DNA of 64,000 nt from positions 62,001 through 126,000 of the forward strand of contig CAIKHO010000007.1 of the NCBI GenBank assembly GCA_903827245.1. The letters run 5' to 3'. Source of the DNA: an uncultured Opitutia bacterium. GTDB taxonomy: Bacteria > Verrucomicrobiota > Verrucomicrobiia > Opitutales > Opitutaceae. Made by a program: the position numbers and the translations under genes. This document shows positions 1 to 64,000 of the stretch, piece by piece. Position 1 is the first letter of the stretch. Each line of letters opens with the position of its first letter. The notes beneath the pieces are model-generated. The model was not told where the DNA came from. It saw nothing but the letters and a program-made list of their open reading frames with translations, and ran no database searches.

Positions 1-354
1 GACCTCGCGCGTGCGGCGGGCCATGTACGAGCCGCTGCCACCGGCTACGGCCACCTCCGCCTTGACCGGGGCGCTGCCGAGCTTCGTGAGATCGACCATC
101 ATGATGCCACTGGGGGAGTTGAAGATATACTTGTCCCCCTCGGGCGAATAGGAGTTGTCGTGAAAATAGAGGGTCGAACTGCCGGGCTCGGAGGAAAGGC
201 GGATGACGCGGTGGCCGGTGTCGGCATCGATCCACTCGGCCGGGCCGTTGTCGGCCGCGGCTGCCGGGGTGGGCGCCGGTTGGGCGAGGGCGCCAGGAGC
301 GCATGCGACCAAGGCGAGGATGAGGAGAAGCGGGAGCTGCCGGGGGGTAGTCAT
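1..354 (-). CDS. Oligogalacturonate-lyase-like propeller protein, N-terminal part (runs off window)
   Basis: Only the first 118 codons are present; the gene continues beyond base 1. The ATG at 354 opens a secretory signal (basic start, then a Leu/Ala-rich core ending near ALAQ). The mature start has the block WIDADTGHRVIRLS, then SSTLYFHDNSYSPEGDKY. The same blocks open the five paralogues between 1.9 and 9.1 kb, so this is a sixth member of the PL22/Pectate_lyase22-type beta-propeller family. An exported pectin-fragment-binding or lyase role is inferred from the family. It is separated from its paralogues by the acyltransferase gene. Confidence 0.85.
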   Translation of the reverse strand, partial: MTTPRQLPLLLILALVACAPGALAQPAPTPAAAADNGPAEWIDADTGHRVIRLSSEPGSSTLYFHDNSYSPEGDKYIFNSPSGIMMVDLTKLGSAPVKAEVAVAGGSGSYMARRTREV

Positions 355-448
355 GGTGGTAAGACGATTGCCAAGCCTAACGGCTGCCGGCGACGGAAGT
401 GACGGCCGGATCGAGGTTAATCGGAAGATTTATGGGGGACTGCTGGAA

Positions 449-529
449 GGTGTCAGGCCATTACAACTTAATTCCTGCCCGACCGGCAGGAGACTCCGCT
501 GAAAAATTAAGTTCTAATGGCCTGACACC
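449..529. repeat. 81-bp long inverted repeat (family P1)
   Basis: The 25-bp arms 449-473 and 505-529 are reverse complements with a single mismatch (arm begins GGTGTCAGGCCATTA). The central spacer holds a second perfect hairpin, TCCTGCC/GGCAGGA. It lies between the start of the propeller gene at 354 and the end of the acyltransferase gene. No U-tract follows, so a terminator role is doubtful. It resembles REP/BIME-type elements in organisation; no transposase is nearby. Confidence 0.88.
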
Positions 530-547
530 CTCGGCTCGGCCTCCGAC

Positions 548-1765
548 TCAGAGAACGTGTCGGGCGCCGGGGATGGCGCGCAGAACGGCGGCGGCAAAGA
601 AACTCCCGATGCAGGCGGCGATGCCCACGACCACAAATTTCCCCACCGGGCTTATCGTCCAGGTCGCGGCCACCAGACTCGCGCCGACCACGACCGGCGG
701 ATGCACGATGAAGGCGCCATAGGCATGGCGGACCAGCCAGGCACTCAGCGGAGTCGCCTGCGACCAATAGATCCGGGCGGCCCAAAGCATCCCGAGGATG
801 ATGCCCCAGCCGACGAACGGATCCCACAGGGCGTAGTAAATCGCATGGCTGTTCAAGCCGCCTTCAAAGGAGCCCTGGCCCAGCTGGAGGAAGATGACGG
901 CGGGCAGGGTGAGAATGGCCAATGCCGATACGACCAGCCAAGGCCGGGATTGGCGAAACGTGATCTGTTCCAGGAGCTGCGACCTGGCCGCCACGCAGCC
1001 GGCGGCAAAAAGGTAGATATAGCAGGGAAAGTATCCGAGTTGAAGCCATGCGACCTCCTGGCCGACGGGGATCACGAGCCGCACCAGAAACGACACTCCG
1101 CCCAAAATCAAAGCGGTGAGCGCCAGAGCGCCAAAGCCGGGCAGGCCCCTCGCGGCCCCGGGCGCGGTGCGGACCAGGCGCCAAATCGCGTAACCGCCGG
1201 CGAAGAGCAGCAGGGCCTCGGCGAACCACAGCGGCCCCGGCCCAAAAACGCCGGGGCGGGTCATGGCCCACCAGCCCGGCCAGAAGGCGAACCCCTTGCT
1301 CGTGCGCGCCAGCGCCACCGTGAGGGGAGCGAGGACAAAGAAATAAACCAGCAACGGCACCCCCAGCCGCAGCAGTCGCTCCCGCAGGAACCGCCCCGGC
1401 CCCTTTCGCTCGTACGACGCCGGCGTGTAGTAGCCCGCTAGCAGAAAGAAAAATCCCATGAAGAACGCCTGATCAATGGCGTTGAGCATCAACAGGCCCT
1501 TGTTCGAGGCGTTGGGCTGCTCGCGCCAATACCAGCCGCCCGAACCACCATAGGCGATCGCCACGTGGTGAAAGACAACGAGCACCGTGAGGACGATCCG
1601 TATATGATCGATCGCCGCGTTACGCGGACGGGCGACAGGGGAGAAAGCGGCCGGCAAATCGACTGGAGGAAGCGGCTTCATATTTTGCCCAGCATCGGAT
1701 GAGCCCCGACTTTGGCTAGAGCCTGATTGGGCGTTTGATTCCTTCGAATTTCTCTCATGACTCAA
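548..1765 (-). CDS. Acyltransferase family 3 membrane protein
   Basis: A 405-residue polytopic membrane protein of the acyltransferase-3 type (OafA/NolL-like), which transfers acyl groups, often acetyl, to extracytoplasmic sugars. The block RNAAIDHIRIVLTVLVVFHH contains the expected early membrane helix and His pair. It is followed by about nine further hydrophobic segments and a RERLLRLGVPLL loop typical of the family. The first 28 residues are polar and Ser-rich; an internal Met at 1681 (MKPLPP) is an alternative start that would remove them. It sits inside a block of pectin-type genes and deacetylase-like esterases, so a link to acetylated carbohydrate is plausible but unproven. The acceptor cannot be predicted. 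Confidence 0.85.
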   Translation of the reverse strand: MSHERNSKESNAQSGSSQSRGSSDAGQNMKPLPPVDLPAAFSPVARPRNAAIDHIRIVLTVLVVFHHVAIAYGGSGGWYWREQPNASNKGLLMLNAIDQAFFMGFFFLLAGYYTPASYERKGPGRFLRERLLRLGVPLLVYFFVLAPLTVALARTSKGFAFWPGWWAMTRPGVFGPGPLWFAEALLLFAGGYAIWRLVRTAPGAARGLPGFGALALTALILGGVSFLVRLVIPVGQEVAWLQLGYFPCYIYLFAAGCVAARSQLLEQITFRQSRPWLVVSALAILTLPAVIFLQLGQGSFEGGLNSHAIYYALWDPFVGWGIILGMLWAARIYWSQATPLSAWLVRHAYGAFIVHPPVVVGASLVAATWTISPVGKFVVVGIAACIGSFFAAAVLRAIPGARHVL

Positions 1766-1906
1766 AGCGCCTTAACTTCGGCAAGCCAGTCGCTACTACT
1801 CCATTTCTCCTGTAGACGTTTGGCGCCCAATTGTTGGCCATGATTCGATTTTCTTATCTAAGCGAGGCCGATGCTCAGATCATCCGATCATCTGGCCTTC
1901 CGATCA

Positions 1907-3271
1907 TCAATGCTTCGCGAGCTCGACGGCGTAGACGTGCACGGCGCCGTGCATGTTCGAGCGGAAGACGATCCATTTCATGTCGGGGGTGAAGGTGACG
2001 TTGGGCTCGAGGCGGTAGTCGTGCTTCGACATGTTGACCAGGCGCTCGGACTGGAAGAAGCCCGGGTGGATGAGGTCGGCGGAATTCGGCGACGTGATGC
2101 CGATCATCTCGGGGATTTCCTCGGGGCGGAACAGGTAGATCCACTTGGCGTCCTTCGCGTGCGCGACCATCTCCTCGTCGCTGCCGTCGCCGGCGAACAG
2201 CTTGCCGTCGGGCGAGACATTGAAATGGACCGACCACTCATCGCGCTGCAGTTGATACCAGGTGCGGTGGCCGGTCGCGAACTCGTAGCCGGCGACCCAG
2301 AAGACCTGGCTGCGCGGGGTGTTGAGGTCGTACCAGATGGTCTGGCCGTCAGCGCTGAAGAATTCGTGCCCAGCCTTTTCCATGTTCATGGTGCGCGTGT
2401 GCACCTTGGCCAGACCGGTGCCGTCGGCGCGGATGGTCCAGACGCGGTCCACCTCGATCCACGGCCCCTCGTGGCAGAAGACGATGCGGTTCGGGTCGGT
2501 GGGGGAGAACTGAAGGTGATTGAGCCATTCGCTTTCGCTGTGGATGACGTTCATTGCGCCGGTCTTGATATCCAACGTGAAGAGCGAACGGGGCGGCCCG
2601 GCACGCGCGGCGAGCAACTGCCGGTGCAACTGGAGGTCCTTCGCCTGGGCGAAGGTCAGCTTTTCGCCGTTGGGGCCGGTGCCCTCGTAGTTCGCCTGGC
2701 CGAAGCGCGGATCGGCGCCGGCGCGCGCGGCCTGCCCGGCCCGCGCCCCGCGGTCGGGATTTTCGGGGAGTTTCACGCCGATGAACATGGTTTCGTCGGC
2801 ATTGAGCGAGGCCACGTTGACCCCGGGCGGAAGCTTCACGACCTCGCGCGTCTGGCCGGTGTCCACGCTCGTGGCGTAAACAATTCCGCCCATCGATTCC
2901 GAGGGCGCGTCACCGGCGCCGCCGGCCTGCCGCGCGGCCCGTTTCGTGTAGTAGATGTCCCCCGTTTTGTGGCCCGTCATGAGCACGCTGACGGGGCCGG
3001 GCACGAGCAGCTTGATCTCATGAGTCTGCAGGTCGATCGCCGAGATGCTGCCGCCGGGAGTGGTAACGATGAGCTTCTTCCCGTCCTTGGTGTAGGCGTT
3101 CTGGTTGAAATACAGGCTGGCCGTGCCGGGCTCGCGCGAAAGGCGGATCACGCGATGGCCGGTGTCGGGATCGATCCAGTCGGTGGGTGGTTCCTCCGCG
3201 GCGTGGAGCCATCCCCGGGCCAGAGTGAGCAGGAGGAGCGGCAGGGCAATTTTGCGGGGAAGGGGATGCAT
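1907..3271 (-). CDS. Oligogalacturonate-lyase-like (PL22-type) beta-propeller protein, paralogue 2
   Basis: 454 residues. The ATG at 3271 was chosen over a GTG ten codons upstream because it starts directly with a signal peptide (MHPLPRKIALPLLLL, cleavage near LHAAEE). Family blocks: DWIDPDTGHRVIRLS, SLYFNQNAYTKDGKKL, FSPTDPNRIVFCHEGPWIEVDRVW, MNMEKAGHEFFSADGQ, WSVHFNVSPDG, RLEPNVTFTPDMKW and the invariant C-terminus VHVYAVELAKH. PL22 enzymes cleave short oligogalacturonates by Mn-dependent beta-elimination. The propeller fold is well supported, but the catalytic activity is not (see findings). It is the last gene of a tandem minus-strand array. Unlike the other four complete copies it has no GC hairpin right after its stop. 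Confidence 0.88.
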   Translation of the reverse strand: MHPLPRKIALPLLLLTLARGWLHAAEEPPTDWIDPDTGHRVIRLSREPGTASLYFNQNAYTKDGKKLIVTTPGGSISAIDLQTHEIKLLVPGPVSVLMTGHKTGDIYYTKRAARQAGGAGDAPSESMGGIVYATSVDTGQTREVVKLPPGVNVASLNADETMFIGVKLPENPDRGARAGQAARAGADPRFGQANYEGTGPNGEKLTFAQAKDLQLHRQLLAARAGPPRSLFTLDIKTGAMNVIHSESEWLNHLQFSPTDPNRIVFCHEGPWIEVDRVWTIRADGTGLAKVHTRTMNMEKAGHEFFSADGQTIWYDLNTPRSQVFWVAGYEFATGHRTWYQLQRDEWSVHFNVSPDGKLFAGDGSDEEMVAHAKDAKWIYLFRPEEIPEMIGITSPNSADLIHPGFFQSERLVNMSKHDYRLEPNVTFTPDMKWIVFRSNMHGAVHVYAVELAKH

Positions 3272-3314
3272 AGAGAAGGGGTTTTGGTCGGCTCTCGCCA
3301 CTGGGCGCTGCCTT

Positions 3315-3345
3315 CGGACAGCGACCGGGAGGTCGCTGCTCCAAC
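3315..3345. repeat. Half-copy of the GGTCGCTGCTCC palindrome (REP family R1)
   Basis: It carries one arm of a palindrome that is complete at 12475, 13352 and 37038: cggacagcgaccgggaggtc followed by gctgctcca. The opposite arm is not recognisable here. It abuts the lyase-gene 3' hairpin at 3346-3366, so two palindromic elements share the 100-bp gap between paralogues 2 and 3. Confidence 0.8.
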
Positions 3346-3366
3346 GGGCGTCCGCAAGGGACGCCC
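3346..3366 (-). repeat. GC hairpin just after the stop of propeller paralogue 3 (family H1)
   Basis: Perfect 8-bp stem GGGCGTCC/GGACGCCC with a 5-nt loop, 5 nt past the stop codon of the gene ending at 3372. Near-identical hairpins follow the stops of the paralogues ending at 4900, 6337 and 7735. There is no U-run, so it may act as an mRNA 3'-end stabiliser or weak terminator, or simply be a repeat carried along during gene duplication. Confidence 0.8.
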
Positions 3367-3371
3367 CTACG

Positions 3372-4652
3372 TTAGTGCTTGGCCACCTCGACGGCGTAGA
3401 CGTGGACGGGGCCGTGCATGTTGGAGCGGAAGATGACCCACTTCATGTCCGGGGTGAAATGCACGTTGGGCTCGAGCTGGTAGTTGTGCGCGGACATGTT
3501 GACGAGGCGCTCGGACCGGAAGAATCCGGGCTTGATCAGGTCGCCGGAGTTCGGGGCCTTGACGCCGGCGACATCGGGGACGTCCTCGGGATGAAACAGG
3601 TAGATCCATTTCCCATCGGGCGCATGGGCAACCATCTCGTTGTCGCCGCCGTCGCCGATGAACAGCTTTCCGTCGGGCGAGGAATTGAAATGGACCGACC
3701 ACTCGTTGCGCTCGAGATGGTAGCGGACGCTGCGGCCGGTCGCGACCTCGTAGCCGGCGAGCCAGAAATCCTGTCCGCGCGGGGTCTGCAGGTCGTACCA
3801 GAGCATGCGGCCGTCGGCCCCGAAGGATTCGTGCCCGGCGATCTCCATGTTCATGGTGCGCTTGTGGACCAGCTTTAGTTCGCTGCCGTCGATCCGCATG
3901 CTCCAGATCCGGTCGACCCGGTGCCAGGGACCCTCGTGGCAAAACATCACAAAGCCGGGATCGGTCGGGGAGAACTGCACGTGGCCGAGCCACTCGGTGG
4001 TGCGATGGATCGTCTTCACCTCGCCGGTCTTGAGATCGAGGGTGAACATCGACATCGGGATGTGCAGGTCGACGCGATTGTTGAGCAGCACCTCGCGCAT
4101 CTCGGCGAAAGTGAGCACCCGGCCGTCAGGAGCGTGCATCACGGTGTCGGGGGCGGGCCAGCCGACCGGGCCGACGGGCTTGGGTCCGTCCGTGCGGATG
4201 CCGACCACGAGCGTTTCGTCCGCGTTGAGGGCCGACATGGATCCGCCCTCGGGCAGCTTGGCGAGCTCGTGCGTGACGAGCGTGTCGACATCCGTGGCGA
4301 AGATCGCCCCGTCCTTTTGATAGAAAATCTGCCGGGTCTTGCGGCCGAACTCGACGCCGCTGCTCCCGGTCACGCTGTAGTGGACGCCCGGTACGACCAG
4401 CTTGATCTCATGGGTCTTGAGGTCGATGACTGAGAACCCGCTGGGGGAGGTCAGGATCATCTTGTCGCCCTGCGGACTGAAGGCGTTCTGGTGGAAGTAG
4501 AGGCTCGCGGTGTCGGGCTCGCGGGAAAGACGGATCACGCGATGGCCGGTGTCGGGGTCGATCCAGTCGGTGGGTGGCTCGGTGGCGGCGTGGCCCGCCG
4601 AGCAAGCGAGCATTGAAAGGCAAAGAAGAAGCTTGGGGAGATGTTGATGCAT
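3372..4652 (-). CDS. Oligogalacturonate-lyase-like beta-propeller protein, paralogue 3
   Basis: 426 residues from the ATG at 4652, chosen because it begins a clean signal peptide (MHQHLPKLLLCLSMLACSAGHA). Upstream in-frame codons only add a non-secretory tail. It has the same ordered blocks as its neighbours: DWIDPDTGHRVIRLS, SLYFHQNAFSPQGDKM, FSPTDPGFVMFCHEGPWHRVDRIW, MNMEIAGHESFGADGRM, WSVHFNSSPDG, QLEPNVHFTPDMKW, VHVYAVEVAKH. It contains a GVEFGRKTRQIFYQKDG blade also seen in the paralogue ending at 7735, which groups those two. It is predicted to be periplasmic or extracellular. The ligand is probably a pectic fragment (inference). Confidence 0.88.
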   Translation of the reverse strand: MHQHLPKLLLCLSMLACSAGHAATEPPTDWIDPDTGHRVIRLSREPDTASLYFHQNAFSPQGDKMILTSPSGFSVIDLKTHEIKLVVPGVHYSVTGSSGVEFGRKTRQIFYQKDGAIFATDVDTLVTHELAKLPEGGSMSALNADETLVVGIRTDGPKPVGPVGWPAPDTVMHAPDGRVLTFAEMREVLLNNRVDLHIPMSMFTLDLKTGEVKTIHRTTEWLGHVQFSPTDPGFVMFCHEGPWHRVDRIWSMRIDGSELKLVHKRTMNMEIAGHESFGADGRMLWYDLQTPRGQDFWLAGYEVATGRSVRYHLERNEWSVHFNSSPDGKLFIGDGGDNEMVAHAPDGKWIYLFHPEDVPDVAGVKAPNSGDLIKPGFFRSERLVNMSAHNYQLEPNVHFTPDMKWVIFRSNMHGPVHVYAVEVAKH

Positions 4653-4734
4653 GAAGGGATTGACCGCCAACGAGAGAAGCATGGGACGCTGCCCGGCCGG
4701 CGCGGGGCCGTGCGCCGGGATCATGGAGTAGATC

Positions 4735-4804
4735 GTAGCAGCCGGGGTAACGAGGCTGAATTGCGGTGCTCGCTCAAACCCAGCCTCGTTACCTCGGCTG
4801 CTAC
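4735..4804. repeat. 70-bp long inverted repeat (family P2, copy 1)
   Basis: Arms 4735-4758 and 4781-4804 are 24-bp reverse complements with one mismatch (arm GTAGCAGCCG...GAGGCTG). A second, more diverged copy is at 20333-20403, some 15.6 kb away. It lies in the gap between propeller paralogues 3 and 4. Confidence 0.88.
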
Positions 4805-4855
4805 GGTAGAGGGAGATTTCGGTAGCATGGATTTCGCTGGTGATTGGTGCTAAAC

Positions 4856-4877
4856 GGGCGTCCGCGAGGGACGCCCC
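4856..4877 (-). repeat. GC hairpin after the stop of propeller paralogue 4 (family H1)
   Basis: GGGCGTCC/GGACGCCC stem with a GCGAG loop, about 22 nt downstream of the stop at 4900. Same hairpin family as 3346-3366 and 7709-7729. Confidence 0.78.
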
Positions 4878-4899
4878 TGCGTTAAGGCGTGGGGGCAGC

Positions 4900-6255
4900 T
4901 CAATGCTTCGCGATTTCGACGGCGTAGACGTGGATGGGCCCGTGCATATTGGAGCGGAAGATGATCCACTTCATGTCAGGTGAAAACGTCACGTTCGGTT
5001 CCAGCCGGTAGTCGTGCTTGCTCATGTTCACGAGGCGCTCCGCATGGAAGACGCCGATGTCGATCAGGCTGTCCGAGCCGGGGTTCTTGATGCCGGCGAC
5101 ATCGGGCACGCGCTCGGGACGGAACAGGTTGATCCATTTTCCATCGGGCGCGCGGGCGACCATCTCGCTGTCGCCGCCGTCGCCGGCGAACAGGCTGCCG
5201 TCGGGCGAGACGTTGAAGTGAACAGACCATTCGTTGCGCTCAAGGTGGTACCACGTGCGCTTCCCGGTCGCGAGGGCATAGCCGCCCAGCCAGAAATCCT
5301 GGCCGCGCGGGGTCTGGAGGTCGTACCAGATCATCTTGCCGTCGGCCGCGAAGAATTCGTGACCGGCAATCTCCATGTTCATCGTGCGCTTGTGCATCAG
5401 CGTCAGGCCGGTGCCGTCGGTGTGCACCGTCCAGATGCGGTCCACCTCGTGCCACGTGCCCTCATGGCAGAACATGATCAGGGTGGGATCGGTGGGGGAA
5501 AACTGCATGTGGCCGAGCCATTCGTGCTCGGCGAGGACTTTTTTGATTTCGCCCGTCTTGGTACTGATCGTGAACAGGACGCGCGGCGGGCCGGCCCGCG
5601 TGGCCATCAGGGTGTTGTGCAGCCGCAGGTCCTTCGCGTCTGCATAGGTCATGGGCTTGCCGTCGGCGCCGACGGCCTCGTAGTTGGGCTGGCCGAAGCG
5701 GGCATCCGTACCCGGCAGGCGGTTGGTGGCCGGGGTGGGCGGCGGTGCGCCGTCTACGTAGGAGCCGAGCAGGAGGGTCTCGTCGGCATTGAGGGAGGAA
5801 ACGCCGCGGCCGGCCGGCAGCTTGACCACCTCGCGAACCGCGCCGGAGTCAGTGTTGGCCGCGTACACGATCAGGCCGTTCGGATTGCGCATGCCGCCAT
5901 CCGCGCTCGGTGCCGCCGTGGCGTCGCCGGGCGCGGGCTTGGTGAAAAAAACGTCGCCGGTCTGGTGGCCGGTCACGAGCACGTTCACGCGGCCCGGGAC
6001 GAGGAGCTTGGTTTCGCGGGTGGCGAGGTTGATCGTCGCGATGCCGCCGTCGGCCGTGGTGACGATGATCTTCCGGCCGTCCTTGGTGTAGGCGTTCTGG
6101 TGGAAATAAAGGCTCTGGGTGTTGTCATCGCGGGACAAACGGACGACCCGGTGGCCGGTGTCGGGATCGATCCAGTCGGTCGGGATGTCGGCGGCGGACA
6201 GGCAGCGCGCGCCGGCGAGGATGGAGACGAGGATGAGCGTTTTGGAATGGCGCAT
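4900..6255 (-). CDS. Oligogalacturonate-lyase-like beta-propeller protein, paralogue 4
   Basis: 451 residues from the ATG at 6255, which begins the signal peptide MRHSKTLILVSILAGARCLSAAD. Blocks in order: DWIDPDTGHRVVRLS, SLYFHQNAYTKDGRKI, a QTGDVFFTK blade shared with paralogue 2, FGQPNYEAVGADGKPMTYADAKDLRLH, FSPTDPTLIMFCHEGTWHEVDRIW, MNMEIAGHEFFAADGKM, WSVHFNVSPDG, RLEPNVTFSPDMKW, IHVYAVEIAKH. It is closest to paralogue 2 by these landmarks, so the array probably contains two or more subgroups. A secreted beta-propeller of the PL22 superfamily; lyase activity is unproven. Confidence 0.88.
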   Translation of the reverse strand: MRHSKTLILVSILAGARCLSAADIPTDWIDPDTGHRVVRLSRDDNTQSLYFHQNAYTKDGRKIIVTTADGGIATINLATRETKLLVPGRVNVLVTGHQTGDVFFTKPAPGDATAAPSADGGMRNPNGLIVYAANTDSGAVREVVKLPAGRGVSSLNADETLLLGSYVDGAPPPTPATNRLPGTDARFGQPNYEAVGADGKPMTYADAKDLRLHNTLMATRAGPPRVLFTISTKTGEIKKVLAEHEWLGHMQFSPTDPTLIMFCHEGTWHEVDRIWTVHTDGTGLTLMHKRTMNMEIAGHEFFAADGKMIWYDLQTPRGQDFWLGGYALATGKRTWYHLERNEWSVHFNVSPDGSLFAGDGGDSEMVARAPDGKWINLFRPERVPDVAGIKNPGSDSLIDIGVFHAERLVNMSKHDYRLEPNVTFSPDMKWIIFRSNMHGPIHVYAVEIAKH

Positions 6256-6310
6256 AGGTGACAGGGTATCGAGAGGGTTGGGCGACGCCGGACTCGTCGT
6301 CACGTCGTTC

Positions 6311-6331
6311 GGGCGCACGCGAGGTGCGCCC
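6311..6331 (-). repeat. GC hairpin after the stop of propeller paralogue 5 (family H1)
   Basis: Stem GGGCGCAC/GTGCGCCC with a GCGAG loop, 5 nt downstream of the stop at 6337. Compared with the other H1 hairpins both strands of the stem have changed (TCC to CAC, GGA to GTG) while pairing is kept. That compensatory change suggests the structure itself is selected. Confidence 0.78.
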
Positions 6332-6336
6332 CTATA

Positions 6337-7650
6337 TTAGTGTTTGGCGATCTCTACGGCGTAGACGTGCGTGGTGGCGCGGCCGCCGTTGCCGGGGTTC
6401 GTGTGGAAATTGCCGCTGAAGATGATCCATTTTCCGTCGGGCGTGAAGGTGCCGTTGGGCTCAACTCCCGTCGTCTTGCTGTAGTTGTGGTTCGACATGT
6501 CAACGAGGCGCTCGGCCTTGAAGTAGCCGACGTCGATGAGGTCCTTCTTGTCGCGGAAGGAACCGCCCGCGGTCATCACCGGGCGGAAAAGGTACATCCA
6601 CTGGCCCTGGCCTTGGATGTCCCCGCGGTCCATCGTCCGGGCCGCGACGCTGGTCGGGCCGCCGCCATCACCGGAGAAGAGCTTGCCATCGAGGGAAACG
6701 TTGTAGTGCACGGACCACTCGCTGCGCTGGAGGTTGTACCAGGTGCGATGACCCGTAGCGAGGTCGACCCCGGCGAGCCAGAAGACGCCGCTCTCCGGTG
6801 TCTGAAGGTCGTACCACACCATCTTGCCGTCCTGCCCGAAGAACTCGTGGCCCTCGATCTCCATGTTCATCGTGCGCTCGTGGAGGAGCCGGGCGGGACT
6901 GCCATCGGCGCGGATCGTCCAAGTGCGGTCGTTGTAGTGCCAGGGACCCTCGTGGCAGAAAAGGATCTGCTGCGGATCGGTGGGCGAGCACTGGAGATGG
7001 TTGGTCCAGTCGTTTTCGCGGTGGATGACCTTGAACTCGCCCGTCTTGATATTGAGCGTGTAGATCATCTGGGGCGTGCCGGCGGCCCATCGGGGCTCAA
7101 GGCTGCCGGGGGACGGCGGGGCGAGTTTGCCGCTGGGTGGCAGGCGCGGGGTGGTCTTGCCGTCCGGATCGGGGGCGATGCCCACGAGGAGGGATTCATC
7201 CGTGTTGAGGGCATAGGCGCCGCTTTGGGCCTGGGGCGGGAGCTTCACGACGGTGCGGACGGCCTTGGTGTCGAGATTGACGGCCATCATCGCGTTGGTT
7301 CCCCGGTCGACGTAATAGGCCTCGCGCGTGTGCCAGGCGGTGGCAATGGGCGTGGCATTGGGGAGCAGGAGCTCGAACTTCGGCGGCGAGACGCCGATAT
7401 TGGAAATATCCACCGTGGCGATGCCGCCGGCTCCGCGGATGACGAGCTTGTCGCCCTCCGGCGTGTAGCTGTGCTGGTGAAAGTAGAGGCTCGTGCCGCC
7501 GGTGTCGGGCGACAGCCGGATGACGCGGTGGCCGGTCTTCGCATCGATCCAATCGGAAGGTGGCGGCGTCACGCTGTCGGCCGCGAACGCCCGGCCGGCT
7601 CCGAGGAAGAGAGCAAGGAGAAGGAGAGATTTACGATTGGCTGGTTTCAT
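6337..7650 (-). CDS. Oligogalacturonate-lyase-like beta-propeller protein, paralogue 5
   Basis: 437 residues with the signal peptide MKPANRKSLLLLALFLGAGRAFAAD. Landmarks: DWIDAKTGHRVIRLS, SLYFHQHSYTPEGDKL, CSPTDPQQILFCHEGPWHYNDRTW, MNMEIEGHEFFGQDGKM, WSVHYNVSLDG, GVEPNGTFTPDGKW and THVYAVEIAKH. It differs from paralogues 2-4 in the last third, where GDGGGPTSVAARTMD and SNHNYSKTTGVEPN replace the usual segments. These variants are shared with the paralogue ending at 7735, placing the two in one subgroup. Exported propeller protein; the substrate is inferred to be pectic. Confidence 0.88.
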   Translation of the reverse strand: MKPANRKSLLLLALFLGAGRAFAADSVTPPPSDWIDAKTGHRVIRLSPDTGGTSLYFHQHSYTPEGDKLVIRGAGGIATVDISNIGVSPPKFELLLPNATPIATAWHTREAYYVDRGTNAMMAVNLDTKAVRTVVKLPPQAQSGAYALNTDESLLVGIAPDPDGKTTPRLPPSGKLAPPSPGSLEPRWAAGTPQMIYTLNIKTGEFKVIHRENDWTNHLQCSPTDPQQILFCHEGPWHYNDRTWTIRADGSPARLLHERTMNMEIEGHEFFGQDGKMVWYDLQTPESGVFWLAGVDLATGHRTWYNLQRSEWSVHYNVSLDGKLFSGDGGGPTSVAARTMDRGDIQGQGQWMYLFRPVMTAGGSFRDKKDLIDVGYFKAERLVDMSNHNYSKTTGVEPNGTFTPDGKWIIFSGNFHTNPGNGGRATTHVYAVEIAKH

Positions 7651-7708
7651 GAGGGCGGGAATGAGGATGATTGCGCGCGTGCTCCGGCGCTTAGGCTGGG
7701 AGGTCGGA

Positions 7709-7729
7709 GGGCGTCCGCAAGGAACGCCC
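7709..7729 (-). repeat. GC hairpin after the stop of propeller paralogue 6 (family H1)
   Basis: GGGCGTCC/GGAACGCCC stem-loop, 5 nt past the stop at 7735, with one imperfect pair. Fourth member of the hairpin family tied to the 3' ends of this gene array. Confidence 0.75.
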
Positions 7730-7734
7730 CTACG

Positions 7735-9090
7735 TCAGTGCTTGGCGATCTCGACGGCGTAGACCTGAAGGGCGTTGCCTTGCATTTTCGAGCGGAAGAC
7801 GAGCCACTTGTCATCGGGGGTGAAGATGAGGTTGGGCTCGACGCCAGTCCGCTTGCTGTAGTCGTGCGGCGCCATGTTGAACAGTTTCTCGACGGTGAAC
7901 TTGCCGATCTTCACGTCCTCGCCGCCGACCTTGATCGTGTCGAACTTGCCGGCGACCGGCGTGAAAAGGTAGATCCACTTGTTGTTGACCGGCGGATTGA
8001 GCGTCTTCGCTTCCGGCAGCGGTGTCATGTTGGCCACGCCATCCGGTCCGCCACCGTCGCCGGAGAACAGCTTGCCGTTCCATGACACGTTGTAGTGGAC
8101 GGACCACTGCTCGCGGGTGATCGGGTAGCGGATGCGCTCGCCGGTGTAGATATTTACGGCCGCCAGCCAGAACTCGACCGAGCGGGGCGTCTGCAGGTCG
8201 TACCAGACCTGCCGGCCGTCGTGGCCGAAGAATTCGTGGCCCGCGATTTCGTATTGCATCGTGCGCGGATGCATCAGCCGCATCGCGCTGCCGTCATTGT
8301 GCATTGTCCAGATCCGGTCGACCTCGTGCCATTCGCCCTCGTGGCAGAACAGGACCATGTCGGAGTCCGTGGGAGACGACTGGATGTGGTTCAAGCTGTC
8401 GGTGGTGGGATGGAAGGTCTTCAGCTCCCCGGTCGGGATACTGACCGTGAAAAATTCCAACTGACGTCCCGCGCCGCCACCACCGCCGCGCCGGCCCTGC
8501 GGCGGAGGGGCACCGGCGGGCGCCGCAGCTCCAGTGGGTGCCGGGGCGCCTTGCGCGCCGTCCGGGCCCGGACCGCGACCGGGGCCGCCAGGACCGCCCG
8601 TGCCGGGCACGTTGGTTTTGCCGACGATCATCGTCTCGTCAGCGGATACGCCGCCGAATTCACCGGTGAACGGGAGGGTGACGATCTCGCGCGTCGCCTT
8701 CGTGTCCACGTTGGTCGCGTAAATGACGGTATGGCCGTCGACATTCTTCTGGTAGTACACCGTGCGCGTCTTGCGGCCGACCTCGATGCCCGCGCTGCTC
8801 CCCATGCCGTAGCGCACGCCGGGGGCGACGAGCTCGATTTCATGGGTCATGAGATTGACGGTCGAGAGCCCGCCGGGCGTGACGATGATCATCTTGTCCC
8901 CCTGCGGCGTGAACGGGTTCTGGTGGAAATACAGGCTCGCGCTGCCCGGTTCGTTGGTGAGGCGGACGATGCGATGGCCGGTGTCCGGATCGATCCAGTC
9001 GGAGGGATAGGCGGCGGCGGGAGCGTCGGCGCCAAAGGCACGAGCACTGGCGAGGCTCAGGACAAGCAGAAGTGAAGGATAAGGGCGCAT
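7735..9090 (-). CDS. Oligogalacturonate-lyase-like beta-propeller protein, paralogue 6
   Basis: 451 residues from the ATG at 9090, chosen because it begins the signal peptide MRPYPSLLLVLSLASARAFGAD; upstream in-frame codons are non-secretory. Blocks: DWIDPDTGHRIVRL, SLYFHQNPFTPQGDKM, IEVGRKTRTVYYQKNVDG, SSPTDSDMVLFCHEGEWHEVDRIW, YEIAGHEFFGHDGRQVWYDLQTPRS, WSVHYNVSWNG, GVEPNLIFTPDDKW, LQVYAVEIAKH. A Gly/Pro/Ala-rich low-complexity insert of roughly 45 residues (TGGPGGPGRGPGPDG onward) interrupts the middle. It sits where paralogues 2 and 4 carry the FGQ(A/P)NYE segment, so that loop is highly variable. Confidence 0.87.
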   Translation of the reverse strand: MRPYPSLLLVLSLASARAFGADAPAAAYPSDWIDPDTGHRIVRLTNEPGSASLYFHQNPFTPQGDKMIIVTPGGLSTVNLMTHEIELVAPGVRYGMGSSAGIEVGRKTRTVYYQKNVDGHTVIYATNVDTKATREIVTLPFTGEFGGVSADETMIVGKTNVPGTGGPGGPGRGPGPDGAQGAPAPTGAAAPAGAPPPQGRRGGGGGAGRQLEFFTVSIPTGELKTFHPTTDSLNHIQSSPTDSDMVLFCHEGEWHEVDRIWTMHNDGSAMRLMHPRTMQYEIAGHEFFGHDGRQVWYDLQTPRSVEFWLAAVNIYTGERIRYPITREQWSVHYNVSWNGKLFSGDGGGPDGVANMTPLPEAKTLNPPVNNKWIYLFTPVAGKFDTIKVGGEDVKIGKFTVEKLFNMAPHDYSKRTGVEPNLIFTPDDKWLVFRSKMQGNALQVYAVEIAKH

Positions 9091-9149
9091 GGTGACGGAA
9101 GCAGCAGGACTTGCGGCAGGGGTATGCCAGGGAAATGAAGGAAGGAATC

Positions 9150-10727
9150 TCACCACCGGTCCGTTCGGAAGGACGGACTGGGGAGACCGGCGGCATTGTA
9201 GAGATTGCAGCCGTCGGGGAAGTTGTCCCAGGCGTAGCGCACGGCCACGGGCGAGGGGACATTCGGGCTGGAGACGACGACGCTGTCGCCCTCGATCCGC
9301 GCCTCGGCGGGAACGAATTTCTGGTCGGCGCCGGCGATCACGAACCACTTGAGCGGGCCGCCCTTGGCGACGAGGCCGGCGGCATGCGAGAATTTCAGCC
9401 GGATGGCGCGGTCGTCCACGGACAGGGACTCGTACATCGGGCCGGAGTACTCGAGCTTGCGGCCGTAGGCGTTGGCCAGCGCGATGCGGGTGAGCCGGTC
9501 GCCGACGTCCTGCTTATTGTGGGGGTGGACATTCTTCTCCTCGCCGATGTCGACGGTGACGGCCATGCCGGTGTTGGGCTCAAGCTGGAGCAAGGTCGCC
9601 TGGGCCTCGCGCACGACGGGGCTGTTGCTGTTCGCAGCCTGGCCGGCGAGCTGGACGATATAGAACGGGAAATCACCCTCGCCCCACAGCTTGCGCCAGT
9701 CCTCCACGAGCATGGCCTGGACGTGCGGATAAAGGGCGCGGCCGGCGTCGCCGCCGACGATGGACTCGCCCTGGTACCAGATCACGCCGCGGATGGCGTA
9801 GGGAATGGCCGGGTTGATCATGCCGTTGAAGAGAACGGTCGCGTTGTGCTGGTCCTGGGACGGATCACGGGCGGCTCCGCCGCCGCGCCGGGGACCACGC
9901 GCAGCTCCCGCGGCCACTGCCGTGCCGGCCTTGGTTTCCGCGGGTACAGGCGGCGCGGAGACATCCTCGGAGCGAGGGGGCGCCACTGCGGCTGGCGGCT
10001 TCTCGCGGAACGTCTTCACGGCCGCATCGAACCGGTCCAGCATGGGCTTGAGCTGCGGATCGGCCGCCAGGGTTTCACGCCGGATCCAGGCCTCGGCGGT
10101 GCTCGCGCCGAACGAGAGCGCAAGGATGCCGATGGGCACCTTGATTTCACGCTGCAGATCGCGCGCAAAGAGGTACCCTATTGCGGAGAATGCCGGCACG
10201 GTCTCAGGGCTGCAGACCTGCCACTCCCCGCGGATGTGGTCCTGCGCCTCGTAGGCCTTGGTGCCCGCGCCGGTGAACATGCGGATCAGCGGGTAGTTCG
10301 CGGCGGCGATCTCCGCCTCCTCGTTGGCCACGCCGGCGAACGCCTTCACCTTCTTGGAAACGGTGAACTCCATGTTCGACTGGCCCGACGCGAGCCAGAC
10401 TTCGCCCACGAGCACGTCGTCCAGACGGAGCGGTTGCGGGGTGTGCGAACCGGTGACGATCATGATCCGCCCATCAGCCGACGCGGGGAGCGCATCGAGA
10501 TTGACGCGCCAACGGCCGTTGGCGCCGGCCGTGGCGGATTTCCGCTGCCCGGCGAATTCGACCGTCACGCTCTCACCCGAATCGGCCGTGCCCCAGACCG
10601 GGGCGGCCATTTCGCGCTGGAGGACCATGTGGCTCGTAAACGGACTGGCGAGCGTCACTGCAGCGGCCAGCGGCGCGCTCCCGAGCAGAAACGCCGCCGC
10701 GAGGCGGACCGAGGGCATGGCATTCAT
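9150..10727 (-). CDS. Sialate O-acetylesterase-like (SASA) esterase 1
   Basis: 525 residues with an N-terminal secretory signal (MNAMPSVRLAAAFLLGSAPLAAA). After a beta-sandwich-like start (SPFTSHMVLQREMAAPVWG) comes the SGNH/SASA hydrolase motif ASGQSNMEFTV with the nucleophile Ser. Later blocks are VIWYQGESIVGGD and DIGEEKNVHPHNKQDVGDRL, which supplies the Asp/His pair. The family removes O-acetyl groups from sialic acids or plant polysaccharides. A Pro/Ala/Gly-rich insert near the middle (SEDVSAPPVPAETKAG) looks like a linker. It lies between the propeller array and a paralogous esterase, so deacetylation of pectin or rhamnogalacturonan fits better than a sialic acid role. Confidence 0.87.
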   Translation of the reverse strand: MNAMPSVRLAAAFLLGSAPLAAAVTLASPFTSHMVLQREMAAPVWGTADSGESVTVEFAGQRKSATAGANGRWRVNLDALPASADGRIMIVTGSHTPQPLRLDDVLVGEVWLASGQSNMEFTVSKKVKAFAGVANEEAEIAAANYPLIRMFTGAGTKAYEAQDHIRGEWQVCSPETVPAFSAIGYLFARDLQREIKVPIGILALSFGASTAEAWIRRETLAADPQLKPMLDRFDAAVKTFREKPPAAVAPPRSEDVSAPPVPAETKAGTAVAAGAARGPRRGGGAARDPSQDQHNATVLFNGMINPAIPYAIRGVIWYQGESIVGGDAGRALYPHVQAMLVEDWRKLWGEGDFPFYIVQLAGQAANSNSPVVREAQATLLQLEPNTGMAVTVDIGEEKNVHPHNKQDVGDRLTRIALANAYGRKLEYSGPMYESLSVDDRAIRLKFSHAAGLVAKGGPLKWFVIAGADQKFVPAEARIEGDSVVVSSPNVPSPVAVRYAWDNFPDGCNLYNAAGLPSPSFRTDRW

Positions 10728-10740
10728 CGGGCGCGAACGT

Positions 10741-12303
10741 TCAGTTCTCGACGATGCCCGCGATCGGGTAGTTCCACTTGTCGGAACGGAACGGCGCGGC
10801 GGGGAGGCCGGCGGCGTTGTAGAGATTACAGCCCAAGCCCTCGGGATAGTCGGTGAAGGCGTAGCGCACCGCGACGGGAGCCGGCACTTGGGCGCTGCTG
10901 ACTACAAGGGCGTCGCCGTCGATTTTGGCGTCGGCATCGACGAATTTCTGGTCCGCACCGGCGATCTGGAAGCCCTTGAGCGGTCCGCCCTTCGCGACGA
11001 GGCCGCCGCCGAGGTGGGTGAAGCTGACGCGAATCGTATCCTTCGCGACCTTGATCGAGCTGTACATGGGACCGTAGGCCTCGACCTTGCGGCCGTAGGC
11101 ATTGGCGAGGGCGATGAGAGTGAGGCGATCGCCCAGCGGCTCCTTGTTGTGCGGATGGACGTTCTTGGCCTCGCCGATGTCGATCGTGACGGCCATGCCG
11201 GTGTTGGGGAGCGAGAGCACGGCCATCTGTTCCTCGCGGATGCGCGGGTTGTTGCTGATGTTTTCCTGACCGGGGAGCTGGACGATATAGAAGGGGAAAT
11301 TCCCTTCGCCCCAGCGCTTGCGCCAGTCGGTGATCAGCGCCTTCTGCACATCACCGTAGAGGTTGAGGCCGGGGGTGCCGCCGATGATGGATTCGCCCTG
11401 GTACCAGATCGCGCCCTTGATGGCGTAGGGAATGATCGGGTTGATCATGCCGTTGAAGAGCACGGTGGGGAAATGCTGGTCCTGCACGGGATCGCGCAGG
11501 CTGGTGACGGGACCGGCCTGGCGGGGCTTGTTGATGGGCGTGGGGCGGATGGGCGCGTTGGCCGCAGGGCCCTGCGGCTTCTGGCGGAAATAGGCCACGG
11601 AGGCGTCGAGGGAATCCAGCATCCACTTGAGCTTCGGGTCGGTCATGGCCTCACGGGAGATCCAGGCCTCGGCGCAGCTGGCGCCGGCCGCGGAGGTGAT
11701 GATGCCGACGGGGACGTTCAATTCCTTCTGGAGGTCGCGGGCAAAAAGGTAGCCGACGGCGGAGAAACCGGGGACGGTCGCGGGGCTGCAGACCAGCCAT
11801 TGGCCGGTGACCTCGGTCTGGGGCTCATAGGTTTTCAGTCCCTTGACCGTGAACATGCGGATCTGCGGGAAGTTCGCGGCGGCGATTTCCTGCTCCTCGT
11901 TGACCAGGCCGGCAAAGGCGGCCTTCGCCTTCGAGACGGTGAACTCCATGTTGGACTGGCCGGAGCCGACCCAGACCTCGCCGACGAGCACATCCTTGAT
12001 CACGAGCGGGGCCGGCGTCTGGTCGCCGGTGATGCTCAGCTCGAGCGGCCCGCCGGACTTGAGGCTCGTGAGCCTGGCCTGCCATCGACCATCGGCGCCC
12101 GCGACGGCGGCCGCCTGCTGGCCCGCAAGGGCGACGGTGACCTTTTCTCCCGGGGCGGCGGTGCCCCAGACGGGGACGGACATGCCGGACTGCAGCACCA
12201 TGTGGTCGCTGAAGAGGGCGTTGGGCTTGACGGTGGCGAGGAGCGGACTGGCGGCAAGGCCAAGGACGGCCAGCGAAGACAGCAAGGGGAGGAGTTTTCT
12301 CAT
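10741..12303 (-). CDS. Sialate O-acetylesterase-like (SASA) esterase 2
   Basis: 520 residues from the ATG at 12303, which begins a signal peptide (MRKLLPLLSSLAVLGLAASPLLA). It is a paralogue of the downstream gene: NALFSDHMVLQSGMSVPVWG, GSGQSNMEFTVSKAK (nucleophile Ser), AIWYQGESIIGGT, DIGEAKNVHPHNKEPLGDRL and a near-identical C-terminal GCNLYNAAGLPAAPFRSDKW. The two genes are 13 bp apart and surely co-transcribed. It lacks most of the Pro/Ala-rich insert of esterase 1. Predicted secreted carbohydrate O-acetylesterase; its partner enzymes are probably the adjacent propeller proteins and the GH28 at 45.6 kb. Confidence 0.88.
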   Translation of the reverse strand: MRKLLPLLSSLAVLGLAASPLLATVKPNALFSDHMVLQSGMSVPVWGTAAPGEKVTVALAGQQAAAVAGADGRWQARLTSLKSGGPLELSITGDQTPAPLVIKDVLVGEVWVGSGQSNMEFTVSKAKAAFAGLVNEEQEIAAANFPQIRMFTVKGLKTYEPQTEVTGQWLVCSPATVPGFSAVGYLFARDLQKELNVPVGIITSAAGASCAEAWISREAMTDPKLKWMLDSLDASVAYFRQKPQGPAANAPIRPTPINKPRQAGPVTSLRDPVQDQHFPTVLFNGMINPIIPYAIKGAIWYQGESIIGGTPGLNLYGDVQKALITDWRKRWGEGNFPFYIVQLPGQENISNNPRIREEQMAVLSLPNTGMAVTIDIGEAKNVHPHNKEPLGDRLTLIALANAYGRKVEAYGPMYSSIKVAKDTIRVSFTHLGGGLVAKGGPLKGFQIAGADQKFVDADAKIDGDALVVSSAQVPAPVAVRYAFTDYPEGLGCNLYNAAGLPAAPFRSDKWNYPIAGIVEN

Positions 12304-12474
12304 GACACGAATTGAAGGCTGGGGTGGAGGTAACGCAGGCGGTGAAAATCGCCTGTGGACGCATGACGATGCGGGAGGAGAAAAGATGCCCTGCGGTCCT
12401 TGAAATATGAAGCCCGATCCGCGCCCGGAAGATGGACCAGCGTGTGGCCTCAATCCCCGTTGATCGTTCTGAGT

Positions 12475-12529
12475 TGGAGCAGCGACCTCCCGATCGCGCT
12501 CGGACAGCGACCGGGAGGTCGCTGCTCCA
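12475..12529. repeat. REP-type palindrome (family R1), complete copy
   Basis: A 55-bp near-perfect palindrome: TGGAGCAGCGACCTCCC at one end pairs with GGGAGGTCGCTGCTCCA at the other, around a CGGACAG centre. Other copies are at 13352-13406 and 37038-37094, with a half copy at 3315-3345. It lies between the start of esterase 2 and the end of the convergently placed HD gene, with no gene on it. Confidence 0.88.
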
Positions 12530-12555
12530 TCACGGAAGGGCGCAGACCGTCGGAT

Positions 12556-13227
12556 TTATGCTTCCGGTTTTGGGGCCAGATGCCCGTCGTCCACCGCTTG
12601 CTGAACCATCCGGATGGCGTATTCCCACAAGGCTAGCGAGCCCCCGGCGACGTGGGCGTTGCGCGCCAGCACCCGGTCGTGGGTCACGCCGTGGCGTTGC
12701 CAAGCTGCGCCCTCGGTCCGGCAGTTGAGCAGCATGGGCTGGAAGCGGTCCACGGCGGCGGCGAAGCGGGCCTCGGGGGTTTTCACTTCCTCAAATTCAT
12801 CCCAGAGGGCGCGAAAGTCCTTCGCCTGGTCTGGCGGCAGCAGGCCGAATATCCGCTCCGCGGCCAGCGCCTCCCGGGCGTGCTGGCCGGCCATGCGCGC
12901 CGTGTCGTAGGCGAAGGTGTCGCCGGCGTCGATCTCGACGAGGTCGTGCACGATGAGCATCTTCAGCACGCGCAGCACATCGAGCGACGGATGGTTGGCG
13001 TGTTCGGCGAGCACGATGACGCAGAGGCAAAGGTGCCATGAGTGCTCGGCGTCGTTTTCCGCCCGGCGGGATTGCGTCGTGACGGTCTGCCGGAAGATGT
13101 CCTTGAGCTTGTCGACCTCGGCGATGAACTCGATCTGTTGGGCCAGGCGCAAATTGACCATGCCATACGTTGGTGTCCGGGGCCCGGGCTTGGCGAGTCC
13201 GGAGTCCATGGGGCAACCTCCGCCCAT
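12556..13227 (-). CDS. HD-domain hydrolase (YfbR-like, 5'-deoxynucleotidase type)
   Basis: 223 residues. HD-superfamily metal ligands are clear: H62 in NDAEHSWHL, H94-D95 in LIVHDLVEIDAGD, and a later Asp in AAAVDRFQPM. This spacing matches the HD_3/YfbR group, which removes phosphate from deoxynucleoside monophosphates; the exact substrate is not predictable. The first 22 residues are Gly/Pro-rich and an internal ATG (MVNLRLAQQ) may be the real start. A perfect 9-bp inverted repeat lies immediately upstream of the first ATG and may be an operator. Confidence 0.82.
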   Translation of the reverse strand: MGGGCPMDSGLAKPGPRTPTYGMVNLRLAQQIEFIAEVDKLKDIFRQTVTTQSRRAENDAEHSWHLCLCVIVLAEHANHPSLDVLRVLKMLIVHDLVEIDAGDTFAYDTARMAGQHAREALAAERIFGLLPPDQAKDFRALWDEFEEVKTPEARFAAAVDRFQPMLLNCRTEGAAWQRHGVTHDRVLARNAHVAGGSLALWEYAIRMVQQAVDDGHLAPKPEA

Positions 13228-13228
13228 C

Positions 13229-13255
13229 GTAGTGTCATCTATTAGTTGACACTAC
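13229..13255. promoter_or_regulatory. Palindromic operator candidate upstream of the HD hydrolase
   Basis: Perfect inverted repeat GTAGTGTCA-N9-TGACACTAC, starting 2 bp upstream of the first ATG (13227). It has the size and symmetry of a dimeric-repressor site and is AT-richer than its surroundings. No regulator gene is adjacent. If the later ATG is used the palindrome would instead lie about 66 nt upstream of it. Confidence 0.5.
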
Positions 13256-13351
13256 CCTTGAGTGGGTTGGCGTCCGAATGGTGTGGGGCGAGTGGCCGCC
13301 TGCTCGCAGGCGCGCTCAGCGCGTGAACAAGGGATCGCTTTCAAACCGTGC

Positions 13352-13406
13352 TGGAGATGCGACCTCCCGGGCGCGTCTGGACAGCGACCGGGAGGTCGCT
13401 GCTCCA
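13352..13406. repeat. REP-type palindrome (family R1), copy
   Basis: TGGAGATGCGACCTCCCGGG pairs with the GGGAGGTCGCTGCTCCA arm, with small differences in the left arm. Homology with the copy at 37038 extends about 30 bp further (caactcaaaacggataagcg here, caacccgaaacggcaagcg there). The repeat unit is therefore longer than the palindrome itself. Confidence 0.85.
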
Positions 13407-13491
13407 ACTCAAAACGGATAAGCGGGGTTTGAAAAGACACCCACGCTCGCGGCCGGCGAAACCTCTCAAACGGGACGGCGGCCAATCGAGC

Positions 13492-14901
13492 TCACCAACC
13501 GCCGCCGAAGGCCTTCACGAGGAGGACGCTGGCGACGAAGCGCTGGGCGTTGAACTGGGTGGCGATGCGCTCGTTCTGGAGCGCAGTGCGCTCGGCATCG
13601 ATCACTTCCAGGTAGCTCACAAGGCCGGCCTTGTAACGCAGGGTCGAGAGCGTGGCGGCCTGGCGGGAGGAACTGACGGCACGGGCGAGCACGAGGGACT
13701 GCTGGTCGAGGTTGCGCAGGCTGCTCAGGCCATTCTCCACTTCCTGGAAGGCCACCAGCACGTGTTCTCGGTAGTTGGCGACGGCCTCCGCATAGGCGGC
13801 CTTCGCGCGGTCGTAGTTGGCCACATTGCGCCCGCCCTGAAAAATCGGCAGGGACAGCGATGGCACGAGCGACCATTGGCGGCTGTCCCAGTTGAACACG
13901 GAGTTGAGATCGTTGCTGTTGTAGCCGGCGGAACCGATGAGGCTGATTGAGGGAAAGAACGCGGACTTGGCGAAGCCGATCTGGGCACTGGTCGCGGCGA
14001 GGGTGCGCTCGGCGCCAGCCACGTCGGGACGCCGCTCAAGCAGTTCCGAGGGCAGGCCGACCGGCAGCGCGGGCACGGCGTCCGGCAGGGTGCCGGTGTC
14101 GTCGAAGGCGAAATTCTCCGGGAGCTGGCCGCACAGCAGGGCGAGCAGGTGACGCAGCACGGTGCGGCTCTGGGCGAGGGTCAGGGCGTCGCTCTCGGCC
14201 GACGCGAGCTCGGTCTCGGCCTGCAGCACGTCGAGCTGGGCCCCGGCGCCGCCGCTGTAAAGGTTGCGCACGAGGTCGAGGGCCTTGCGGCGGGTGTCGA
14301 TGCTGCGGTCGACGAGGCCGCTTTCCACCGTGAGCGAGCGGAGGGTGAAATAAACCTGGGCGACGTCGGCCTGCACGCCGAGCAGCACGGTCTGGTAGGC
14401 GGCGTCGCTGGCCTCGGCGAGCGCGCGGGCGCTTTCGTTGGAGCGGCGGACGCGGCCCCAGAGGTCGATCTCGTAGCCGAGGTCAAGCGGGAGGTTGAAC
14501 GAATTGGTGGTGTAGGCCTGGCGCGTGGCTGTCACCTGCGTCTGGCGGTTGCCGGAGAAACGGGTGCGCGAGCCGCTGGGATCAAGCGAGAGCTGGGGAA
14601 AAAGTTCGGAGCGGCTGAAGCCGGCGATGGCGAAGGCCTGGTCGCGCCGCGCGACGGCGGCCTGGATCGTGGGGCTGGCGGTCGTGGCCTGGGTCTCGAG
14701 CGCGTCGAGCGCGGGGTCGTGGAAAATTTTCCACCAAGCACCCTTGGGCAGGTTGTCCTTCGGCGCGGCGACCTTCCACGGTCCCGCCTCGGCGAACGCC
14801 GCGGGCACGGCGGTTTCGGGCCGCTTGTAATCGGGGCCGACGGCACAGCCGGCGAGGAGGAGCAGCGCGAGCGCGGCGGAAGAGAGCGGACGTTTCGTCA
14901 T
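13492..14901 (-). CDS. RND efflux outer-membrane lipoprotein (NodT/OprM family)
   Basis: 469 residues from the ATG at 14901 (a TTG four codons upstream is possible). The signal peptide ends in a lipobox, LLLLAGCAVGPDYKRPE, the classic start of the OprM/NodT outer-membrane factor family. The rest is two repeats of a long helical TolC-like domain, e.g. AYQTVLLGVQADVAQVYFTLR and AYAEAVANYREHVLVAFQEVENGLSSLR. It forms the trimeric outer-membrane duct for the fusion protein and permease encoded just upstream. The 8-bp gap from the fusion-protein stop implies translational coupling. It is the last gene of the three-gene operon. Confidence 0.93.
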   Translation of the reverse strand: MTKRPLSSAALALLLLAGCAVGPDYKRPETAVPAAFAEAGPWKVAAPKDNLPKGAWWKIFHDPALDALETQATTASPTIQAAVARRDQAFAIAGFSRSELFPQLSLDPSGSRTRFSGNRQTQVTATRQAYTTNSFNLPLDLGYEIDLWGRVRRSNESARALAEASDAAYQTVLLGVQADVAQVYFTLRSLTVESGLVDRSIDTRRKALDLVRNLYSGGAGAQLDVLQAETELASAESDALTLAQSRTVLRHLLALLCGQLPENFAFDDTGTLPDAVPALPVGLPSELLERRPDVAGAERTLAATSAQIGFAKSAFFPSISLIGSAGYNSNDLNSVFNWDSRQWSLVPSLSLPIFQGGRNVANYDRAKAAYAEAVANYREHVLVAFQEVENGLSSLRNLDQQSLVLARAVSSSRQAATLSTLRYKAGLVSYLEVIDAERTALQNERIATQFNAQRFVASVLLVKAFGGGW

Positions 14902-14909
14902 GGCGCGGT

Positions 14910-16046
14910 TCAACCCTGCTTGGCGGGGGCGGGCAGGAGGGCCTCGACCACAAGGCCGTCCGTGAGAGAATCGCTCGGGTTGGCAACGACCTGGGCGCCC
15001 TCGTTGAGGCCGTCGGTGATCTCCACGGTCAGGCCGAAGTCGCGTCCGAGTTTCACCTTGGCGAAATGCACCGTGCTCTTGGCGTCCACGGTTGCGACGA
15101 AGGTGCCGTCGCTGCGCAGGATGACCGCGTTGGAGGGGATGATCAGCGGCGGTTCGCCAGCCTGGAGCCGGAATCGCACCTGGCCGAACATGCCGGCGAG
15201 CAGCTCGCCCTTGTCGTTGGGAATCTGCACCTCGGTGAGCAGCGTGCGGGTGGCGGCGTCGAGCGCACCGGCGACGCGGACGACCTGGCCCGAAAATACG
15301 CGGCTCGGGTACTCATTGACGAGGACCTCGACGGGCAGGCCGGGATGAATCGAGCGGTAATAAGCCTGGGGGATGCTGGCGTAGACGCGCAGGGTGCCGG
15401 TCTGGGCGATGCGGAACAGCGCCCGGCCGGCGCCGCCGGCGCTGATGAGCGCGCCGACGTCGACATTGCGCGCCGAGATCACGCCGTCGAACGGGGCGGT
15501 GATCGTCTGGTACTGCTTGAGCTGGGTGAGCCGCGAGACGTTGGCCTCGGCGGCGTGCACATCGGCCTCGCCCGCGGCGAGGGCGGCGACCTTGACGTCG
15601 ACCTCCTGCTGCGCGACGGCGTTCTGCGCCCCGAGATCCTTCCAGCGCGTGGCGCTGGTGCGGGCGAGTTCAACGTTGGCTTTCGCCTGCTCGAGCGCGG
15701 CGCGGGCCTGGTTGAGCTGCTGGTCGATCTCGGGCCCCTCGATGACGGCGAGCGTCTGGCCGGCCTTAACCTTGTCGCCGAGATCCACGAGGAAACTCGC
15801 GAGGTAGCCGTCGGTGCGGGCGTAAATCGGCGTTTCCTGCAGCGATTGCAGGCTGGCGGGGAGGAGCACCTCGTTGGCCTCGGGCGAATGGCGGGCGACC
15901 ACGACGTTGACGGGGGGCCGCCCGACCGCGGCGGCGCGCGCATCGAGATCGGCGGCGGCCTGCAGGCGCGGGCGCACGCCGAGGAAATAGACGGCAAATC
16001 CGGCGGCAAGGATGACGATCAGCAGGAATCGGGACGAGGTCTTCAT
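14910..16046 (-). CDS. RND efflux periplasmic adaptor (membrane fusion protein)
   Basis: 378 residues. One N-terminal membrane segment (FLLIVILAAGFAVYFLGV) with no lipobox suggests an uncleaved anchor. The order is then a lipoyl half (YARTDGYLASFLVDLGDKVKAGQTLAVIEGPEID), a helical hairpin (QARAALEQAKANVELARTSATRW...ADVHAAEANVSRL), the second lipoyl half (ITAPFDGVISARNVDVGALIS), beta-barrel, and membrane-proximal domains. It connects the permease at 16086-19307 with the outer-membrane factor. The substrate class cannot be read from sequence. Confidence 0.93.
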   Translation of the reverse strand: MKTSSRFLLIVILAAGFAVYFLGVRPRLQAAADLDARAAAVGRPPVNVVVARHSPEANEVLLPASLQSLQETPIYARTDGYLASFLVDLGDKVKAGQTLAVIEGPEIDQQLNQARAALEQAKANVELARTSATRWKDLGAQNAVAQQEVDVKVAALAAGEADVHAAEANVSRLTQLKQYQTITAPFDGVISARNVDVGALISAGGAGRALFRIAQTGTLRVYASIPQAYYRSIHPGLPVEVLVNEYPSRVFSGQVVRVAGALDAATRTLLTEVQIPNDKGELLAGMFGQVRFRLQAGEPPLIIPSNAVILRSDGTFVATVDAKSTVHFAKVKLGRDFGLTVEITDGLNEGAQVVANPSDSLTDGLVVEALLPAPAKQG

Positions 16047-16085
16047 GACTTTAAAGAGGAAGCGTGGTGACGAAGGGGAAGTTCG

Positions 16086-19000
16086 TCAGGGATGGGAAGC
16101 GGGGGCGCCGGACATTTCCTCCGCGAGGGTTTCCTCGGGGCGGTGGCCGGCCTTCTTGCGCAGCGAGGCATAGACGACGGGCACAAGGAACAGGGTGGCG
16201 ACCGTAGCCAGCAGCAATCCGCCGATGACCGCACGGCCGAGCGGGGCGTTTTGCTCGCCGCCCTCGCCGAGGCCGAGCGACATCGGGAGCATGCCGATGA
16301 TCATGGCGAGCGCGGTCATGAGCACCGGACGAAGGCGCGTGTGCCCGGCCTCGAGCGCGGCGGCGCGGGCGTCCTTGCCCTCCTTGCGCTGGTCGTTGGC
16401 GAACGTGACGACGAGGATGGCGTTGGCGGTGGCCACGCCGATGCTCATGATGGCGCCCATAAGGGAGGGCACGCTGAGCGTGGTGTGCGTCAGGTAGAGC
16501 GCCCAGATGATGCCGCTGAGCGCGCCGGTCAGCGCCATGATGATGATGAACGGATCGAGCCAGGACTGGAAGTTCACGACCATGAGCAGGTAGACGAGGA
16601 TGATGGCGAACAGCACGCCGACGCCGAGGCCGAGGAAGGCCGAATTCATGCTCTGGACCTGGCCGCGCATGGTGATGAAGTTGCCGCGGGGGAGCTTCGG
16701 CTCGAATTCCTTGATGATCTTGCCGACCTGGTCGGCGACGCTGCCGAGGTCGCGGCCGTCGACGTTCGCGTAGACATCGTAGATGGGCTGGATGTTGTAA
16801 TGGCCGACCACGACCTGCTCCGTAGTCCGCTCGATGCGCGCGACGTTGCCGAGGATCTGGGCGCCGCCGGGGCCGCCGGCGGGGGAAATGGGCGTGGCCT
16901 GGAGCGACTCGATCGAGTCGAGCTGGAACTGCGGCGTCTGGGTGGCGACGGTGTACTGGACGCCGTTCTGCGGGCTGAGCCAGAAATTCGGCGCGGCCTG
17001 CGCGGTGCCGGCGAGGGAGATGAGGAGGTTGCTGGCCACGTCGCGCTGCGTCAGGCCAACCTCGCCGGCGCGGGTGCGGTCCACGTTCACCTTGAAGGCG
17101 GGGCCGTTGATGATCTGGTGCACATGCACGTCAACGGCACCCGGGATCTTTGCGATGCGCGTGGCCATCTGCTGGGCCAGGGCGTAATTGGCGAAGCGGT
17201 CGCGCCCGGCCAGCTGCACGTCGATCGGCGCGGGCAGGCCGAAGTTAAGGATCTGGCCGACGATGTCGGACGGCTGGGTGAAGAACGTGTAGTCGGGGAA
17301 CTGGTGGTTCAGGCGCGCGCGCAGCTCGCGGACGTAGGCCCAAGTCGAGCCGTGCTTCTCCGGGTTGAGCGAGACGAGGATCTCGCCGTCGGAGGAACTG
17401 ATGGTGGCCGAGTCGCTGAAGGCGAGGTTGAGGCCGCCGTTGGGCAGGCCGATGTTGTCGAGGATGGTGACGAGCTCGTCGGCGGGGATGACCTCGCGGA
17501 TGACATTCTCGACCCGGGTGAAGACGCGCTCCGTTTCCTCGATGCGGGTGCCGGCGGGGGCGCGGACGTGCAGGCGGAACGACCCGGCGTCCACGATCGG
17601 GAAAAAGTCGCGGCCCAGGAAGGGCACGAGCACGCCGGTCAGGGCGACGAACACAAACGTGCCGATAACGACGGTCCGGCGGTGGTCGAGACTCCAGTCG
17701 AGGGCGCGGGTGTAGCCCTGGCGGAAGCGGGAGAAGTGGCGGTTAAAGCGCTGATGGATGCGCCAGAAGATGTCGCCCTTGGGCGCGGAGGGATCGACGT
17801 GGCCGTCGTCGGCGTCGTGCAGGATCGGCTGCCCGTGCATGAGGAAGTGCACGAAGGTCGGCACGACGGTTCTAGATAAAAAATAGGACGCGAGCATCGC
17901 GAAGATGACGGCCATCGCGAGCGGGCTGAAGAGGTACTTGGCGACGCCCTCGAGGAAGAAGATCGGGACAAAGACGATGCAGATGCAGAGGGTAGAGACG
18001 AAGGCCGGGGTGGCGATCTGCTCGGCGCCGTCGAGGATGGACTGGATGAGCGACTTCTTGAGGCCGAGGTTGCGGTCGATGTTCTCGATCGTGACGGTGG
18101 CGTCGTCGACGAGGATGCCGACGGCGAGCGCGAGGCCGCCGAGGGTCATGGCGTTGATCGTCTGGCCGCAGGCCGCGAGGCAGAGGATCGAGCAAAAGAT
18201 GGAAAGCGGGATGGAGAGGGCGACGACGAGCGTGTTGCGCCACGTGCCGAGGAAGAGCAGAATCATCAGCGCGGTGAGCGTCGCCGCGAGCACGCCCTCG
18301 CGCACCACCCCGGTGAGTGCGGACCGCACGAAGATCGACTGGTCGAACTGCGGGTGCATCTCGAGCTCGGGCGGGAGCGTGGACTGGACGCGCGGCAGGA
18401 TGGCCTTGATGCGCTGGATGATGTCGAGCGTGGAGGCGCCGCCATTCTTCAGGATGGTCATCAGCGCGCCACGCGTGCCGTTCTGGCGGACGATGTTGGT
18501 CTGGGGCGCGAAGCCGTCGCGGACCTGGGCGACGTCGTGGATGTAGATCGTGGTGCCGTTGACCTGCCTGATCGGCAGGTCGCCGAGGCCAGCCACGAGG
18601 TCGGGGCTGCTGTTGAGCAGGACGCCGTACTCCCGGTCGCCGATCTTCGCGGTGCCGGAGGGCAGGGTGAGGTTCTGGGCGTTGAGGGCGTTGCTGACGT
18701 CGGAGGGAGCCAGTCCCTTCGCCTGCAGCGCGCGCGGGTCGAGGTCGATCTGGATCTGGCGGACCTTGCCGCCGAGCGGCAGCGGCACGGAGGCGCCCTG
18801 CACGGTGGCCAGCTGGACGCGGAGGAAATTGAGGCCGATGTCGTAGAGCGTCTGCTCGGTGAGGGTCTTGCTGCCGAGGCCGAGCTGGAGGATGGGGACG
18901 TTCGAGGCGCTGTAGCGGATCACGAGCGGCGGGGTGGTGCCGGGCGGCATGATGCGGACGACGGTCTGGTTGATGGCGGTGACCTGCGCCACGGCCGCGT

Positions 19001-19307
19001 CCACGCTTGCGCCGGGCTGGAAGTACACCTTGATCACGCCCACGCCGGCGAGCGACTGCGACTCGATGTGCTCGATGTCGTTGACCGTGGTGGTCATGGC
19101 CCGCTCGCTGATGGTGACGATGCGCTTCTCCATCTCCTCGGGCGTGAGGCCGGTGTAGGACCACAGCACCGTCACGACCGGGATGTCGATGGACGGGAAG
19201 ATGTCCTTGGCCATCCGGCCCAGCGTGACGAGGCCGAGGATGACGATCAGGAGGGCCATCACGGTGAACGTGTAGGGCCGGCGAAGGGCGAGGCGGACGA
19301 TCCACAT
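16086..19307 (-). CDS. RND multidrug-type efflux permease (HAE1/AcrB-like)
   Basis: 1073 residues, full length for an AcrB-type RND transporter. TM1 is PYTFTVMALLIVILGLVTLG followed by the conserved DIFPSIDIPVV. Two large periplasmic loops separate TM1-2 and TM7-8. The TM4 proton-relay pair is present as VDDATVTIENID (about residues 400-401). A C-terminal TM11-12 block reads RLRPVLMTALAMIIGMLPM. First gene of the operon permease-adaptor-outer-membrane factor, transcribed away from a LysR regulator. Drugs, solvents or organic acids are all possible substrates. The TM7-8 region and Gln-rich loops show no truncation. Confidence 0.94.
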   Translation of the reverse strand: MWIVRLALRRPYTFTVMALLIVILGLVTLGRMAKDIFPSIDIPVVTVLWSYTGLTPEEMEKRIVTISERAMTTTVNDIEHIESQSLAGVGVIKVYFQPGASVDAAVAQVTAINQTVVRIMPPGTTPPLVIRYSASNVPILQLGLGSKTLTEQTLYDIGLNFLRVQLATVQGASVPLPLGGKVRQIQIDLDPRALQAKGLAPSDVSNALNAQNLTLPSGTAKIGDREYGVLLNSSPDLVAGLGDLPIRQVNGTTIYIHDVAQVRDGFAPQTNIVRQNGTRGALMTILKNGGASTLDIIQRIKAILPRVQSTLPPELEMHPQFDQSIFVRSALTGVVREGVLAATLTALMILLFLGTWRNTLVVALSIPLSIFCSILCLAACGQTINAMTLGGLALAVGILVDDATVTIENIDRNLGLKKSLIQSILDGAEQIATPAFVSTLCICIVFVPIFFLEGVAKYLFSPLAMAVIFAMLASYFLSRTVVPTFVHFLMHGQPILHDADDGHVDPSAPKGDIFWRIHQRFNRHFSRFRQGYTRALDWSLDHRRTVVIGTFVFVALTGVLVPFLGRDFFPIVDAGSFRLHVRAPAGTRIEETERVFTRVENVIREVIPADELVTILDNIGLPNGGLNLAFSDSATISSSDGEILVSLNPEKHGSTWAYVRELRARLNHQFPDYTFFTQPSDIVGQILNFGLPAPIDVQLAGRDRFANYALAQQMATRIAKIPGAVDVHVHQIINGPAFKVNVDRTRAGEVGLTQRDVASNLLISLAGTAQAAPNFWLSPQNGVQYTVATQTPQFQLDSIESLQATPISPAGGPGGAQILGNVARIERTTEQVVVGHYNIQPIYDVYANVDGRDLGSVADQVGKIIKEFEPKLPRGNFITMRGQVQSMNSAFLGLGVGVLFAIILVYLLMVVNFQSWLDPFIIIMALTGALSGIIWALYLTHTTLSVPSLMGAIMSIGVATANAILVVTFANDQRKEGKDARAAALEAGHTRLRPVLMTALAMIIGMLPMSLGLGEGGEQNAPLGRAVIGGLLLATVATLFLVPVVYASLRKKAGHRPEETLAEEMSGAPASHP

Positions 19308-19371
19308 GGCTTGAGTCGCTCATTCTCGCTCAAAATCATTGAAACTACCAATATCTCTTTGGTTAGGTATT

Positions 19372-19388
19372 GATACTTCCCGTGTATC
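19372..19388. promoter_or_regulatory. LysR-type binding site (T-N11-A) between the divergent RND operon and its regulator
   Basis: The inverted repeat GATAC-N7-GTATC gives an exact T-N11-A LTTR box. It is centred in the 91-bp gap between the permease start (19307) and the regulator start (19399), ending about 10 bp from the regulator's ATG. This is the usual place for autorepression plus divergent activation. The surrounding gap is markedly AT-rich compared with the coding DNA. Confidence 0.65.
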
Positions 19389-19398
19389 GACATCTCCC

Positions 19399-20298
19399 AT
19401 GGAACTGAGGCACCTGAAATATTTCGTCGCGGTGGCGGAGGAGCTGCATTTCGGCCGGGCGGCGCGGCGGCTTAACCTGGCGCAGCCGCCGTTGAGCCAG
19501 CAGATCCGTGCGCTGGAGGAGGAACTGGGCGTCCGGCTGTTCCTGCGGACGAGCCGGAAGGTGGAACTGACGGAGTCGGGCCGGCTTTTTCTGGAACAGG
19601 CCGGGCTGGTGCTCGCGCAGGCGGACAAGGCGCGTCACACCATGCGCGCCGCGCACCGGGGCGAGGCCGGGCGCATCACGATCGGCTTTGTGACCTCGGC
19701 CGTCTACACGCTCGTGCCCACGATCCTGCGCGAGTTCAACCGCGGCCGGCCCAACGTGGAGATCCGGTGCTTCGAGATGAATTCGAACGAGCAGCGGATC
19801 GCGCTGCAGGAGCGACAGATCGACGTGGGATTCAACCGGGCGCCGCTGGCGGATACCGGACTGCACGCGGAAATCCTGAGCCGGGAGCGGTTCGTCCTCG
19901 CGCTGCCGTCGGACCATCCGCGCGCCCGGGACGGCAAGCTGCGGCTGCGGCAGTTTGCGAACGACGGGTTCATCCAGTTTTCGCGGGCGCAGGGCAATGT
20001 GATCTACGACGGGGTGATCGCGTCATGCCAGCGGGCGGGATTCAGCCCGCGGATCGCGCACGAATCGACCGGTGTCCAAACGACGCTGGCGCTCGTGGCG
20101 GCGGGGCTGGGGGTTGCGATGGTGCCGGCATCCTTGCAGCAACTGAAACGGCCGGGCGTGACCTACCGTGAATTGCCGGCGGGCGACACGTCGGAACTGG
20201 AACTGGCGCTGGTCTGGCGCAAGGATACCTTGTCCCCGGTCATGGAGAACTTCGTGAAAATTGCCCGCGAGGTGGCGCGGAAGGCCGCGCCGACCTGA
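19399..20298 (+). CDS. LysR-family transcriptional regulator of the RND operon
   Basis: 299 residues. The ATG at 19399 was chosen because it starts the canonical winged-HTH MELRHLKYFVAVAEELHFGRAARRLNLAQPPLSQQI; in-frame sequence further upstream runs through the operator region. The HTH (residues 1-60) is followed by a periplasmic-binding-protein-type effector domain (e.g. TIGFVTSAVYTLVPTILREF, LALVAAGLGVAMVPASL). The divergent position over a shared LTTR box argues that it controls the efflux operon at 13.5-19.3 kb. The inducer is unknown. Confidence 0.93.
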   Translation: MELRHLKYFVAVAEELHFGRAARRLNLAQPPLSQQIRALEEELGVRLFLRTSRKVELTESGRLFLEQAGLVLAQADKARHTMRAAHRGEAGRITIGFVTSAVYTLVPTILREFNRGRPNVEIRCFEMNSNEQRIALQERQIDVGFNRAPLADTGLHAEILSRERFVLALPSDHPRARDGKLRLRQFANDGFIQFSRAQGNVIYDGVIASCQRAGFSPRIAHESTGVQTTLALVAAGLGVAMVPASLQQLKRPGVTYRELPAGDTSELELALVWRKDTLSPVMENFVKIAREVARKAAPT

Positions 20299-20332
20299 GC
20301 GGACTCAGGCCGTTGAATTGTTGGCGGGGGAG

Positions 20333-20403
20333 GTAACAGCCGAGGTCGCGAGGCTGAGTGTGGGCCACGCACCTCAATCCAGCCTCGTGACTTCGGCTGG
20401 TAC
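20333..20403. repeat. 71-bp long inverted repeat (family P2, copy 2)
   Basis: Arms 20333-20356 and 20380-20403 are reverse complements with about three mismatches (arm GTAACAGCCGAGGTCGCGAG). Both arms match the copy at 4735-4804, while the spacers differ. It lies between the convergent 3' ends of the LysR gene and the second RND permease, a location where it could serve as a bidirectional transcription stop. Confidence 0.85.
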
Positions 20404-20434
20404 CTTCAATAGCATGATCCTGGCCGACGAGCGG

Positions 20435-23400
20435 TCAGGATCCGGCGGTGACGGGTGCCTCACCCGGTTCGCCCTCGGGCACCGGCTTGGGCGACAGCCA
20501 CTGCGTGACCGGGTCCATGTAGAGGTAAAACACGGGCGTGATATAAAGGGTCAGCAACTGCGAGACCATGAGTCCGCCGACGACCGCGAGGCCGAGCGAA
20601 CGGCGCGACTCGGCGCCCGCGCCCCAGCCGAGCGCAATGGGCAGCGTGCCGGCCAGGGCGGCGAGCGTGGTCATCATGATCGGGCGGAAGCGCACCACGC
20701 AGGCCTCGTAGATCGCGTCCTGGGCCGAGCGGTGGCGGTGCCGGCGCGCCTCGAGGGCAAAATCGATGATCATGATCGCGTTCTTTTTCACGATGCCGAT
20801 CAGCATGATGAGGCCCACGTAGCCGTAGATGTTCAGCTCCTGGCCGAAGAGCACCAGCGTAACCAGCGCGCCGAAGGTGGCGGCGGGCAGGCCGGACAGG
20901 ATGGTGAGCGGGTGGACAAAGTCCTCATAGAGGACGCCGAGCACAATGTAGATGACCAGAATGGCCACGATGAGCAGCAGGCCCAGGCCCTGGAGTGAAC
21001 TGGTGAACGCGGCCGCGGTGCCCTGGAAGGTCGCGCTGATCGTCGCCGGCAGCTCGGTGGCCGCGAGCTTGTTGATGCGGTCCGTCACCGCGCTCAGGGA
21101 AACACCCTCGGCGAGATTGAAGGAAATGGTCACCGCGGGGAGCTGGCCGAGGTGCGCGACCGTGAGCGGTCCGATGGTGCGCTTGAACTGGGCCAGGGAT
21201 TCCAGCGGGATCAGCTTGCCGCTGCTGCTGTGGAGATAGAGCAGGGAGAGCGCCTGCGGGTCGCGCTGGTATTTGTCCTCCAGCTCGAGGATGACGAAGT
21301 ACTGGTTGGTCGGCGTGTAGATGGTGGAGACCTGCCGCGAGCCAAACGCGCTGTAGAGCGTATCCTCGATTTGCTGGGCGGTGATGCCGAGGGTGGCGGC
21401 CTTGTCGCGGTCGATGTCGACGAGCAGCTGCGGGCTCGTGACGAGGAGGTCGGAAGTCACGTCGATCACGCCGGGAATCCCAGGGGTGCCCGGGACGCCG
21501 CTGATCTTTTTCTGGAACTCGGGAGCCGCGCTGTAGAGTTCCTTGAGGTCCGAACCGTAGAGCGTGTACTGGTAGGCGCCGGAGGAAATGCGGCCGCCGA
21601 GGCGGATGTTGGGCGGCACCTGGGGAATCACGCGGACGCCGGGCACGCCGGACAGCTCGCTGCGGAGCATCTGGGCGACCTTCTCGGCGGGCGGGCGGAG
21701 CTTGCGATCGACCAGCCTCACGGTGAGGCGTCCCGTGTTGCCCGAGGTGGGCGGGCCGTTGCCGCCCGAGGAGCCCATGAAGGAGGCGTAGGCGGCGACG
21801 TTGGGATTTTTACCCACGATCGCCGCCACGGCGCGCTGGTAAACGACCATGGAATCGAAGGAGGCATCCTGGGCGGCCTCGACCGTGATGTTGATGCGGC
21901 CCGTGTCATCCACTGGGATGAAGCCCTTGGGAATGACGACAATGAGCGCGACGGTCAGGAGCACGGTGAGGACGGCGATGCCCATGACGGTCAGGCGGTG
22001 CCGGAGCGAAATCTGCAGCGTCCGCTCGTAGAAGTGCAGCATGCCCTGGAACCCGCGCTCGATGATGGTATAGAGCCGGCCATGGGTGGCGTTGTGCTGG
22101 ATCGGCTTGAGGAACCGGCTGCACAGCATGGGGGTGAGCGTCAGCGACACGAAGCCGGAGACGAGGATGGCGGCGCTGATGGTGACGGCGAACTCGTGCA
22201 GCAACCGGCCGAGCACGCCACCCATGAAAAGCACGGGGATGAACACCGCGACCAGCGAGATGGTCATGGAAATGATGGTGAAGCCAATCTCGCGCGAGCC
22301 CTTGAGCGCCGCCGTCATCACGGGTTCGCCCAGCTCGATGTGGCGGATGATGTTCTCGAGCATGACGATGGCGTCGTCCACCACGAAGCCGACCGAAAGG
22401 GTGAGGGCGAGCAGCGAGAGGTTGTCGATGCTGAAGCCGCAGAAGTACATCACGGCGAACGTGCCGATGACGGCGATGGGCATCGCGATGCTGGGGATGA
22501 GCGTCGCGGAGAGGGACCGCAGGAAGAGGAAAATCACCAGGACCACGAGCACGATGGCGAGGATGAGGGTGAACCGCACGTCGGCCACGGACTCGCGGAT
22601 CGCCAGTGAGCGGTCGATCAAGATGTCGAGGTTGACCGAGGCGGGCAGTTGCGCCTCGAAGCTCGGCAGGATGGCCTTCACGCCGTTGACGACCTCGATC
22701 GTGTTCGTGCCGGGCTGGCGCTGTACCGAGAGGATGATGGAACGGTCTTTGTTGAACCAGCCGGCGACCTTGTCGCTTTGCACACTGTCCTCGACCTGGC
22801 CAAGGTCGCCGAGGCGCACGGGAGCGCCGTTGCGATACGTGACGATCAGCCGGCGAAAGGCATCCGCATTCTGGAGCTGGCCGCTGGCCTGCAGGGTCAT
22901 GGACTGGCTGCGGCCGTCCAGCGTGCCGGTCGGCTTGTTCACGTTGCCGGCGGCCAGGGCGGCCTGGATGTCATCCAGGCCGATGCCGCGGGAGGCAAGT
23001 TCCTGGGGGTTGACCTTCACGCGCACGGCGTACTTCTGCGAGCCCTGCACCTGCACCTGCGCCACGCCGTTGACTGTGGAAATCTGCTGCGCGAGCAGGG
23101 TCTCGGCATATTCGTCCACCTCGGAGAGCGGCAGGGTGGGCGAACTCAGCGCGATGAACAGGATGGGGTCATCCGCCGGGTTGGATTTGCGAAAGGAAGG
23201 CGGGCTGGGCATTTCCTGCGGCAGGCGTCGCTGCACGGCAGAGATGGCGGATTGCACGTCCAGCGCGGCGCCGTCGACCGACCGGTCGAGGCTGAACTGC
23301 AAGGTGATGGAGGTGCTGCCCAGCGAACTCGACGAGGTCATCGAGTCGATGCCCGCGATGGTGGAGAACTGCTGCTCGAGGGGCGTGGCGACCGAGGAGG

Positions 23401-23578
23401 CCATTGTCTCGGGATTGGCGCCGGGCAGGTTCGCCGACACGGAGATGGTGGGAAAATCGACGTTGGGCAGGTCGCTGACCGGCAGGGAGCGGTAGGACAT
23501 CACGCCAAAGACGGTGATCGCGGCCGTCACGAGCGTGGTCATGACCGGCCGGCGGATGAACAACTCGGGAATGTTCAT
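20435..23578 (-). CDS. RND efflux permease, MdtB/MdtC-like
   Basis: 1047 residues. It starts MNIPELFIRRPVMTTLVTAAITVFG, the typical MdtB/MdtC opening, followed by LPVSDLPNVDFPTISVSANLPGA. The TM4 acidic pair is VVDDAIVMLENIIRH (near residue 403). Late blocks GLIMLIGIVKKNAIMIIDFALEARR and ACVVRFRPIMMTTLAALAGTLP are characteristic of this subgroup. It pairs with the adaptor gene just upstream (4-bp ATGA overlap). No outer-membrane factor gene is attached, so it may share the OprM-like protein at 13.5 kb or another in the genome. Confidence 0.94.
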   Translation of the reverse strand: MNIPELFIRRPVMTTLVTAAITVFGVMSYRSLPVSDLPNVDFPTISVSANLPGANPETMASSVATPLEQQFSTIAGIDSMTSSSSLGSTSITLQFSLDRSVDGAALDVQSAISAVQRRLPQEMPSPPSFRKSNPADDPILFIALSSPTLPLSEVDEYAETLLAQQISTVNGVAQVQVQGSQKYAVRVKVNPQELASRGIGLDDIQAALAAGNVNKPTGTLDGRSQSMTLQASGQLQNADAFRRLIVTYRNGAPVRLGDLGQVEDSVQSDKVAGWFNKDRSIILSVQRQPGTNTIEVVNGVKAILPSFEAQLPASVNLDILIDRSLAIRESVADVRFTLILAIVLVVLVIFLFLRSLSATLIPSIAMPIAVIGTFAVMYFCGFSIDNLSLLALTLSVGFVVDDAIVMLENIIRHIELGEPVMTAALKGSREIGFTIISMTISLVAVFIPVLFMGGVLGRLLHEFAVTISAAILVSGFVSLTLTPMLCSRFLKPIQHNATHGRLYTIIERGFQGMLHFYERTLQISLRHRLTVMGIAVLTVLLTVALIVVIPKGFIPVDDTGRINITVEAAQDASFDSMVVYQRAVAAIVGKNPNVAAYASFMGSSGGNGPPTSGNTGRLTVRLVDRKLRPPAEKVAQMLRSELSGVPGVRVIPQVPPNIRLGGRISSGAYQYTLYGSDLKELYSAAPEFQKKISGVPGTPGIPGVIDVTSDLLVTSPQLLVDIDRDKAATLGITAQQIEDTLYSAFGSRQVSTIYTPTNQYFVILELEDKYQRDPQALSLLYLHSSSGKLIPLESLAQFKRTIGPLTVAHLGQLPAVTISFNLAEGVSLSAVTDRINKLAATELPATISATFQGTAAAFTSSLQGLGLLLIVAILVIYIVLGVLYEDFVHPLTILSGLPAATFGALVTLVLFGQELNIYGYVGLIMLIGIVKKNAIMIIDFALEARRHRHRSAQDAIYEACVVRFRPIMMTTLAALAGTLPIALGWGAGAESRRSLGLAVVGGLMVSQLLTLYITPVFYLYMDPVTQWLSPKPVPEGEPGEAPVTAGS

Positions 23579-24771
23579 GGCTCTTTCCCCTTGGCCTTGC
23601 CGCCCTTGTCAGCACCCGAACCGGCGGACGCGGCCGGACCCTTGACCGCGACGGGTTTGCCCGGAAGGACGCGTAACTGGCCGTCCACGATCACGGTTTC
23701 CCCCTCGACGAGGCCGCTGGTCACGACGGATTCGGTTTCGGTGCTGCGCTCGATCGTGACGGGCCGGAACTCCGCCGTCTGGTCCGGCTTGATCACGAAG
23801 ATATGCTGTCCGGACTGGTCGTTCTGCACGGCGGCGGTGGGCACCACCAGCACGGTGGGTGAAGTCAGCGTCATGCGGATGTTGGCAAACTGTCCGGGCC
23901 AGAGCCGCCGGTCCTCGTTGGGGAACGTCGCCTTGAGCTTCAGGGTGCCGGTGGTGGCGTCGATGGCGTTGTCGATGAAGGTGAGCTGGCCGGTCTCAGG
24001 CAGTTCGTCCGTTCCTGGGGGGCGGGCGGTGACGACGATGCTGCCCGCGGCGCGGTAGCGGCTGATGGAGCCGAGGTTCTGCTGGGGCACGGAAAACGTG
24101 ACGTAAATGGGGCTCAACTGGTTGATCACGACGAGGGAGACGGTCGCGTCGCTGGCGCGGACGAGGTCGCCCTCGTGGGCGCCGAGACTGCCGGTCCGGC
24201 CGGAGATCGGGGCGCGGATCGAGCAGTACTCGAGCTGAAGGCGGTCGTTTTCCACCGCGGCCTGGCTCGAAACCAAGGCGGCGCGCAGCGACCGTTCGTT
24301 GTCCTGGATGGACTGGTATTGCTCCTTGGAAACCATGCCCTGCTCGCTGAGCCCGCGATAGCGCGTGACCTCGGACTGGGCCGTCTCGAGCTGGACGCGG
24401 ACCTTTTCCAGGTCGGCCTCGGCCTGACGCAGGGCGTTTTGAAAGGGGCGCGGATCGATTTCAAACAGCAGGTCGTCCTGCTTGACCTCCTGGCCTTCCT
24501 CAAAGTGGAGCTTGAACATTACGCCGGTGACCTGGGAGCGCACCGCGGCGGTGCGGATCGGCTCGACGGCACCGATCACATCCAGCGCGACGGGGACCAC
24601 CTTGCGTTCGACCTTGCCCGCGACGACCGGAGCCGCGCCGCCGCCGGCCCCGCGCCCGGACGACGGGGCCTTGGCCGAACAGCCGGAGAGGCCGGTGACG
24701 AGGAGCAGGGCGCCCCAAGTCATTTTCCATGGAAGAGAGGGCTGAAGGACAAGGGGCGGATGGGCGGTCAT
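23575..24771 (-). CDS. RND efflux periplasmic adaptor, MdtA-like lipoprotein
   Basis: 398 residues from the ATG at 24771; an internal ATG at 24723 is possible. The N-terminus contains a lipobox, LLVTGLSGCSAK, so the mature protein is probably lipid-anchored, unlike the adaptor at 14.9 kb. Domains: lipoyl halves (VTGVMFKLHFEEGQEVKQDDLLFEIDP; SIRAPISGRTGSLGAHEGDLVRA), alpha-hairpin around residues 110-180, a beta-barrel (TDELPETGQLTFIDNAIDATTGTLKLKATFPN) and a Gly/Lys-rich tail. It is the first gene of a two-gene operon with the overlapping permease. Confidence 0.93.
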   Translation of the reverse strand: MTAHPPLVLQPSLPWKMTWGALLLVTGLSGCSAKAPSSGRGAGGGAAPVVAGKVERKVVPVALDVIGAVEPIRTAAVRSQVTGVMFKLHFEEGQEVKQDDLLFEIDPRPFQNALRQAEADLEKVRVQLETAQSEVTRYRGLSEQGMVSKEQYQSIQDNERSLRAALVSSQAAVENDRLQLEYCSIRAPISGRTGSLGAHEGDLVRASDATVSLVVINQLSPIYVTFSVPQQNLGSISRYRAAGSIVVTARPPGTDELPETGQLTFIDNAIDATTGTLKLKATFPNEDRRLWPGQFANIRMTLTSPTVLVVPTAAVQNDQSGQHIFVIKPDQTAEFRPVTIERSTETESVVTSGLVEGETVIVDGQLRVLPGKPVAVKGPAASAGSGADKGGKAKGKEP

Positions 24772-25376
24772 TGAAAAAATTGGCGGAGGCGGGGTCTTGA
24801 ACAGATGTCGGCGGATTGACGGATGTCAGGCAAAAGAGTTTTTCGCGACCGACTGAAGGCTGTTACACGGCTGCCGGTTATCGGGGCTGTCGCTCCTCTT
24901 CCTGGATCTGCTGTCCAAAGCCGTTGACGGCTGCAAAACAAGAGCGCCTGCCGGCATGCCTGTCGAGCCTCACCCGCGTTCGGTGGTGGCTCATACCAAC
25001 GTCTGCTAGGTTCGGACTTTAGCCTACTGGCCAATTTATACCAGTAGGCACAGGTGGCCGCCGACCTCCCGCCGTCGCTCAAGCTATGGCGGGCTGCAAT
25101 GGCTTAGCGAGGGCGCCTTAGCCTTGGCGAAGGCGGCCGGGCGGCGGATTCCGGGTGGCTGATGCACCACCCCGCGTTCGGTGAGGGATCGCAGTTCCTG
25201 CTGGGCCGGGCGGGATTGGAATTTGCGCAACTGTCACACAACCAAGAGGCCGGTGGCCTGCGGGCGAAGGTGCTGGCGTCTCAGTGCGGGGCGAATTCCA
25301 TCCGGTTGGCCGCGGGCGGAAACCTTTTCCTTGCTAGCGACGCGCCGGGGCATTTCCTTTGGGGGCATTTTTCCCT
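24772..25376. other. 605-bp divergent intergenic region with one dispersed element
   Basis: It separates the adaptor gene from serA. It contains the dispersed element at 24993-25117. The remainder (25118-25376) presumably carries the serA promoter; no clear -35/-10 pair, riboswitch or terminator was recognised. A 72-codon reading frame at 25162-25380 overlaps the serA start but has no family features and is not called. Confidence 0.6.
24993..25117 (+). repeat. Dispersed MITE-like element (family M1, copy 1)
   Basis: Begins ATACCAACGTCTGCTAGGTT, continues through a hairpin (CCTACTGG...CCAGTAGG) and a near-invariant core (CCGACCTCCCGCCGTCGCTC, then AGCTATGGCGGGCTGCAATG). The same order occurs inverted at 36855-36976. 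The core includes a second stem, CCCGCC/GGCGGG. It encodes no protein. Confidence 0.85.
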
Positions 25377-26966
25377 ATGAAAGTCCTCGTTGCCGACAAG
25401 ATATCACCCAAGGGAGTTGCCTTTCTGCGCCAGCAGCCGGGCCTAGAGGTCATTGAGGCCTATGGCTCCTCTCCGGAGAAGGTTCTGGAGCTGGTCAAGG
25501 ACGTGCACGCCATTGCGGTCCGCTCCGAGACCAAGATTACGGCCGCCGTGTTCGCCGCGGCACCCCTGCTCAAGGTGGTGGGGCGGGCTGGCGTGGGGGT
25601 CGACAATGTCGACGTTGAGGCCGCGACCGCGCGCGGGGTCATCGTGATGAACACCCCGTCGGGCAACACCATCGCCACCGCCGAGCTGACGTTCACGCAC
25701 ATCCTGTGCGGCGCCCGCCCGGTGCCGCAGGCCGCGGCGTCGATGAAGGCCGGCCAGTGGGACCGCAAGAGTTTCTCGGGCATCGAGCTTTTCCGCAAAA
25801 CCTTGGGCGTCGTTGGCCTCGGTCGCATCGGCGGCGAGGTCGCCAAGCGGGCCCAGGCTTTCGGCATGCGCGTGCTGGCCTATGACCCCTACCTCGCGCC
25901 CAGCCGGGCCAAGGCTATGCAGGTCGAGGGGGTGTCGCTCGACGAGCTCCTGAAGCAGTCGGACTACATCACGGTCCACATGCCCTTGACCGACGACACG
26001 CACTACATGATCGACGAGGCGGCCTTCGAGAAGAGCAAGAAGGGCCTGCGCATCTTCAACTGCGCCCGCGGCGGCATCATCAAGGAGAGCGCACTCATCG
26101 CCGCGCTCAAGTCGGGCAAAGTCGCGGCCGCCGGGCTCGACGTGTACGAGGATGAACCCCTCGCGGTCGACAGCGAGCTGCGCAAGCTGCCCAACGTCAC
26201 GCTCACGCCCCACCTCGGCGCCTCGACCGCCGAGGCTCAGGAGTCGGTCGGCATCGAGATCGCCGAGCAGATCGCCGACGTGCTCAACGGCGGCGTCATC
26301 CGCAACGCGGTCAACGTCCCGTCGATCGACGCGGCGGCGCTCAAGGTTGTCGGGCCGTACCTCGATCTCGGGGCCAAGCTCGGCACCCTGGTCCAGCAGA
26401 TCGCGCCGGCGCAGATCGCCAGCCTTCGCATCACGTACTGGGGCAAGATCGCCGATCTCGACGTCAACGCCGTCACCCGCTCGATCGAGCGGGGTTACCT
26501 GCGCCGCATCAGCGGCGAGGAGGTCAATTTCGTCAACGCCCCCTTCCTCCTCCAGCGGCTCGGCGTGCAGGCCGAGGTGGTCAAGTCCGCGGGCGACTCC
26601 GGCTATACCGAGCTCATGCAGGTCGAGGCGATCGCGCCTGACGGCACCGTGGCCTCGGCCGCCGGCACCCTGATCGGCAAGGGCAACCAGCCGCGCATCG
26701 TCAACATCAACGGCCGCGAGGTCGAGGTGCTGGCCGAGGGCAAGCTGCTCGTCCTCGAAAACGTCGACCAGCCCGGCATGGTGGGCGAGGTCGGCACCAT
26801 CCTCGGCCAGGACAAGGTCAACATCGCCGACATGTCCCTCAGCCGTCTTACGCCCGGCGGCACCGCCTACATGGTGGTGCGGGTCGACCACGAGCCGAGC
26901 GAGGCCGCGCGCAAGATCATCAAGGGACATCCCGCCATCAAGCAGGCCAAGTTCGTGCAACTATGA
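25377..26966 (+). CDS. serA: D-3-phosphoglycerate dehydrogenase
   Basis: 529 residues, the length of the long (type 1) SerA. The ATG at 25377 was preferred over an upstream one because MKVLVADKISPKG is the usual start. It catalyses NAD-dependent oxidation of 3-phosphoglycerate, the first step of serine synthesis. The nucleotide-binding motif is GVVGLGRIGG (about residues 144-153), the catalytic Arg is in FNCARGGII, and the His in LTPHLGAST. These are followed by an ASB-type domain and a C-terminal ACT domain (VLENVDQPGMVGEVGTILG) that binds serine for feedback control. First gene of the amino-acid cluster. Confidence 0.95.
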   Translation: MKVLVADKISPKGVAFLRQQPGLEVIEAYGSSPEKVLELVKDVHAIAVRSETKITAAVFAAAPLLKVVGRAGVGVDNVDVEAATARGVIVMNTPSGNTIATAELTFTHILCGARPVPQAAASMKAGQWDRKSFSGIELFRKTLGVVGLGRIGGEVAKRAQAFGMRVLAYDPYLAPSRAKAMQVEGVSLDELLKQSDYITVHMPLTDDTHYMIDEAAFEKSKKGLRIFNCARGGIIKESALIAALKSGKVAAAGLDVYEDEPLAVDSELRKLPNVTLTPHLGASTAEAQESVGIEIAEQIADVLNGGVIRNAVNVPSIDAAALKVVGPYLDLGAKLGTLVQQIAPAQIASLRITYWGKIADLDVNAVTRSIERGYLRRISGEEVNFVNAPFLLQRLGVQAEVVKSAGDSGYTELMQVEAIAPDGTVASAAGTLIGKGNQPRIVNINGREVEVLAEGKLLVLENVDQPGMVGEVGTILGQDKVNIADMSLSRLTPGGTAYMVVRVDHEPSEAARKIIKGHPAIKQAKFVQL

Positions 26967-26984
26967 GGCACGGAGGATACATTT

Positions 26985-27111
26985 CCCGGGTGGAGCGCGT
27001 TGACCTCAACGCGCTGGGAGTCGTCGCCCGCGTTTATTCGCCGGCGGAGTCGGACTCCTTCGACGGGCTCGGGGCAGCCAACGCGTTGGGGTCAACGCGT
27101 TTCACCCCGGG
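26985..27111. repeat. 127-bp long inverted repeat (family P10, copy 1)
   Basis: Left arm 26985-27017 (cccgggtggagcgcgttgac) is the near reverse complement of right arm 27079-27111 (gtcaacgcgtttcaccccgg). A related copy is at 57128-57240. It is joined end to end with a 23-bp fragment identical to part of the tRNA-Cys gene (27110-27132). Confidence 0.85.
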
Positions 27112-27132
27112 AATTGAACCGGCGCATAGAGC
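27110..27132 (-). repeat. 23-bp tRNA-Cys fragment
   Basis: Exact copy of bases 50450-50472, the T-arm, variable loop and the 3' side of the anticodon stem of the tRNA-Cys gene. No remaining tRNA parts are present. It lies at the edge of a long inverted repeat and 18 bp before plsY. Confidence 0.8.
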
Positions 27133-27150
27133 CTGACGCGTTCCCACCCG

Positions 27151-27840
27151 ATGCTCACGCCGTTGCTGATCGCCGCCATCGCCGGTTATCTGTTGGGCTC
27201 GCTGCCCTTCGGCTACCTCGTGGCGCGCGCGAAGGGCGTGGATATTTTCACGGTCGGCAGCAAGAGTTCCGGTGCGACCAATGTCCGGCGCGTACTGGGC
27301 AGCGGGCCGGGCTACCTGGTGTTCGCGCTGGATGCCCTGAAGGGCGCCTTCGCCGCGGGCTGGCCCTTGGCGGTCGCCCGAGGATGGAGTTCAAGCGGGA
27401 ATTCCTTCGTGGCGGTCAGCACCATGGCCATCGGCGATTTCACCATTTTTGACTATCAGGCCGTCACTGCCATGGGCGTTGCCGGGCTGTTTGGCGCGCT
27501 GGTCGGCCATAGTTTTTCATGCTTCACCAGGTTCAAGGGCGGCAAGGGGGTCGCCACGGGCGCAGGTGGTTTTGCGGTGCTGTTCCCGTGGGGGGCGCTG
27601 ATCGCCCTCACGGCCTTCGCGCTGGTTCTCGCGCTTACGCGCTACGTTTCCCTGGGGTCGATGATCGCGGCCGTGACCCTGCCGGTCTCGGCCTGTCTCC
27701 TCGGCCGTTCGAACCTGATCATTGGCGTTTCCGCGACGGTGGCCCTGTTTGTCGTCCTGCGGCACCGCGCCAACATCACGCGCCTGCTCGCGGGCACGGA
27801 AAATAAAATCGGCCGGAAGCCGGCCGAGGGCAAACCATGA
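27151..27840 (+). CDS. plsY: Glycerol-3-phosphate acyltransferase (acyl-phosphate dependent)
   Basis: 229 residues, polytopic membrane protein. It transfers an acyl group from acyl-phosphate to glycerol-3-phosphate, the first step of phospholipid synthesis. The three family motifs are visible: GYLLGSLPFGYLVAR; SKSSGATNVRRVLG with DALKGAF; and HSFSCFTRFKGGKGVATGAG. It is slightly longer than typical, with a hydrophilic loop (GWSSSGNSFVAVSTM) between membrane segments. Its last codon overlaps the start of hom by ATGA, so the two are translationally coupled although the pathways are unrelated. Confidence 0.94.
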   Translation: MLTPLLIAAIAGYLLGSLPFGYLVARAKGVDIFTVGSKSSGATNVRRVLGSGPGYLVFALDALKGAFAAGWPLAVARGWSSSGNSFVAVSTMAIGDFTIFDYQAVTAMGVAGLFGALVGHSFSCFTRFKGGKGVATGAGGFAVLFPWGALIALTAFALVLALTRYVSLGSMIAAVTLPVSACLLGRSNLIIGVSATVALFVVLRHRANITRLLAGTENKIGRKPAEGKP

Positions 27841-29165
27841 GCACTCGTACCATCAGGATCGGCCTTTGCGGCCTCGGCACGGTGGGGCAGGGGGTGTGGA
27901 AGCACCTCTCGGCCAGCCGGGCACAACTGGAGTCCCGCCTCGGGGTGAAACTCGAGCTGCATCGCGCAGCTGTGCGCGACCTGCGGAAGCGGCGCGCGGT
28001 CAAAATTCCTGCTTCCAAACTGACGGACGACGCCCGAGCGGTGGCCACGGATCCCAAGGTGGACATCGTGTGCGAACTCATCGGCGGCACGGGCCTGGCC
28101 CGCGAGGTCACGCTGGCGGCCCTGGCCCGCGGCAAGATTGTCGTCTCCGCCAACAAGGCGCTGCTCTGCTCGCACGGAGCGGAGATTTTCGCCGCGGCGA
28201 AAAAGGGCGGCGGGCATTTCTTTTTCGAGGCCTCGGTGGCCGGCGGCATCCCGATCATCAAGGCCCTGCGCGAGGGCCTCGTCGCCAACCGTTTCCGGCT
28301 GATCTACGGCATCCTCAACGGCACCTGCAATTACATCCTCACCCGCATGTCGCTCGAGGGCGCGCCCTACGCCTCCATCCTCGCCGAGGCGAAGTCGCTG
28401 GGTTATGCCGAGGCCGACGAGTCCCTCGATGTCGAGGGCTGGGACACCGCGCACAAGGCCAGCATCCTCGCCTTTCTGGCCCATGGGGTCTGGGTGAGGA
28501 CCGACCGGATGATCGTCGAGGGCATCGACCGCGTCACGCCGCTCGACATCCGCACGGCCGCCACGCTCGGCTACGGCATCAAGCTGCTCGCGGTCATCAC
28601 GCGCGACTTTGCGAGCAACGAGCTTTTTGTCCGGGTCCATCCCACGTTGCTGCCGAAGGACAAGGTCCTAGCCAACGTCAACGGCGTCTTCAACGGCATC
28701 GCCGTGTCGGGCGACGTCGTAGGCACCACCACCTACATCGGCCGCGGCGCCGGCCAGGATGCCACCGCCAGCGCGGTGATCAGCGACATCGCCGATGCGG
28801 TTACGCTGCTGACCACGGGCAAGGTCGTCGCCATGGGCGGGGACGCCGCGAGCTTTCAGGGCCGGGCCGGCCGCCGGCTGCGCTTGGCGCCGCCCGAGCA
28901 TGTGGCCGGCCGGTATTACCTGCGCATGACCGTGAAGGACCAGCCCGGTGTGCTGGCCCAGATCGCGCAGATCACCGCGCGCAATCGCCTCAGCATCGCC
29001 AGTGTCATCCAGACCGCGGCCGAGCCGGCCAACGCCGCGTCCCTCATCCTCACGACCCACCAGAGCAACGAGCGGGCCATCCGGGCCACGCTCTCCGCCC
29101 TCGCGCGGCTCAAGAGCGTGCTGGGCAAGCCCCTGCTGCTCCGCATCGGTGATTTCACGGACTGA
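27837..29165 (+). CDS. hom: Homoserine dehydrogenase
   Basis: 442 residues. It reduces aspartate semialdehyde to homoserine, the branch point to threonine and methionine. The N-terminal Rossmann motif is GLCGLGTVGQGVW. The family signature is in EASVAGGIPIIKALREGLVANRF and GILNGTCNYILTRM, with the catalytic Lys in the DVEGWDTAHKASILA block. A C-terminal ACT domain (about residues 360-442, YYLRMTVKDQPGVLAQIAQI) implies allosteric control by threonine. It overlaps plsY by 4 bp and is followed by lysC after an inverted repeat. Confidence 0.95.
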   Translation: MSTRTIRIGLCGLGTVGQGVWKHLSASRAQLESRLGVKLELHRAAVRDLRKRRAVKIPASKLTDDARAVATDPKVDIVCELIGGTGLAREVTLAALARGKIVVSANKALLCSHGAEIFAAAKKGGGHFFFEASVAGGIPIIKALREGLVANRFRLIYGILNGTCNYILTRMSLEGAPYASILAEAKSLGYAEADESLDVEGWDTAHKASILAFLAHGVWVRTDRMIVEGIDRVTPLDIRTAATLGYGIKLLAVITRDFASNELFVRVHPTLLPKDKVLANVNGVFNGIAVSGDVVGTTTYIGRGAGQDATASAVISDIADAVTLLTTGKVVAMGGDAASFQGRAGRRLRLAPPEHVAGRYYLRMTVKDQPGVLAQIAQITARNRLSIASVIQTAAEPANAASLILTTHQSNERAIRATLSALARLKSVLGKPLLLRIGDFTD

Positions 29166-29184
29166 GCATGAATTTGAAGCCTGT

Positions 29185-29281
29185 AGTCCAGAGTCGAGAG
29201 TCGAGAGCCGGGGGCCAGCCGGTCGCCCCGGGCACTGCTGCCCGGCTCCGACTCTCGACTCTCGACTCTCAGCTCTAGACT
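29185..29281. repeat. Long inverted repeat between hom and lysC (family P4)
   Basis: GAGTCGAGAGTCGAGAG on the left is mirrored by CTCTCGACTCTCGACTC on the right around a GC-rich centre (CCGGGGGCCAG...GCCCGGCTCC). The arms contain a direct repeat of GAGTC(GA). It ends 17 bp before the lysC ATG and must be read through if hom and lysC are one transcript. Confidence 0.83.
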
Positions 29282-29298
29282 TTTCTTTCCCCCTTCCC

Positions 29299-30513
29299 AT
29301 GTCCCGCATCGTCCAGAAATACGGTGGCACCTCCGTGGGTGACCCCGCCCGCATCAAGAACGTCGCGGCCCGCATCAAGGCCATCCGCGACCAGGGCCAC
29401 GAGCTGGTCGTGGTCGTTTCCGCCCGGGCCGGCGTGACCAACGAGCTGATCGCCCGGGCCAAGGAGGTCTGCGCCAACCCGAGCGAGCGCGAGATGGACC
29501 AGCTGCTTGCCGTCGGCGAGCAGGAGACCATTGCGCTGACCGCGATGGCGTTGCACGGGGTGGGCGTCGAGGCGGTGAGCTACACCGGCGCCCAGGCCGG
29601 CATCTTCACCGACCGCGTCCACACCAAGGCGAAGATCAAGACGATCAACGCCAAGCCGCTCGAGAAGGACCTCAAGGCGGGCAAGGTCATCATCGTTGCG
29701 GGCTTCCAGGGTATCGACGACGACGGCCATATCACCACGCTCGGTCGCGGCGGCTCGGACCTCACCGCCATCGCGCTGGCGGGGGCGCTGAAGGCGGACA
29801 AGTGCGAGATCTACACCGACGTCGACGGCGTCTACACGGCCGATCCCCGCGTCGTGAAGAACGCGCGCAAGCTCGACGAGATCAGCTACGACGAGATGCT
29901 GGAGCTCGCGTCGTCGGGCTCCAAGGTCATGCAGTCGCGCTCCGTCGAGTTCGCCAAGAAGTACAACGTCGTCTTTGAAGTCCGCTCCTCCTTTAACCAA
30001 AACCCAGGAACCATCGTGAAAGAAGAAGTCGCCTATATGGAAAAAGTCGTCGTCCGCGGCGTCGCCGTGGACAAGGACCAGGCCAAGGTCACGGTCAGCA
30101 ACATCGCCGACCGGCCGGGCTCGGCGGCCAAGGTCTTCCGCGCGCTGGCCGACGCCAGCATCGTGGTCGACATGATCGTCCAGAACGTGGGCCACCAAGG
30201 CGTGGCGAGCCTGACCTTCACGCTGCCGCAGGGCGACACGGACAAGGCGGTGAAAGTGCTGAAGCCGGTGCTGGCCGACATCGGCGGCGAGGTCGCGGTG
30301 CTCGGCAACATCGCCAAGCTCTCGGTGGTCGGCGTCGGCATGAAGACGCACAGCGGCGTGGCCGCGACGCTCTTCCAGGCCCTGGCGGCCGCGGGCGTGA
30401 ACATCGAGCTCATCAGCACGTCCGAGATCAAGATCTCGGTCGTGATCAGCCTCGACCGCGCCGACGAGGCGGCACGCGTGGCGCACAAGGCGTTTGAGCT
30501 CGATCAGGCCTGA
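29299..30513 (+). CDS. lysC: Aspartate kinase
   Basis: 404 residues. The ATG at 29299 begins the signature MSRIVQKYGGTSVGD; earlier in-frame codons run through the inverted repeat. It phosphorylates aspartate, first step to lysine, threonine, methionine and isoleucine. The kinase domain (1-240) includes GRGGSDLTAIALA and YTDVDGVYTADPRVV. Two C-terminal ACT domains (VSNIADRPGSAAKVFRAL; VGVGMKTHSGVAATLFQALA) indicate lysine and/or threonine feedback inhibition, and the monofunctional architecture resembles the alpha chain of the Corynebacterium/Bacillus type. Confidence 0.95.
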   Translation: MSRIVQKYGGTSVGDPARIKNVAARIKAIRDQGHELVVVVSARAGVTNELIARAKEVCANPSEREMDQLLAVGEQETIALTAMALHGVGVEAVSYTGAQAGIFTDRVHTKAKIKTINAKPLEKDLKAGKVIIVAGFQGIDDDGHITTLGRGGSDLTAIALAGALKADKCEIYTDVDGVYTADPRVVKNARKLDEISYDEMLELASSGSKVMQSRSVEFAKKYNVVFEVRSSFNQNPGTIVKEEVAYMEKVVVRGVAVDKDQAKVTVSNIADRPGSAAKVFRALADASIVVDMIVQNVGHQGVASLTFTLPQGDTDKAVKVLKPVLADIGGEVAVLGNIAKLSVVGVGMKTHSGVAATLFQALAAAGVNIELISTSEIKISVVISLDRADEAARVAHKAFELDQA

Positions 30514-30524
30514 GGCAGCATCCG

Positions 30525-30624
30525 ATCTTTCTCTTTCCTCTTTATCTTAATCTTTCTCTCGGCCGGCAGGCTTGATTCGAAGGACCACTGACGAAAGAGA
30601 AGGATAAAGAGGAAAGAGAAAGAT
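30525..30624. repeat. Purine/pyrimidine long inverted repeat upstream of thrC (family P3, copy 1)
   Basis: Left arm 30525-30546 (ATCTTTCTCTTTCCTCTTTA...) is the exact reverse complement of the right arm (...TAAAGAGGAAAGAGAAAGAT). The right arm ends inside the thrC ATG and contains the only Shine-Dalgarno-like purine tract before it. If the hairpin forms in mRNA, the thrC ribosome site is sequestered. Further copies are at 43460-43550 and 54626-54688. Confidence 0.9.
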
Positions 30625-31981
30625 GAAATACATCTCCACCAGAGGCCAGACCCCCGCCCTCGGCTTTTCCGATGCCGTGGCCACCGGGCTCGCGCCCGAC
30701 GGCGGCCTTTACCTGCCGGAATCGCTGCCGGATTTCAGCGGCGACCTGGTGCGGTTTGAGAAGCTCGGATATGCCGAACTCTGCTGCGAGTTCCTGCGCG
30801 TCTTCGCGACCGACATCCCGGCGGAGGAATTGCGGGTGATCATCGCGCAGTCCTACACGCGGTTCGAGGATCCCGCCGTCGCGCCGCTCCGGCGGCTCGG
30901 GAAAAACCTGCATGTGCTCGAGCTCTTCCACGGCCCGACGCTGGCCTTCAAGGATTTCGCCCTGCAGCTCCTCGGCAATCTGTACGAGCGCCAGTGCCGC
31001 GTGCGCGGGGAGTCGATCAATGTGCTCGGCGCCACCTCGGGCGACACCGGGGCGGCCGCCATCTACGGCCTGCTCGGCAAGCCGCGCACCGCGATCTTCA
31101 TCCTTTACCCTGATGGCCGCGTCTCGCCGCTGCAGGAGCGGCAGATGGCCTGCACCGGCGCGGAGAACGTCTTCGCCCTCGCAGTCGACGGGACCTTCGA
31201 TGACGCCCAGAACGCCCTGAAGGACGTCTTTGGCGACCTGGCCTTCCGGGCGCAGCACCATCTGTCCGCGGTCAACTCGATCAACCTCGCGCGGGTGCTG
31301 GCCCAGTGCGTCTACTACCTTTATGCGTGGCTGCGGCTCCCGGCCGCGGAGCGCGGCAACGTCGAGTTCGTCGTGCCGACCGGCAATTTCGGCAACGTGC
31401 TCGCCGGCTGGATGCTCCAGAAAATGGGCGTGCCGATCCGCAGCTTCCGCGTGGCGACGAACCAGAACGACATCCTTTACCGCATGTTCACGACGGGCGA
31501 ATACCGCATCGGCGCCGTGCACCCGAGCCTGGCGCCGTCGATGGACATCCAGGTCGCTTCCAACTTCGAGCGCTTCATTTATTTCACCGTCGGCCGCGAC
31601 CCGGCGAAGGTCCGCGAGGTGATGCAGACGTTCAAGGCCACCGGTGCGTACCGGTTCGCCCATTTCAACCGCGACACGTTCACCGCTTCGCACTGCACCG
31701 ATGCCGAGATCCCCGGCATTATCCAGCGTGTCTACCGGGAGCACGACTACATCGTCGATCCTCACACCGCCTGTGGCTTCCGGGAGCTCGATCCCGCCCG
31801 GGTCAGCGTCGTGCTCGCCACCGCCAGCCCGGCCAAGTTCCCGGACACGATCAAGGCGGCCATCGGGCTTGAGCCGACTCATCCCAGCCTCGAGGCGCTG
31901 AAATCGCGGCCGGTGGTCAAACAGCGGCTGAAGGCCAATCCGGCGGTCATCAAGGGCTTCATCGTGGACCACGCCGTGTGA
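30623..31981 (+). CDS. thrC: Threonine synthase
   Basis: 452 residues. PLP enzyme that converts O-phosphohomoserine to threonine. The N-terminus MKYISTRGQTPALGFSDAVATGLAPDGGLYLPE is typical of the yeast/E. coli-type long ThrC. The PLP lysine is K110 in LAFKDFALQ and the phosphate-binding loop is GATSGDTGAAAIYG. It belongs with hom and lysC upstream; thrB and asd are not in the window. Its start codon and purine-rich ribosome site lie in one arm of the inverted repeat at 30525-30624. Confidence 0.95.
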   Translation: MKYISTRGQTPALGFSDAVATGLAPDGGLYLPESLPDFSGDLVRFEKLGYAELCCEFLRVFATDIPAEELRVIIAQSYTRFEDPAVAPLRRLGKNLHVLELFHGPTLAFKDFALQLLGNLYERQCRVRGESINVLGATSGDTGAAAIYGLLGKPRTAIFILYPDGRVSPLQERQMACTGAENVFALAVDGTFDDAQNALKDVFGDLAFRAQHHLSAVNSINLARVLAQCVYYLYAWLRLPAAERGNVEFVVPTGNFGNVLAGWMLQKMGVPIRSFRVATNQNDILYRMFTTGEYRIGAVHPSLAPSMDIQVASNFERFIYFTVGRDPAKVREVMQTFKATGAYRFAHFNRDTFTASHCTDAEIPGIIQRVYREHDYIVDPHTACGFRELDPARVSVVLATASPAKFPDTIKAAIGLEPTHPSLEALKSRPVVKQRLKANPAVIKGFIVDHAV

Positions 31982-32033
31982 CCGAAAAACAGCATGGACA
32001 TCCGGCGAAACATCGGTTCCTTGCCTCAACAAC

Positions 32034-32105
32034 ATGTCTCTGTTCCCGATCACGGCCATTGCGATTATTAGCGAACCCCAGCCCGGGTCCGGAGACTCGG
32101 CGTAA
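32034..32105 (+). CDS. Isoleucine leader peptide of the cimA attenuator
   Basis: A 23-codon reading frame, ATG to TAA. Its N-terminal half is MSLFPITAIAIIS: four Ile codons within seven (ATC 32049, ATT 32058, 32064, 32067), plus Leu and Thr. The position, 140 bp upstream of the isoleucine-pathway gene cimA and ahead of an intrinsic terminator, is that of a transcription-attenuation leader. A ribosome stalled on the Ile codons would leave 32081-32089 free to form the antiterminator, whereas one that reaches the stop codon would cover it. No strong Shine-Dalgarno sequence is seen. Confidence 0.82.
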   Translation: MSLFPITAIAIISEPQPGSGDSA

Positions 32106-32144
32106 GCGCCACCGCCACGCCGCCAGCCACTGAAGACCCCGGGC
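32081..32144 (+). promoter_or_regulatory. Antiterminator helix of the cimA attenuator
   Basis: GCCCGGGTC (32081-32089) can pair with GACCCCGGGC (32135-32144), nine pairs with one bulged C. The downstream strand is the same sequence that forms the 5' side of the terminator stem, so the two structures exclude each other. The upstream strand begins 12 nt after the last Ile codon, just clear of a stalled ribosome. Confidence 0.75.
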
Positions 32145-32167
32145 CTCAAACCCGGGGTTTTGTTTTT
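32136..32167 (+). terminator. Intrinsic terminator (attenuator) before cimA
   Basis: Perfect stem ACCCCGGG/CCCGGGGT with loop CCTCAAA, followed by TTTGTTTTT. It ends only 6 bp upstream of the cimA start codon, so it controls read-through into cimA rather than ending thrC mRNA. Confidence 0.88.
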
Positions 32168-32173
32168 CCCACC

Positions 32174-33748
32174 ATGAAACTTCCCGCCAAACCGGTCATC
32201 AGGATCTACGACACCACGCTCCGCGATGGAACGCAGGGTGAGGGCATTTCGTTTTCCGTCGCGGACAAGCTGCGCATCGCGGAGAAGCTCGACCAATTCG
32301 GGGTCGACTACATCGAGGGCGGCTTTCCCGGCTCGAATCCGCGCGACATCGCCTTTTTCGCCGAGGCCCGGCAGCTGCGGCTCAAGCACGCCCGGCTCGC
32401 GGCCTTCGGCTCCACGCGGCGCGCGGGGGTGAAGGCCGCCGAGGACGCCCAGCTGCGCACGCTGCTGGAGAGCGGGATGCCCGTGCTGACGATTGTCGGC
32501 AAAACCTGGCTGCTTCACGTCATCGAGATCCTGCGCACCACGGCGGAGGAGAACCTCGCCATGATCGAGGACTCGGTCCGCCATCTCGTCGGGCAGGGCC
32601 GCGAGGTGGTTTACGACGCCGAGCACTTCTTCGATGGCTACAAGGACAACTCCGACTTCGCGCTGCAGACGCTGGCGGCGGCACTGCGGGGCGGCGCCAG
32701 CAACCTCTCGCTCTGCGATACCAATGGCGGGACGCAGGTGGAGGAGTTCAAGGTGATCGTCGGCCGGGCCGTGCAGGAATTCGGCGGCGACAAGGTCGGC
32801 GTGCACTGCCACAACGACAGCGGCCTGGGGGTCGCGCTGTCCCTCGCCGGCATCGAGGCCGGGGCGACGCTCGTGCAGGGCACGGTCAACGGCTACGGCG
32901 AACGCGTGGGCAACGCGAACATGACGACCGTGCTGCCCAACCTCTTCCTGAAAATGGGCCGCACGGCGCACTGCGCGCCGCACCTCGGGCAGCTGCGCGA
33001 CCTGTCACTGTTCTTCGACGAGCTGGCCAACCTGCGGCCGGACCCGAAGGCGCCGTTCGTCGGCCAGTCGGCGTTCGCGCACAAGGGCGGCCTCCACGCC
33101 AACGCGGCCCAGAAGGTCGCGCGCAGCTACGAGCACATCGACCCGGCGCTCGTCGGCAACCACACCCGGGTGCTGGTGTCCGACATGGCCGGCCGCAGCA
33201 GCCTCGCGCTCAAGGCGAAGGAGATGGGTCTGGTGCTCGACGAGAAGCTGCCCGAGATGAAGGGCTTGATCGAGGAACTCAAGGAGCGCGAGTTCCGCGG
33301 CTACGAATACGAGGCGGCCGACGCCTCGTTCAAGCTGCTCGTGGCCCGCTCGCTAGGGCAGCAAAAGAGCTTTTTTGAGGTGGAGAGCTACCGGGTCATC
33401 ATCGAGCGCCATGGCACCGAGCTCTGGGCCGAGGCGACGGTGAAGCTCAAGGTCAACGGCGAGCTGGTCCATACCGTGGCCGAGGAGTCCGGGCCGGTCG
33501 GCGCGCTCGACCAGGCCCTGCGGCGGGCGCTGGAGAAAACCTACCCGCAGTTGCGCGTCATGACGCTGCGCGACTTCAAGGTCCGCATCCTCGACAGCAG
33601 CTCGGGCGCTGGCGCGCGCACGCGCGTGCTTATCGAAAGCGGCGACGGCAAATCCATCTGGGGCACCGTGGGCGTGAGCGACAACATCATCGACGCGAGC
33701 TGGGAAGCCCTGCGCGAGTCGGTGGAATACAAGCTGATGCAGGGGTGA
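32174..33748 (+). CDS. cimA: (R)-citramalate synthase
   Basis: 524 residues. It condenses pyruvate and acetyl-CoA to citramalate, giving 2-oxobutyrate for isoleucine without threonine deaminase. The HMGL-like TIM barrel shows VIRIYDTTLRDGTQGEGISFSV (residues 8-29), EGGFPGSNPRDIAFF, GVHCHNDSGLGVA and VNGYGERVGNANMTT. The C-terminal half carries the LeuA-type allosteric dimer domain. The KAPFVGQSAFAHKGG block separates it from 2-isopropylmalate synthases, which are otherwise the closest alternative. The Ile leader directly upstream independently supports an isoleucine rather than leucine role. Confidence 0.93.
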   Translation: MKLPAKPVIRIYDTTLRDGTQGEGISFSVADKLRIAEKLDQFGVDYIEGGFPGSNPRDIAFFAEARQLRLKHARLAAFGSTRRAGVKAAEDAQLRTLLESGMPVLTIVGKTWLLHVIEILRTTAEENLAMIEDSVRHLVGQGREVVYDAEHFFDGYKDNSDFALQTLAAALRGGASNLSLCDTNGGTQVEEFKVIVGRAVQEFGGDKVGVHCHNDSGLGVALSLAGIEAGATLVQGTVNGYGERVGNANMTTVLPNLFLKMGRTAHCAPHLGQLRDLSLFFDELANLRPDPKAPFVGQSAFAHKGGLHANAAQKVARSYEHIDPALVGNHTRVLVSDMAGRSSLALKAKEMGLVLDEKLPEMKGLIEELKEREFRGYEYEAADASFKLLVARSLGQQKSFFEVESYRVIIERHGTELWAEATVKLKVNGELVHTVAEESGPVGALDQALRRALEKTYPQLRVMTLRDFKVRILDSSSGAGARTRVLIESGDGKSIWGTVGVSDNIIDASWEALRESVEYKLMQG

Positions 33749-33772
33749 CGCCCGCGCCATGGGCGCGGGCGG
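33749..33772 (+). repeat. GC-rich hairpin after cimA
   Basis: CGCCCGCGCC-ATG-GGCGCGGGCG, a 10-bp perfect stem with a 3-nt loop starting at the base after the cimA stop codon. There is no U-tract, so it may be a weak terminator or an RNase-blocking 3' hairpin. Confidence 0.7.
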
Positions 33773-33773
33773 G

Positions 33774-33906
33774 TTGAAAGTTGAGTGGTGTAAGTTGAAA
33801 GACGGAATGCAAGGGCGTCGCTTGCCGACGCCCGGGCTCTGCCCCCGGAAGGCGCGGTCAAGCCGCGCCTCTACCGTCTGCTTCCTTCAACTTTCATCCT
33901 TCAACC
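33774..33906. repeat. 133-bp nested inverted repeat (family P5)
   Basis: Outer arms GGTTGAAAGTTGAGTGGTG and the mirror CTTTCATCCTTCAACC enclose two inner hairpins, GGGCGTCGC/GCCGACGCCC and GGCGCGG/CCGCGCC. It lies between the convergent cimA and cardiolipin synthase genes. The arms are more diverged than in the other families. Confidence 0.78.
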
Positions 33907-33926
33907 GGCCGCGCCCCGACGCGGTC

Positions 33927-35357
33927 TTACAGCAGCGGAGCCAGCAACCGGCTGAGTTCCTCCGCCAGGTTGCCGACGACCCGGTAGCGGCTCGGGCGCT
34001 CGGGCTTGGGTTTGCGGCTGTGCTTCATCAACTCCTCCGCCCAGACCCGCATGGCGCGGACATCGGGTTCCGAGTAGACGAACATGCCGATCTCGAAGTT
34101 CACGAAAAGGCTGCGCAGGTCGAAATTCGCCGAGCCGATCAGGCCGATGCGGTCGTCCACGATCACACCCTTGCTGTGCATCATGCCCGGCCCGAACAGC
34201 AGCACCCGGGCGCCGGCACGCTGCAATTCGCGCACATAGTAACGGCGGGCGAAGTCGGTGACGGGGTGGTTGGAATGCTCCGGCACGACGAGCGTCACGT
34301 CGCGTCCTGCCCGGGCCTTCACAATCAGGCTGCGCAACAAAACCTCGTCGGGAATGAAGTAGGGCGTGACGATCCAGATGCTGCGCTCGGCCTCCTGGAT
34401 CATCGAGATGATCGCCTCATACAGTGGATCGCCGGCCAAGTCGGGGCCGCTGGCCACCACCTGTAATTCGCTGAGGCCAGCGGGAACCATGGCGGGCGGC
34501 GGCGATTCCTCCTGAAGCTTGTCCGGATGGCGGCCGCTGGCGAACGACCAGTCGGCGAGGAATACGTCATTCAACAACAATGCCGCCGGACCGGTGACCA
34601 GCGCGCCGAAGTCGCGCCAACGTTTCCGGTAGGGCGTGGGACCCATGTACTCGCGGGCCAGGTTGTGTCCGCCGATGATGGCCGACTGCTGGTCGAAGAT
34701 GGCCAGCTTGCGGTGATTGCGGAGGTTGGCGGAGTGCCGGCGGGACAGGAACGGCAGGACCGGCATGAACCGCCGCACCTCGCCCCCGGCCTGGCGGATG
34801 GGATCGACAAACCCGCGACTGGAAAACAGGCATCCGACGGCATCCAGCAGCAGGCGAACCTTGACGCCGGCCCGCGCGCGCTCGGCCAGCAGATTGACGA
34901 TGCGCCGGCCGGTATCGTCCCGCGCGAGAATGAAGGTGGTGATATGGATCGAATGACGCGCGTCGCGGATTTGTCGCTCGAGGACTTTAAACGCCTCCTC
35001 ACCGGAAGGCAGGAGCTGGAGGGTGTTCCCGCCGACCGGAGGGCAGGCGCCGCTGGCCGTGGCAGTCTGGGCCGTGGCCGATCGAGCCGCAGCGGAGGAA
35101 CTTGCGAGGACAATCCCGGGCAGGGCAGGGCGGAAGAGCGCCTTGCGGGAGAGCAGGCGGCGAAGCTTGCGGCCACCCAGGACGAGATAAAGCGGCACCC
35201 CGACGTAGGGAATGAGCACGATGGCCAGCAGCCAGGCCAGGGTGTTGCTGGGCTGGCGCTTTTCGCCGAGGATTCGCGCGACCGCAAAAAGGGCGAGCAC
35301 CACGCCGCTCACGGTGAGGAGGTGTTCGATGAGCGGATGGTCGAGCAGGGACTGCAT
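33927..35357 (-). CDS. cls: Cardiolipin synthase (phospholipase D family)
   Basis: 476 residues. Two N-terminal membrane helices (LLTVSGVVLALFAVARIL, AWLLAIVLIPYVGVPLYLVLGG) precede two PLD domains with the catalytic HxKxxxxD motifs: HRKLAIFD in the first, HSKGVIVD in the second, each followed by the IGG/IGSAN Asn. It makes cardiolipin from two phosphatidylglycerols at the membrane. Length and topology match ClsA-type enzymes. The linker after the membrane segments is Ala/Ser-rich. Monocistronic in appearance, facing cimA and divergent from tRNA-Tyr. Confidence 0.93.
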   Translation of the reverse strand: MQSLLDHPLIEHLLTVSGVVLALFAVARILGEKRQPSNTLAWLLAIVLIPYVGVPLYLVLGGRKLRRLLSRKALFRPALPGIVLASSSAAARSATAQTATASGACPPVGGNTLQLLPSGEEAFKVLERQIRDARHSIHITTFILARDDTGRRIVNLLAERARAGVKVRLLLDAVGCLFSSRGFVDPIRQAGGEVRRFMPVLPFLSRRHSANLRNHRKLAIFDQQSAIIGGHNLAREYMGPTPYRKRWRDFGALVTGPAALLLNDVFLADWSFASGRHPDKLQEESPPPAMVPAGLSELQVVASGPDLAGDPLYEAIISMIQEAERSIWIVTPYFIPDEVLLRSLIVKARAGRDVTLVVPEHSNHPVTDFARRYYVRELQRAGARVLLFGPGMMHSKGVIVDDRIGLIGSANFDLRSLFVNFEIGMFVYSEPDVRAMRVWAEELMKHSRKPKPERPSRYRVVGNLAEELSRLLAPLL

Positions 35358-35471
35358 GGAATTTCAACGCGGGCGCTGGGGCGAAAGTTGCGGGACAGGG
35401 CCGGGCAGGCAAGGAGTGAAAAAAGCCTTGAACTCGTTGCGGCGACTCGTGAATTTCCGCCTTCCGCAATT

Positions 35472-35557
<86 letters not shown>

Positions 35558-35684
35558 ACCTTCGCCGAGGCTACGGTTGGTGCGCCCGTCTACAGGCGAC
35601 TAATGCGCCAGTGAGCGGCTACTTTCTCCAAGAGCGAAGGTTGCCCGCCATAGCGCAACGTGCGAAGGAGGGTCTTAATCGTCG

Positions 35685-35927
35685 CTATCGCAGATGGCGC
35701 TTCAAAAAAGCCCGCCCTGAGCCCGATTTCAGGTAAACCTCAAAAGCGAATGCCCGTTTGCGATCGGCAAATGCGTGATAGCTCACGATAACCCATGGGC
35801 GAAATCTGGCAGTATGCGGTGATCGACCTGCATTGTGCTCATGATAGCGCCGTTTGAGGTCGCTAGTGCATCCGATGTGATTTTTGGCGCAATCATGTGC
35901 GCTTTCGAGAATGTAAACGTAGGTCAT
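35685..35927 (-). CDS. Small GIY-YIG nuclease-domain protein
   Basis: 80 residues, a single-domain YhbQ/UPF0213-like GIY-YIG protein. It has the YVYILES strand, an IGCTSDLKRRYHEHN segment with the catalytic-type Arg, and FEVYLKSGSGRAFLKRHL with the Glu. The second motif, normally (K/R)xYIG, reads NHIG, so the conserved Tyr is His. Such genes are often mobile or of unknown role. Here it faces a tRNA-Tyr gene 127 bp away. Activity and substrate unknown. Confidence 0.82.
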   Translation of the reverse strand: MTYVYILESAHDCAKNHIGCTSDLKRRYHEHNAGRSPHTARFRPWVIVSYHAFADRKRAFAFEVYLKSGSGRAFLKRHLR

Positions 35928-35952
35928 CGAGTGCAGCGATTCCCTATTCCCG

Positions 35953-36678
35953 TCACAGCATCCCCGCCGTCCGAAAGCTATAATACCCCAATCCCAGCGG
36001 ATCGGTGGCCGGCTGGCCGACTATCACATGGTCGAGCATCTCGATATCGAGGGTCCGGGCGGCCTCGCGGAGCTGGCGGGTAACATGGATGTCCGCCGTG
36101 CTGGGCGCCGGGTCGCCGCTCGGGTGGTTGTGCACGCAGACCACCGCGGTGGCGGCGGCGCGCACGGCCTCGCGGAAAACCTCGCGCGGGTGGGCGAGGG
36201 CGGCGGTCGCGGTGCCGGAGGTCACCTCGATGCGTTTCAAGAGCCGGTTCTTGCGGTTCAGGCAGAGCACCCAGAACTTTTCCACCTGCAGCCCGCGCAC
36301 AAGGGGCTGGAAATAGGCCGAAACCAGGTCGCCGCGGTTGAGCAGGGGCGCTTCGCCGGCCTGATGGCCGAGCACCCGCCGGGCGATTTCCATCACAGTG
36401 ATGAGCTGGAGGGCTTTCACGCCGCCGATGCCCTTGAGTTGGCGGAAATCGGCCTCATTCCAAGTGATGAGGCCCGCCAGCGACCCCGCCTCGGCGACCA
36501 GGCGCGCGGAGAGCGTGATGACATCCTGACCCCGGGTGCCGCTGCGCAGCAGCATGGCCAGCAGCTCGGTGTCGCTCAAGGCGCCGGCGCCGAGCCGGCC
36601 GAGCCTTTCCTGCGGACGCTCGTTGGCCGTCATCTCGCGCAGGCGGTTGATCTGGGGGTATTCGGGTGATTCAGCCAT
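35953..36678 (-). CDS. radC: RadC family JAB/JAMM-domain protein
   Basis: 241 residues, full length for RadC. It has an N-terminal helix-hairpin-helix-like region (ERLGRLGAGALSDTELLAMLL, FRQLKGIGGVKALQL) and a C-terminal metalloprotease-like JAMM motif HNHPSGDPAPSTAD (about residues 187-200). Despite the historical name, a role in DNA repair is not established. Monocistronic; a 25-bp gap separates it from the GIY-YIG gene. Confidence 0.93.
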   Translation of the reverse strand: MAESPEYPQINRLREMTANERPQERLGRLGAGALSDTELLAMLLRSGTRGQDVITLSARLVAEAGSLAGLITWNEADFRQLKGIGGVKALQLITVMEIARRVLGHQAGEAPLLNRGDLVSAYFQPLVRGLQVEKFWVLCLNRKNRLLKRIEVTSGTATAALAHPREVFREAVRAAATAVVCVHNHPSGDPAPSTADIHVTRQLREAARTLDIEMLDHVIVGQPATDPLGLGYYSFRTAGML

Positions 36679-36854
36679 GAGGGTGCGCGGATTGGGTTGG
36701 AGGACGGGCAGGAGAAGGCCTGCACCGTTTATATAAACGTGGTGTGCGGGCGGGTTCTTTCACTTATACCAATCGCGTGTAGCTTTCACGCTTTCCAAGG
36801 GAGCAGTCATACCGACGTCCCGTTGGTTTTAGCCTGATGTCACGCAAGGTGCCC

Positions 36855-36976
36855 GCCTTTGCGAAGCCATTGCAGCCCGCCATAGCTCGAGCGACGGCGG
36901 GAGGTCGGCGGCCCTTGTGCATCCTCGCCTGCATTGGCCAGCAGGCAAAAATGAAAAACCTAGCGGACGTTGGTAT
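36855..36976 (-). repeat. Dispersed MITE-like element (family M1, copy 2)
   Basis: The reverse complement reproduces 24993-25117: ATACCAACGTCCGCTAGGTT, hairpin GCCTGC...GCAGGC, then the core CCGACCTCCCGCCGTCGCTC and AGCTATGGCGGGCTGCAATG, with about one mismatch in the 45-bp core. An imperfect terminal mirror of the ATACCAACG end (ATACCGACGTCCCGTTGGTT) occurs at 36809. The full unit may therefore be about 170 bp with terminal inverted repeats. Confidence 0.83.
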
Positions 36977-37037
36977 TATTGAGCCGGTTTCGAGCGTCTG
37001 ATTTTGCCCATGGTCATGATTCGTCGGCGAAATGGCC

Positions 37038-37094
37038 TTGGAGACGCGACTTCCCGGTCGCGTTCGGCCAGCGACCGGGAGGTCGCTGCTCCAA
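37038..37094. repeat. REP-type palindrome (family R1), copy
   Basis: TTGGAGACGCGACTTCCCGG pairs with the CCGGGAGGTCGCTGCTCCAA arm. Complete copies also occur at 12475 and 13352. This copy is 24 kb from the others, showing that the family is dispersed rather than locally amplified. Confidence 0.87.
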
Positions 37095-37202
37095 CCCGAA
37101 ACGGCAAGCGGGTGTTTTAGCCTGTCTCACCGGCCCAAACTGCTGCCCGGCCGGTCCGGCGTAGCGTTGGCGGAGCCGGAAAGTCGGCGTGACCTGTCCC
37201 GG

Positions 37203-38266
37203 TCAGTAATGCCTGATGTAGGCGTTGCGGCGCAGGCGCTCGAGCCAGCGCTGCTGGCTGACCGTCGCCATCTGCTGGACCAGGATGTTTTCGATCTGGG
37301 GGCGCACGGCATCCAGCGGCTCGATGCCGGCATATTTCCGGTCCTCGGCGAAAAGCAGGAAGCAACCCTCGGGCGTGTAAACCGGATCGGTGATTTCGCC
37401 CTTCTTGATCGGCATGAGCGGAGCACTGAACTCCTTCTTCATGTCCGAGAAATTCTGCCAGCCCCAGTCGCCACCCTTGCTGCGCTTTGGGTCCTGGCTG
37501 TAGATCTTGGCCAGCTCCTCGAATTTCTCGCCGGCCTTGATGCGCGCCATCACCTCGGCGGCCTTGACCCCGAGTTGGGCGTCGGTCTCACCCTCGCCGC
37601 GGGTGAACTGGATCATGCGCAGGTGGACCTTGTCCTCCTGGTAAAAGCGTTCCTTGTTCTCGTTGTAGAACTGCTCGATTTTCACCGGGCTGACGATGCT
37701 CTCCGACTTCCGCCGCTGCTGCTTCATGTAGTTGAGGATGATGTCCTCTTCGGTGTCCTGGCGGAACTGGCGGTACGTCTTCCCCTGCGAGCGGAGATAG
37801 GCGAGGAACTTGGAGCGGTCGTTTTCGAAATCCTGCACTTGGATCTCGGCGATACGGCTGTCGATGTAGCTGTCGGGAATCCGCCGCGGTTCCTCGTCCT
37901 CGCCCTTCGGCTTGCGGAATTCCTTCACGATCAGGACGCGGTCGATGAGATTCTGGATCGTGTCGTCCTGCAGGGCCTCCAGCCGGTCGTTGAACTCCTT
38001 TTCGTTGTGCGAGTCGCGCTGCAGCTGCGGGATCAGCGGCGAAATTTCATGGCGCACGTCATCGACGGTGATGATCTTGTCCTCGACCTGCGCGGCCATG
38101 CCATTGGCGAAGCGGAGGTTGAGGTTGTCCTCGACGGGCTGGGCGGTCGTGGCGGCCGCGGGCGCGGTGGCAGCCGCAGCGGCTGCCGGCTGGCCCTGGG
38201 CGACGGCGGGGGAGACGGCGGCAACGGCGAAAAAACAGGCAAGACCTAAGGCGTGGCAGCGGGACG

Positions 38267-38270
<4 letters not shown>
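37203..38270 (-). CDS. Periplasmic peptidyl-prolyl isomerase, SurA/parvulin type
   Basis: 355 residues. Signal peptide MTSRCHALGLACFFAVAAVSPAVAQ, then an Ala-rich linker. Next is a SurA_N-like helical chaperone region (NGMAAQVEDKIITVDDVRHEI..., ENDRSKFLAYLRSQGKTYRQFRQDTEEDIILNYMKQQ). A single parvulin domain follows (VHLRMIQFTRGEG...KSKGGDWGWQNFSDMKKEF...ITDPVYTPEGCFLLFAEDRKYAG) and a C-terminal helix. It assists outer-membrane protein folding in the periplasm. The ATG overlaps the mfd stop (ATGA), so it is translationally coupled to mfd. Confidence 0.9.
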
Positions 38271-41860
<3,590 letters not shown>

Positions 41861-41864
41861 GGCT

Positions 41865-41948
41865 GGATCGCGGAAGCGCGGCGGGACGGAAGCGCGAAAA
41901 GACGGAAAGACAATTCCGTGCTTCCGCTCCTCCGCGTTTCCGCGATTC
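41865..41948. repeat. Long inverted repeat between mfd and rnc (family P6, copy 1)
   Basis: GGATCGCGGAAGCGCGGCGG on the left is mirrored by TCCTCCGCGTTTCCGCGATT on the right, with about five mismatches in 29. It almost exactly fills the gap between the mfd start codon and the rnc stop codon. A second copy is at 60124-60213. Confidence 0.85.
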
Positions 41949-42651
41949 AGCCGGGCATTTCCGGCTTGAGCGTTTCGAGCGCCGCCTGGGCGGCGGCTTC
42001 CTCGGCGAGTTTCTTCGAGGTGCCGCGACCGGTGCCTAGCAGCCGGTCCTGGATGAAGACCGCCATCTCATACTCGCGCGCATGGTCGTCGCCGGAGATC
42101 CCGCTGACCTCGTAGCGCAGGGCCATGTTCCCGTAGCGGGGCTGCACCAGCTCCTGCAGCCGGCCCTTGGGGTTGTCGGCCTCAAGCGATCCGGTCAGGC
42201 GCGCGGGTAGGGGCCCGTAGAGGCCGAGCACGACCCGCCGGGCCTCCGGCAGGCCGCCGTCGAGATAGAGCGCGCCGAACAACGCCTCGCAGGCGTCCTC
42301 CAGCGCGGTGGCGCGCAGGCGGCCGCCGCTCGATTCCTCGCCGGGGCTGAGCCGCAGGCAGCCGTCGAGTCCGATCTCGCGGGCGAGCGAGGCGAGGAAG
42401 ACGCCCTTCGTCAGGGTCGCACGCCGTTTGCTGAGGAGCCCTTCGCGGTCGCCGGGGAAAAGCTGGAAGAGCGCCTCGGTCAGCACTAGCTGCAGCACGG
42501 CGTCCCCGAGAAACTCGAGCCGCTGGTTGCTCTCCGCGACCTCGGGGTGCTCCTGGAGGTAGGACGGGTGGGTCAGCGCGCACTCCAGCAGCGCGCGATC
42601 GCGGAACACATACGACAAGCGGGCCTGCAGCGTTTCGAGGGCCCCGCTCAT
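41947..42651 (-). CDS. rnc: Ribonuclease III
   Basis: 234 residues from the ATG at 42651, which begins the normal N-terminus MSGALETLQARLSYVF; a longer in-frame extension would overlap the upstream permease gene. The catalytic signature NQRLEFLGDAVL (residues 42-53) and the second acidic site EDACEALFGALYLDGG are intact. The dsRNA-binding domain (NPKGRLQELVQPRYGNMALRY...TSKKLAEEAAAQAALETL) completes the protein. It processes rRNA and structured mRNA, so the many long hairpins in this genome are potential substrates. The start overlaps the stop of the ABC permease gene (ATGA). Confidence 0.95.
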   Translation of the reverse strand: MSGALETLQARLSYVFRDRALLECALTHPSYLQEHPEVAESNQRLEFLGDAVLQLVLTEALFQLFPGDREGLLSKRRATLTKGVFLASLAREIGLDGCLRLSPGEESSGGRLRATALEDACEALFGALYLDGGLPEARRVVLGLYGPLPARLTGSLEADNPKGRLQELVQPRYGNMALRYEVSGISGDDHAREYEMAVFIQDRLLGTGRGTSKKLAEEAAAQAALETLKPEMPG

Positions 42652-43433
42652 GAGCTGGCGCTGGCGTAGCGGCGGAGGCCGCGGTGAAACACGAGGACGG
42701 CCAGGGTGAGCCACGCGGCGGACACCACCACCAGCCAGCCGGCGAGGGCGGGATCGAAGCCATGGAGTAGGGTCCGCACCGGGACATTGCTCACGATCAC
42801 CACGGGCAGCAGCCAGACAAACACGACGCGGCTGACGCCCCTGAAGGCCTCGCGGGGCAGGCGGGAAAACTCCATCAGGGTAAAATAACTGCCCTCCAGC
42901 CCCTGGCCGCCGGTGGTCCAGAAGGTGAGCGAGGAGGCCATCACGAGGATGCTGTAATGGATCACAAGCCCGCACAGGATCAGGAGCGCATAGAGCGCGA
43001 TGTCGCCGGCCCCGGGATGCAGGTTCAGCTTGTGGGCCGCGTAAAGGATCACGCCGAGGGCGACGAGGGAGTTGGCCAGGCTGTCCGGGTCGATCTTCCG
43101 GGTCGTGACCATGAACAGCGGGTTGCCGGGCTGGGCGAGGAAGAAGTCGAAGTTGCCGGTGCGGATGTTGCGGCTCATCTCGAAGAAGTTGCTCCAGAAG
43201 AACCCCATGATGAACCGCTGCATGATCATAGAGGTGCCGACGAGGAGCAGCATCTCGTACTTGCCCCAGCCGGCGACGGTGTCGGTGTGCTCGTAGATGA
43301 CCTGGATCAGCAGCAGGTTCACGCCCATCCAGAAGAGCTCGACCATCGCCCAGAGGAAGAAATCGAAGCGGAACATGAGCGTCCGCACGATCGAATAGCG
43401 GGCGCCGGCCAGCCAGATGCGGAGGTAGTTCAT
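42648..43433 (-). CDS. ABC-2 type transporter permease (ABC2_membrane_6/DUF990-like), subunit B
   Basis: 261 residues with six predicted membrane helices (FDFFLWAMVELFWMGVNLLLIQV, MLLLVGTSMIMQRFIMGFFW, SLVALGVILYAAHKL, ALYALLILCGLVIHYSILVMASSLTFW, FVWLLPVVIVSNVPV, GWLVVVSAAWLTLAVLVF). It resembles the second permease of the DUF990-type ABC exporter. The neighbouring gene at 43564 encodes the other permease. The ATPase usually encoded beside them is absent here. Substrate unknown. Confidence 0.85.
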   Translation of the reverse strand: MNYLRIWLAGARYSIVRTLMFRFDFFLWAMVELFWMGVNLLLIQVIYEHTDTVAGWGKYEMLLLVGTSMIMQRFIMGFFWSNFFEMSRNIRTGNFDFFLAQPGNPLFMVTTRKIDPDSLANSLVALGVILYAAHKLNLHPGAGDIALYALLILCGLVIHYSILVMASSLTFWTTGGQGLEGSYFTLMEFSRLPREAFRGVSRVVFVWLLPVVIVSNVPVRTLLHGFDPALAGWLVVVSAAWLTLAVLVFHRGLRRYASASS

Positions 43434-43459
43434 GCGTTGGACAGAAGGGTCATTGGAAA

Positions 43460-43550
43460 ATCTTTCTCTTTCCTCTTTATCTTTCTCTTTCGTCAGGCCG
43501 AACGAGAAAAGTGCACGAGTAAGAGAAAGATAAAGAGGAAAGAGAAAGAT
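43460..43550. repeat. Purine/pyrimidine long inverted repeat (family P3, copy 2)
   Basis: Perfect 30-bp arms: ATCTTTCTCTTTCCTCTTTA... (43460-43489) and its exact reverse complement (43521-43550), around a 31-bp spacer. It separates the two ABC permease genes. It is the cleanest copy of the family also found at 30525 and 54626. Confidence 0.92.
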
Positions 43551-43563
43551 AAAGAGGCGGCCC

Positions 43564-44373
43564 TCAGCCGCCCACCGCGGTGTGCCGGCGGAGGCCGCGG
43601 TTCCAAAGGAGCTGGTTGACGGCGAGCAGCACCAGCGCCCACACGACTTGAATGCCCAGGCCCTGCGTGGCTGAGGCGAGGCCGATGCGGCCGGTGAAGA
43701 TCGCCGCGGGGAAATACATCTGGTAGTAAAACGGCAGGAACTGCGCGAGGCGGAAGAGCCCCGCAGGCATGAGATCGAGGGGGAACATCTGGCCGCCCAG
43801 CAGGGATTCGACCGCCATGGACAGGATGACGAAGCCCTGGATTTCCAGGAACCAGAACGTCAGCAGGCCGAAGCAGTAGGCGATGCTGAACTGGATGAGC
43901 CCGGCCAGCGCCACCGCTGGCAGCCCGAGGGCGAGCCGCCAGCCCTCGTGCGGGAACACCAGGTTGTCCTTGATGAGGGGCAGGATCACCAGCAGCGGCA
44001 CCAGCACGAGCGAGCCCGACACGACCCGGGCGGAGGTGAAGATGCTGAAACGGTAGCAGAAATAATTGATCGGCTTCAGCAGGAACTGGTTGATCAGCCC
44101 GTTGCGGATTTCCTCGCTGATCTGGTAGTCCTCGTTGAATGCCCCGATGAAAAACTGGAGGACGATCAGGACGACGAAGTAGGTGATGGTGGCGTGGAAA
44201 TCGAAGCCGCCGACGTCCGCCTTGCCGCCATAAACCGCGCCCCAGAGGATGAACACGATCACGAGCTGGAACATAGAGAAAAACCCGCGGATCAGGAAAT
44301 TCCACCGGTACACGATGTTGCTCTGCAACCCGACGAGGAAGGCGTGCCGGTATTTGTTCAGCGGGGAAAGCAT
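43564..44373 (-). CDS. ABC-2 type transporter permease (ABC2_membrane_6/DUF990-like), subunit A
   Basis: 269 residues with about six membrane helices. Typical segments are LVGLQSNIVYRWNFLIRGFFSMFQLVIVFILWGAVYGG, IRNGLINQFLLKPINYFCYRF (the cytoplasmic coupling region of this family) and GGQMFPLDLMPAGLFRLAQFLPFYYQMYFPAAIF. It is predicted to pair with the permease at 42648. Upstream is ParA, not an ABC ATPase, so the energising subunit must be encoded elsewhere. Confidence 0.87.
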   Translation of the reverse strand: MLSPLNKYRHAFLVGLQSNIVYRWNFLIRGFFSMFQLVIVFILWGAVYGGKADVGGFDFHATITYFVVLIVLQFFIGAFNEDYQISEEIRNGLINQFLLKPINYFCYRFSIFTSARVVSGSLVLVPLLVILPLIKDNLVFPHEGWRLALGLPAVALAGLIQFSIAYCFGLLTFWFLEIQGFVILSMAVESLLGGQMFPLDLMPAGLFRLAQFLPFYYQMYFPAAIFTGRIGLASATQGLGIQVVWALVLLAVNQLLWNRGLRRHTAVGG

Positions 44374-44431
44374 GTCAGGGCGCCAAGCAATACGCAGTAG
44401 GGGGAAGACGCAACCCTCCCAGCCCCGGAGT

Positions 44432-44513
44432 TTTTAGCCACTGATGGCACAGATAACGCAAATGGATCGGAGGTCCGGACATTTGGGTGTCATCCGTGCC
44501 AACAGTGGCCAAA
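44432..44513. repeat. Long inverted repeat (family P7)
   Basis: TTTAGCCACTGATGGCACAG on the left and the mirror CCGTGCCAACAGTGGCCAAA on the right, about 80 bp overall, with several mismatches. It lies between the ParA stop and the ABC permease start. Its outer TTTGGCCAC resembles the arm of the repeat at 45397, so P7 and P8 may be related. Confidence 0.8.
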
Positions 44514-44527
44514 CCCGGCTCGATCAG

Positions 44528-45310
44528 TCAGGCTTTCAGCCCGAAGCGCTCGATGACCTCCTTCGCGAGGTTCTTGTAGGCGGTGGCGCCAGGGCTGGCC
44601 GGGTCGTAGGCGAAGATCGTCTTGCCGAAGCTGGGTGCCTCGCTCAGGCGCACGGTGCGCGGGATGACGGAATCGAAAATTTTGTCCGGCAGGTGCTTCT
44701 TCACCTCGTCCACGACCTGCCGCGAAAGATTCGTGCGGACGTCGAACATGGTCATCACCACGCCGCCGAGCTCGAGGGCGGGATTGATGTTGGCGGATTT
44801 CAGGCGCTCGACGTTGCGGAGGATCTGGCCGAGGCCCTCGAGCGCCATGTACTCGCATTGGAGCGTGATGAGCAGGAAGTCGGCGGCGGCGAGGCTGTTC
44901 ATCGAGAGCATGCCGAGCGCGGGCGGGCAGTCGATGATGATGGCGCGGTAGCCGTTGGAGGCGCGGAGGGGCTCGAGCACGCCGCGCAGTCGGGCGAGAT
45001 AGTTTTCGCCCTGCGCGAGCTCGATCTCCGCGGCCGCGAGATCCTCCTCGCTTGGGATGAGCGCGAGGTGCTCGTAGACGGTCGGCGTGATCATCTCGAA
45101 GGCCGAGCCCTCGCCGCGGAGCGGGCCGTAGAGGCTTTTGCCGGTCTGTTTCTCGATGCCGAGGGCGCTGGTGGCGTTGGCCTGGGGGTCGAGGTCGACG
45201 ACGAGCGTGTGGATTTTCTTTTCCGCCAGCGCGGCGGCGAGGTTCACCGCGGTGGTGGTTTTGCCGACGCCACCCTTTTGGTTGGCGATGGTGAAGACGG
45301 TGGTGGGCAT
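44528..45310 (-). CDS. parA: ParA/Soj-family chromosome-partitioning ATPase
   Basis: 260 residues. Deviant Walker A KGGVGKTTT (residues 12-20), signature VVDLDPQANATSALG and Walker B AIIIDCPPALGMLSMNSL define a Soj/ParA ATPase without the extended N-terminal HTH of plasmid ParA. The C-terminus (IPRTVRLSEAPSFGKTIFAYDPASPGATAYKNLAKEV) is the standard chromosomal form. It normally acts with ParB on parS sites; no parB is in the window. Three TTTGGCCAC-type palindrome arms flank it, but none is a canonical parS. Confidence 0.93.
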   Translation of the reverse strand: MPTTVFTIANQKGGVGKTTTAVNLAAALAEKKIHTLVVDLDPQANATSALGIEKQTGKSLYGPLRGEGSAFEMITPTVYEHLALIPSEEDLAAAEIELAQGENYLARLRGVLEPLRASNGYRAIIIDCPPALGMLSMNSLAAADFLLITLQCEYMALEGLGQILRNVERLKSANINPALELGGVVMTMFDVRTNLSRQVVDEVKKHLPDKIFDSVIPRTVRLSEAPSFGKTIFAYDPASPGATAYKNLAKEVIERFGLKA

Positions 45311-45396
45311 GGAGAGGTTGCCTCATGACTAACGGCGCGCCCCCGACGAGCGCAAGCGCAGGCGGAAGTTGGATCTTCGGCGACAAGCCACGGATA

Positions 45397-45509
45397 TTTG
45401 GCCACGAAAAGGCACAGCATGACACAAAATCAGCCGGTTTGAGGGACGCCTCCGCCCTCTGCTTCGGAACGGTTCCTATCGTGTCATGTCGTGCCTTTTT
45501 GTGGCCAAA
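45397..45509. repeat. 113-bp long inverted repeat upstream of the GH28 gene (family P8)
   Basis: Arms 45397-45425 (TTTGGCCACGAAAAGGCACA...) and 45481-45509 (...GTGCCTTTTTGTGGCCAAA) are 29-bp reverse complements with three mismatches. It lies in the 299-bp gap between the divergent parA and GH28 genes, 100 bp before the GH28 ATG. Confidence 0.88.
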
Positions 45510-45609
45510 AAATTCGGCGTCCTCGCGAAACCATGCCACTGCTCTGGAGGAGCGGCCGGAATTCAAGTTGGACACTGCGCGAAGGGAGGAGAAACCTGCT
45601 CCCAACCCC

Positions 45610-47295
45610 ATGTCATACCCCGATGGCTTCTGTGTCCGGAATCAGCCCGGAGCCTGGAGTGCTCCTTGGTTGCTCTCATTCGTCCTGCTGCTCGCGGTGC
45701 CGTCCGCGGCGCGTTCGGCCGAACCGGTTTTCAACGTGCTGGACTACGGCGCGCACAACGACGGTTCCACGCCGGCCACCGAGGCGATCCACGCGGCCAT
45801 CCAGGCGGCCAAGGCCGCGGGTGGGGGAACCGTGGTTATTCCCTCCGGCAACTATGTGACTGGCCCGATTGAACTCGTCAGTAATCTCGTGCTGCGGATC
45901 GACGCGGGCGCCGTGCTTCATTTCCCCGCGGCCCGGCTGCCGTATGCGTGGGGCCGCGTGCAGGGCATCGAGTGCCTGCAGCCCATTCCGCTGATCGGCG
46001 GGTCCGACCTGGAGAACGTCACCATCACCGGGCGCGGCACGATCACGACCGACAATGCCGAGTGGACGGCCCTGATGGGTGGGGCCCAGCCCAAGTCGGC
46101 GACCAGTGCCGGCTCGGCCTTCGGGCCGGCTTGGAACGAATTGCTGGCACTCCTCCAGAAAAAAACGCCGCAGCCCGAAAGCGAATACCTGAAGGCGGCG
46201 CCCTTGCTGCGGCCGGCCTTCATCCGCACGCGCGAATGCCGCAACGTGCTGATCGAGGGCATTCACATGGTGGGCGCCCCGTTCTGGTCGATCCATCTGC
46301 TGTATTCGGCCAATGTCGCAGTCCGCAACGTCTCGCTGGAGACGTTCCCGGGCACGTTCACCGGCGGGATCTACATCGACTCCAGCCGGGACGTGCGGAT
46401 TTCCGACTGCTACCTCGATAACGGCGACGACTCCATCGTGCTCAAGGCGGGCAAGGACGCCGACGGCCTGCGCGTGAACCGTCCGACCGAGAACGTCTCG
46501 ATCACGAATTGCCTCATCCACCGCGGCTCCGGTGGCATCGTCATCGGCAGCGAGACGTCCGGTGGCATCCGCAACGTGGTGGTGAGCAATGTCGTCTGCC
46601 AGGGCACGCAGGCCGGCATCAACATCAAGAGCGAGCGCGGCCGCGGCGGCCGGGTGGAGAACGTGAGGATCGACAACCTCGTGCTCGATGATGTCGGCCG
46701 GGCGATCAGCGTTTCGCAGTTCTACACCATGCAGGGCGAGACCCCGCCGGCGGCGGAGCCGGTGTCGGTGCGGACGCCGGTCTTCCGGGACATCAGTATC
46801 AGCCGCGTCACGATCAGCCACGCACGCGGGCGTTTCGAGTTCGGCTGGAACCCGGTCAGCATCAGCGGCAACCAACCCGGCCCGGCCGTGATGATCGCCA
46901 TTGCCGGCCTGCCGGAGATGCCGATCGAGGGTCTGCGTCTTAGCGACATCGTCGCGACGGGCGCCGGCGCGTTGCGGGCCAGCGACACGAAGGGCCTGGA
47001 ATTGACGAACGTCCAGGTGAACCCGGACCACGGGCCGGCCTTCCTGATCCGCGACGCGCAGGGGCTGCGGCTGAACCAGGTGTCGACGCGCGCGTCGCTA
47101 GCCGGATTTCCCGTGGTCCGGCTGGATCGCAGCCCCGGCACCGGCATCGAGGGAGGCATCGCATCTGGAGGCACCGGCACCTTGCTCTCGGTGGGACCCG
47201 GGGAAGCAAAAGGCATCCGGGTTGGATCGGTGCAAGTCCCGATCGAGGAGAAAACGGCCGACTTCTGGGCGGACGCCGAGCCCGCGACACAATAA
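45610..47295 (+). CDS. GH28 polygalacturonase-like glycoside hydrolase
   Basis: 561 residues from the ATG at 45610; upstream in-frame sequence lies in a repeat. A hydrophobic segment (APWLLSFVLLLAVPSAARSA) is the export signal. The pectate-lyase-like beta-helix starts at FNVLDYGAHNDGSTPATEAIHAAI. Active-site blocks of exo-polygalacturonases follow: YLDNGDDSIVLKAG (about residue 272), LIHRGSGGIVIGSETSGG (about 304) and AGINIKSERGRGG (about 337), corresponding to the NTD/DD, GHG and RIK regions; GHG is RGSGG here with the preceding His. It hydrolyses galacturonic-acid chains. It probably works with the propellers and esterases at 1-12 kb. Confidence 0.9.
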   Translation: MSYPDGFCVRNQPGAWSAPWLLSFVLLLAVPSAARSAEPVFNVLDYGAHNDGSTPATEAIHAAIQAAKAAGGGTVVIPSGNYVTGPIELVSNLVLRIDAGAVLHFPAARLPYAWGRVQGIECLQPIPLIGGSDLENVTITGRGTITTDNAEWTALMGGAQPKSATSAGSAFGPAWNELLALLQKKTPQPESEYLKAAPLLRPAFIRTRECRNVLIEGIHMVGAPFWSIHLLYSANVAVRNVSLETFPGTFTGGIYIDSSRDVRISDCYLDNGDDSIVLKAGKDADGLRVNRPTENVSITNCLIHRGSGGIVIGSETSGGIRNVVVSNVVCQGTQAGINIKSERGRGGRVENVRIDNLVLDDVGRAISVSQFYTMQGETPPAAEPVSVRTPVFRDISISRVTISHARGRFEFGWNPVSISGNQPGPAVMIAIAGLPEMPIEGLRLSDIVATGAGALRASDTKGLELTNVQVNPDHGPAFLIRDAQGLRLNQVSTRASLAGFPVVRLDRSPGTGIEGGIASGGTGTLLSVGPGEAKGIRVGSVQVPIEEKTADFWADAEPATQ

Positions 47296-47330
47296 AAAGT
47301 CGCGATAGGAAACTGAGGTTGCTGCGTTTG

Positions 47331-47382
47331 TAGTCCCGGCTTCAGCCGCAAGATTTTCTGATTCCGGCTGAAGCCGGGATTA
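47331..47382. repeat. 52-bp inverted repeat after the GH28 gene (family P9)
   Basis: TAGTCCCGGCTTCAGCCG and CGGCTGAAGCCGGGATTA are 18-bp reverse complements with one mismatch, spacer 16 bp. It lies between the convergent GH28 and response-regulator genes, where it could end both transcripts. Confidence 0.88.
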
Positions 47383-47476
47383 CGAATCATAGAGAAATTG
47401 AATGTAACAGCCGGTCACCAAACGGATCTTCATTGCCCGAGTCCGCCTGAGCGCCCGAACGGAAGTGGCCGTTCGA

Positions 47477-48175
47477 TCATTCCGCCACGAAACGATACCC
47501 GACTCCGAGCACCGTCTTGAAAAATCTCGGCTGCTTCGGGTCGTCCTCCAGTTTGTGCCGGAGCCGGTCCAGGTAGACGCGGAGGTAGTGGGTCTGCCGC
47601 TCGGTGCCCGGCCCCCAGATCTCGAGCAGTACTTGGCGGTGCGTGAGCACCTTGCCGTTGTGAGAAACCAGCAATCGCAGCAGCGCGTACTCCTTGGCCG
47701 TCAGCGCGATCTCCTCGCCCCGTTTGGTCACGATCCGGCGGTTGAAATCGATTTCGACCGCGCCGTACCGCTGGACGCTGCCGACTTCGTGCGTCTGTTC
47801 GCGGCGCTGCATCACCCGTAGCCGCGCCACGAGTTCGCGGTTGTTGAAGGGCTTCGTGAGATAGTCGTCGGCGCCGTCGTCGAGCGCGGTGACCTTATCA
47901 TCCTCGTGTCCGAGGACGGACAGGATCAGGACGGGTACGCGCGTCCATTCGCGAAGGCGACGGAGCACCTCCACCCCCGGAATGTCCGGGAGTCCCAGAT
48001 CGAGGACGACCAGATCGGGCCGGTGAAGTGCGATCTCATTCAAGCCGACCTGTCCGCACTCGGCCTCCCGCACGGCGAACTCCTCGGCTTCCAGCGTCAC
48101 GCGCAGCAGCCGGCGGATCTGTGCTTCGTCATCAATGATCAGGACTTCAGGCTTGCGGGCTTCGGCGTCATTCAT
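47477..48175 (-). CDS. KdpE-like OmpR-family response regulator (orphan)
   Basis: 232 residues from the ATG at 48175 (MNDAEARKPEVLIIDDE); an earlier in-frame ATG adds a non-conserved tail. Receiver domain with the acidic pocket IIDDE, phospho-acceptor D in LVVLDLGLPDIPG, and the Lys in DYLTKPFNNREL. The winged-helix DNA-binding domain ends TVLGVGYRFVAE. The linker and LLIWGPGTERQTHYLRVYLDRLRHKLE-like block match KdpE. No kdpD sensor kinase or kdpFABC genes are nearby, so potassium control is not assured. Possibly phosphorylated by a distant kinase. Confidence 0.88.
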   Translation of the reverse strand: MNDAEARKPEVLIIDDEAQIRRLLRVTLEAEEFAVREAECGQVGLNEIALHRPDLVVLDLGLPDIPGVEVLRRLREWTRVPVLILSVLGHEDDKVTALDDGADDYLTKPFNNRELVARLRVMQRREQTHEVGSVQRYGAVEIDFNRRIVTKRGEEIALTAKEYALLRLLVSHNGKVLTHRQVLLEIWGPGTERQTHYLRVYLDRLRHKLEDDPKQPRFFKTVLGVGYRFVAE

Positions 48176-48251
48176 GCGGAACAGGCCCGGGGTTTCGACC
48201 GGACGGGTGAGCGGTTGGCCCTGGGTCGCGGGGGAAGGCACGGGCAGCAGA

Positions 48252-48452
48252 TCATGGCTGGAACGAAGGCCAAGCGATGCGGGACTCGCGGGGTGACGGT
48301 CCGCCCGATTGTCCCAGAATCAGGCCGGTGATCAGGGCGGCGACGGCCACGACCACATAGCCGAGGGGGCGAAGGCGATCCTCATCGCGGCGCGTTTCGG
48401 ATGACGGGAGAGCGTCCGCCTGAGGGGGAAAGGAGATGTCGGGTGTGCTCAT
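48252..48452 (-). CDS. Small single-pass membrane protein, hypothetical
   Basis: 66 residues: a polar N-terminus, one membrane helix (PLGYVVVAVAALITGLILGQ) and a short Pro/Ser-rich tail. No family is recognised. It lies between the orphan response regulator and a membrane-anchored Ser/Thr kinase, all on the same strand with gaps below 100 bp, so it may be part of that signalling group. Coding status is supported only by orientation, spacing and a plausible topology. Confidence 0.45.
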   Translation of the reverse strand: MSTPDISFPPQADALPSSETRRDEDRLRPLGYVVVAVAALITGLILGQSGGPSPRESRIAWPSFQP

Positions 48453-48542
48453 GCTCCAATGATAACCCCATTGTGGCCGCGGTCCGAATCAAAGGTGGTG
48501 TCGAAACCATCAATTTCGCGTCAAGAAGGCATGCCGCACCGG

Positions 48543-49628
48543 CTATCTGGCCTTCAGTTGCGAGAGGGTGAACAGGAACAAAAGGACGAGGAAGACGAGG
48601 GCCCCGACGCCGAGCAACACGCCCGAGAGCACGGGCGTTGCCTGGAAGCTCAGCTTCCACCTCGGGCGTTGCAGGCGTTCGCTGTAACCGGTTACGACCA
48701 ATCGCGCTGGCGCATCCAGGTCCGCCTTGAACGTCGCCATGTCCGCGTAACGGCCCGCGGGATCCCTTTGCATGGCATGCAGCACGATTTCCTCGGCCTG
48801 CGGCGAAAGGTCAGGGTTGAGGGTGCGCGGTGCGACCGGATCCCCCGTCGTTCGCTGGAAGGCCGATTGCCAGGGATCGTCATTTTGGAAAGGAACCGAT
48901 CCGGTCAGCAGTTCGTAAAGGATCGCGCCGAGCCCGTAGATGTCGGAACGCTCGTCAATGGACTGATTTTCCACCTGCTCCGGCGCCATGTATTCGGGGG
49001 TGCCAAAGGTGGTGGTCAGCCGGGCGAGAACGCTCCGGTCTCGGATGGGCGCGGAAGACAGGCCGAAATCCATGACCCGCAGGGTCTGGTCCGTGCAGAT
49101 CATGATGTTCGACGGCTTGAGATCGCGATGGATGAGCCCTTGCCCGTGCATGTGCCCGACGGCATCGGCGATGAGGCTCGCGATCTTCAGGGCGTCGGTC
49201 TCCGGGAGCGGACGAATGTCGCGTCCGAGGTGGTTCAGCGTGCAACCGCGCAGGAATTCCGTCACGAGGTACGGCCGGCGTTTCCCGCCGGTTACCGGCA
49301 GGAATTTGAGCAGGAGGGGATGATCGAGCTGGAGGCCGATCTCTTCCTCGTGGCGGAAGCGCATGAAGCGGGCCGGATTGCATTCCGCACTGAGCAAGGG
49401 CACCTTGAGGGCCACCTCGCACCGGCCGTCGCGCAGGTCCTCGGCGCGGTAGACCGTCGCCATGCCGCTGCGACCGACGGTCTCGCGGATCTGGAACCGT
49501 CCGTCCAGGACGTGGCCGGGTCGAAGCTGGGGTTCGTTCGAGGGTTCGAGCTTGTCCTGGATCTCGGGGATTTCGCTGCAGCAGGCGATGTCCGCCAGCG
49601 GTGCCGCCGTCCGGGACTGGTCGATCAT
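48543..49628 (-). CDS. Hanks-type Ser/Thr protein kinase with C-terminal membrane anchor
   Basis: 361 residues. The kinase domain (about 43-305) has a Gly-rich loop that is slightly degenerate (ETVGRSGMATVYRAED), the ATP-binding Lys in CEVALKV (K75), the catalytic loop HRDLKPSN (167-174), MDFGLSS and GTPEYMAPEQ. One membrane helix near the C-terminus (VLSGVLLGVGALVFLVLLFLF) leaves only a few residues outside, so there is no extracellular sensor domain. The first 40 residues are poorly structured. Target unknown. It may act on the response regulator or small membrane protein downstream (inference from order only). Confidence 0.92.
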   Translation of the reverse strand: MIDQSRTAAPLADIACCSEIPEIQDKLEPSNEPQLRPGHVLDGRFQIRETVGRSGMATVYRAEDLRDGRCEVALKVPLLSAECNPARFMRFRHEEEIGLQLDHPLLLKFLPVTGGKRRPYLVTEFLRGCTLNHLGRDIRPLPETDALKIASLIADAVGHMHGQGLIHRDLKPSNIMICTDQTLRVMDFGLSSAPIRDRSVLARLTTTFGTPEYMAPEQVENQSIDERSDIYGLGAILYELLTGSVPFQNDDPWQSAFQRTTGDPVAPRTLNPDLSPQAEEIVLHAMQRDPAGRYADMATFKADLDAPARLVVTGYSERLQRPRWKLSFQATPVLSGVLLGVGALVFLVLLFLFTLSQLKAR

Positions 49629-49697
49629 GCCGTGTATGGGGCCCCTTCTGTCGCGCCCGCTGGACCATCACGTGTCGCCGGCTGATCTTGGCGCCAA

Positions 49698-50048
49698 ATG
49701 GGCGTGTGCAGGAGTTCGCCCGCCGGCACCGGGCCGGATCGATCAGGTATCTACCGTGGGGGAAGCTCCCCGCTTGTGTTTCTACTTTTAGCTACGAGCA
49801 TCGTATTCGGACTTTTGTTTGCCTACATCGCGCTTCATTTTACGGAGCTTCTACCGAAGCGACCGGCTTTCATCAGGAATGTACTCGGCGCTAACTTGCC
49901 ACGGGCGGTTATTGGCTTCTTGCTATCGCTCTCTGCTGGCGTCCAGCCCGGTGCACTTTTCGGATTGGGCATCGCTCCGTTGATCTACTTTTACCTCGTG
50001 AAGAATGTTACTAGGCTTTCGGCTGAAGCGACACTCACAAGCGCCTAA
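49698..50048 (+). CDS. Small membrane protein in a low-GC, cassette-like patch
   Basis: 116 residues as opened at the ATG 49698. The hydrophobic, low-GC part starts near a GTG at 49776, which is probably the true start. From there: VFLLLATSIVFGLLFAYIALHFTELLPKRPAFIRNV and AVIGFLLSLSAGVQPGALFGLGIAPLIYFYLV, three or four membrane segments, no recognised family. Codon usage is clearly AT-richer than in flanking genes, suggesting acquisition. Its TAA stop lies inside GCCTAAC, which fits the R'' core (RYYYAAC) of an integron attC site, as is usual for cassette genes. Confidence 0.55.
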   Translation: MGVCRSSPAGTGPDRSGIYRGGSSPLVFLLLATSIVFGLLFAYIALHFTELLPKRPAFIRNVLGANLPRAVIGFLLSLSAGVQPGALFGLGIAPLIYFYLVKNVTRLSAEATLTSA

Positions 50049-50085
50049 CCAATCCCCGGATCCGACGCTGGCCTTTGGCCCCCGT
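50043..50085 (+). other. attC-like hairpin downstream of the small membrane gene
   Basis: GCCTAAC (50043-50049, includes the stop) is followed by a stem: GATCC-G-ACG pairs with CGTGGATC leaving one extrahelical G, closed by GGCC-TTT-GGCC. A core plus a bulged stem is how attC recombination sites look. The matching R' core (GTTRRRY) was not found at the far side, so the site is at best truncated. No intI gene is in the window. Confidence 0.35.
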
Positions 50086-50130
50086 GGATCATATCGCGCC
50101 CGCTATTTGCAAGGCTCGAAAGGAAGCGTC

Positions 50131-50319
50131 TCACACGGTCTTGCGCGGCTTGCCGGCAGGTTTGCGACCGACGCTTGGACGCGCGTCGCAGTGGGAGACA
50201 ACGGCCCGGGAAACGTCGAAGTAGTCGAGCCCAGCTTTGCCGGCATCAAAGCGGGCGGCTAGATTGGTGGCCGTCGTGCGGGTCTTAGCCGAAGAGTTTT
50301 GGATGAGTGCGTTTTCATT
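50131..50319 (-). pseudogene. Decayed antitoxin-like gene fragment
   Basis: An open frame without a start codon reads AKTRTTATNLAARFDAGKAG, then LDYFDVSRAVVSHCDARPSVGRKPAGKPRKTV, stop at 50131. LAARFDAG...DYFD and the (G)ARPxxGRKPAGKPRK motif recall N-termini of small antitoxin-type proteins. An ATG with MKTHSSKT lies at about 50314-50316 in the neighbouring frame; a one-base shift would join it to this frame. Probably a frameshifted, truncated relic. The remaining sequence from 50049 to tRNA-Cys (387 bp) shows a small GCCCGCC/GGCGGGC hairpin but no other gene. Confidence 0.35.
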
Positions 50320-50435
50320 TTATCGCGAGCGGCAGGCGCAGGGAAATGGCGAAGAATTTGGCCGGACGATTGGCTACGGGTAATGCCCGCCGCCGCCCGT
50401 TGGGCTGTGGCGGGCACCTTTCGCACTGCGAAAGG

Positions 50436-50510
50436 TGGAGGCGCGGGCCGGAATTGAACCGGCGCATAGAGCTTTTGCAGAGCTCGGCCTTACCACTTGG
50501 CTACCGCGCC
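50436..50510 (-). tRNA. tRNA-Cys (GCA anticodon)
   Basis: 75 nt including encoded CCA. Acceptor GGCGCGG pairs with CCGCGCC; the anticodon stem GAGCT/AGCTC encloses CTGCAAA with GCA; the T-arm is GCCGGTTCAATTCCGGC. Bases 50450-50472 recur exactly at 27110-27132. Confidence 0.96.
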
Positions 50511-50627
50511 TTGACCAGCCTGGGAGCGTCGGAGGAAACCTCCGCCGCCGAGAACAGGGAGGCGGGTATTACGCTTTGCGCAAGTGGAGTGACAAGCAAT
50601 TTCGCCGGCGACTGCAGCCCGCGAAGG

Positions 50628-51104
50628 TCAGCTTTTGAACCTCCGGGCCGTGCGGTCCGGCGTACGGCTGAGGGTACCGTCGGGGACGACCTGTTCGGCC
50701 GGACGAAGGTTTACGAACAATCCGTGATCGGGCTCGGAGGACAGCGACAGCCAGTCCAAGCATTCTTTTATCTCCCGGAAAACCACGATCCCCGTCTCAC
50801 CCTGGATCTCGCGGTAGGCGCCGAACATGCGGGCCAGGCCGAACTGCCAGTCGGCGGACACGGCGAAGGCTCGCCGGGAGGTCGGCCCGAAAATCGTCCG
50901 CTTGGCCAGCTCCGCGACCTGCCGGCTCGACAGGGTCACGCTGGTGACCTGCCGGAAGTCCAGGAGCTGGTTGAACGCCGGCAGGAACGCAGGGTGGTTC
51001 TGCAGCCGGTCCATGTGGTCCAGCACATCGGCGTGACTCAGCTGACCCGCGGCTTTGGAGAAAACCATGTTACGCGGCGAATCGATGAAGAAGTCGGCGG
51101 GCAT
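50628..51104 (-). CDS. Conserved-looking protein of unknown function (STAS/SpoIIAA-like?)
   Basis: 158 residues, no signal peptide or membrane segment. It starts MPADFFIDSPRNMVFSKAAGQLSHADVLDHMDRLQ; alternating beta and alpha elements (AFNQLLDFRQVTSVTLSSRQVAELA, GIVVFREIKECLDWL) look like a small alpha/beta fold of the SpoIIAA/STAS-like kind. That is a guess from secondary-structure feel, not from motifs. The last 35 residues are polar and may be disordered. It is monocistronic, between tRNA-Cys and the MFS gene. Confidence 0.7.
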   Translation of the reverse strand: MPADFFIDSPRNMVFSKAAGQLSHADVLDHMDRLQNHPAFLPAFNQLLDFRQVTSVTLSSRQVAELAKRTIFGPTSRRAFAVSADWQFGLARMFGAYREIQGETGIVVFREIKECLDWLSLSSEPDHGLFVNLRPAEQVVPDGTLSRTPDRTARRFKS

Positions 51105-51301
51105 CGTGAAATGGGTGGGTCTGGGTTATGGTCATCGCACCCCAAAATCGAGCGCTTTCGGGATTGGGCGGGACAAGGGCGGGTGTGGTATTGGGCACGC
51201 GCCTGGGATCTGGAGCACGATCCGTGACAACGATCGGTCGGGCGTTGGCGTAGAGCCGCTCCTACCGTTTCGAGCTGCACCACGAGTGGGGAACAGTCCC
51301 G

Positions 51302-52660
51302 TCAGGACTCCGGCCCGAGCTTTTCCAGCGGTGGCAATTGGCGGAGCGCCGGCACGGAACGCGCGATCGCGGCGACCACCAGGAGGGTGCCGGCGCCGCC
51401 GGCCACCACGGCGGCCACGGGCCCGAACAAGGCCGCCATCAAGCCCGCGCGCAGGGCGCCGATCTCGTTGGAGGAGCCGATGAAGATCTGGTTCACGCTG
51501 GTCACGCGGCCGCGCAGCGCGTCGGGTGTGAGGAGTTGCACCAGCGATTGGCGGACCACGACGCTGACGTTGTCGAAGGCGCCGGTGAAAAACAGGGCGA
51601 CCAACGAGAGCCAGAACCAGTGCGACAGCCCGAAGGCGATGATGGCCGTGCCAAAACCCGCGACCGCCCAGAGCAAGGCCAGGCCGGGGCGCCGCAGGGG
51701 TGGGCGGTGGGCGATCCACATCGCCATGCTGAAGGCGCCGATCGACGGGGCGGCGCGCAGCCAGCCAAAGCCGATGGCGTCGACGTGCAGGATCTTGTCC
51801 GCGTAAATCGGCAGCAGCGTCGTCGCGCCGCCGAGCAGGACCGCAAAGAGATCGAGGCTGCTGGCCCCGAGGATGACTTTCTTGCTCCAGATGAACTCCG
51901 CCCCGGCCAGGGTGGCCCGCCAGGTGCGGTTCCCGGTCGCGGGCTGCGGCGGGTGCAGGTAGGTCACGCGGGTGAGCAGCACCACGAGGGTGAGGCCGAA
52001 GATGGCGTCGAGCAGGTACACGATGGGAAAGCCGGCCTTTGCCACGAGGAAACCGCCCAGCGCCGGCCCGGCCATCGTGGCGATCTCAAAGGCGCTCGAG
52101 TTCCAGGTGATCGCGTTGCTCAGGGCGCGGGCTGGCAGCAGCAGCGGAATGATGGCGGTGCGCGACGGCCAGCCGAGGATGCGCAGCACGGCCATCAGTA
52201 AGAGGAGCGCATAGACGACCGGCAGCGCGGGCTGGCTGAAGTCGAGCGAGGCCGGGTCGACGTGGCGCTCAAAGAGCAGCGCGACGCGAAGGAGGCCGGC
52301 ATTGGCATGGTGGAGCAGGGGAACGTCGGGAATGCGCGCGTGCTGCCAGGAGACCAGGGCGAGCAGCAGCGAGAGCACCGCCACGGAACCGGTGGTGACG
52401 GCGATGATCGTGCGGCGGTCGGCGCGGTCGGCCAGCACCCCGGCCGGCAGCGAGAGGACGAGCAATGGCAGGACGTTCAGGAGCCCGACCAGGCCGAGCG
52501 CCGTGGCCGAATGCGTCCACTGATAGACCTCCCAGGTGACGGCGATGGTGCCCATTTGCCGCCCGAACAAGGCGAGAAAACTGCCGGCAAGATACCGCCG
52601 GTACGTCGGGTGGGAAAGCGCGGCGTAGGGATCGTGGCGGGCGGCGGGCGGAGCGGACAT
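51302..52660 (-). CDS. MFS transporter, EntS/MFS_3-like exporter
   Basis: 452 residues, about 11-12 membrane helices. The MFS_3 opening HPTYRRYLAGSFLALFGRQMGTIAVTWEVYQWTHSATALGLVGLLNVLPLLVLSLPAGVLADRADRRTII contains motif A (G-x-LADRADRR). Mid-protein Arg-rich loops and the LRGRVTSVNQIFIGSSNEIGALRAG block are typical of enterobactin-exporter-like permeases. Drug or siderophore-type export is the family expectation. No siderophore genes are nearby. The downstream neighbour is 14 bp before its start, so it is probably the last gene of a co-transcribed group starting with the MBL gene. Confidence 0.9.
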   Translation of the reverse strand: MSAPPAARHDPYAALSHPTYRRYLAGSFLALFGRQMGTIAVTWEVYQWTHSATALGLVGLLNVLPLLVLSLPAGVLADRADRRTIIAVTTGSVAVLSLLLALVSWQHARIPDVPLLHHANAGLLRVALLFERHVDPASLDFSQPALPVVYALLLLMAVLRILGWPSRTAIIPLLLPARALSNAITWNSSAFEIATMAGPALGGFLVAKAGFPIVYLLDAIFGLTLVVLLTRVTYLHPPQPATGNRTWRATLAGAEFIWSKKVILGASSLDLFAVLLGGATTLLPIYADKILHVDAIGFGWLRAAPSIGAFSMAMWIAHRPPLRRPGLALLWAVAGFGTAIIAFGLSHWFWLSLVALFFTGAFDNVSVVVRQSLVQLLTPDALRGRVTSVNQIFIGSSNEIGALRAGLMAALFGPVAAVVAGGAGTLLVVAAIARSVPALRQLPPLEKLGPES

Positions 52661-52675
52661 CGGCGCGCGGTCGGG

Positions 52676-53737
52676 TTAATGACCGCCCTGTTTCTGGCGG
52701 TATTCGTCGCTCTTCATCAGGGCGGCGCGGACCTCGCGTTCGTTCCAGCCCTTGTCCCGCACCAACTGCTCATAATGGGCGAGACCGTCGCGGTCAGGAT
52801 CCCGGCCGAGCACATCGCGATAGGCGCGCGTGATGAGGGTGCGGATGGCGGCGGCACTTTCCTCGGCGCTGCGCAGCAGGTCGGCCCGCAACTGCGGCTC
52901 GGTCCAGCCGCGCTCGGCCATGAGCTGGTGGTAATGCTTCAGGCCCTCGGCGTCGGGATTGCGTTTCAGGACCTCGCGGTAGGCGCGGGTGATGATGGCG
53001 TCAAAATCGAGGGCGTGATACTCGGGACTCTGCTGGAGGCTGGTGCGGAGCGCGTCCTCGGTCAGGCGTCCGTCCATCAGTTTCTCGCGGTAGGCGCGCA
53101 ACCCGGCCGCGTCCGGCTCGCGGTTGAGCACATCGCGATAGGCGCGGCGCACGACATTCTCGGCCGTGCGGGCATCGTAGTGCGGCTCGGGATCGTACGC
53201 ACGCGTCCGGACCGGCACGACGCGCAGGGAGGAGATCGCATGGTCCCAGTTTGCGCCCGGCGGACCGCCGCGCCGCTCGGCCACGAGGTCGCCCAGGCTG
53301 CTGGAGGATTCCAGGCGTTCACCGTGGAAGTCGGGGTCGGCAAAGGCCACGACGGTGGCGACGCCCTGGATGCGGAAGGACGAGATGCGATGGTTCCAGG
53401 AACGGTGCCCGGGATCGAGCCGGGCGAGATTTTCCACGGCAGCGCCGGCCTCGACGACGAATGATTCGCCGCGGTAATTGGGCTCCGCAAAAAACTCCAC
53501 GTAGACGGCCGGCCGCGGAGGCGGGGAGTCTGGCACCACCGGCACGACGGTGACGGTCGCCGGGGCGGCGGCGATGATGACGGGCGGCGGCGCAGATGGA
53601 GGCGCAGCCGGAGCCATTTCACCCGTTGAAGATGAAGGCGGGGCGGACTCGACCGGAGTGCAGGCGGTGAGCAGAAGCACGCCCAGTTCGAGCGGGAGCA
53701 GCCAGCGGATCGGTCGGGAAATGCCGGGCGGGTTCAA
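52676..53737 (-). CDS. Lipoprotein with beta/gamma-crystallin and three DUF4214 repeats
   Basis: 353 residues if started at the TTG 53737, which overlaps the upstream stop (TTGA). An ATG at 53800 would overlap the MBL gene by 67 bp. Lipobox-type signal LLPLELGVLLLTACTPVES, a Pro/Ala-rich stretch, then a beta/gamma-crystallin-like domain (VEFFAEPNYRGESFVVEAG...NHRISSFRI and AFADPDFHGERLESSSSLG...DHAISSLRV). Then three DUF4214 repeats: RRAYRDVLNREPDAAGLRAY, TRAYREVLKRNPDAEGLKHY, TRAYRDVLGRDPDRDGLAHY. DUF4214 occurs on bacterial surface proteins; the precise role is unknown. Crystallin domains often bind calcium. Confidence 0.83.
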   Translation of the reverse strand: MNPPGISRPIRWLLPLELGVLLLTACTPVESAPPSSSTGEMAPAAPPSAPPPVIIAAAPATVTVVPVVPDSPPPRPAVYVEFFAEPNYRGESFVVEAGAAVENLARLDPGHRSWNHRISSFRIQGVATVVAFADPDFHGERLESSSSLGDLVAERRGGPPGANWDHAISSLRVVPVRTRAYDPEPHYDARTAENVVRRAYRDVLNREPDAAGLRAYREKLMDGRLTEDALRTSLQQSPEYHALDFDAIITRAYREVLKRNPDAEGLKHYHQLMAERGWTEPQLRADLLRSAEESAAAIRTLITRAYRDVLGRDPDRDGLAHYEQLVRDKGWNEREVRAALMKSDEYRQKQGGH

Positions 53738-54573
53738 GGCGCGAAAAACGGGTTGTGTTTCTTTTCCTGGGCTAGGGTCGTGAGCGGTCCGTGACCGCAT
53801 GCGAGCACCGTGTCGCGGGGCAGGGTGAGGATCTTGCTGTAGTTGTTCTGGTATTGATCCATGAAGTGCGATGCGCTGCCGCCCATCGAGCTGGCGAAGA
53901 TCGCGTCGCCGACGACCGCGAGGGGCCAGCTCAGGCCTGTGACAAAAAAAGTCGTGAGCCCCGGAGAATGGCCCCAGGTGAAGAGGGTCTTGATCGCGAG
54001 CTCCCCGAGGTGGAAATGGGCGTTTTCCTTGAAGACCTTGGCGCCGGGGTAGTCGGACGGCTCGCGTTCGCTGGCCCAGACCTCGGCTCCCGTGGCGGTG
54101 GCGAGCCGCGGGAGGTCGGCGATGTGGTCCTCGTGCGTGTGCGTGAGAAAGATATACCGCAGCCTGAGCCCAGCGCTCTGGATCTCGTTGAGCATGGGTT
54201 CGCAGGTCGCACCGGTGTCGAAGGCCGCGGCGAGCTTCGTCTTGCCGTCCCACACGAGGTAGCTGTTCACCCGCATATCCTCAAAGGGCGTGTTGAACAT
54301 CATGAAGCCGCGCGGGAAATCGGGCTGCTCCGGATACCAGGCCTTGTGGGCGAGGGCTTCGAGTGCGTTGGGTCCGAGCCGCAGGTGGCGCGCGAGGCGG
54401 CGCAACACGGGATCGCTGGCCTGGCCATCCTTGACCGCGGCCAGATCGGCGGGCGTCACGCCGGCGGCACTGGCCAGTTCCTTGTCGGAAATCTTCCGGC
54501 CGCGCTGCGCCTTGTTGATGACGTCGGTATAATTGTCCTCGAGCGGAATGCGGGCCATGGGCGCATCAGACAT
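53734..54573 (-). CDS. Metallo-beta-lactamase-fold hydrolase with HTH-like N-terminus
   Basis: 279 residues from the ATG at 54573 (MSDAPMAR); another ATG at 54558 is possible. Residues about 10-70 look like an XRE-type helix-turn-helix (KISDKELASAAGVTPADLAAVKDG...RRLARHLRLGPNALEALAHK). They are followed by the MBL domain with the zinc motif HTHEDHIADL, a further His in WGHSPGLTTFFV, Asp in VVGDAIFASS and a C-terminal GHG (ACGHGPLTTL). Glyoxalase-II-like or similar thioester/phosphodiester hydrolase; substrate unknown. The HTH-MBL pairing is unusual and suggests a self-contained sensor or an inactive HTH used for dimerisation. Confidence 0.85.
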   Translation of the reverse strand: MSDAPMARIPLEDNYTDVINKAQRGRKISDKELASAAGVTPADLAAVKDGQASDPVLRRLARHLRLGPNALEALAHKAWYPEQPDFPRGFMMFNTPFEDMRVNSYLVWDGKTKLAAAFDTGATCEPMLNEIQSAGLRLRYIFLTHTHEDHIADLPRLATATGAEVWASEREPSDYPGAKVFKENAHFHLGELAIKTLFTWGHSPGLTTFFVTGLSWPLAVVGDAIFASSMGGSASHFMDQYQNNYSKILTLPRDTVLACGHGPLTTLAQEKKHNPFFAP

Positions 54574-54625
54574 GGGCCGGCGCAGTGAGGCAAGCCCGCG
54601 ACATATCGGTCGTGGCACACTCCTG

Positions 54626-54688
54626 ATCTTTCTCTTTCCTTTTTATCCTCCGGATTCGGAGGGGAGGAGAAAGAGAAAGAGGAAAGAT
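54626..54688. repeat. Purine/pyrimidine inverted repeat (family P3, copy 3)
   Basis: ATCTTTCTCTTTCCTTTTTA...CTCC is mirrored imperfectly by GGAGGAGAAAGAGAAAGAGG...AAAGAT around CGGATTCGG. It lies between the divergent MBL and SDR genes. More diverged than the copies at 30525 and 43460. Confidence 0.8.
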
Positions 54689-54800
54689 TTCGGACTACGG
54701 GTCGCAAGGCACGGCGGGCTGGATTAGACACGACGATTTTGGTGGGAAGAGATTTTCCGTTGCCAGCCCGGAGCGGCCGGGTCTTCGTTCACGTCCCCTT

Positions 54801-55592
54801 ATGAGCACACCCTCCGCTTATCTTACCTCCCTGTTCTCTCTCACCGGCAAGGTGGCCGTCGTCATTGGCGGCACCGGCGAACTTTGCGGCGCCATGGCCG
54901 AGGGCCTGGCCGGCGCGGGCGCGGAGGTCGTGCTGGTGGGCCGGAACGAGGAAAAGGCGAAGCCGCGCCTCGAGCGTATCCACGCGGCGGGCGGCAAGGG
55001 CTATTTCCTGTCCGCGGAAGCGAGTGAAAAGGGACCGTTGGAAAAACTTCTGGCCGACGTGCTCGCGCGTTCGGGCCGCGTGGACATCGTGATCAATGGC
55101 GCGGGAGTGAATTCCGCGACCCCGTTCCTCGAGATTGCCGAGGATGAATTCGACCGCATCATCCGCATCAACCTCAAGGGCGTCTTCCTCGGCTGCCAGA
55201 TTTTCGGCAAGTACCTCGTTGAGCGGGGCGAGGGTGGCTCGATTATCAATCTTGGCTCGATGTCGGGCCTTGTGCCGCTATCGCGGGTCTTCACCTATTC
55301 GGCCAGCAAGGCGGCGGTGCACAACCTTTCCAAGAACCTCGCGCGCGAATGGGCGCCGAAGCGCGTGCGTGTGAACACGATCGTGCCGGGCTTTTTCCCG
55401 GCCGAGCAGAACCGCAAGATCCTCTCGCCCGAGCGGGTGGCCTCGATCATGGGCCACACCCCGATGAAGCGTTTCGGCGAGGCGCGGGAACTCGTGGGCG
55501 CCACGCTGCTGCTGGCAGGCGACGGCGCCGGCAGTTTCATTACAGGCTCGGAAATCGTCGTGGATGGCGGCTACCACGCGATGACGATCTGA
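54801..55592 (+). CDS. SDR oxidoreductase (mannonate/fructuronate reductase-like)
   Basis: 263 residues, classical short-chain dehydrogenase. The cofactor motif is [10 protein letters not shown] (residues 23-32) instead of the usual TGxxxGIG, a variant seen in SDRs annotated as D-mannonate oxidoreductases. NAG is NGAG (99-102). Catalytic S153, Y166 and K170 are present (GSMSG, YSASK). An NADP/NAD-dependent keto-sugar reduction after pectin breakdown would fit the neighbouring GH28 and propeller genes, but no uxu/kdu genes are adjacent. Monocistronic. Confidence 0.85.
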
Positions 55593-55728
55593 CGTGCCGC
55601 CCGGTCCGCTCCATTCTTCATATCGGGCGCTATATCAACTTGTTGTTATTTCCATAAGCCGGATTCGGCCGGCGAGCCGCGGATTAATATAATCCAACAG
55701 CAGGAACTTGCTATAACCACGGTGTACA

Positions 55729-55752
55729 ATAGGTTCGAATCCTATGGCTATC
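55729..55752 (+). other. tRNA T-arm-like sequence overlapping the next gene's start
   Basis: ATAGG-TTCGAAT-CCTAT forms a perfect 5-bp stem with a canonical 7-nt T-loop; GGTTCGAATCC matches the consensus B box. It is followed by GGCTATC, like the 3' strand of an acceptor stem. The complementary GATAGCC and the rest of a tRNA are absent. The ATG of the following gene (55744) lies in the 3' strand of the stem. Confidence 0.6.
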
Positions 55753-56112
55753 AATAAAATCAAGGTGTTGGAGGCGGCGAAGGCGAAGATTGCTGCCAAA
55801 ATCGCCGCTCTCGAAAAGAAAATCCTGGCCCAGCGTCAGCGCCAGCTCGCGACCCTGCCGGCCAAATACGGCTTTGAAAGCACGGCAGCCTTTCTGAAGG
55901 CGGTAAAGAAGGCGGCCGGGGGCAAGTCCCAGGCCGCCGGCGGAAAAAAGCGCCGCACGCGCGCGATCATCACCGACGAGACGCGGGCGGCGGTGAAAAA
56001 GCTCGCGGAGGCGGGCAAGACGGGCGCCGCCATCGCCAAGTCGCTCGCGATCTCCCTGCCGAGCGTCCAAAATATCAAGAAGGCGCTGGGCCTGGTGAAG
56101 GCCCGCAAGTAA
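55744..56112 (+). CDS. Small basic coiled-coil/HTH protein, possibly nucleoid-associated
   Basis: 122 residues, very Lys/Ala-rich. Residues 1-37 form a predicted coiled coil (KVLEAAKAKIAAKIAALEKKILAQRQRQ), a basic linker (GGKSQAAGGKKRRTRAII) follows, and residues about 77-118 look like a helix-turn-helix (TDETRAAVKKLAEAGKTGAAIAKSLAISLPSVQNIKKALGL). This H-NS-like order (oligomerisation, linker, DNA binding) suggests a chromatin or regulatory role. No named family is recognised. A strong intrinsic terminator follows, so it is an independent transcript. Confidence 0.75.
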   Translation: MAINKIKVLEAAKAKIAAKIAALEKKILAQRQRQLATLPAKYGFESTAAFLKAVKKAAGGKSQAAGGKKRRTRAIITDETRAAVKKLAEAGKTGAAIAKSLAISLPSVQNIKKALGLVKARK

Positions 56113-56139
56113 CCGGCACCGAGACCGGGTCGTTTGCCC

Positions 56140-56167
56140 GCCCCCGCGCCCAGCGGGGGCTTTTTTA
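56140..56167 (+). terminator. Intrinsic terminator after the coiled-coil/HTH gene
   Basis: Perfect 8-bp stem GCCCCCGC/GCGGGGGC with loop GCCCA, followed immediately by TTTTTTATTT. It lies 27 bp past the stop at 56112. Confidence 0.92.
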
Positions 56168-56211
56168 TTTGGCGAAAGCGCGCGGGTCGCGGAGAGTGAC
56201 GCCTCCCGTCT

Positions 56212-57126
56212 ATGCCCGCCCCCTTTATCCAGGCCAATACCAACGGCCGTCTTCACCCGGCCCATGAGCCGTCGCTTTCGCCGCTCAACCGCGGCTTCCT
56301 GTATGGCGACGCGATCTATGAAGTCTGGCGGACCTACCACGGCGTCATTTTTGCATGGGACGAGCACTGGCAGCGCCTGCAGCGGTCGGCCGAGGCCCTG
56401 CACCTGACGCTGCCGCAGGCCCAGGGGCCGATGCTGGTGGAGATCAAGCGGACGGTCCTGGCCTTTCGCGCGGAAGCGCATTTCGGCGGTGAGGTTTACA
56501 TCCGCCTCCAAGTGACGCGCGGCGGCGGCGCGATCGGGCTCGACACGGCGCTGGCGGACCGGCCGGACTACGTCCTGCTCGTGCAGCCATGCCCGCTGGC
56601 CTCGGCCGAGGCCCTGCGCAAGGGCCTGCGCCTCTCGATCGCCACGGGCCTGCGCCGCAACCCTGCCGAGAGCCTCAGCCCGGCGTGGAAGACCGGCAAT
56701 TATCTCAACAACATCCTCTGCCTGCGCGAGGCCCGTGCGCGTGGGGCCGACGAGGTTGTTATCCTCAACCTGGCGGGCGAGGTGACCGAGGCCGCCGTTT
56801 CGAACATCGCTTTCGTCCGTGACGGCCGGCTGCTCACGCCGCCGCTTAGCTCCGGGATCCTCGGCGGAATCACCCGTGCGCTCCTGCTGGAAGGGATCGC
56901 GGCTGCGGCCGGCGTGCCGACGCAGGAGGTCGCGGTGCGCCCGGGGGAATTTGCGACCATGAGCGAATGCTGCCTGCTCTCGTCGACGAAGGACCTCACG
57001 CCGGTGGCCGAGATCGACGGCACGCGTTTCACGGTGGGGCCAGAGACGGTGACTTCGCGGCTCAAGGCGGCATTCGCGGAGTACGCCCGCGCGTATGCGA
57101 CAGCGCATCCGGAGTTAAAGGCCTGA
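56212..57126 (+). CDS. Class IV aminotransferase (branched-chain/D-amino acid/aminodeoxychorismate lyase group)
   Basis: 304 residues, fold-type IV PLP enzyme. The PLP lysine is K160 in SPAWKTGNYLNNILCLREA; phosphate-binding and family blocks are LSPLNRGFLYGDAIYE (near 22), VTEAAVSNIAFVRDG and SSGILGGITRALLLE. These features are shared by IlvE, D-alanine aminotransferase and PabC, and the sequence does not settle which. IlvE-like activity would complement the isoleucine genes at 32 kb, while PabC would match folC at 63 kb. Monocistronic. Confidence 0.88.
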   Translation: MPAPFIQANTNGRLHPAHEPSLSPLNRGFLYGDAIYEVWRTYHGVIFAWDEHWQRLQRSAEALHLTLPQAQGPMLVEIKRTVLAFRAEAHFGGEVYIRLQVTRGGGAIGLDTALADRPDYVLLVQPCPLASAEALRKGLRLSIATGLRRNPAESLSPAWKTGNYLNNILCLREARARGADEVVILNLAGEVTEAAVSNIAFVRDGRLLTPPLSSGILGGITRALLLEGIAAAAGVPTQEVAVRPGEFATMSECCLLSSTKDLTPVAEIDGTRFTVGPETVTSRLKAAFAEYARAYATAHPELKA

Positions 57127-57127
57127 T

Positions 57128-57240
57128 TGGGTGGAACGGGTTGATGCACCGGAGGCGAGCAAGCCCTGTGCGCCTCGGGCTCATCAACACGCTGGATCGA
57201 AGCGGCGTTGCCGCAACGCGTTGAGGTCAACGCGTTCCAC
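57128..57240. repeat. Long inverted repeat (family P10, copy 2)
   Basis: GGTGGAACGGGTTGATG on the left is mirrored by AACGCGTTGAGGTCAACGCG followed by TTCCACC on the right. The right arm itself contains the palindrome CGCGTTGAGGTCAACGCG. Shared core with the copy at 26985-27111 is GCGTTGACCTCAACGC. It lies after the aminotransferase gene. Confidence 0.8.
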
Positions 57241-57344
57241 CTCGGTCTTGTCTCGGATCGCCTCCTGTAAAACGTCCGGTCCCAATTCATTTGCACAGGA
57301 GGAAATCCGGGGCCGATCCGGGTCCGGACCTGTGATCGACGGGG

Positions 57345-58517
57345 TTAATACCGGCGCATGCCGGGCTCGATCTTGTCGGCCCAGGCGGCGATGCCGCCGC
57401 CCACATTGCTGACGGCGGGGTAGCCGTTGGCGCGGAGAAACTCGGTCACCCGCATGCTGCGGACCCCGCTGTGGCAGAGAATCAGCAGTTGGCGGTCCTT
57501 TGGCAGCTTGCCGATGTGGGCGGGAATCTGGCGCATCGGAATGGGTTCCGAGGCTTCGACGCGGCAAATCTCCAGCTCGTGCGGCTCGCGCACATCGATC
57601 AGGAGCGCGCGCGCAGGCTCGGAGTCGAGCAGGCGCTTGGCCTCATTGACGGAAATTTCGAGTGGATAGTCCGTGGTGGTCATGGGTTCAGCGGGTGCGG
57701 GGGTGCAATCGATCGTGTAGTTCTCGGCGTGCAATTCGCGGATCGTGGGATGGGAACTGCAGAGCGGACAGGCCGGATCACGGGCGATTTGCAGCGTAAG
57801 GAATGTCTGGGCGAGGGCGTCGTAGGTGAGCAGCCGGCCGCGCAGGCTTTCGCCGATGCCGGTGACGAGCTTGATCGCCTCGACCGCCTGCAGGCTGCCG
57901 ATGACGCCGCAGAGCGCACCGAGGACACCCGCTTCCCCGCAGTTCGGCACGGAGCCGGCCGGCGGCGGCGTGGGAAACAGGCAGCGGTAGCAGGGCCCGT
58001 CACGCGCGGGGTCGAATACTGTCACCTGGCCCTCGAACTTGAAAATGCTCCCATACACCAGCGGGCGGCGGGCGAGGGCGGCCGCGTCGTTGTTGAGGTA
58101 GCGGGTGGCAAACGTGTCGGTGCCATCGACAATCACATCATAGCCGGCAAAGAGTGCGATGGCGTTGGCGGGGGTCACGCCTTCGCCGTGCTCGATCACG
58201 TTGATGAAAGGATTGGTCACGCGCAGCCGGCGGGCGGCCGAGGCGGTCTTGGCCTCGCCGACCGAGGCCGAGTCGTGCAGCAGCTGGCGGGGAAGATTGT
58301 GTTCCTCCACCCGGTCGAAGTCCGCGATGCCCAGCGTGCCGACGCCCGCGGCGGCGAGGTAGAGAGCCGCCGGACTCCCCAGGCCGCCCGCACCGATGAC
58401 GAGCACGCGCGCCGCCTTCAGCCGGCGCTGGCCCTCGACGCCGATCTCGCCGAGCAGGATATGCCGGCTGTAGCGCGCGAGTTCGGCAGGGGAAAGGATG
58501 GGCAGCGGATCCGGCAT
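57345..58517 (-). CDS. moeB: MoeB/ThiF-type adenylyltransferase with C-terminal rhodanese domain
   Basis: 390 residues from the ATG at 58517. The E1-like domain has the ATP motif VIGAGGLGSPAALYLAAAGVG (residues 40-60), VDGTDTFATRYLNND, and zinc cysteines CYRC and CPLC. The C-terminal rhodanese domain (from about residue 285) has the active-site Cys in LCHSGVRSMRVTEFL. It activates the C-terminal Gly-Gly of a MoaD/ThiS-type sulfur carrier and can supply the persulfide sulfur itself. Molybdopterin, thiamine or thiolation routes are all possible; no partner gene is adjacent. Divergent from manC. Confidence 0.92.
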   Translation of the reverse strand: MPDPLPILSPAELARYSRHILLGEIGVEGQRRLKAARVLVIGAGGLGSPAALYLAAAGVGTLGIADFDRVEEHNLPRQLLHDSASVGEAKTASAARRLRVTNPFINVIEHGEGVTPANAIALFAGYDVIVDGTDTFATRYLNNDAAALARRPLVYGSIFKFEGQVTVFDPARDGPCYRCLFPTPPPAGSVPNCGEAGVLGALCGVIGSLQAVEAIKLVTGIGESLRGRLLTYDALAQTFLTLQIARDPACPLCSSHPTIRELHAENYTIDCTPAPAEPMTTTDYPLEISVNEAKRLLDSEPARALLIDVREPHELEICRVEASEPIPMRQIPAHIGKLPKDRQLLILCHSGVRSMRVTEFLRANGYPAVSNVGGGIAAWADKIEPGMRRY

Positions 58518-58595
58518 TGCGGCGAAAGAGAGCCCGTTCGCCGCGCGCCGCAAATGAAATTGCACCGCGTCCGGCCCGGCCTCCAGTCTGTCGGG

Positions 58596-59690
58596 GTGTC
58601 CAAACCCTTCATTGTGATTATCGCCGGCGGTCGCGGCGAACGTTTCTGGCCCCAGAGCCGGGCGCACCGGCCCAAGCATCTGCTGCCGATTGTCGGGACC
58701 GAGCCCATGCTGGCGCAGACTCTCCGGCGGGTGCGGCCGCTGGCGCCGGCCGGGAATATTTTTGTCATCACCAGTGTGCGACAGGAAAAGGCCGTGCGCG
58801 AGGTCTGCGCCCCGTTTTGCCTGCCGGCGGGCAACATCGTGGCCGAGCCGGTCGGGCGCGACACCGCCCCGGCGGTCGGACTGGCCGCCGCGCTGGTGGG
58901 CCAGCGCGATCCCAAGGGGGTCTTCGCCATTTTGCCGGCCGACCATGTGATCAAGGACGAGGCGGCCTACCGCCATGACCTGCGGGCCGCCTTTGCCGCC
59001 GCGGCGCGGGAGCCGGTGATCGTGACCATCGGCATCAAGCCCCACGAGCCGGCCACGGGTTTCGGCTATATCCGGAAGGGAAAGGCACTCGCGCGGGTGG
59101 GCGGAAGCCGGGCGTGGAAGGTGGCCGCCTTTTACGAAAAGCCCGACCTCAAGACCGCCCGGCGCTATCTGGCCTCGGGCGAATACCTGTGGAACGCGGG
59201 CATGTTTGTCTGGAGCGTTCCGGTGGTGAACACGGGCTTCGAGCGGCATGCGCCCGACCTGCAGGCCGGGCTCGCGCCGGTGCGCGCGGCGCTCGCCAAG
59301 GGCCGCCGGCTCGGGCCGGTGTTGCAGAAGGTTTATCCTTCGCTGCGGAAGATTTCCGTCGACTACGCGCTGCTCGAGAAATCCACCAACGTGATCGTGC
59401 TGCCGGCGAGCTTCGACTGGGACGACGTCGGGGAATGGGCCGCTGTGGCGCGGCACGATGCGAAGGACGCGCAGGGCAACGTGGGCCGGGGCCGGACCTT
59501 GGTGGAGCAGGGAAGCAACAACATCGTGATTTCCGACGGCCAGCATCTCGTTGCACTGGTCGGGACCGACGATCTCATCGTGGTGCACACCCCCGATGCC
59601 ACGCTGGTTTGCCCGAAGAACCGGGCGCAGGACATCAAGCTGCTCCTGAAACGCGTGGAGGCGGAGGCCGGCGGGCATCGCTGGCTGTGA
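58596..59690 (+). CDS. manC: Mannose-1-phosphate guanylyltransferase
   Basis: 364 residues from a GTG at 58596; longer in-frame extensions would run into the opposite-strand moeB. It makes GDP-mannose from GTP and mannose-1-phosphate. The nucleotidyltransferase signature is IIAGGRGERFWPQSRAHRPKHLLP (residues 8-31), followed by VAEPVGRDTAPAVGLAA, AILPADHVIKDE, EPATGFGYIRKG, FYEKPDLKTA and WNAGMFVW, ending in DWDDVGEW. It is the short type without the isomerase domain. GDP-mannose feeds exopolysaccharide or glycan synthesis. Its stop overlaps the ruvX start (TGATG). Confidence 0.94.
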   Translation: MSKPFIVIIAGGRGERFWPQSRAHRPKHLLPIVGTEPMLAQTLRRVRPLAPAGNIFVITSVRQEKAVREVCAPFCLPAGNIVAEPVGRDTAPAVGLAAALVGQRDPKGVFAILPADHVIKDEAAYRHDLRAAFAAAAREPVIVTIGIKPHEPATGFGYIRKGKALARVGGSRAWKVAAFYEKPDLKTARRYLASGEYLWNAGMFVWSVPVVNTGFERHAPDLQAGLAPVRAALAKGRRLGPVLQKVYPSLRKISVDYALLEKSTNVIVLPASFDWDDVGEWAAVARHDAKDAQGNVGRGRTLVEQGSNNIVISDGQHLVALVGTDDLIVVHTPDATLVCPKNRAQDIKLLLKRVEAEAGGHRWL

Positions 59691-60127
59691 TGGGCATGCG
59701 CTGTCTCGGCATCGACTACGGCACGAGGCGCATCGGGCTGAGCTACGGCGATGAGCTGGGCGTGGCCACGCCGTTGCCGGCGTTGATCGACCCTGATCCG
59801 GCCAAGCGCTGGACCGCGCTCGGCGAAGTGGCGAAGGGCCGGCGCGTGACCGAGTTTGTGCTCGGGCATCCGTTGAACATGGACGACACGGCCGGCCCGA
59901 AGGCGAAGGAAGCCGAGGCCTTTGCGGCACGGCTCCGCGCTGAATTTGGCCTGCCGGTGCACTTGGTCGACGAGCGTCTGACCAGCTACGAGGCGGAGGA
60001 GTCGATTCCCAAGGGCAAACGCCGGGCGGTGCGTGCCAGCGGACTGGTGGATTCGCGCGCGGCAACGATCATCCTGCAGGATTTCCTGGACCAGAAGGTG
60101 CCTCCGCCGCCGGAACGGGAAGATTGA
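59690..60127 (+). CDS. ruvX: Putative Holliday junction resolvase / pre-16S rRNA nuclease YqgF
   Basis: 145 residues from the ATG at 59690 (MGMRCLGIDYGTRRIGLSYGDE); a second ATG two codons on is equally possible. RNase H-like fold: first Asp in GIDYGTRRIG, Glu-containing strand FVLGHPLNMDD, and the DERLTSYEAEE segment with the last Asp in VDSRAATIILQDFL. In bacteria YqgF is best supported in 16S rRNA 5'-end maturation. Translationally coupled to manC. Confidence 0.93.
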   Translation: MGMRCLGIDYGTRRIGLSYGDELGVATPLPALIDPDPAKRWTALGEVAKGRRVTEFVLGHPLNMDDTAGPKAKEAEAFAARLRAEFGLPVHLVDERLTSYEAEESIPKGKRRAVRASGLVDSRAATIILQDFLDQKVPPPPERED

Positions 60128-60213
60128 TCGCGAAAACGCGGAGAGGCGGAAACACGAAAAGAGCCCTGTCTCGGATTCCGCGCTTTCGCTCCTCCGCGTT
60201 TCCGCGATAAATT
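60124..60213. repeat. Long inverted repeat between ruvX and truA (family P6, copy 2)
   Basis: ATCGCGAAAACGCGGAGAGG on the left and CCTCCGCGTTTCCGCGATAA on the right, with an inner CGAAAAG spacer segment. Same family as 41865-41948; in both cases it fills a short gap between genes almost completely and touches a stop codon. Confidence 0.85.
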
Positions 60214-60231
60214 TCCCTTCTCAAACCTTCC

Positions 60232-60987
60232 GTGATCCCAGCCCCGGCAAAAATTCAGCGATGGAAATGCACCTGCGCCTACGATGGCACGGCCTTCGAC
60301 GGCTGGCAGAGCCAGGCGGGCGGGCGGGGCATCCAGGATGTCATTGAAGCGCGACTCGCGCAGATCCTGGGGACGCCCGTGCGGATTCATGGCAGCGGCC
60401 GGACCGATGCGGGTGTGCATGCGCTCGGGCAGGTCTTTCATTTCGACGCGGAGTGGCGCCATGGGGCGGCTAAATTGGTTTCGGCCTTCCGGGTCGGGCT
60501 CCCGGCCACCATCCAGGTCAGCGCCGCGCGACGCGTGGCGCCGGATTTCCACGCGCGGTTCCGGGCAACCGCCAAGCGTTACACCTATCACCTGAGCCTC
60601 GGAGATGCGGACCCGTTTTCCCGGCCGTATTGCTGGACGGTATTCAAGGCGCTCGATTTTGAGGCGATGCGGTCCGCGGCCTCGGTCCTGCGCGGGCGGC
60701 ACGATTTCCGGGCGTTCACCGCCCTCAACGGACCCGCCCGCGATGACACGGTCCGCGATCTTCGGCGACTGGACCTGACGCGCCGCGGCCAGCGGGTGCA
60801 GGTCGTCATGGAGGCGGAGGGCTTTCTCTACAAGATGGCCCGGAGCCTGGTGGGAGGACTGGTTGCGGTGGGGGAAGGAAAACTGTCGGTTGAGCAGATC
60901 CGCACCATCCTCGCTTCGCGCGAGCGAACGATGGCCATCAAGACCGCACCGCCGCACGGCCTGTTCATGTCGAAGGTGTTTTATTGA
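60232..60987 (+). CDS. truA: tRNA pseudouridine(38-40) synthase
   Basis: 251 residues from a GTG at 60232 (no ATG is available before the conserved start WKCTCAYDGTAFDGWQSQ). The catalytic Asp is D59 in GSGRTDAGVHALGQVFHF. Later TruA blocks are FHARFRATAKRYTYHL, GRHDFRAFTA and EAEGFLYKMARSLVGGLVAVGEG. It modifies the anticodon stem-loop of many tRNAs. Downstream of the P6 repeat and upstream of comF. Confidence 0.94.
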   Translation: MIPAPAKIQRWKCTCAYDGTAFDGWQSQAGGRGIQDVIEARLAQILGTPVRIHGSGRTDAGVHALGQVFHFDAEWRHGAAKLVSAFRVGLPATIQVSAARRVAPDFHARFRATAKRYTYHLSLGDADPFSRPYCWTVFKALDFEAMRSAASVLRGRHDFRAFTALNGPARDDTVRDLRRLDLTRRGQRVQVVMEAEGFLYKMARSLVGGLVAVGEGKLSVEQIRTILASRERTMAIKTAPPHGLFMSKVFY

Positions 60988-61008
60988 TGAGCACGATGCA
61001 GACAAGAG

Positions 61009-61135
61009 GTGGATGGCGACCTTCCGACTTCACCAAGGCTATGTCTGACAGGCCGGGCGCCGTAAGGAGCGTGGGCGCGAGATCGGATTTGGCTGCAACC
61101 AAACCACGCCGCCCGGAGGTCGGCGTCCACCCGCG
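61009..61135. repeat. Imperfect inverted repeat between truA and comF (family P13)
   Basis: GTGGATGGCGACCTTCCG near 61009 is mirrored by GGAGGTCGGCGTCCAC near 61135, several mismatches, with an inner TTTGG-CTGCAA-CCAAA hairpin. Weaker than the other families but occupies the same kind of place. Confidence 0.6.
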
Positions 61136-61153
61136 GCCCCTCGGTTCAGACCG

Positions 61154-61888
61154 ATGAGCACCCTGGCCCAACTCACGCACGGGCTCGGGCGCGCCGTCTT
61201 TCCGCCGGTCTGCGCGCATTGCCGCGGATTGGTGGGGGATGACGATGGTTTCCCGCACCTTTGCGCCGTGTGCGCGGGGCAGCTCGAATTCGTGGAGTCG
61301 CCGCATTGCACCACCTGTGGGCATCCGTTTTACGGTGAGGTGGACGAAGGGCGGATGTGCCCCCATTGCGTCGGGCTGGTGCCGGCGTTTTGCGAGGGCC
61401 GCACGGCGGTGCTGTTCAAGGGACCGGCCCGGGCTTTGGTGATAGAATTAAAGTACCATCGCGGCCTGCACGTCTTGGCGGACATGGAGGCGGTGTTCCG
61501 CCGGTCGCCGGGGCTGCTCGATTTCGTGCGCGGCGCCGTGCTGGTGCCCGTGCCCCTGCACCCGCGCAAGGAGCGGGAGCGCGGCTACAACCAGAGCGCG
61601 CTGATCGCGGAACGTCTCGCCCGCGCCGCGGCGGGCACAACGGCCGTGGCTTCACTGCTCCGCCGGGCGGTCGACACGCAGACGCAAACGGCCTTCGACC
61701 GCCGGACCCGGCAGGCGAACCTCAAAAATGCCTTTGCACTCCGGAACGGCGTGTCCCTAAATCCCGCCCAGCATTACATCCTTGTTGATGACGTCTTCAC
61801 CACGGGTTCCACGCTCAACGGTTGTGCGCGTGTACTCCGCCGCGGCGGGTGCCTGAACCTCGACGTTGTCACCTTCGGTCACGGCTAA
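61154..61888 (+). CDS. comF: ComF-family phosphoribosyltransferase-like protein
   Basis: 244 residues. N-terminal double zinc-finger (CAHCRG, CAVCAG, CTTCGHP, CPHCVG), then a type I phosphoribosyltransferase fold: VPVPLHPRKERERGYNQSALIAERLA and the PRPP motif ILVDDVFTTGSTLNGCA. The family includes competence factor ComFC/GntX; the specific reaction is not known. It is followed 8 bp later by accD, so they are probably co-transcribed. Confidence 0.93.
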   Translation: MSTLAQLTHGLGRAVFPPVCAHCRGLVGDDDGFPHLCAVCAGQLEFVESPHCTTCGHPFYGEVDEGRMCPHCVGLVPAFCEGRTAVLFKGPARALVIELKYHRGLHVLADMEAVFRRSPGLLDFVRGAVLVPVPLHPRKERERGYNQSALIAERLARAAAGTTAVASLLRRAVDTQTQTAFDRRTRQANLKNAFALRNGVSLNPAQHYILVDDVFTTGSTLNGCARVLRRGGCLNLDVVTFGHG

Positions 61889-61896
61889 ATCCCATC

Positions 61897-62766
61897 ATGC
61901 ATTTCGACAAACCCACCTATACGGTCCGCAAAGCCAAGAAGAAGGGCATCCCGAAGGGGCTCTACACCAAGGATCCCGCCACCGGCGATATCGTCTTCAA
62001 CAAGGAGCTGGTGGACAACCAGATGGTGATGCCCAAGAGCGGATATCACTTTCCGATCGGGGCGCGCGAGCGGATCGCGGCTCTGGTCGATCCGGAGTCG
62101 TTCGTCGAGAGCGATGCCGGCTTGAAGTCGGCCGACCCGCTGAATTTTACCGATTCCCAGCCCTACAAGCAGCGCCTGAAACGCTACGAGAAGGACAGCG
62201 GCCTGCCCGAGGCGGTCATTTGCGGCACGGGCAAGATCCACGGCATCGACGTTGCGCTGGCCGTGATGGATTTCCGTTTCTGCGGCGGCACGCTCGGTTC
62301 GGCCACGGGCGAAAAGATCACCCGGGCGATCGAGCTGGCCGTCGCGAAGAAGATTCCCTGCATCATTTTCAGCACCTCGGGCGGCGCGCGCATGCAGGAA
62401 GGCATCCTTTCCCTGATGCAAATGGCCAAGACCAGCGCCGCCCTCGGCCGGCTGGCGGCCGCGCGGCTGCCGTACATCTCGGTGTTGACGAATCCGACGA
62501 CGGGCGGGGTTTCCGCCAGCTATGCCACGCTGGGTGATGTGATCATCGCCGAGCCGGGTGCGCTGATCGGCTTTGCCGGCCCGCGCGTGATCAAGGAGAC
62601 CACGAAGCAGACCCTGCCGGCCGGTTTCCAGAGCGCGGAATTCCTTTTGCAGCGCGGACTCGTCGACTTGATCGTGAGCCGCCTGGAACAGCGCGACCGC
62701 CTGCGGGACCTCCTGACGGCGCTGTACTTGAAAAAGAAGCCGGCGCCGCCGGCCGCGACGCCCTGA
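61897..62766 (+). CDS. accD: Acetyl-CoA carboxylase carboxyltransferase subunit beta, zinc-finger-less
   Basis: 289 residues. With AccA it transfers CO2 from carboxybiotin to acetyl-CoA in fatty-acid synthesis. The crotonase-like core is intact: FCGGTLGSATGEKITRAIELA, ISTSGGARMQEGILSLMQMAKTS-type block, LTNPTTGGVSASYATLGDVIIAEPGALIGFAGPRVI. The N-terminal zinc ribbon, normally CxxC...CxxC, is degenerate: the segment IPKGLYTKDPATGDIVFNKE...MVMPKSGYHFPIGARERI aligns by its surrounding residues, but all four Cys positions hold other residues. Start chosen at MHFDKPTY. Follows comF closely. Confidence 0.93.
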   Translation: MHFDKPTYTVRKAKKKGIPKGLYTKDPATGDIVFNKELVDNQMVMPKSGYHFPIGARERIAALVDPESFVESDAGLKSADPLNFTDSQPYKQRLKRYEKDSGLPEAVICGTGKIHGIDVALAVMDFRFCGGTLGSATGEKITRAIELAVAKKIPCIIFSTSGGARMQEGILSLMQMAKTSAALGRLAAARLPYISVLTNPTTGGVSASYATLGDVIIAEPGALIGFAGPRVIKETTKQTLPAGFQSAEFLLQRGLVDLIVSRLEQRDRLRDLLTALYLKKKPAPPAATP

Positions 62767-62886
62767 GTTGGACTCAGTCAGTGGAAGGTGTCTGGCCGCC
62801 GAATCAGGTGAAACGGCCTTGCGGCGGCAAAAAAATCCGAGGCATTGAGCGTTGAACGTTCAGGGCGGAATGTGGAACGTTCCGCC

Positions 62887-64000
62887 ATGTCTCCGCATCC
62901 GACCGCCGCCGATTACGCCGCTGTCCAGGACTACCTCTTTTCGCTCAAGGCGCGCGGAGTGAAGTTCGGTATCGATCGTATGAGTGATTGGGCCGGGGCG
63001 CTCGGGCATCCCGAGCGTGCGATGCCGGTCATCCATGTCGCCGGCACCAACGGCAAGGGCTCCACGGCGGTGATGATCGAGGCTGTTCTCCGTGCTGCCG
63101 GCTGGCGCACGGGACTCTATACCTCGCCGCATCTCGTGCGCCTGGGCGAGCGGGTGCAGGTGAACCGGCGGATGCTGACCGAGGCGGAGATCATCGCGTA
63201 TGCGAACGAGCTGCGACCCGTGGCGGAACAGGTTTCCCGTTTCAATCCGGACGATCAGCCCAGTTTTTTCGAGTTCATGACGGCGATGGCCTTCCTGCAA
63301 TTCGCCCGCCAGAAATGCGATGTCGCCGTCATCGAGGTGGGCATGGGTGGCCGGCTTGATGCCACCAATGTGGTACTGCCCGAGATCTCGGTCATCACCT
63401 CGATCAGCCTCGATCACACGGCGGAGCTGGGTGACACCCCGGAGAAGATCGCCGCCGAGAAGGCGGGCATCATCAAGCCGGGCCGTCCGGTCGTCATCGG
63501 CCGTCTCCCGGCGGGTGCGGAGCGGGTCATCCGCCAGGTCGCGTGCGAGCGGGGCAGCCGGGTGATCTCCGTGGTGGAGGAGTTCGGAGCGGATGTGGCG
63601 CGTTATCCCACGACGAACCTCGAGGGTGACTATCAACGCTGGAATGCCGCGACGGCCACGCTGGTCGCGCGGGCCCTGCCTGCACGCTGGAAGTTGACGG
63701 ATGCAACGATCAGCCGCGGCCTGCTGGGTGTCGACTGGCCCGGACGCTGGCAGCGGTTGTCGCTGGGCGGACGGAAATTGATCCTCGATACCTCGCACAA
63801 TCCCGAAGGCGCCGCCGTGCTGCAGCAGAATTTTGAAGGTCTCACCAAGGCGGAGCCTGCTCCGGTGGTGGTCGTCGGAGTGCTGGGCGCGGCTCGGGCG
63901 CGGCCGCTGCTTGAGGTGATCGCGCAGTACGCCCGGGAGATTTATCTGTTGGTACCGAATCAAGCCCGCGCGTGCAGCCGGGAAGAACTCGAGGCGCTGT
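62887..64000 (+). CDS. folC: Folylpolyglutamate/dihydrofolate synthase, C-terminus cut by window end
   Basis: 371 codons are present before the window ends. Mur-ligase fold: ATP loop VAGTNGKGSTAVMIEAVL (residues 51-68), YTSPHLVRLGERVQVN, VIEVGMGGRLDATNVV, TSISLDHTAELGDTPEKIAAEKAGIIK and ILDTSHNPEGAAVLQ. It adds glutamate to folates. The block FGIDRMSDWAGALGHPERAM is the usual FolC start region. It may be one transcript with accD, although a 120-bp gap without a clear terminator separates them. Confidence 0.94.
   Translation, partial: MSPHPTAADYAAVQDYLFSLKARGVKFGIDRMSDWAGALGHPERAMPVIHVAGTNGKGSTAVMIEAVLRAAGWRTGLYTSPHLVRLGERVQVNRRMLTEAEIIAYANELRPVAEQVSRFNPDDQPSFFEFMTAMAFLQFARQKCDVAVIEVGMGGRLDATNVVLPEISVITSISLDHTAELGDTPEKIAAEKAGIIKPGRPVVIGRLPAGAERVIRQVACERGSRVISVVEEFGADVARYPTTNLEGDYQRWNAATATLVARALPARWKLTDATISRGLLGVDWPGRWQRLSLGGRKLILDTSHNPEGAAVLQQNFEGLTKAEPAPVVVVGVLGAARARPLLEVIAQYAREIYLLVPNQARACSREELEAL

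Follow-up and report, generated by a model that had tools for sequence, protein, structure and literature searches.

Among the described systems in which a leader peptide governs transcription, the accessible part of PMC1183508 lists the attenuated enterobacterial operons thr, ilvGMEDA and ilvBN and explains the theory of their sensitivity. Upstream frames rich in codons for branched-chain amino acids (BCAA) also characterize the ilvB-II, ilvB-OMG and ilvB RNA motifs, which are thought to attenuate according to the available part of PMC10272879. The available part of PMC1262725 describes actinobacterial ilvB leaders as short frames in which Ile, Val and Leu codons form runs, with terminators before the BCAA gene; in the ilvB leader of Streptomyces coelicolor, codon replacement left regulation unchanged. 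In Firmicutes, i.e. outside Proteobacteria and Actinobacteria, the histidine leader peptides of hisS and hisZ were found through their conservation (PMC2965389, accessible part).

We analyzed a window of 64,000 nucleotides (the whole stretch of DNA under study, from the 3.55 Mb draft genome of an uncultured Opitutia bacterium), in which hom, lysC, thrC and cimA are consecutive, all on the + strand. The gene cimA encodes citramalate synthase, with a TIGR00977 score of 678.7 bits (cut-off, 450). Between the end of thrC at 31981 and the start of cimA at 32174, in the same direction, lie a leader frame and a terminator (Table 1), and we conclude with a probability of about 90% that a ribosome-mediated transcription attenuator controls cimA via the supply of charged isoleucyl-tRNA.

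Table 1. Features of the candidate attenuator and of its gene, with positions in the window
Feature	Position	Strand	Basis
Promoter-like element: A-tract GAAAAAC and –35-like TGGACA (31995–32000)	31983–32000	+	box in 41/41 copies
Leader reading frame, 23 codons, MSLFPITAIAIISEPQPGSGDSA	32034–32105	+	read directly; register in relatives
Regulatory Ile codons, four in seven (ATC, ATT, ATT, ATT)	32049–32069	+	read directly; Ile register in 41 leaders; ATT preference
Antiterminator 5΄ side (predicted): CCCGGG 32082–32087, then inner arm to the stop codon	32081–32103	+	individual folds, 40/41 copies
Antiterminator 3΄ side (predicted): ACGCCG 32117–32122 and shared CCCGGG 32138–32143 (= terminator 5΄ arm)	32117–32143	+	folds; partner-specific pairing across genomes
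Intrinsic terminator: stem-loop 32133–32161, T-run to 32167	32133–32167	+	sequence and terminator scan
cimA, citramalate synthase, regulated gene	32174–33748	+	TIGR00977 above cut-off

The leader runs from an ATG at 32034 to a TAA stop at 32103–32105, and its Ile codons at 32049–51 (ATC), 32058–60, 32064–66 and 32067–69 (ATT) make up four of residues 6–12. The strand GCCCGGGTC (32081–32089) is separated by 11 nt from the last Ile codon; its CCCGGG starts 12 nt past this codon, which is codon –12 counted from the stop, and 9 nt past codon –11, the last position that is commonly Ile in leaders. The terminator arms ACCCCGGG (32136–32143) and CCCGGGGT (32151–32158) are followed by TTTGTTTTT (32159–32167), and six bases (32168–32173) separate this T-run from the ATG of cimA. 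Direct reading bears out the initial annotation, to within a base, in its 23-codon leader with four Ile codons in seven and in its terminator ending 6 bp before cimA. The antiterminator strand that it placed after the Ile codons was correct in position, but the structure is really longer (32082–32143) and encloses the stop codon. In addition to what that annotation described, the element has its own promoter-like box. Two other features of the window were noted: an 813-codon open frame on the – strand (30542–32983), which runs opposite to thrC, the leader and some of cimA and is most likely a GC-rich artefact, and a tRNA-Tyr placed by ARAGORN at 35472–35557; Rfam at gathering score gave tRNA-Cys only.

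The window element contains what defines an attenuator, namely an Ile-rich leader, an intermediate terminator and an antiterminator predicted to share the terminator 5΄ arm. Its anatomy, register, conservation, alternative predicted folds and codon bias are read from the sequence by comparison and computation; where transcription starts, that the leader is translated and that isoleucine is sensed are inferences. RNA polymerase would start just 5΄ of the leader, and a ribosome would follow. When Ile-tRNA is scarce, the ribosome would wait at the Ile codons (32049–32069) and leave 32082–32103 free to pair with 32117–32143, and this antiterminator would allow cimA to be transcribed. When Ile-tRNA is plentiful, the ribosome would reach the stop at 32103 and cover the edge of strand 2 as well as the inner antiterminator arm, and the terminator would form. 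The enzyme is thus very probably made just when isoleucine runs short.

This arrangement resembles the enterobacterial thr, ilvGMEDA and ilvBN attenuators in its leader rich in codons for the end product, in its mutually exclusive antiterminator and terminator, and in the placement of the terminator before the first gene. The enterobacterial thr and ilv attenuators, however, precede operons of several genes and read codons for more than one amino acid, whereas the window-type element would read Ile alone and serve cimA (ilvA in relatives). A further difference is that its leader frame contains strand 2 and its antiterminator encloses the stop codon. The actinobacterial ilvB leaders are similar in combining a short branched-chain-codon frame with a terminator before a BCAA gene (PMC1262725, available part), the ilvB motifs differ in their gene, ilvB, and in their mixes of BCAA and Thr codons (PMC10272879, available part), and the Firmicutes histidine leaders differ in both amino acid and genes. 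The terms ilvA and Verrucomicrobia do not occur in the available text of PMC1262725, nor do ilvA, cimA, Opitut- and Verrucomicrobi- occur in the main text of PMC2965389. In the open-access literature, outside which most subscription journals lie, we found no report of attenuation by a leader peptide for cimA, for stand-alone ilvA or for any gene of Verrucomicrobiota, in agreement with the initial annotation, which knew of no such leader for cimA in this phylum. The element would best be read as a switch of known kind that acts on genes new to it, and we found none described for this phylum in that literature.

A scan of the region for terminators alone was unexceptional (three found, compared with 2.3 ± 1.8 in shuffled sequences), and the proof of the element therefore lies in its conservation. 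We sought cimA in 150 genomes of the family, a sample from a larger group, and found it in 126; the upstream DNA was covered for all 126 loci, some of them shortened by a contig end. The leader/antiterminator/terminator module precedes cimA in 44 of these 126 genomes, spanning 15 genera, where related genomes are counted as separate. Forty copies were obtained with a scan for a terminator and an Ile-rich frame, and four more, also with an Ile leader (G056, G110, G093 and G038), with the covariance model R1 and a check by eye. The 41 copies used for detailed comparison are the 40 from the scan and the relative L136, all with a terminator by selection. Among 80 named cimA loci, no convincing Ile leader was found beyond L136 and three loci (L128, L131 and L135) that are family genomes already counted, with leaders and terminators alike; a frame with scattered Ile (L144) was left out of the count. 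When R1 was applied to 384 genomes of the class, strong matches were confined to the window's own family. Six weak matches outside the family were read (a set without G372, G349, G232, G275 and G414): four looked like chance terminators and two stood before ilvA (G195 and G287). Within the family, the weak matches L242–L245, L247, L249 and L250 had no Ile leader, and L248 (G040) had a short frame with two adjacent Ile and no recognised biosynthetic gene downstream.

The initial annotation had named relatives that keep cimA without an Ile-rich leader as evidence against it. Such genomes do exist (82 of 126), and part of them carry the switch on ilvA instead; yet the other 44 have the module, with Ile codons, strand 2, stop and terminator in register, which supports the reading as an Ile attenuator of cimA. 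Because dozens of relatives keep the module before cimA or ilvA, we consider an Ile switch very probable. We also mapped the attenuator on a cimA protein tree of 35 rows, which comprised all full family loci except L016, which has an in-frame stop (29 of 30), plus six named loci. Its presence and absence needs six changes on this tree, at least three of them forced by supported branches, which indicates that the module was gained or lost more than once.

When the 41 leaders were aligned on the stop codon, Ile lay mostly within codons –18 to –11, with 33 occurrences at codon –12, 29 at –13 and 27 at –11. The peptide end is also conserved (PGxGxxA-stop), with PG at –7/–6, Gly at –6 in 39 and Ala at –1 in 40 of the 41 leaders; G014 has lost the usual stop codon. 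This conserved end and the structured RNA would also be compatible with two modes of action other than Ile-tRNA sensing: a peptide that stalls the ribosome through its nascent chain or a small molecule, or an RNA with a ligand or protein as binding partner. We consider such an explanation extremely unlikely. The Pro-Gly pair of the leader is the CCCGGG antiterminator strand, and the peptide end is conserved because it encodes this RNA-pairing strand; Ile is the sole repeated residue, its number and surroundings vary, and ATT and ATC interchange at the same codon. We take the Ile run to be conserved for another reason, namely reading of its codons by the ribosome. No known riboswitch or T-box matched in Rfam 15, where no family reached its gathering score with the window element and the best sub-threshold match (20.7 bits against a threshold of 55) was to an unrelated family; a T-box or riboswitch was accordingly rejected. 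Threonine sensing tied to hom-lysC-thrC was rejected as well, because no leader was seen before hom (27837) and the repeated codon is Ile.

The leaders differ from gene bodies in their choice of Ile codons. The 41 leaders contain 134 ATT and 48 ATC, compared with 8 ATT and 93 ATC in the four genes of the window. For 11 attenuated genomes, the leaders contained ATT and ATC in a ratio of 37:11, and their own cimA bodies in a ratio of 19:212 with a single ATA (P = 2e-22 for leaders against bodies). ATT and ATC are normally served by one tRNA-Ile. The selective-charging argument on codon choice, found in the accessible part of PMC1183508, therefore fails to explain the ATT bias. The bias might instead come from slower wobble reading or from keeping the stall site unpaired, and, standing against genes that write ATC, it offers a direct test of codon choice within a sensor.

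We computed the folding energy of leader plus terminator, which was –55.2 kcal/mol (z = –4.08), with none of 200 shuffled sequences as good. When copies were folded singly from strand 2 to the terminator 5΄ arm, the same long antiterminator hairpin, enclosing the stop codon, was predicted in 40 of the 41 (–20.5 to –34.8 kcal/mol), the exception being G014 (–13.3 kcal/mol). For the window, the predicted values are –26.3 kcal/mol for the antiterminator and –18.5 kcal/mol for the terminator; the antiterminator should accordingly win without a ribosome, unless an upstream hairpin holds strand 2. In some classical attenuators a protector (1:2) hairpin causes termination without translation, although it is not defining for all. 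In contrast to the enterobacterial attenuators, a hairpin of this kind is predicted inconsistently in the window-type element: of 40 predicted folds, 14 pair strand 2 with upstream sequence, as does the full fold computed for the window element.

The inner antiterminator arms paired more strongly with their own partners than with foreign ones (means of –14.1 and –12.6 kcal/mol, respectively), and none of 20,000 permutations was as good. When each genus was represented by a single copy and four ilvA copies were included, 0.44% of permutations were as good (genus-level Wilcoxon P = 0.025). Of 17 genera, 11 favoured the own partner; the other six did not, and the window's genus is one of them (–12.8 kcal/mol for own and –13.9 kcal/mol for foreign partners). 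Covariation of the two arms, which the initial annotation had named as a check, is thus seen when genera are compared but is absent within the genus of the window. In a covariance-model alignment, covariation was modest (0.148 compared with 0.119 in shuffled alignments, 1/500; 76.8% of cells paired), a count weakened by three probably untrue copies (21.5, 18.2 and 17.7 bits) among the 47 rows.

A T[GC]GACA box, mostly behind an A-tract, was found 5΄ of the leader in all 41 copies, 37 by scan and 4 by eye; the scan favours GACA by design, and a chance site in the ∼120 nt searched is expected at about 6%. In the window, the –10 position at 17-nt spacing (32018–32023, TCCTTG) is a poor match, and a strict sigma-70 scan of the region found nothing. 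The box suggests that transcription likely starts upstream of the leader, and it disfavours the start downstream of 32105 that had been named at the outset as a counter-indication. Near the start codon of cimA, the motif CTTGCC occurred in 39 of 82 loci without leader compared with 0 of 43 with leader (G056 outside this count), and attenuated and unattenuated cimA genes therefore seem to use different promoters. In unattenuated genomes, for example L014, L015 and L107, we observed a conserved AAAAGCTCCCTTGCCAG element close to this codon; the AAAAGCTCCCTTGCCAG/CTTGCC element is probably a promoter giving a very short 5΄ leader or none.

These upstream regions also bear on the possibility that the hairpin is an ordinary terminator of thrC, the Ile-rich frame a coincidence, and the cimA promoter one that overlaps the terminator. 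In the window thrC does end upstream in the direction of cimA, and in some relatives that lack an Ile leader (G054, G002, G051 and G080) cimA follows the terminator of an upstream gene. However, a thrC motif was present upstream of attenuated cimA in just 5 of 43 loci, compared with 28 of 79 unattenuated ones, which indicates that the module belongs to cimA, and on the ground of this rarity we rejected the explanation. The register of Ile run, strand 2 and stop across 41 copies and the promoter-like box before the leader likewise leave it exceedingly improbable.

Control might also be exerted by the same leader mainly at the translation start of cimA or via Rho, with a secondary role for the hairpin. 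The closeness of the terminator to the cimA start codon (6 nt), where no Shine-Dalgarno sequence was seen, agrees with such control. Yet the hairpin and T-run are kept while their distance to the conserved DTTLRDG codons of cimA ranges from 32 to 163 nt among copies, and we regard control of this type as very unlikely compared with transcription attenuation.

We looked for a threonine deaminase in the window's genome and found none (at 1e-30 nothing matched, and the highest TIGR01127 score was 60 bits against a cut-off of 379); cimA is therefore the likely sole entry of this organism to isoleucine, through 2-oxobutanoate. Among branched-chain amino acids, 2-oxobutanoate is needed for isoleucine alone. 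Control of cimA by Ile is accordingly sensible in metabolic terms, and Ile-only control fits. The attenuator would explain how organisms that use the citramalate route can tune isoleucine synthesis to isoleucine. We searched upstream of ilvB (L325) and leuA (L002) of the same genome for frames of 8–45 codons with >35% Ile, Leu or Val; no leader with an Ile run was found, the only frames being LVFVSSQLGG, LDGGVPICLVRTAV and VPICLVRTAV. An imperfect GC hairpin with a short T-run was observed before ilvB (L325), where no BCAA-rich leader frame was seen.

Matches of R1 far from cimA were found in G034, G041, G004 and G096, each before a relative of one PLP enzyme of ∼330 residues. Two of these proteins were scanned; their best models were threonine ammonia-lyase, at scores below the cut-offs of those models, with a PALP domain, and no ACT domain was found in either. 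One of the leaders reads MTSRNTNARAMIIGMIIISRRPGHGRIA, with Met among the Ile. That the module also precedes this second enzyme supplying the isoleucine pathway speaks for the Ile reading at cimA. In 12 more genomes, relatives of the same gene are preceded by a second sequence type, in which TCAGGGC is paired with GCCCTGA. Counting both types, an Ile attenuator precedes an ACT-less threonine deaminase (ilvA) in 16 family genomes, of which G021 has a broken ilvA frame and G114 an incomplete ilvA match. The cimA copy and the ilvA copy occur in 44 and 16 of the 150 genomes, and no genome has both (chance value 0.0018, computed with 17 genomes, G026 included, and ignoring kinship). Such either/or placement amounts to a natural experiment in which a regulatory RNA would follow the entry point of its pathway. 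In G026, a decayed attenuator of the ilvA type (L340), with no ilvA seen behind it, was not counted as intact; it is possibly a regulatory fossil left after gene loss.

In other families of the class, 21 of the 30 listed ilvA genomes were read: six (G327, G389, G256, G261, G287 and G479) had a clear Ile leader and terminator, one (G195) a weaker one, and 14 none. We tentatively propose, at somewhat less than even odds, that in this class an Ile-codon attenuator, old and transferable, governs isoleucine synthesis and is placed in each genome on only one of two unrelated enzymes at the pathway's entry, namely citramalate synthase and ACT-less threonine deaminase. The attenuator would stand in for feedback inhibition of the deaminase, with its control codon tuned through the use of AUU, a disfavoured synonym that the same tRNA reads.

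Some ilvA leaders depart from a pure Ile run. In G114 the leader (L241) reads LLLVVVLII, with no Ile run, and may have come to sense several of the branched-chain amino acids. In L237–L240 and several leaders of the second type, Met (ATG) is regularly mixed into the Ile run; these codons may be extra start codons or may have drifted from ATT.
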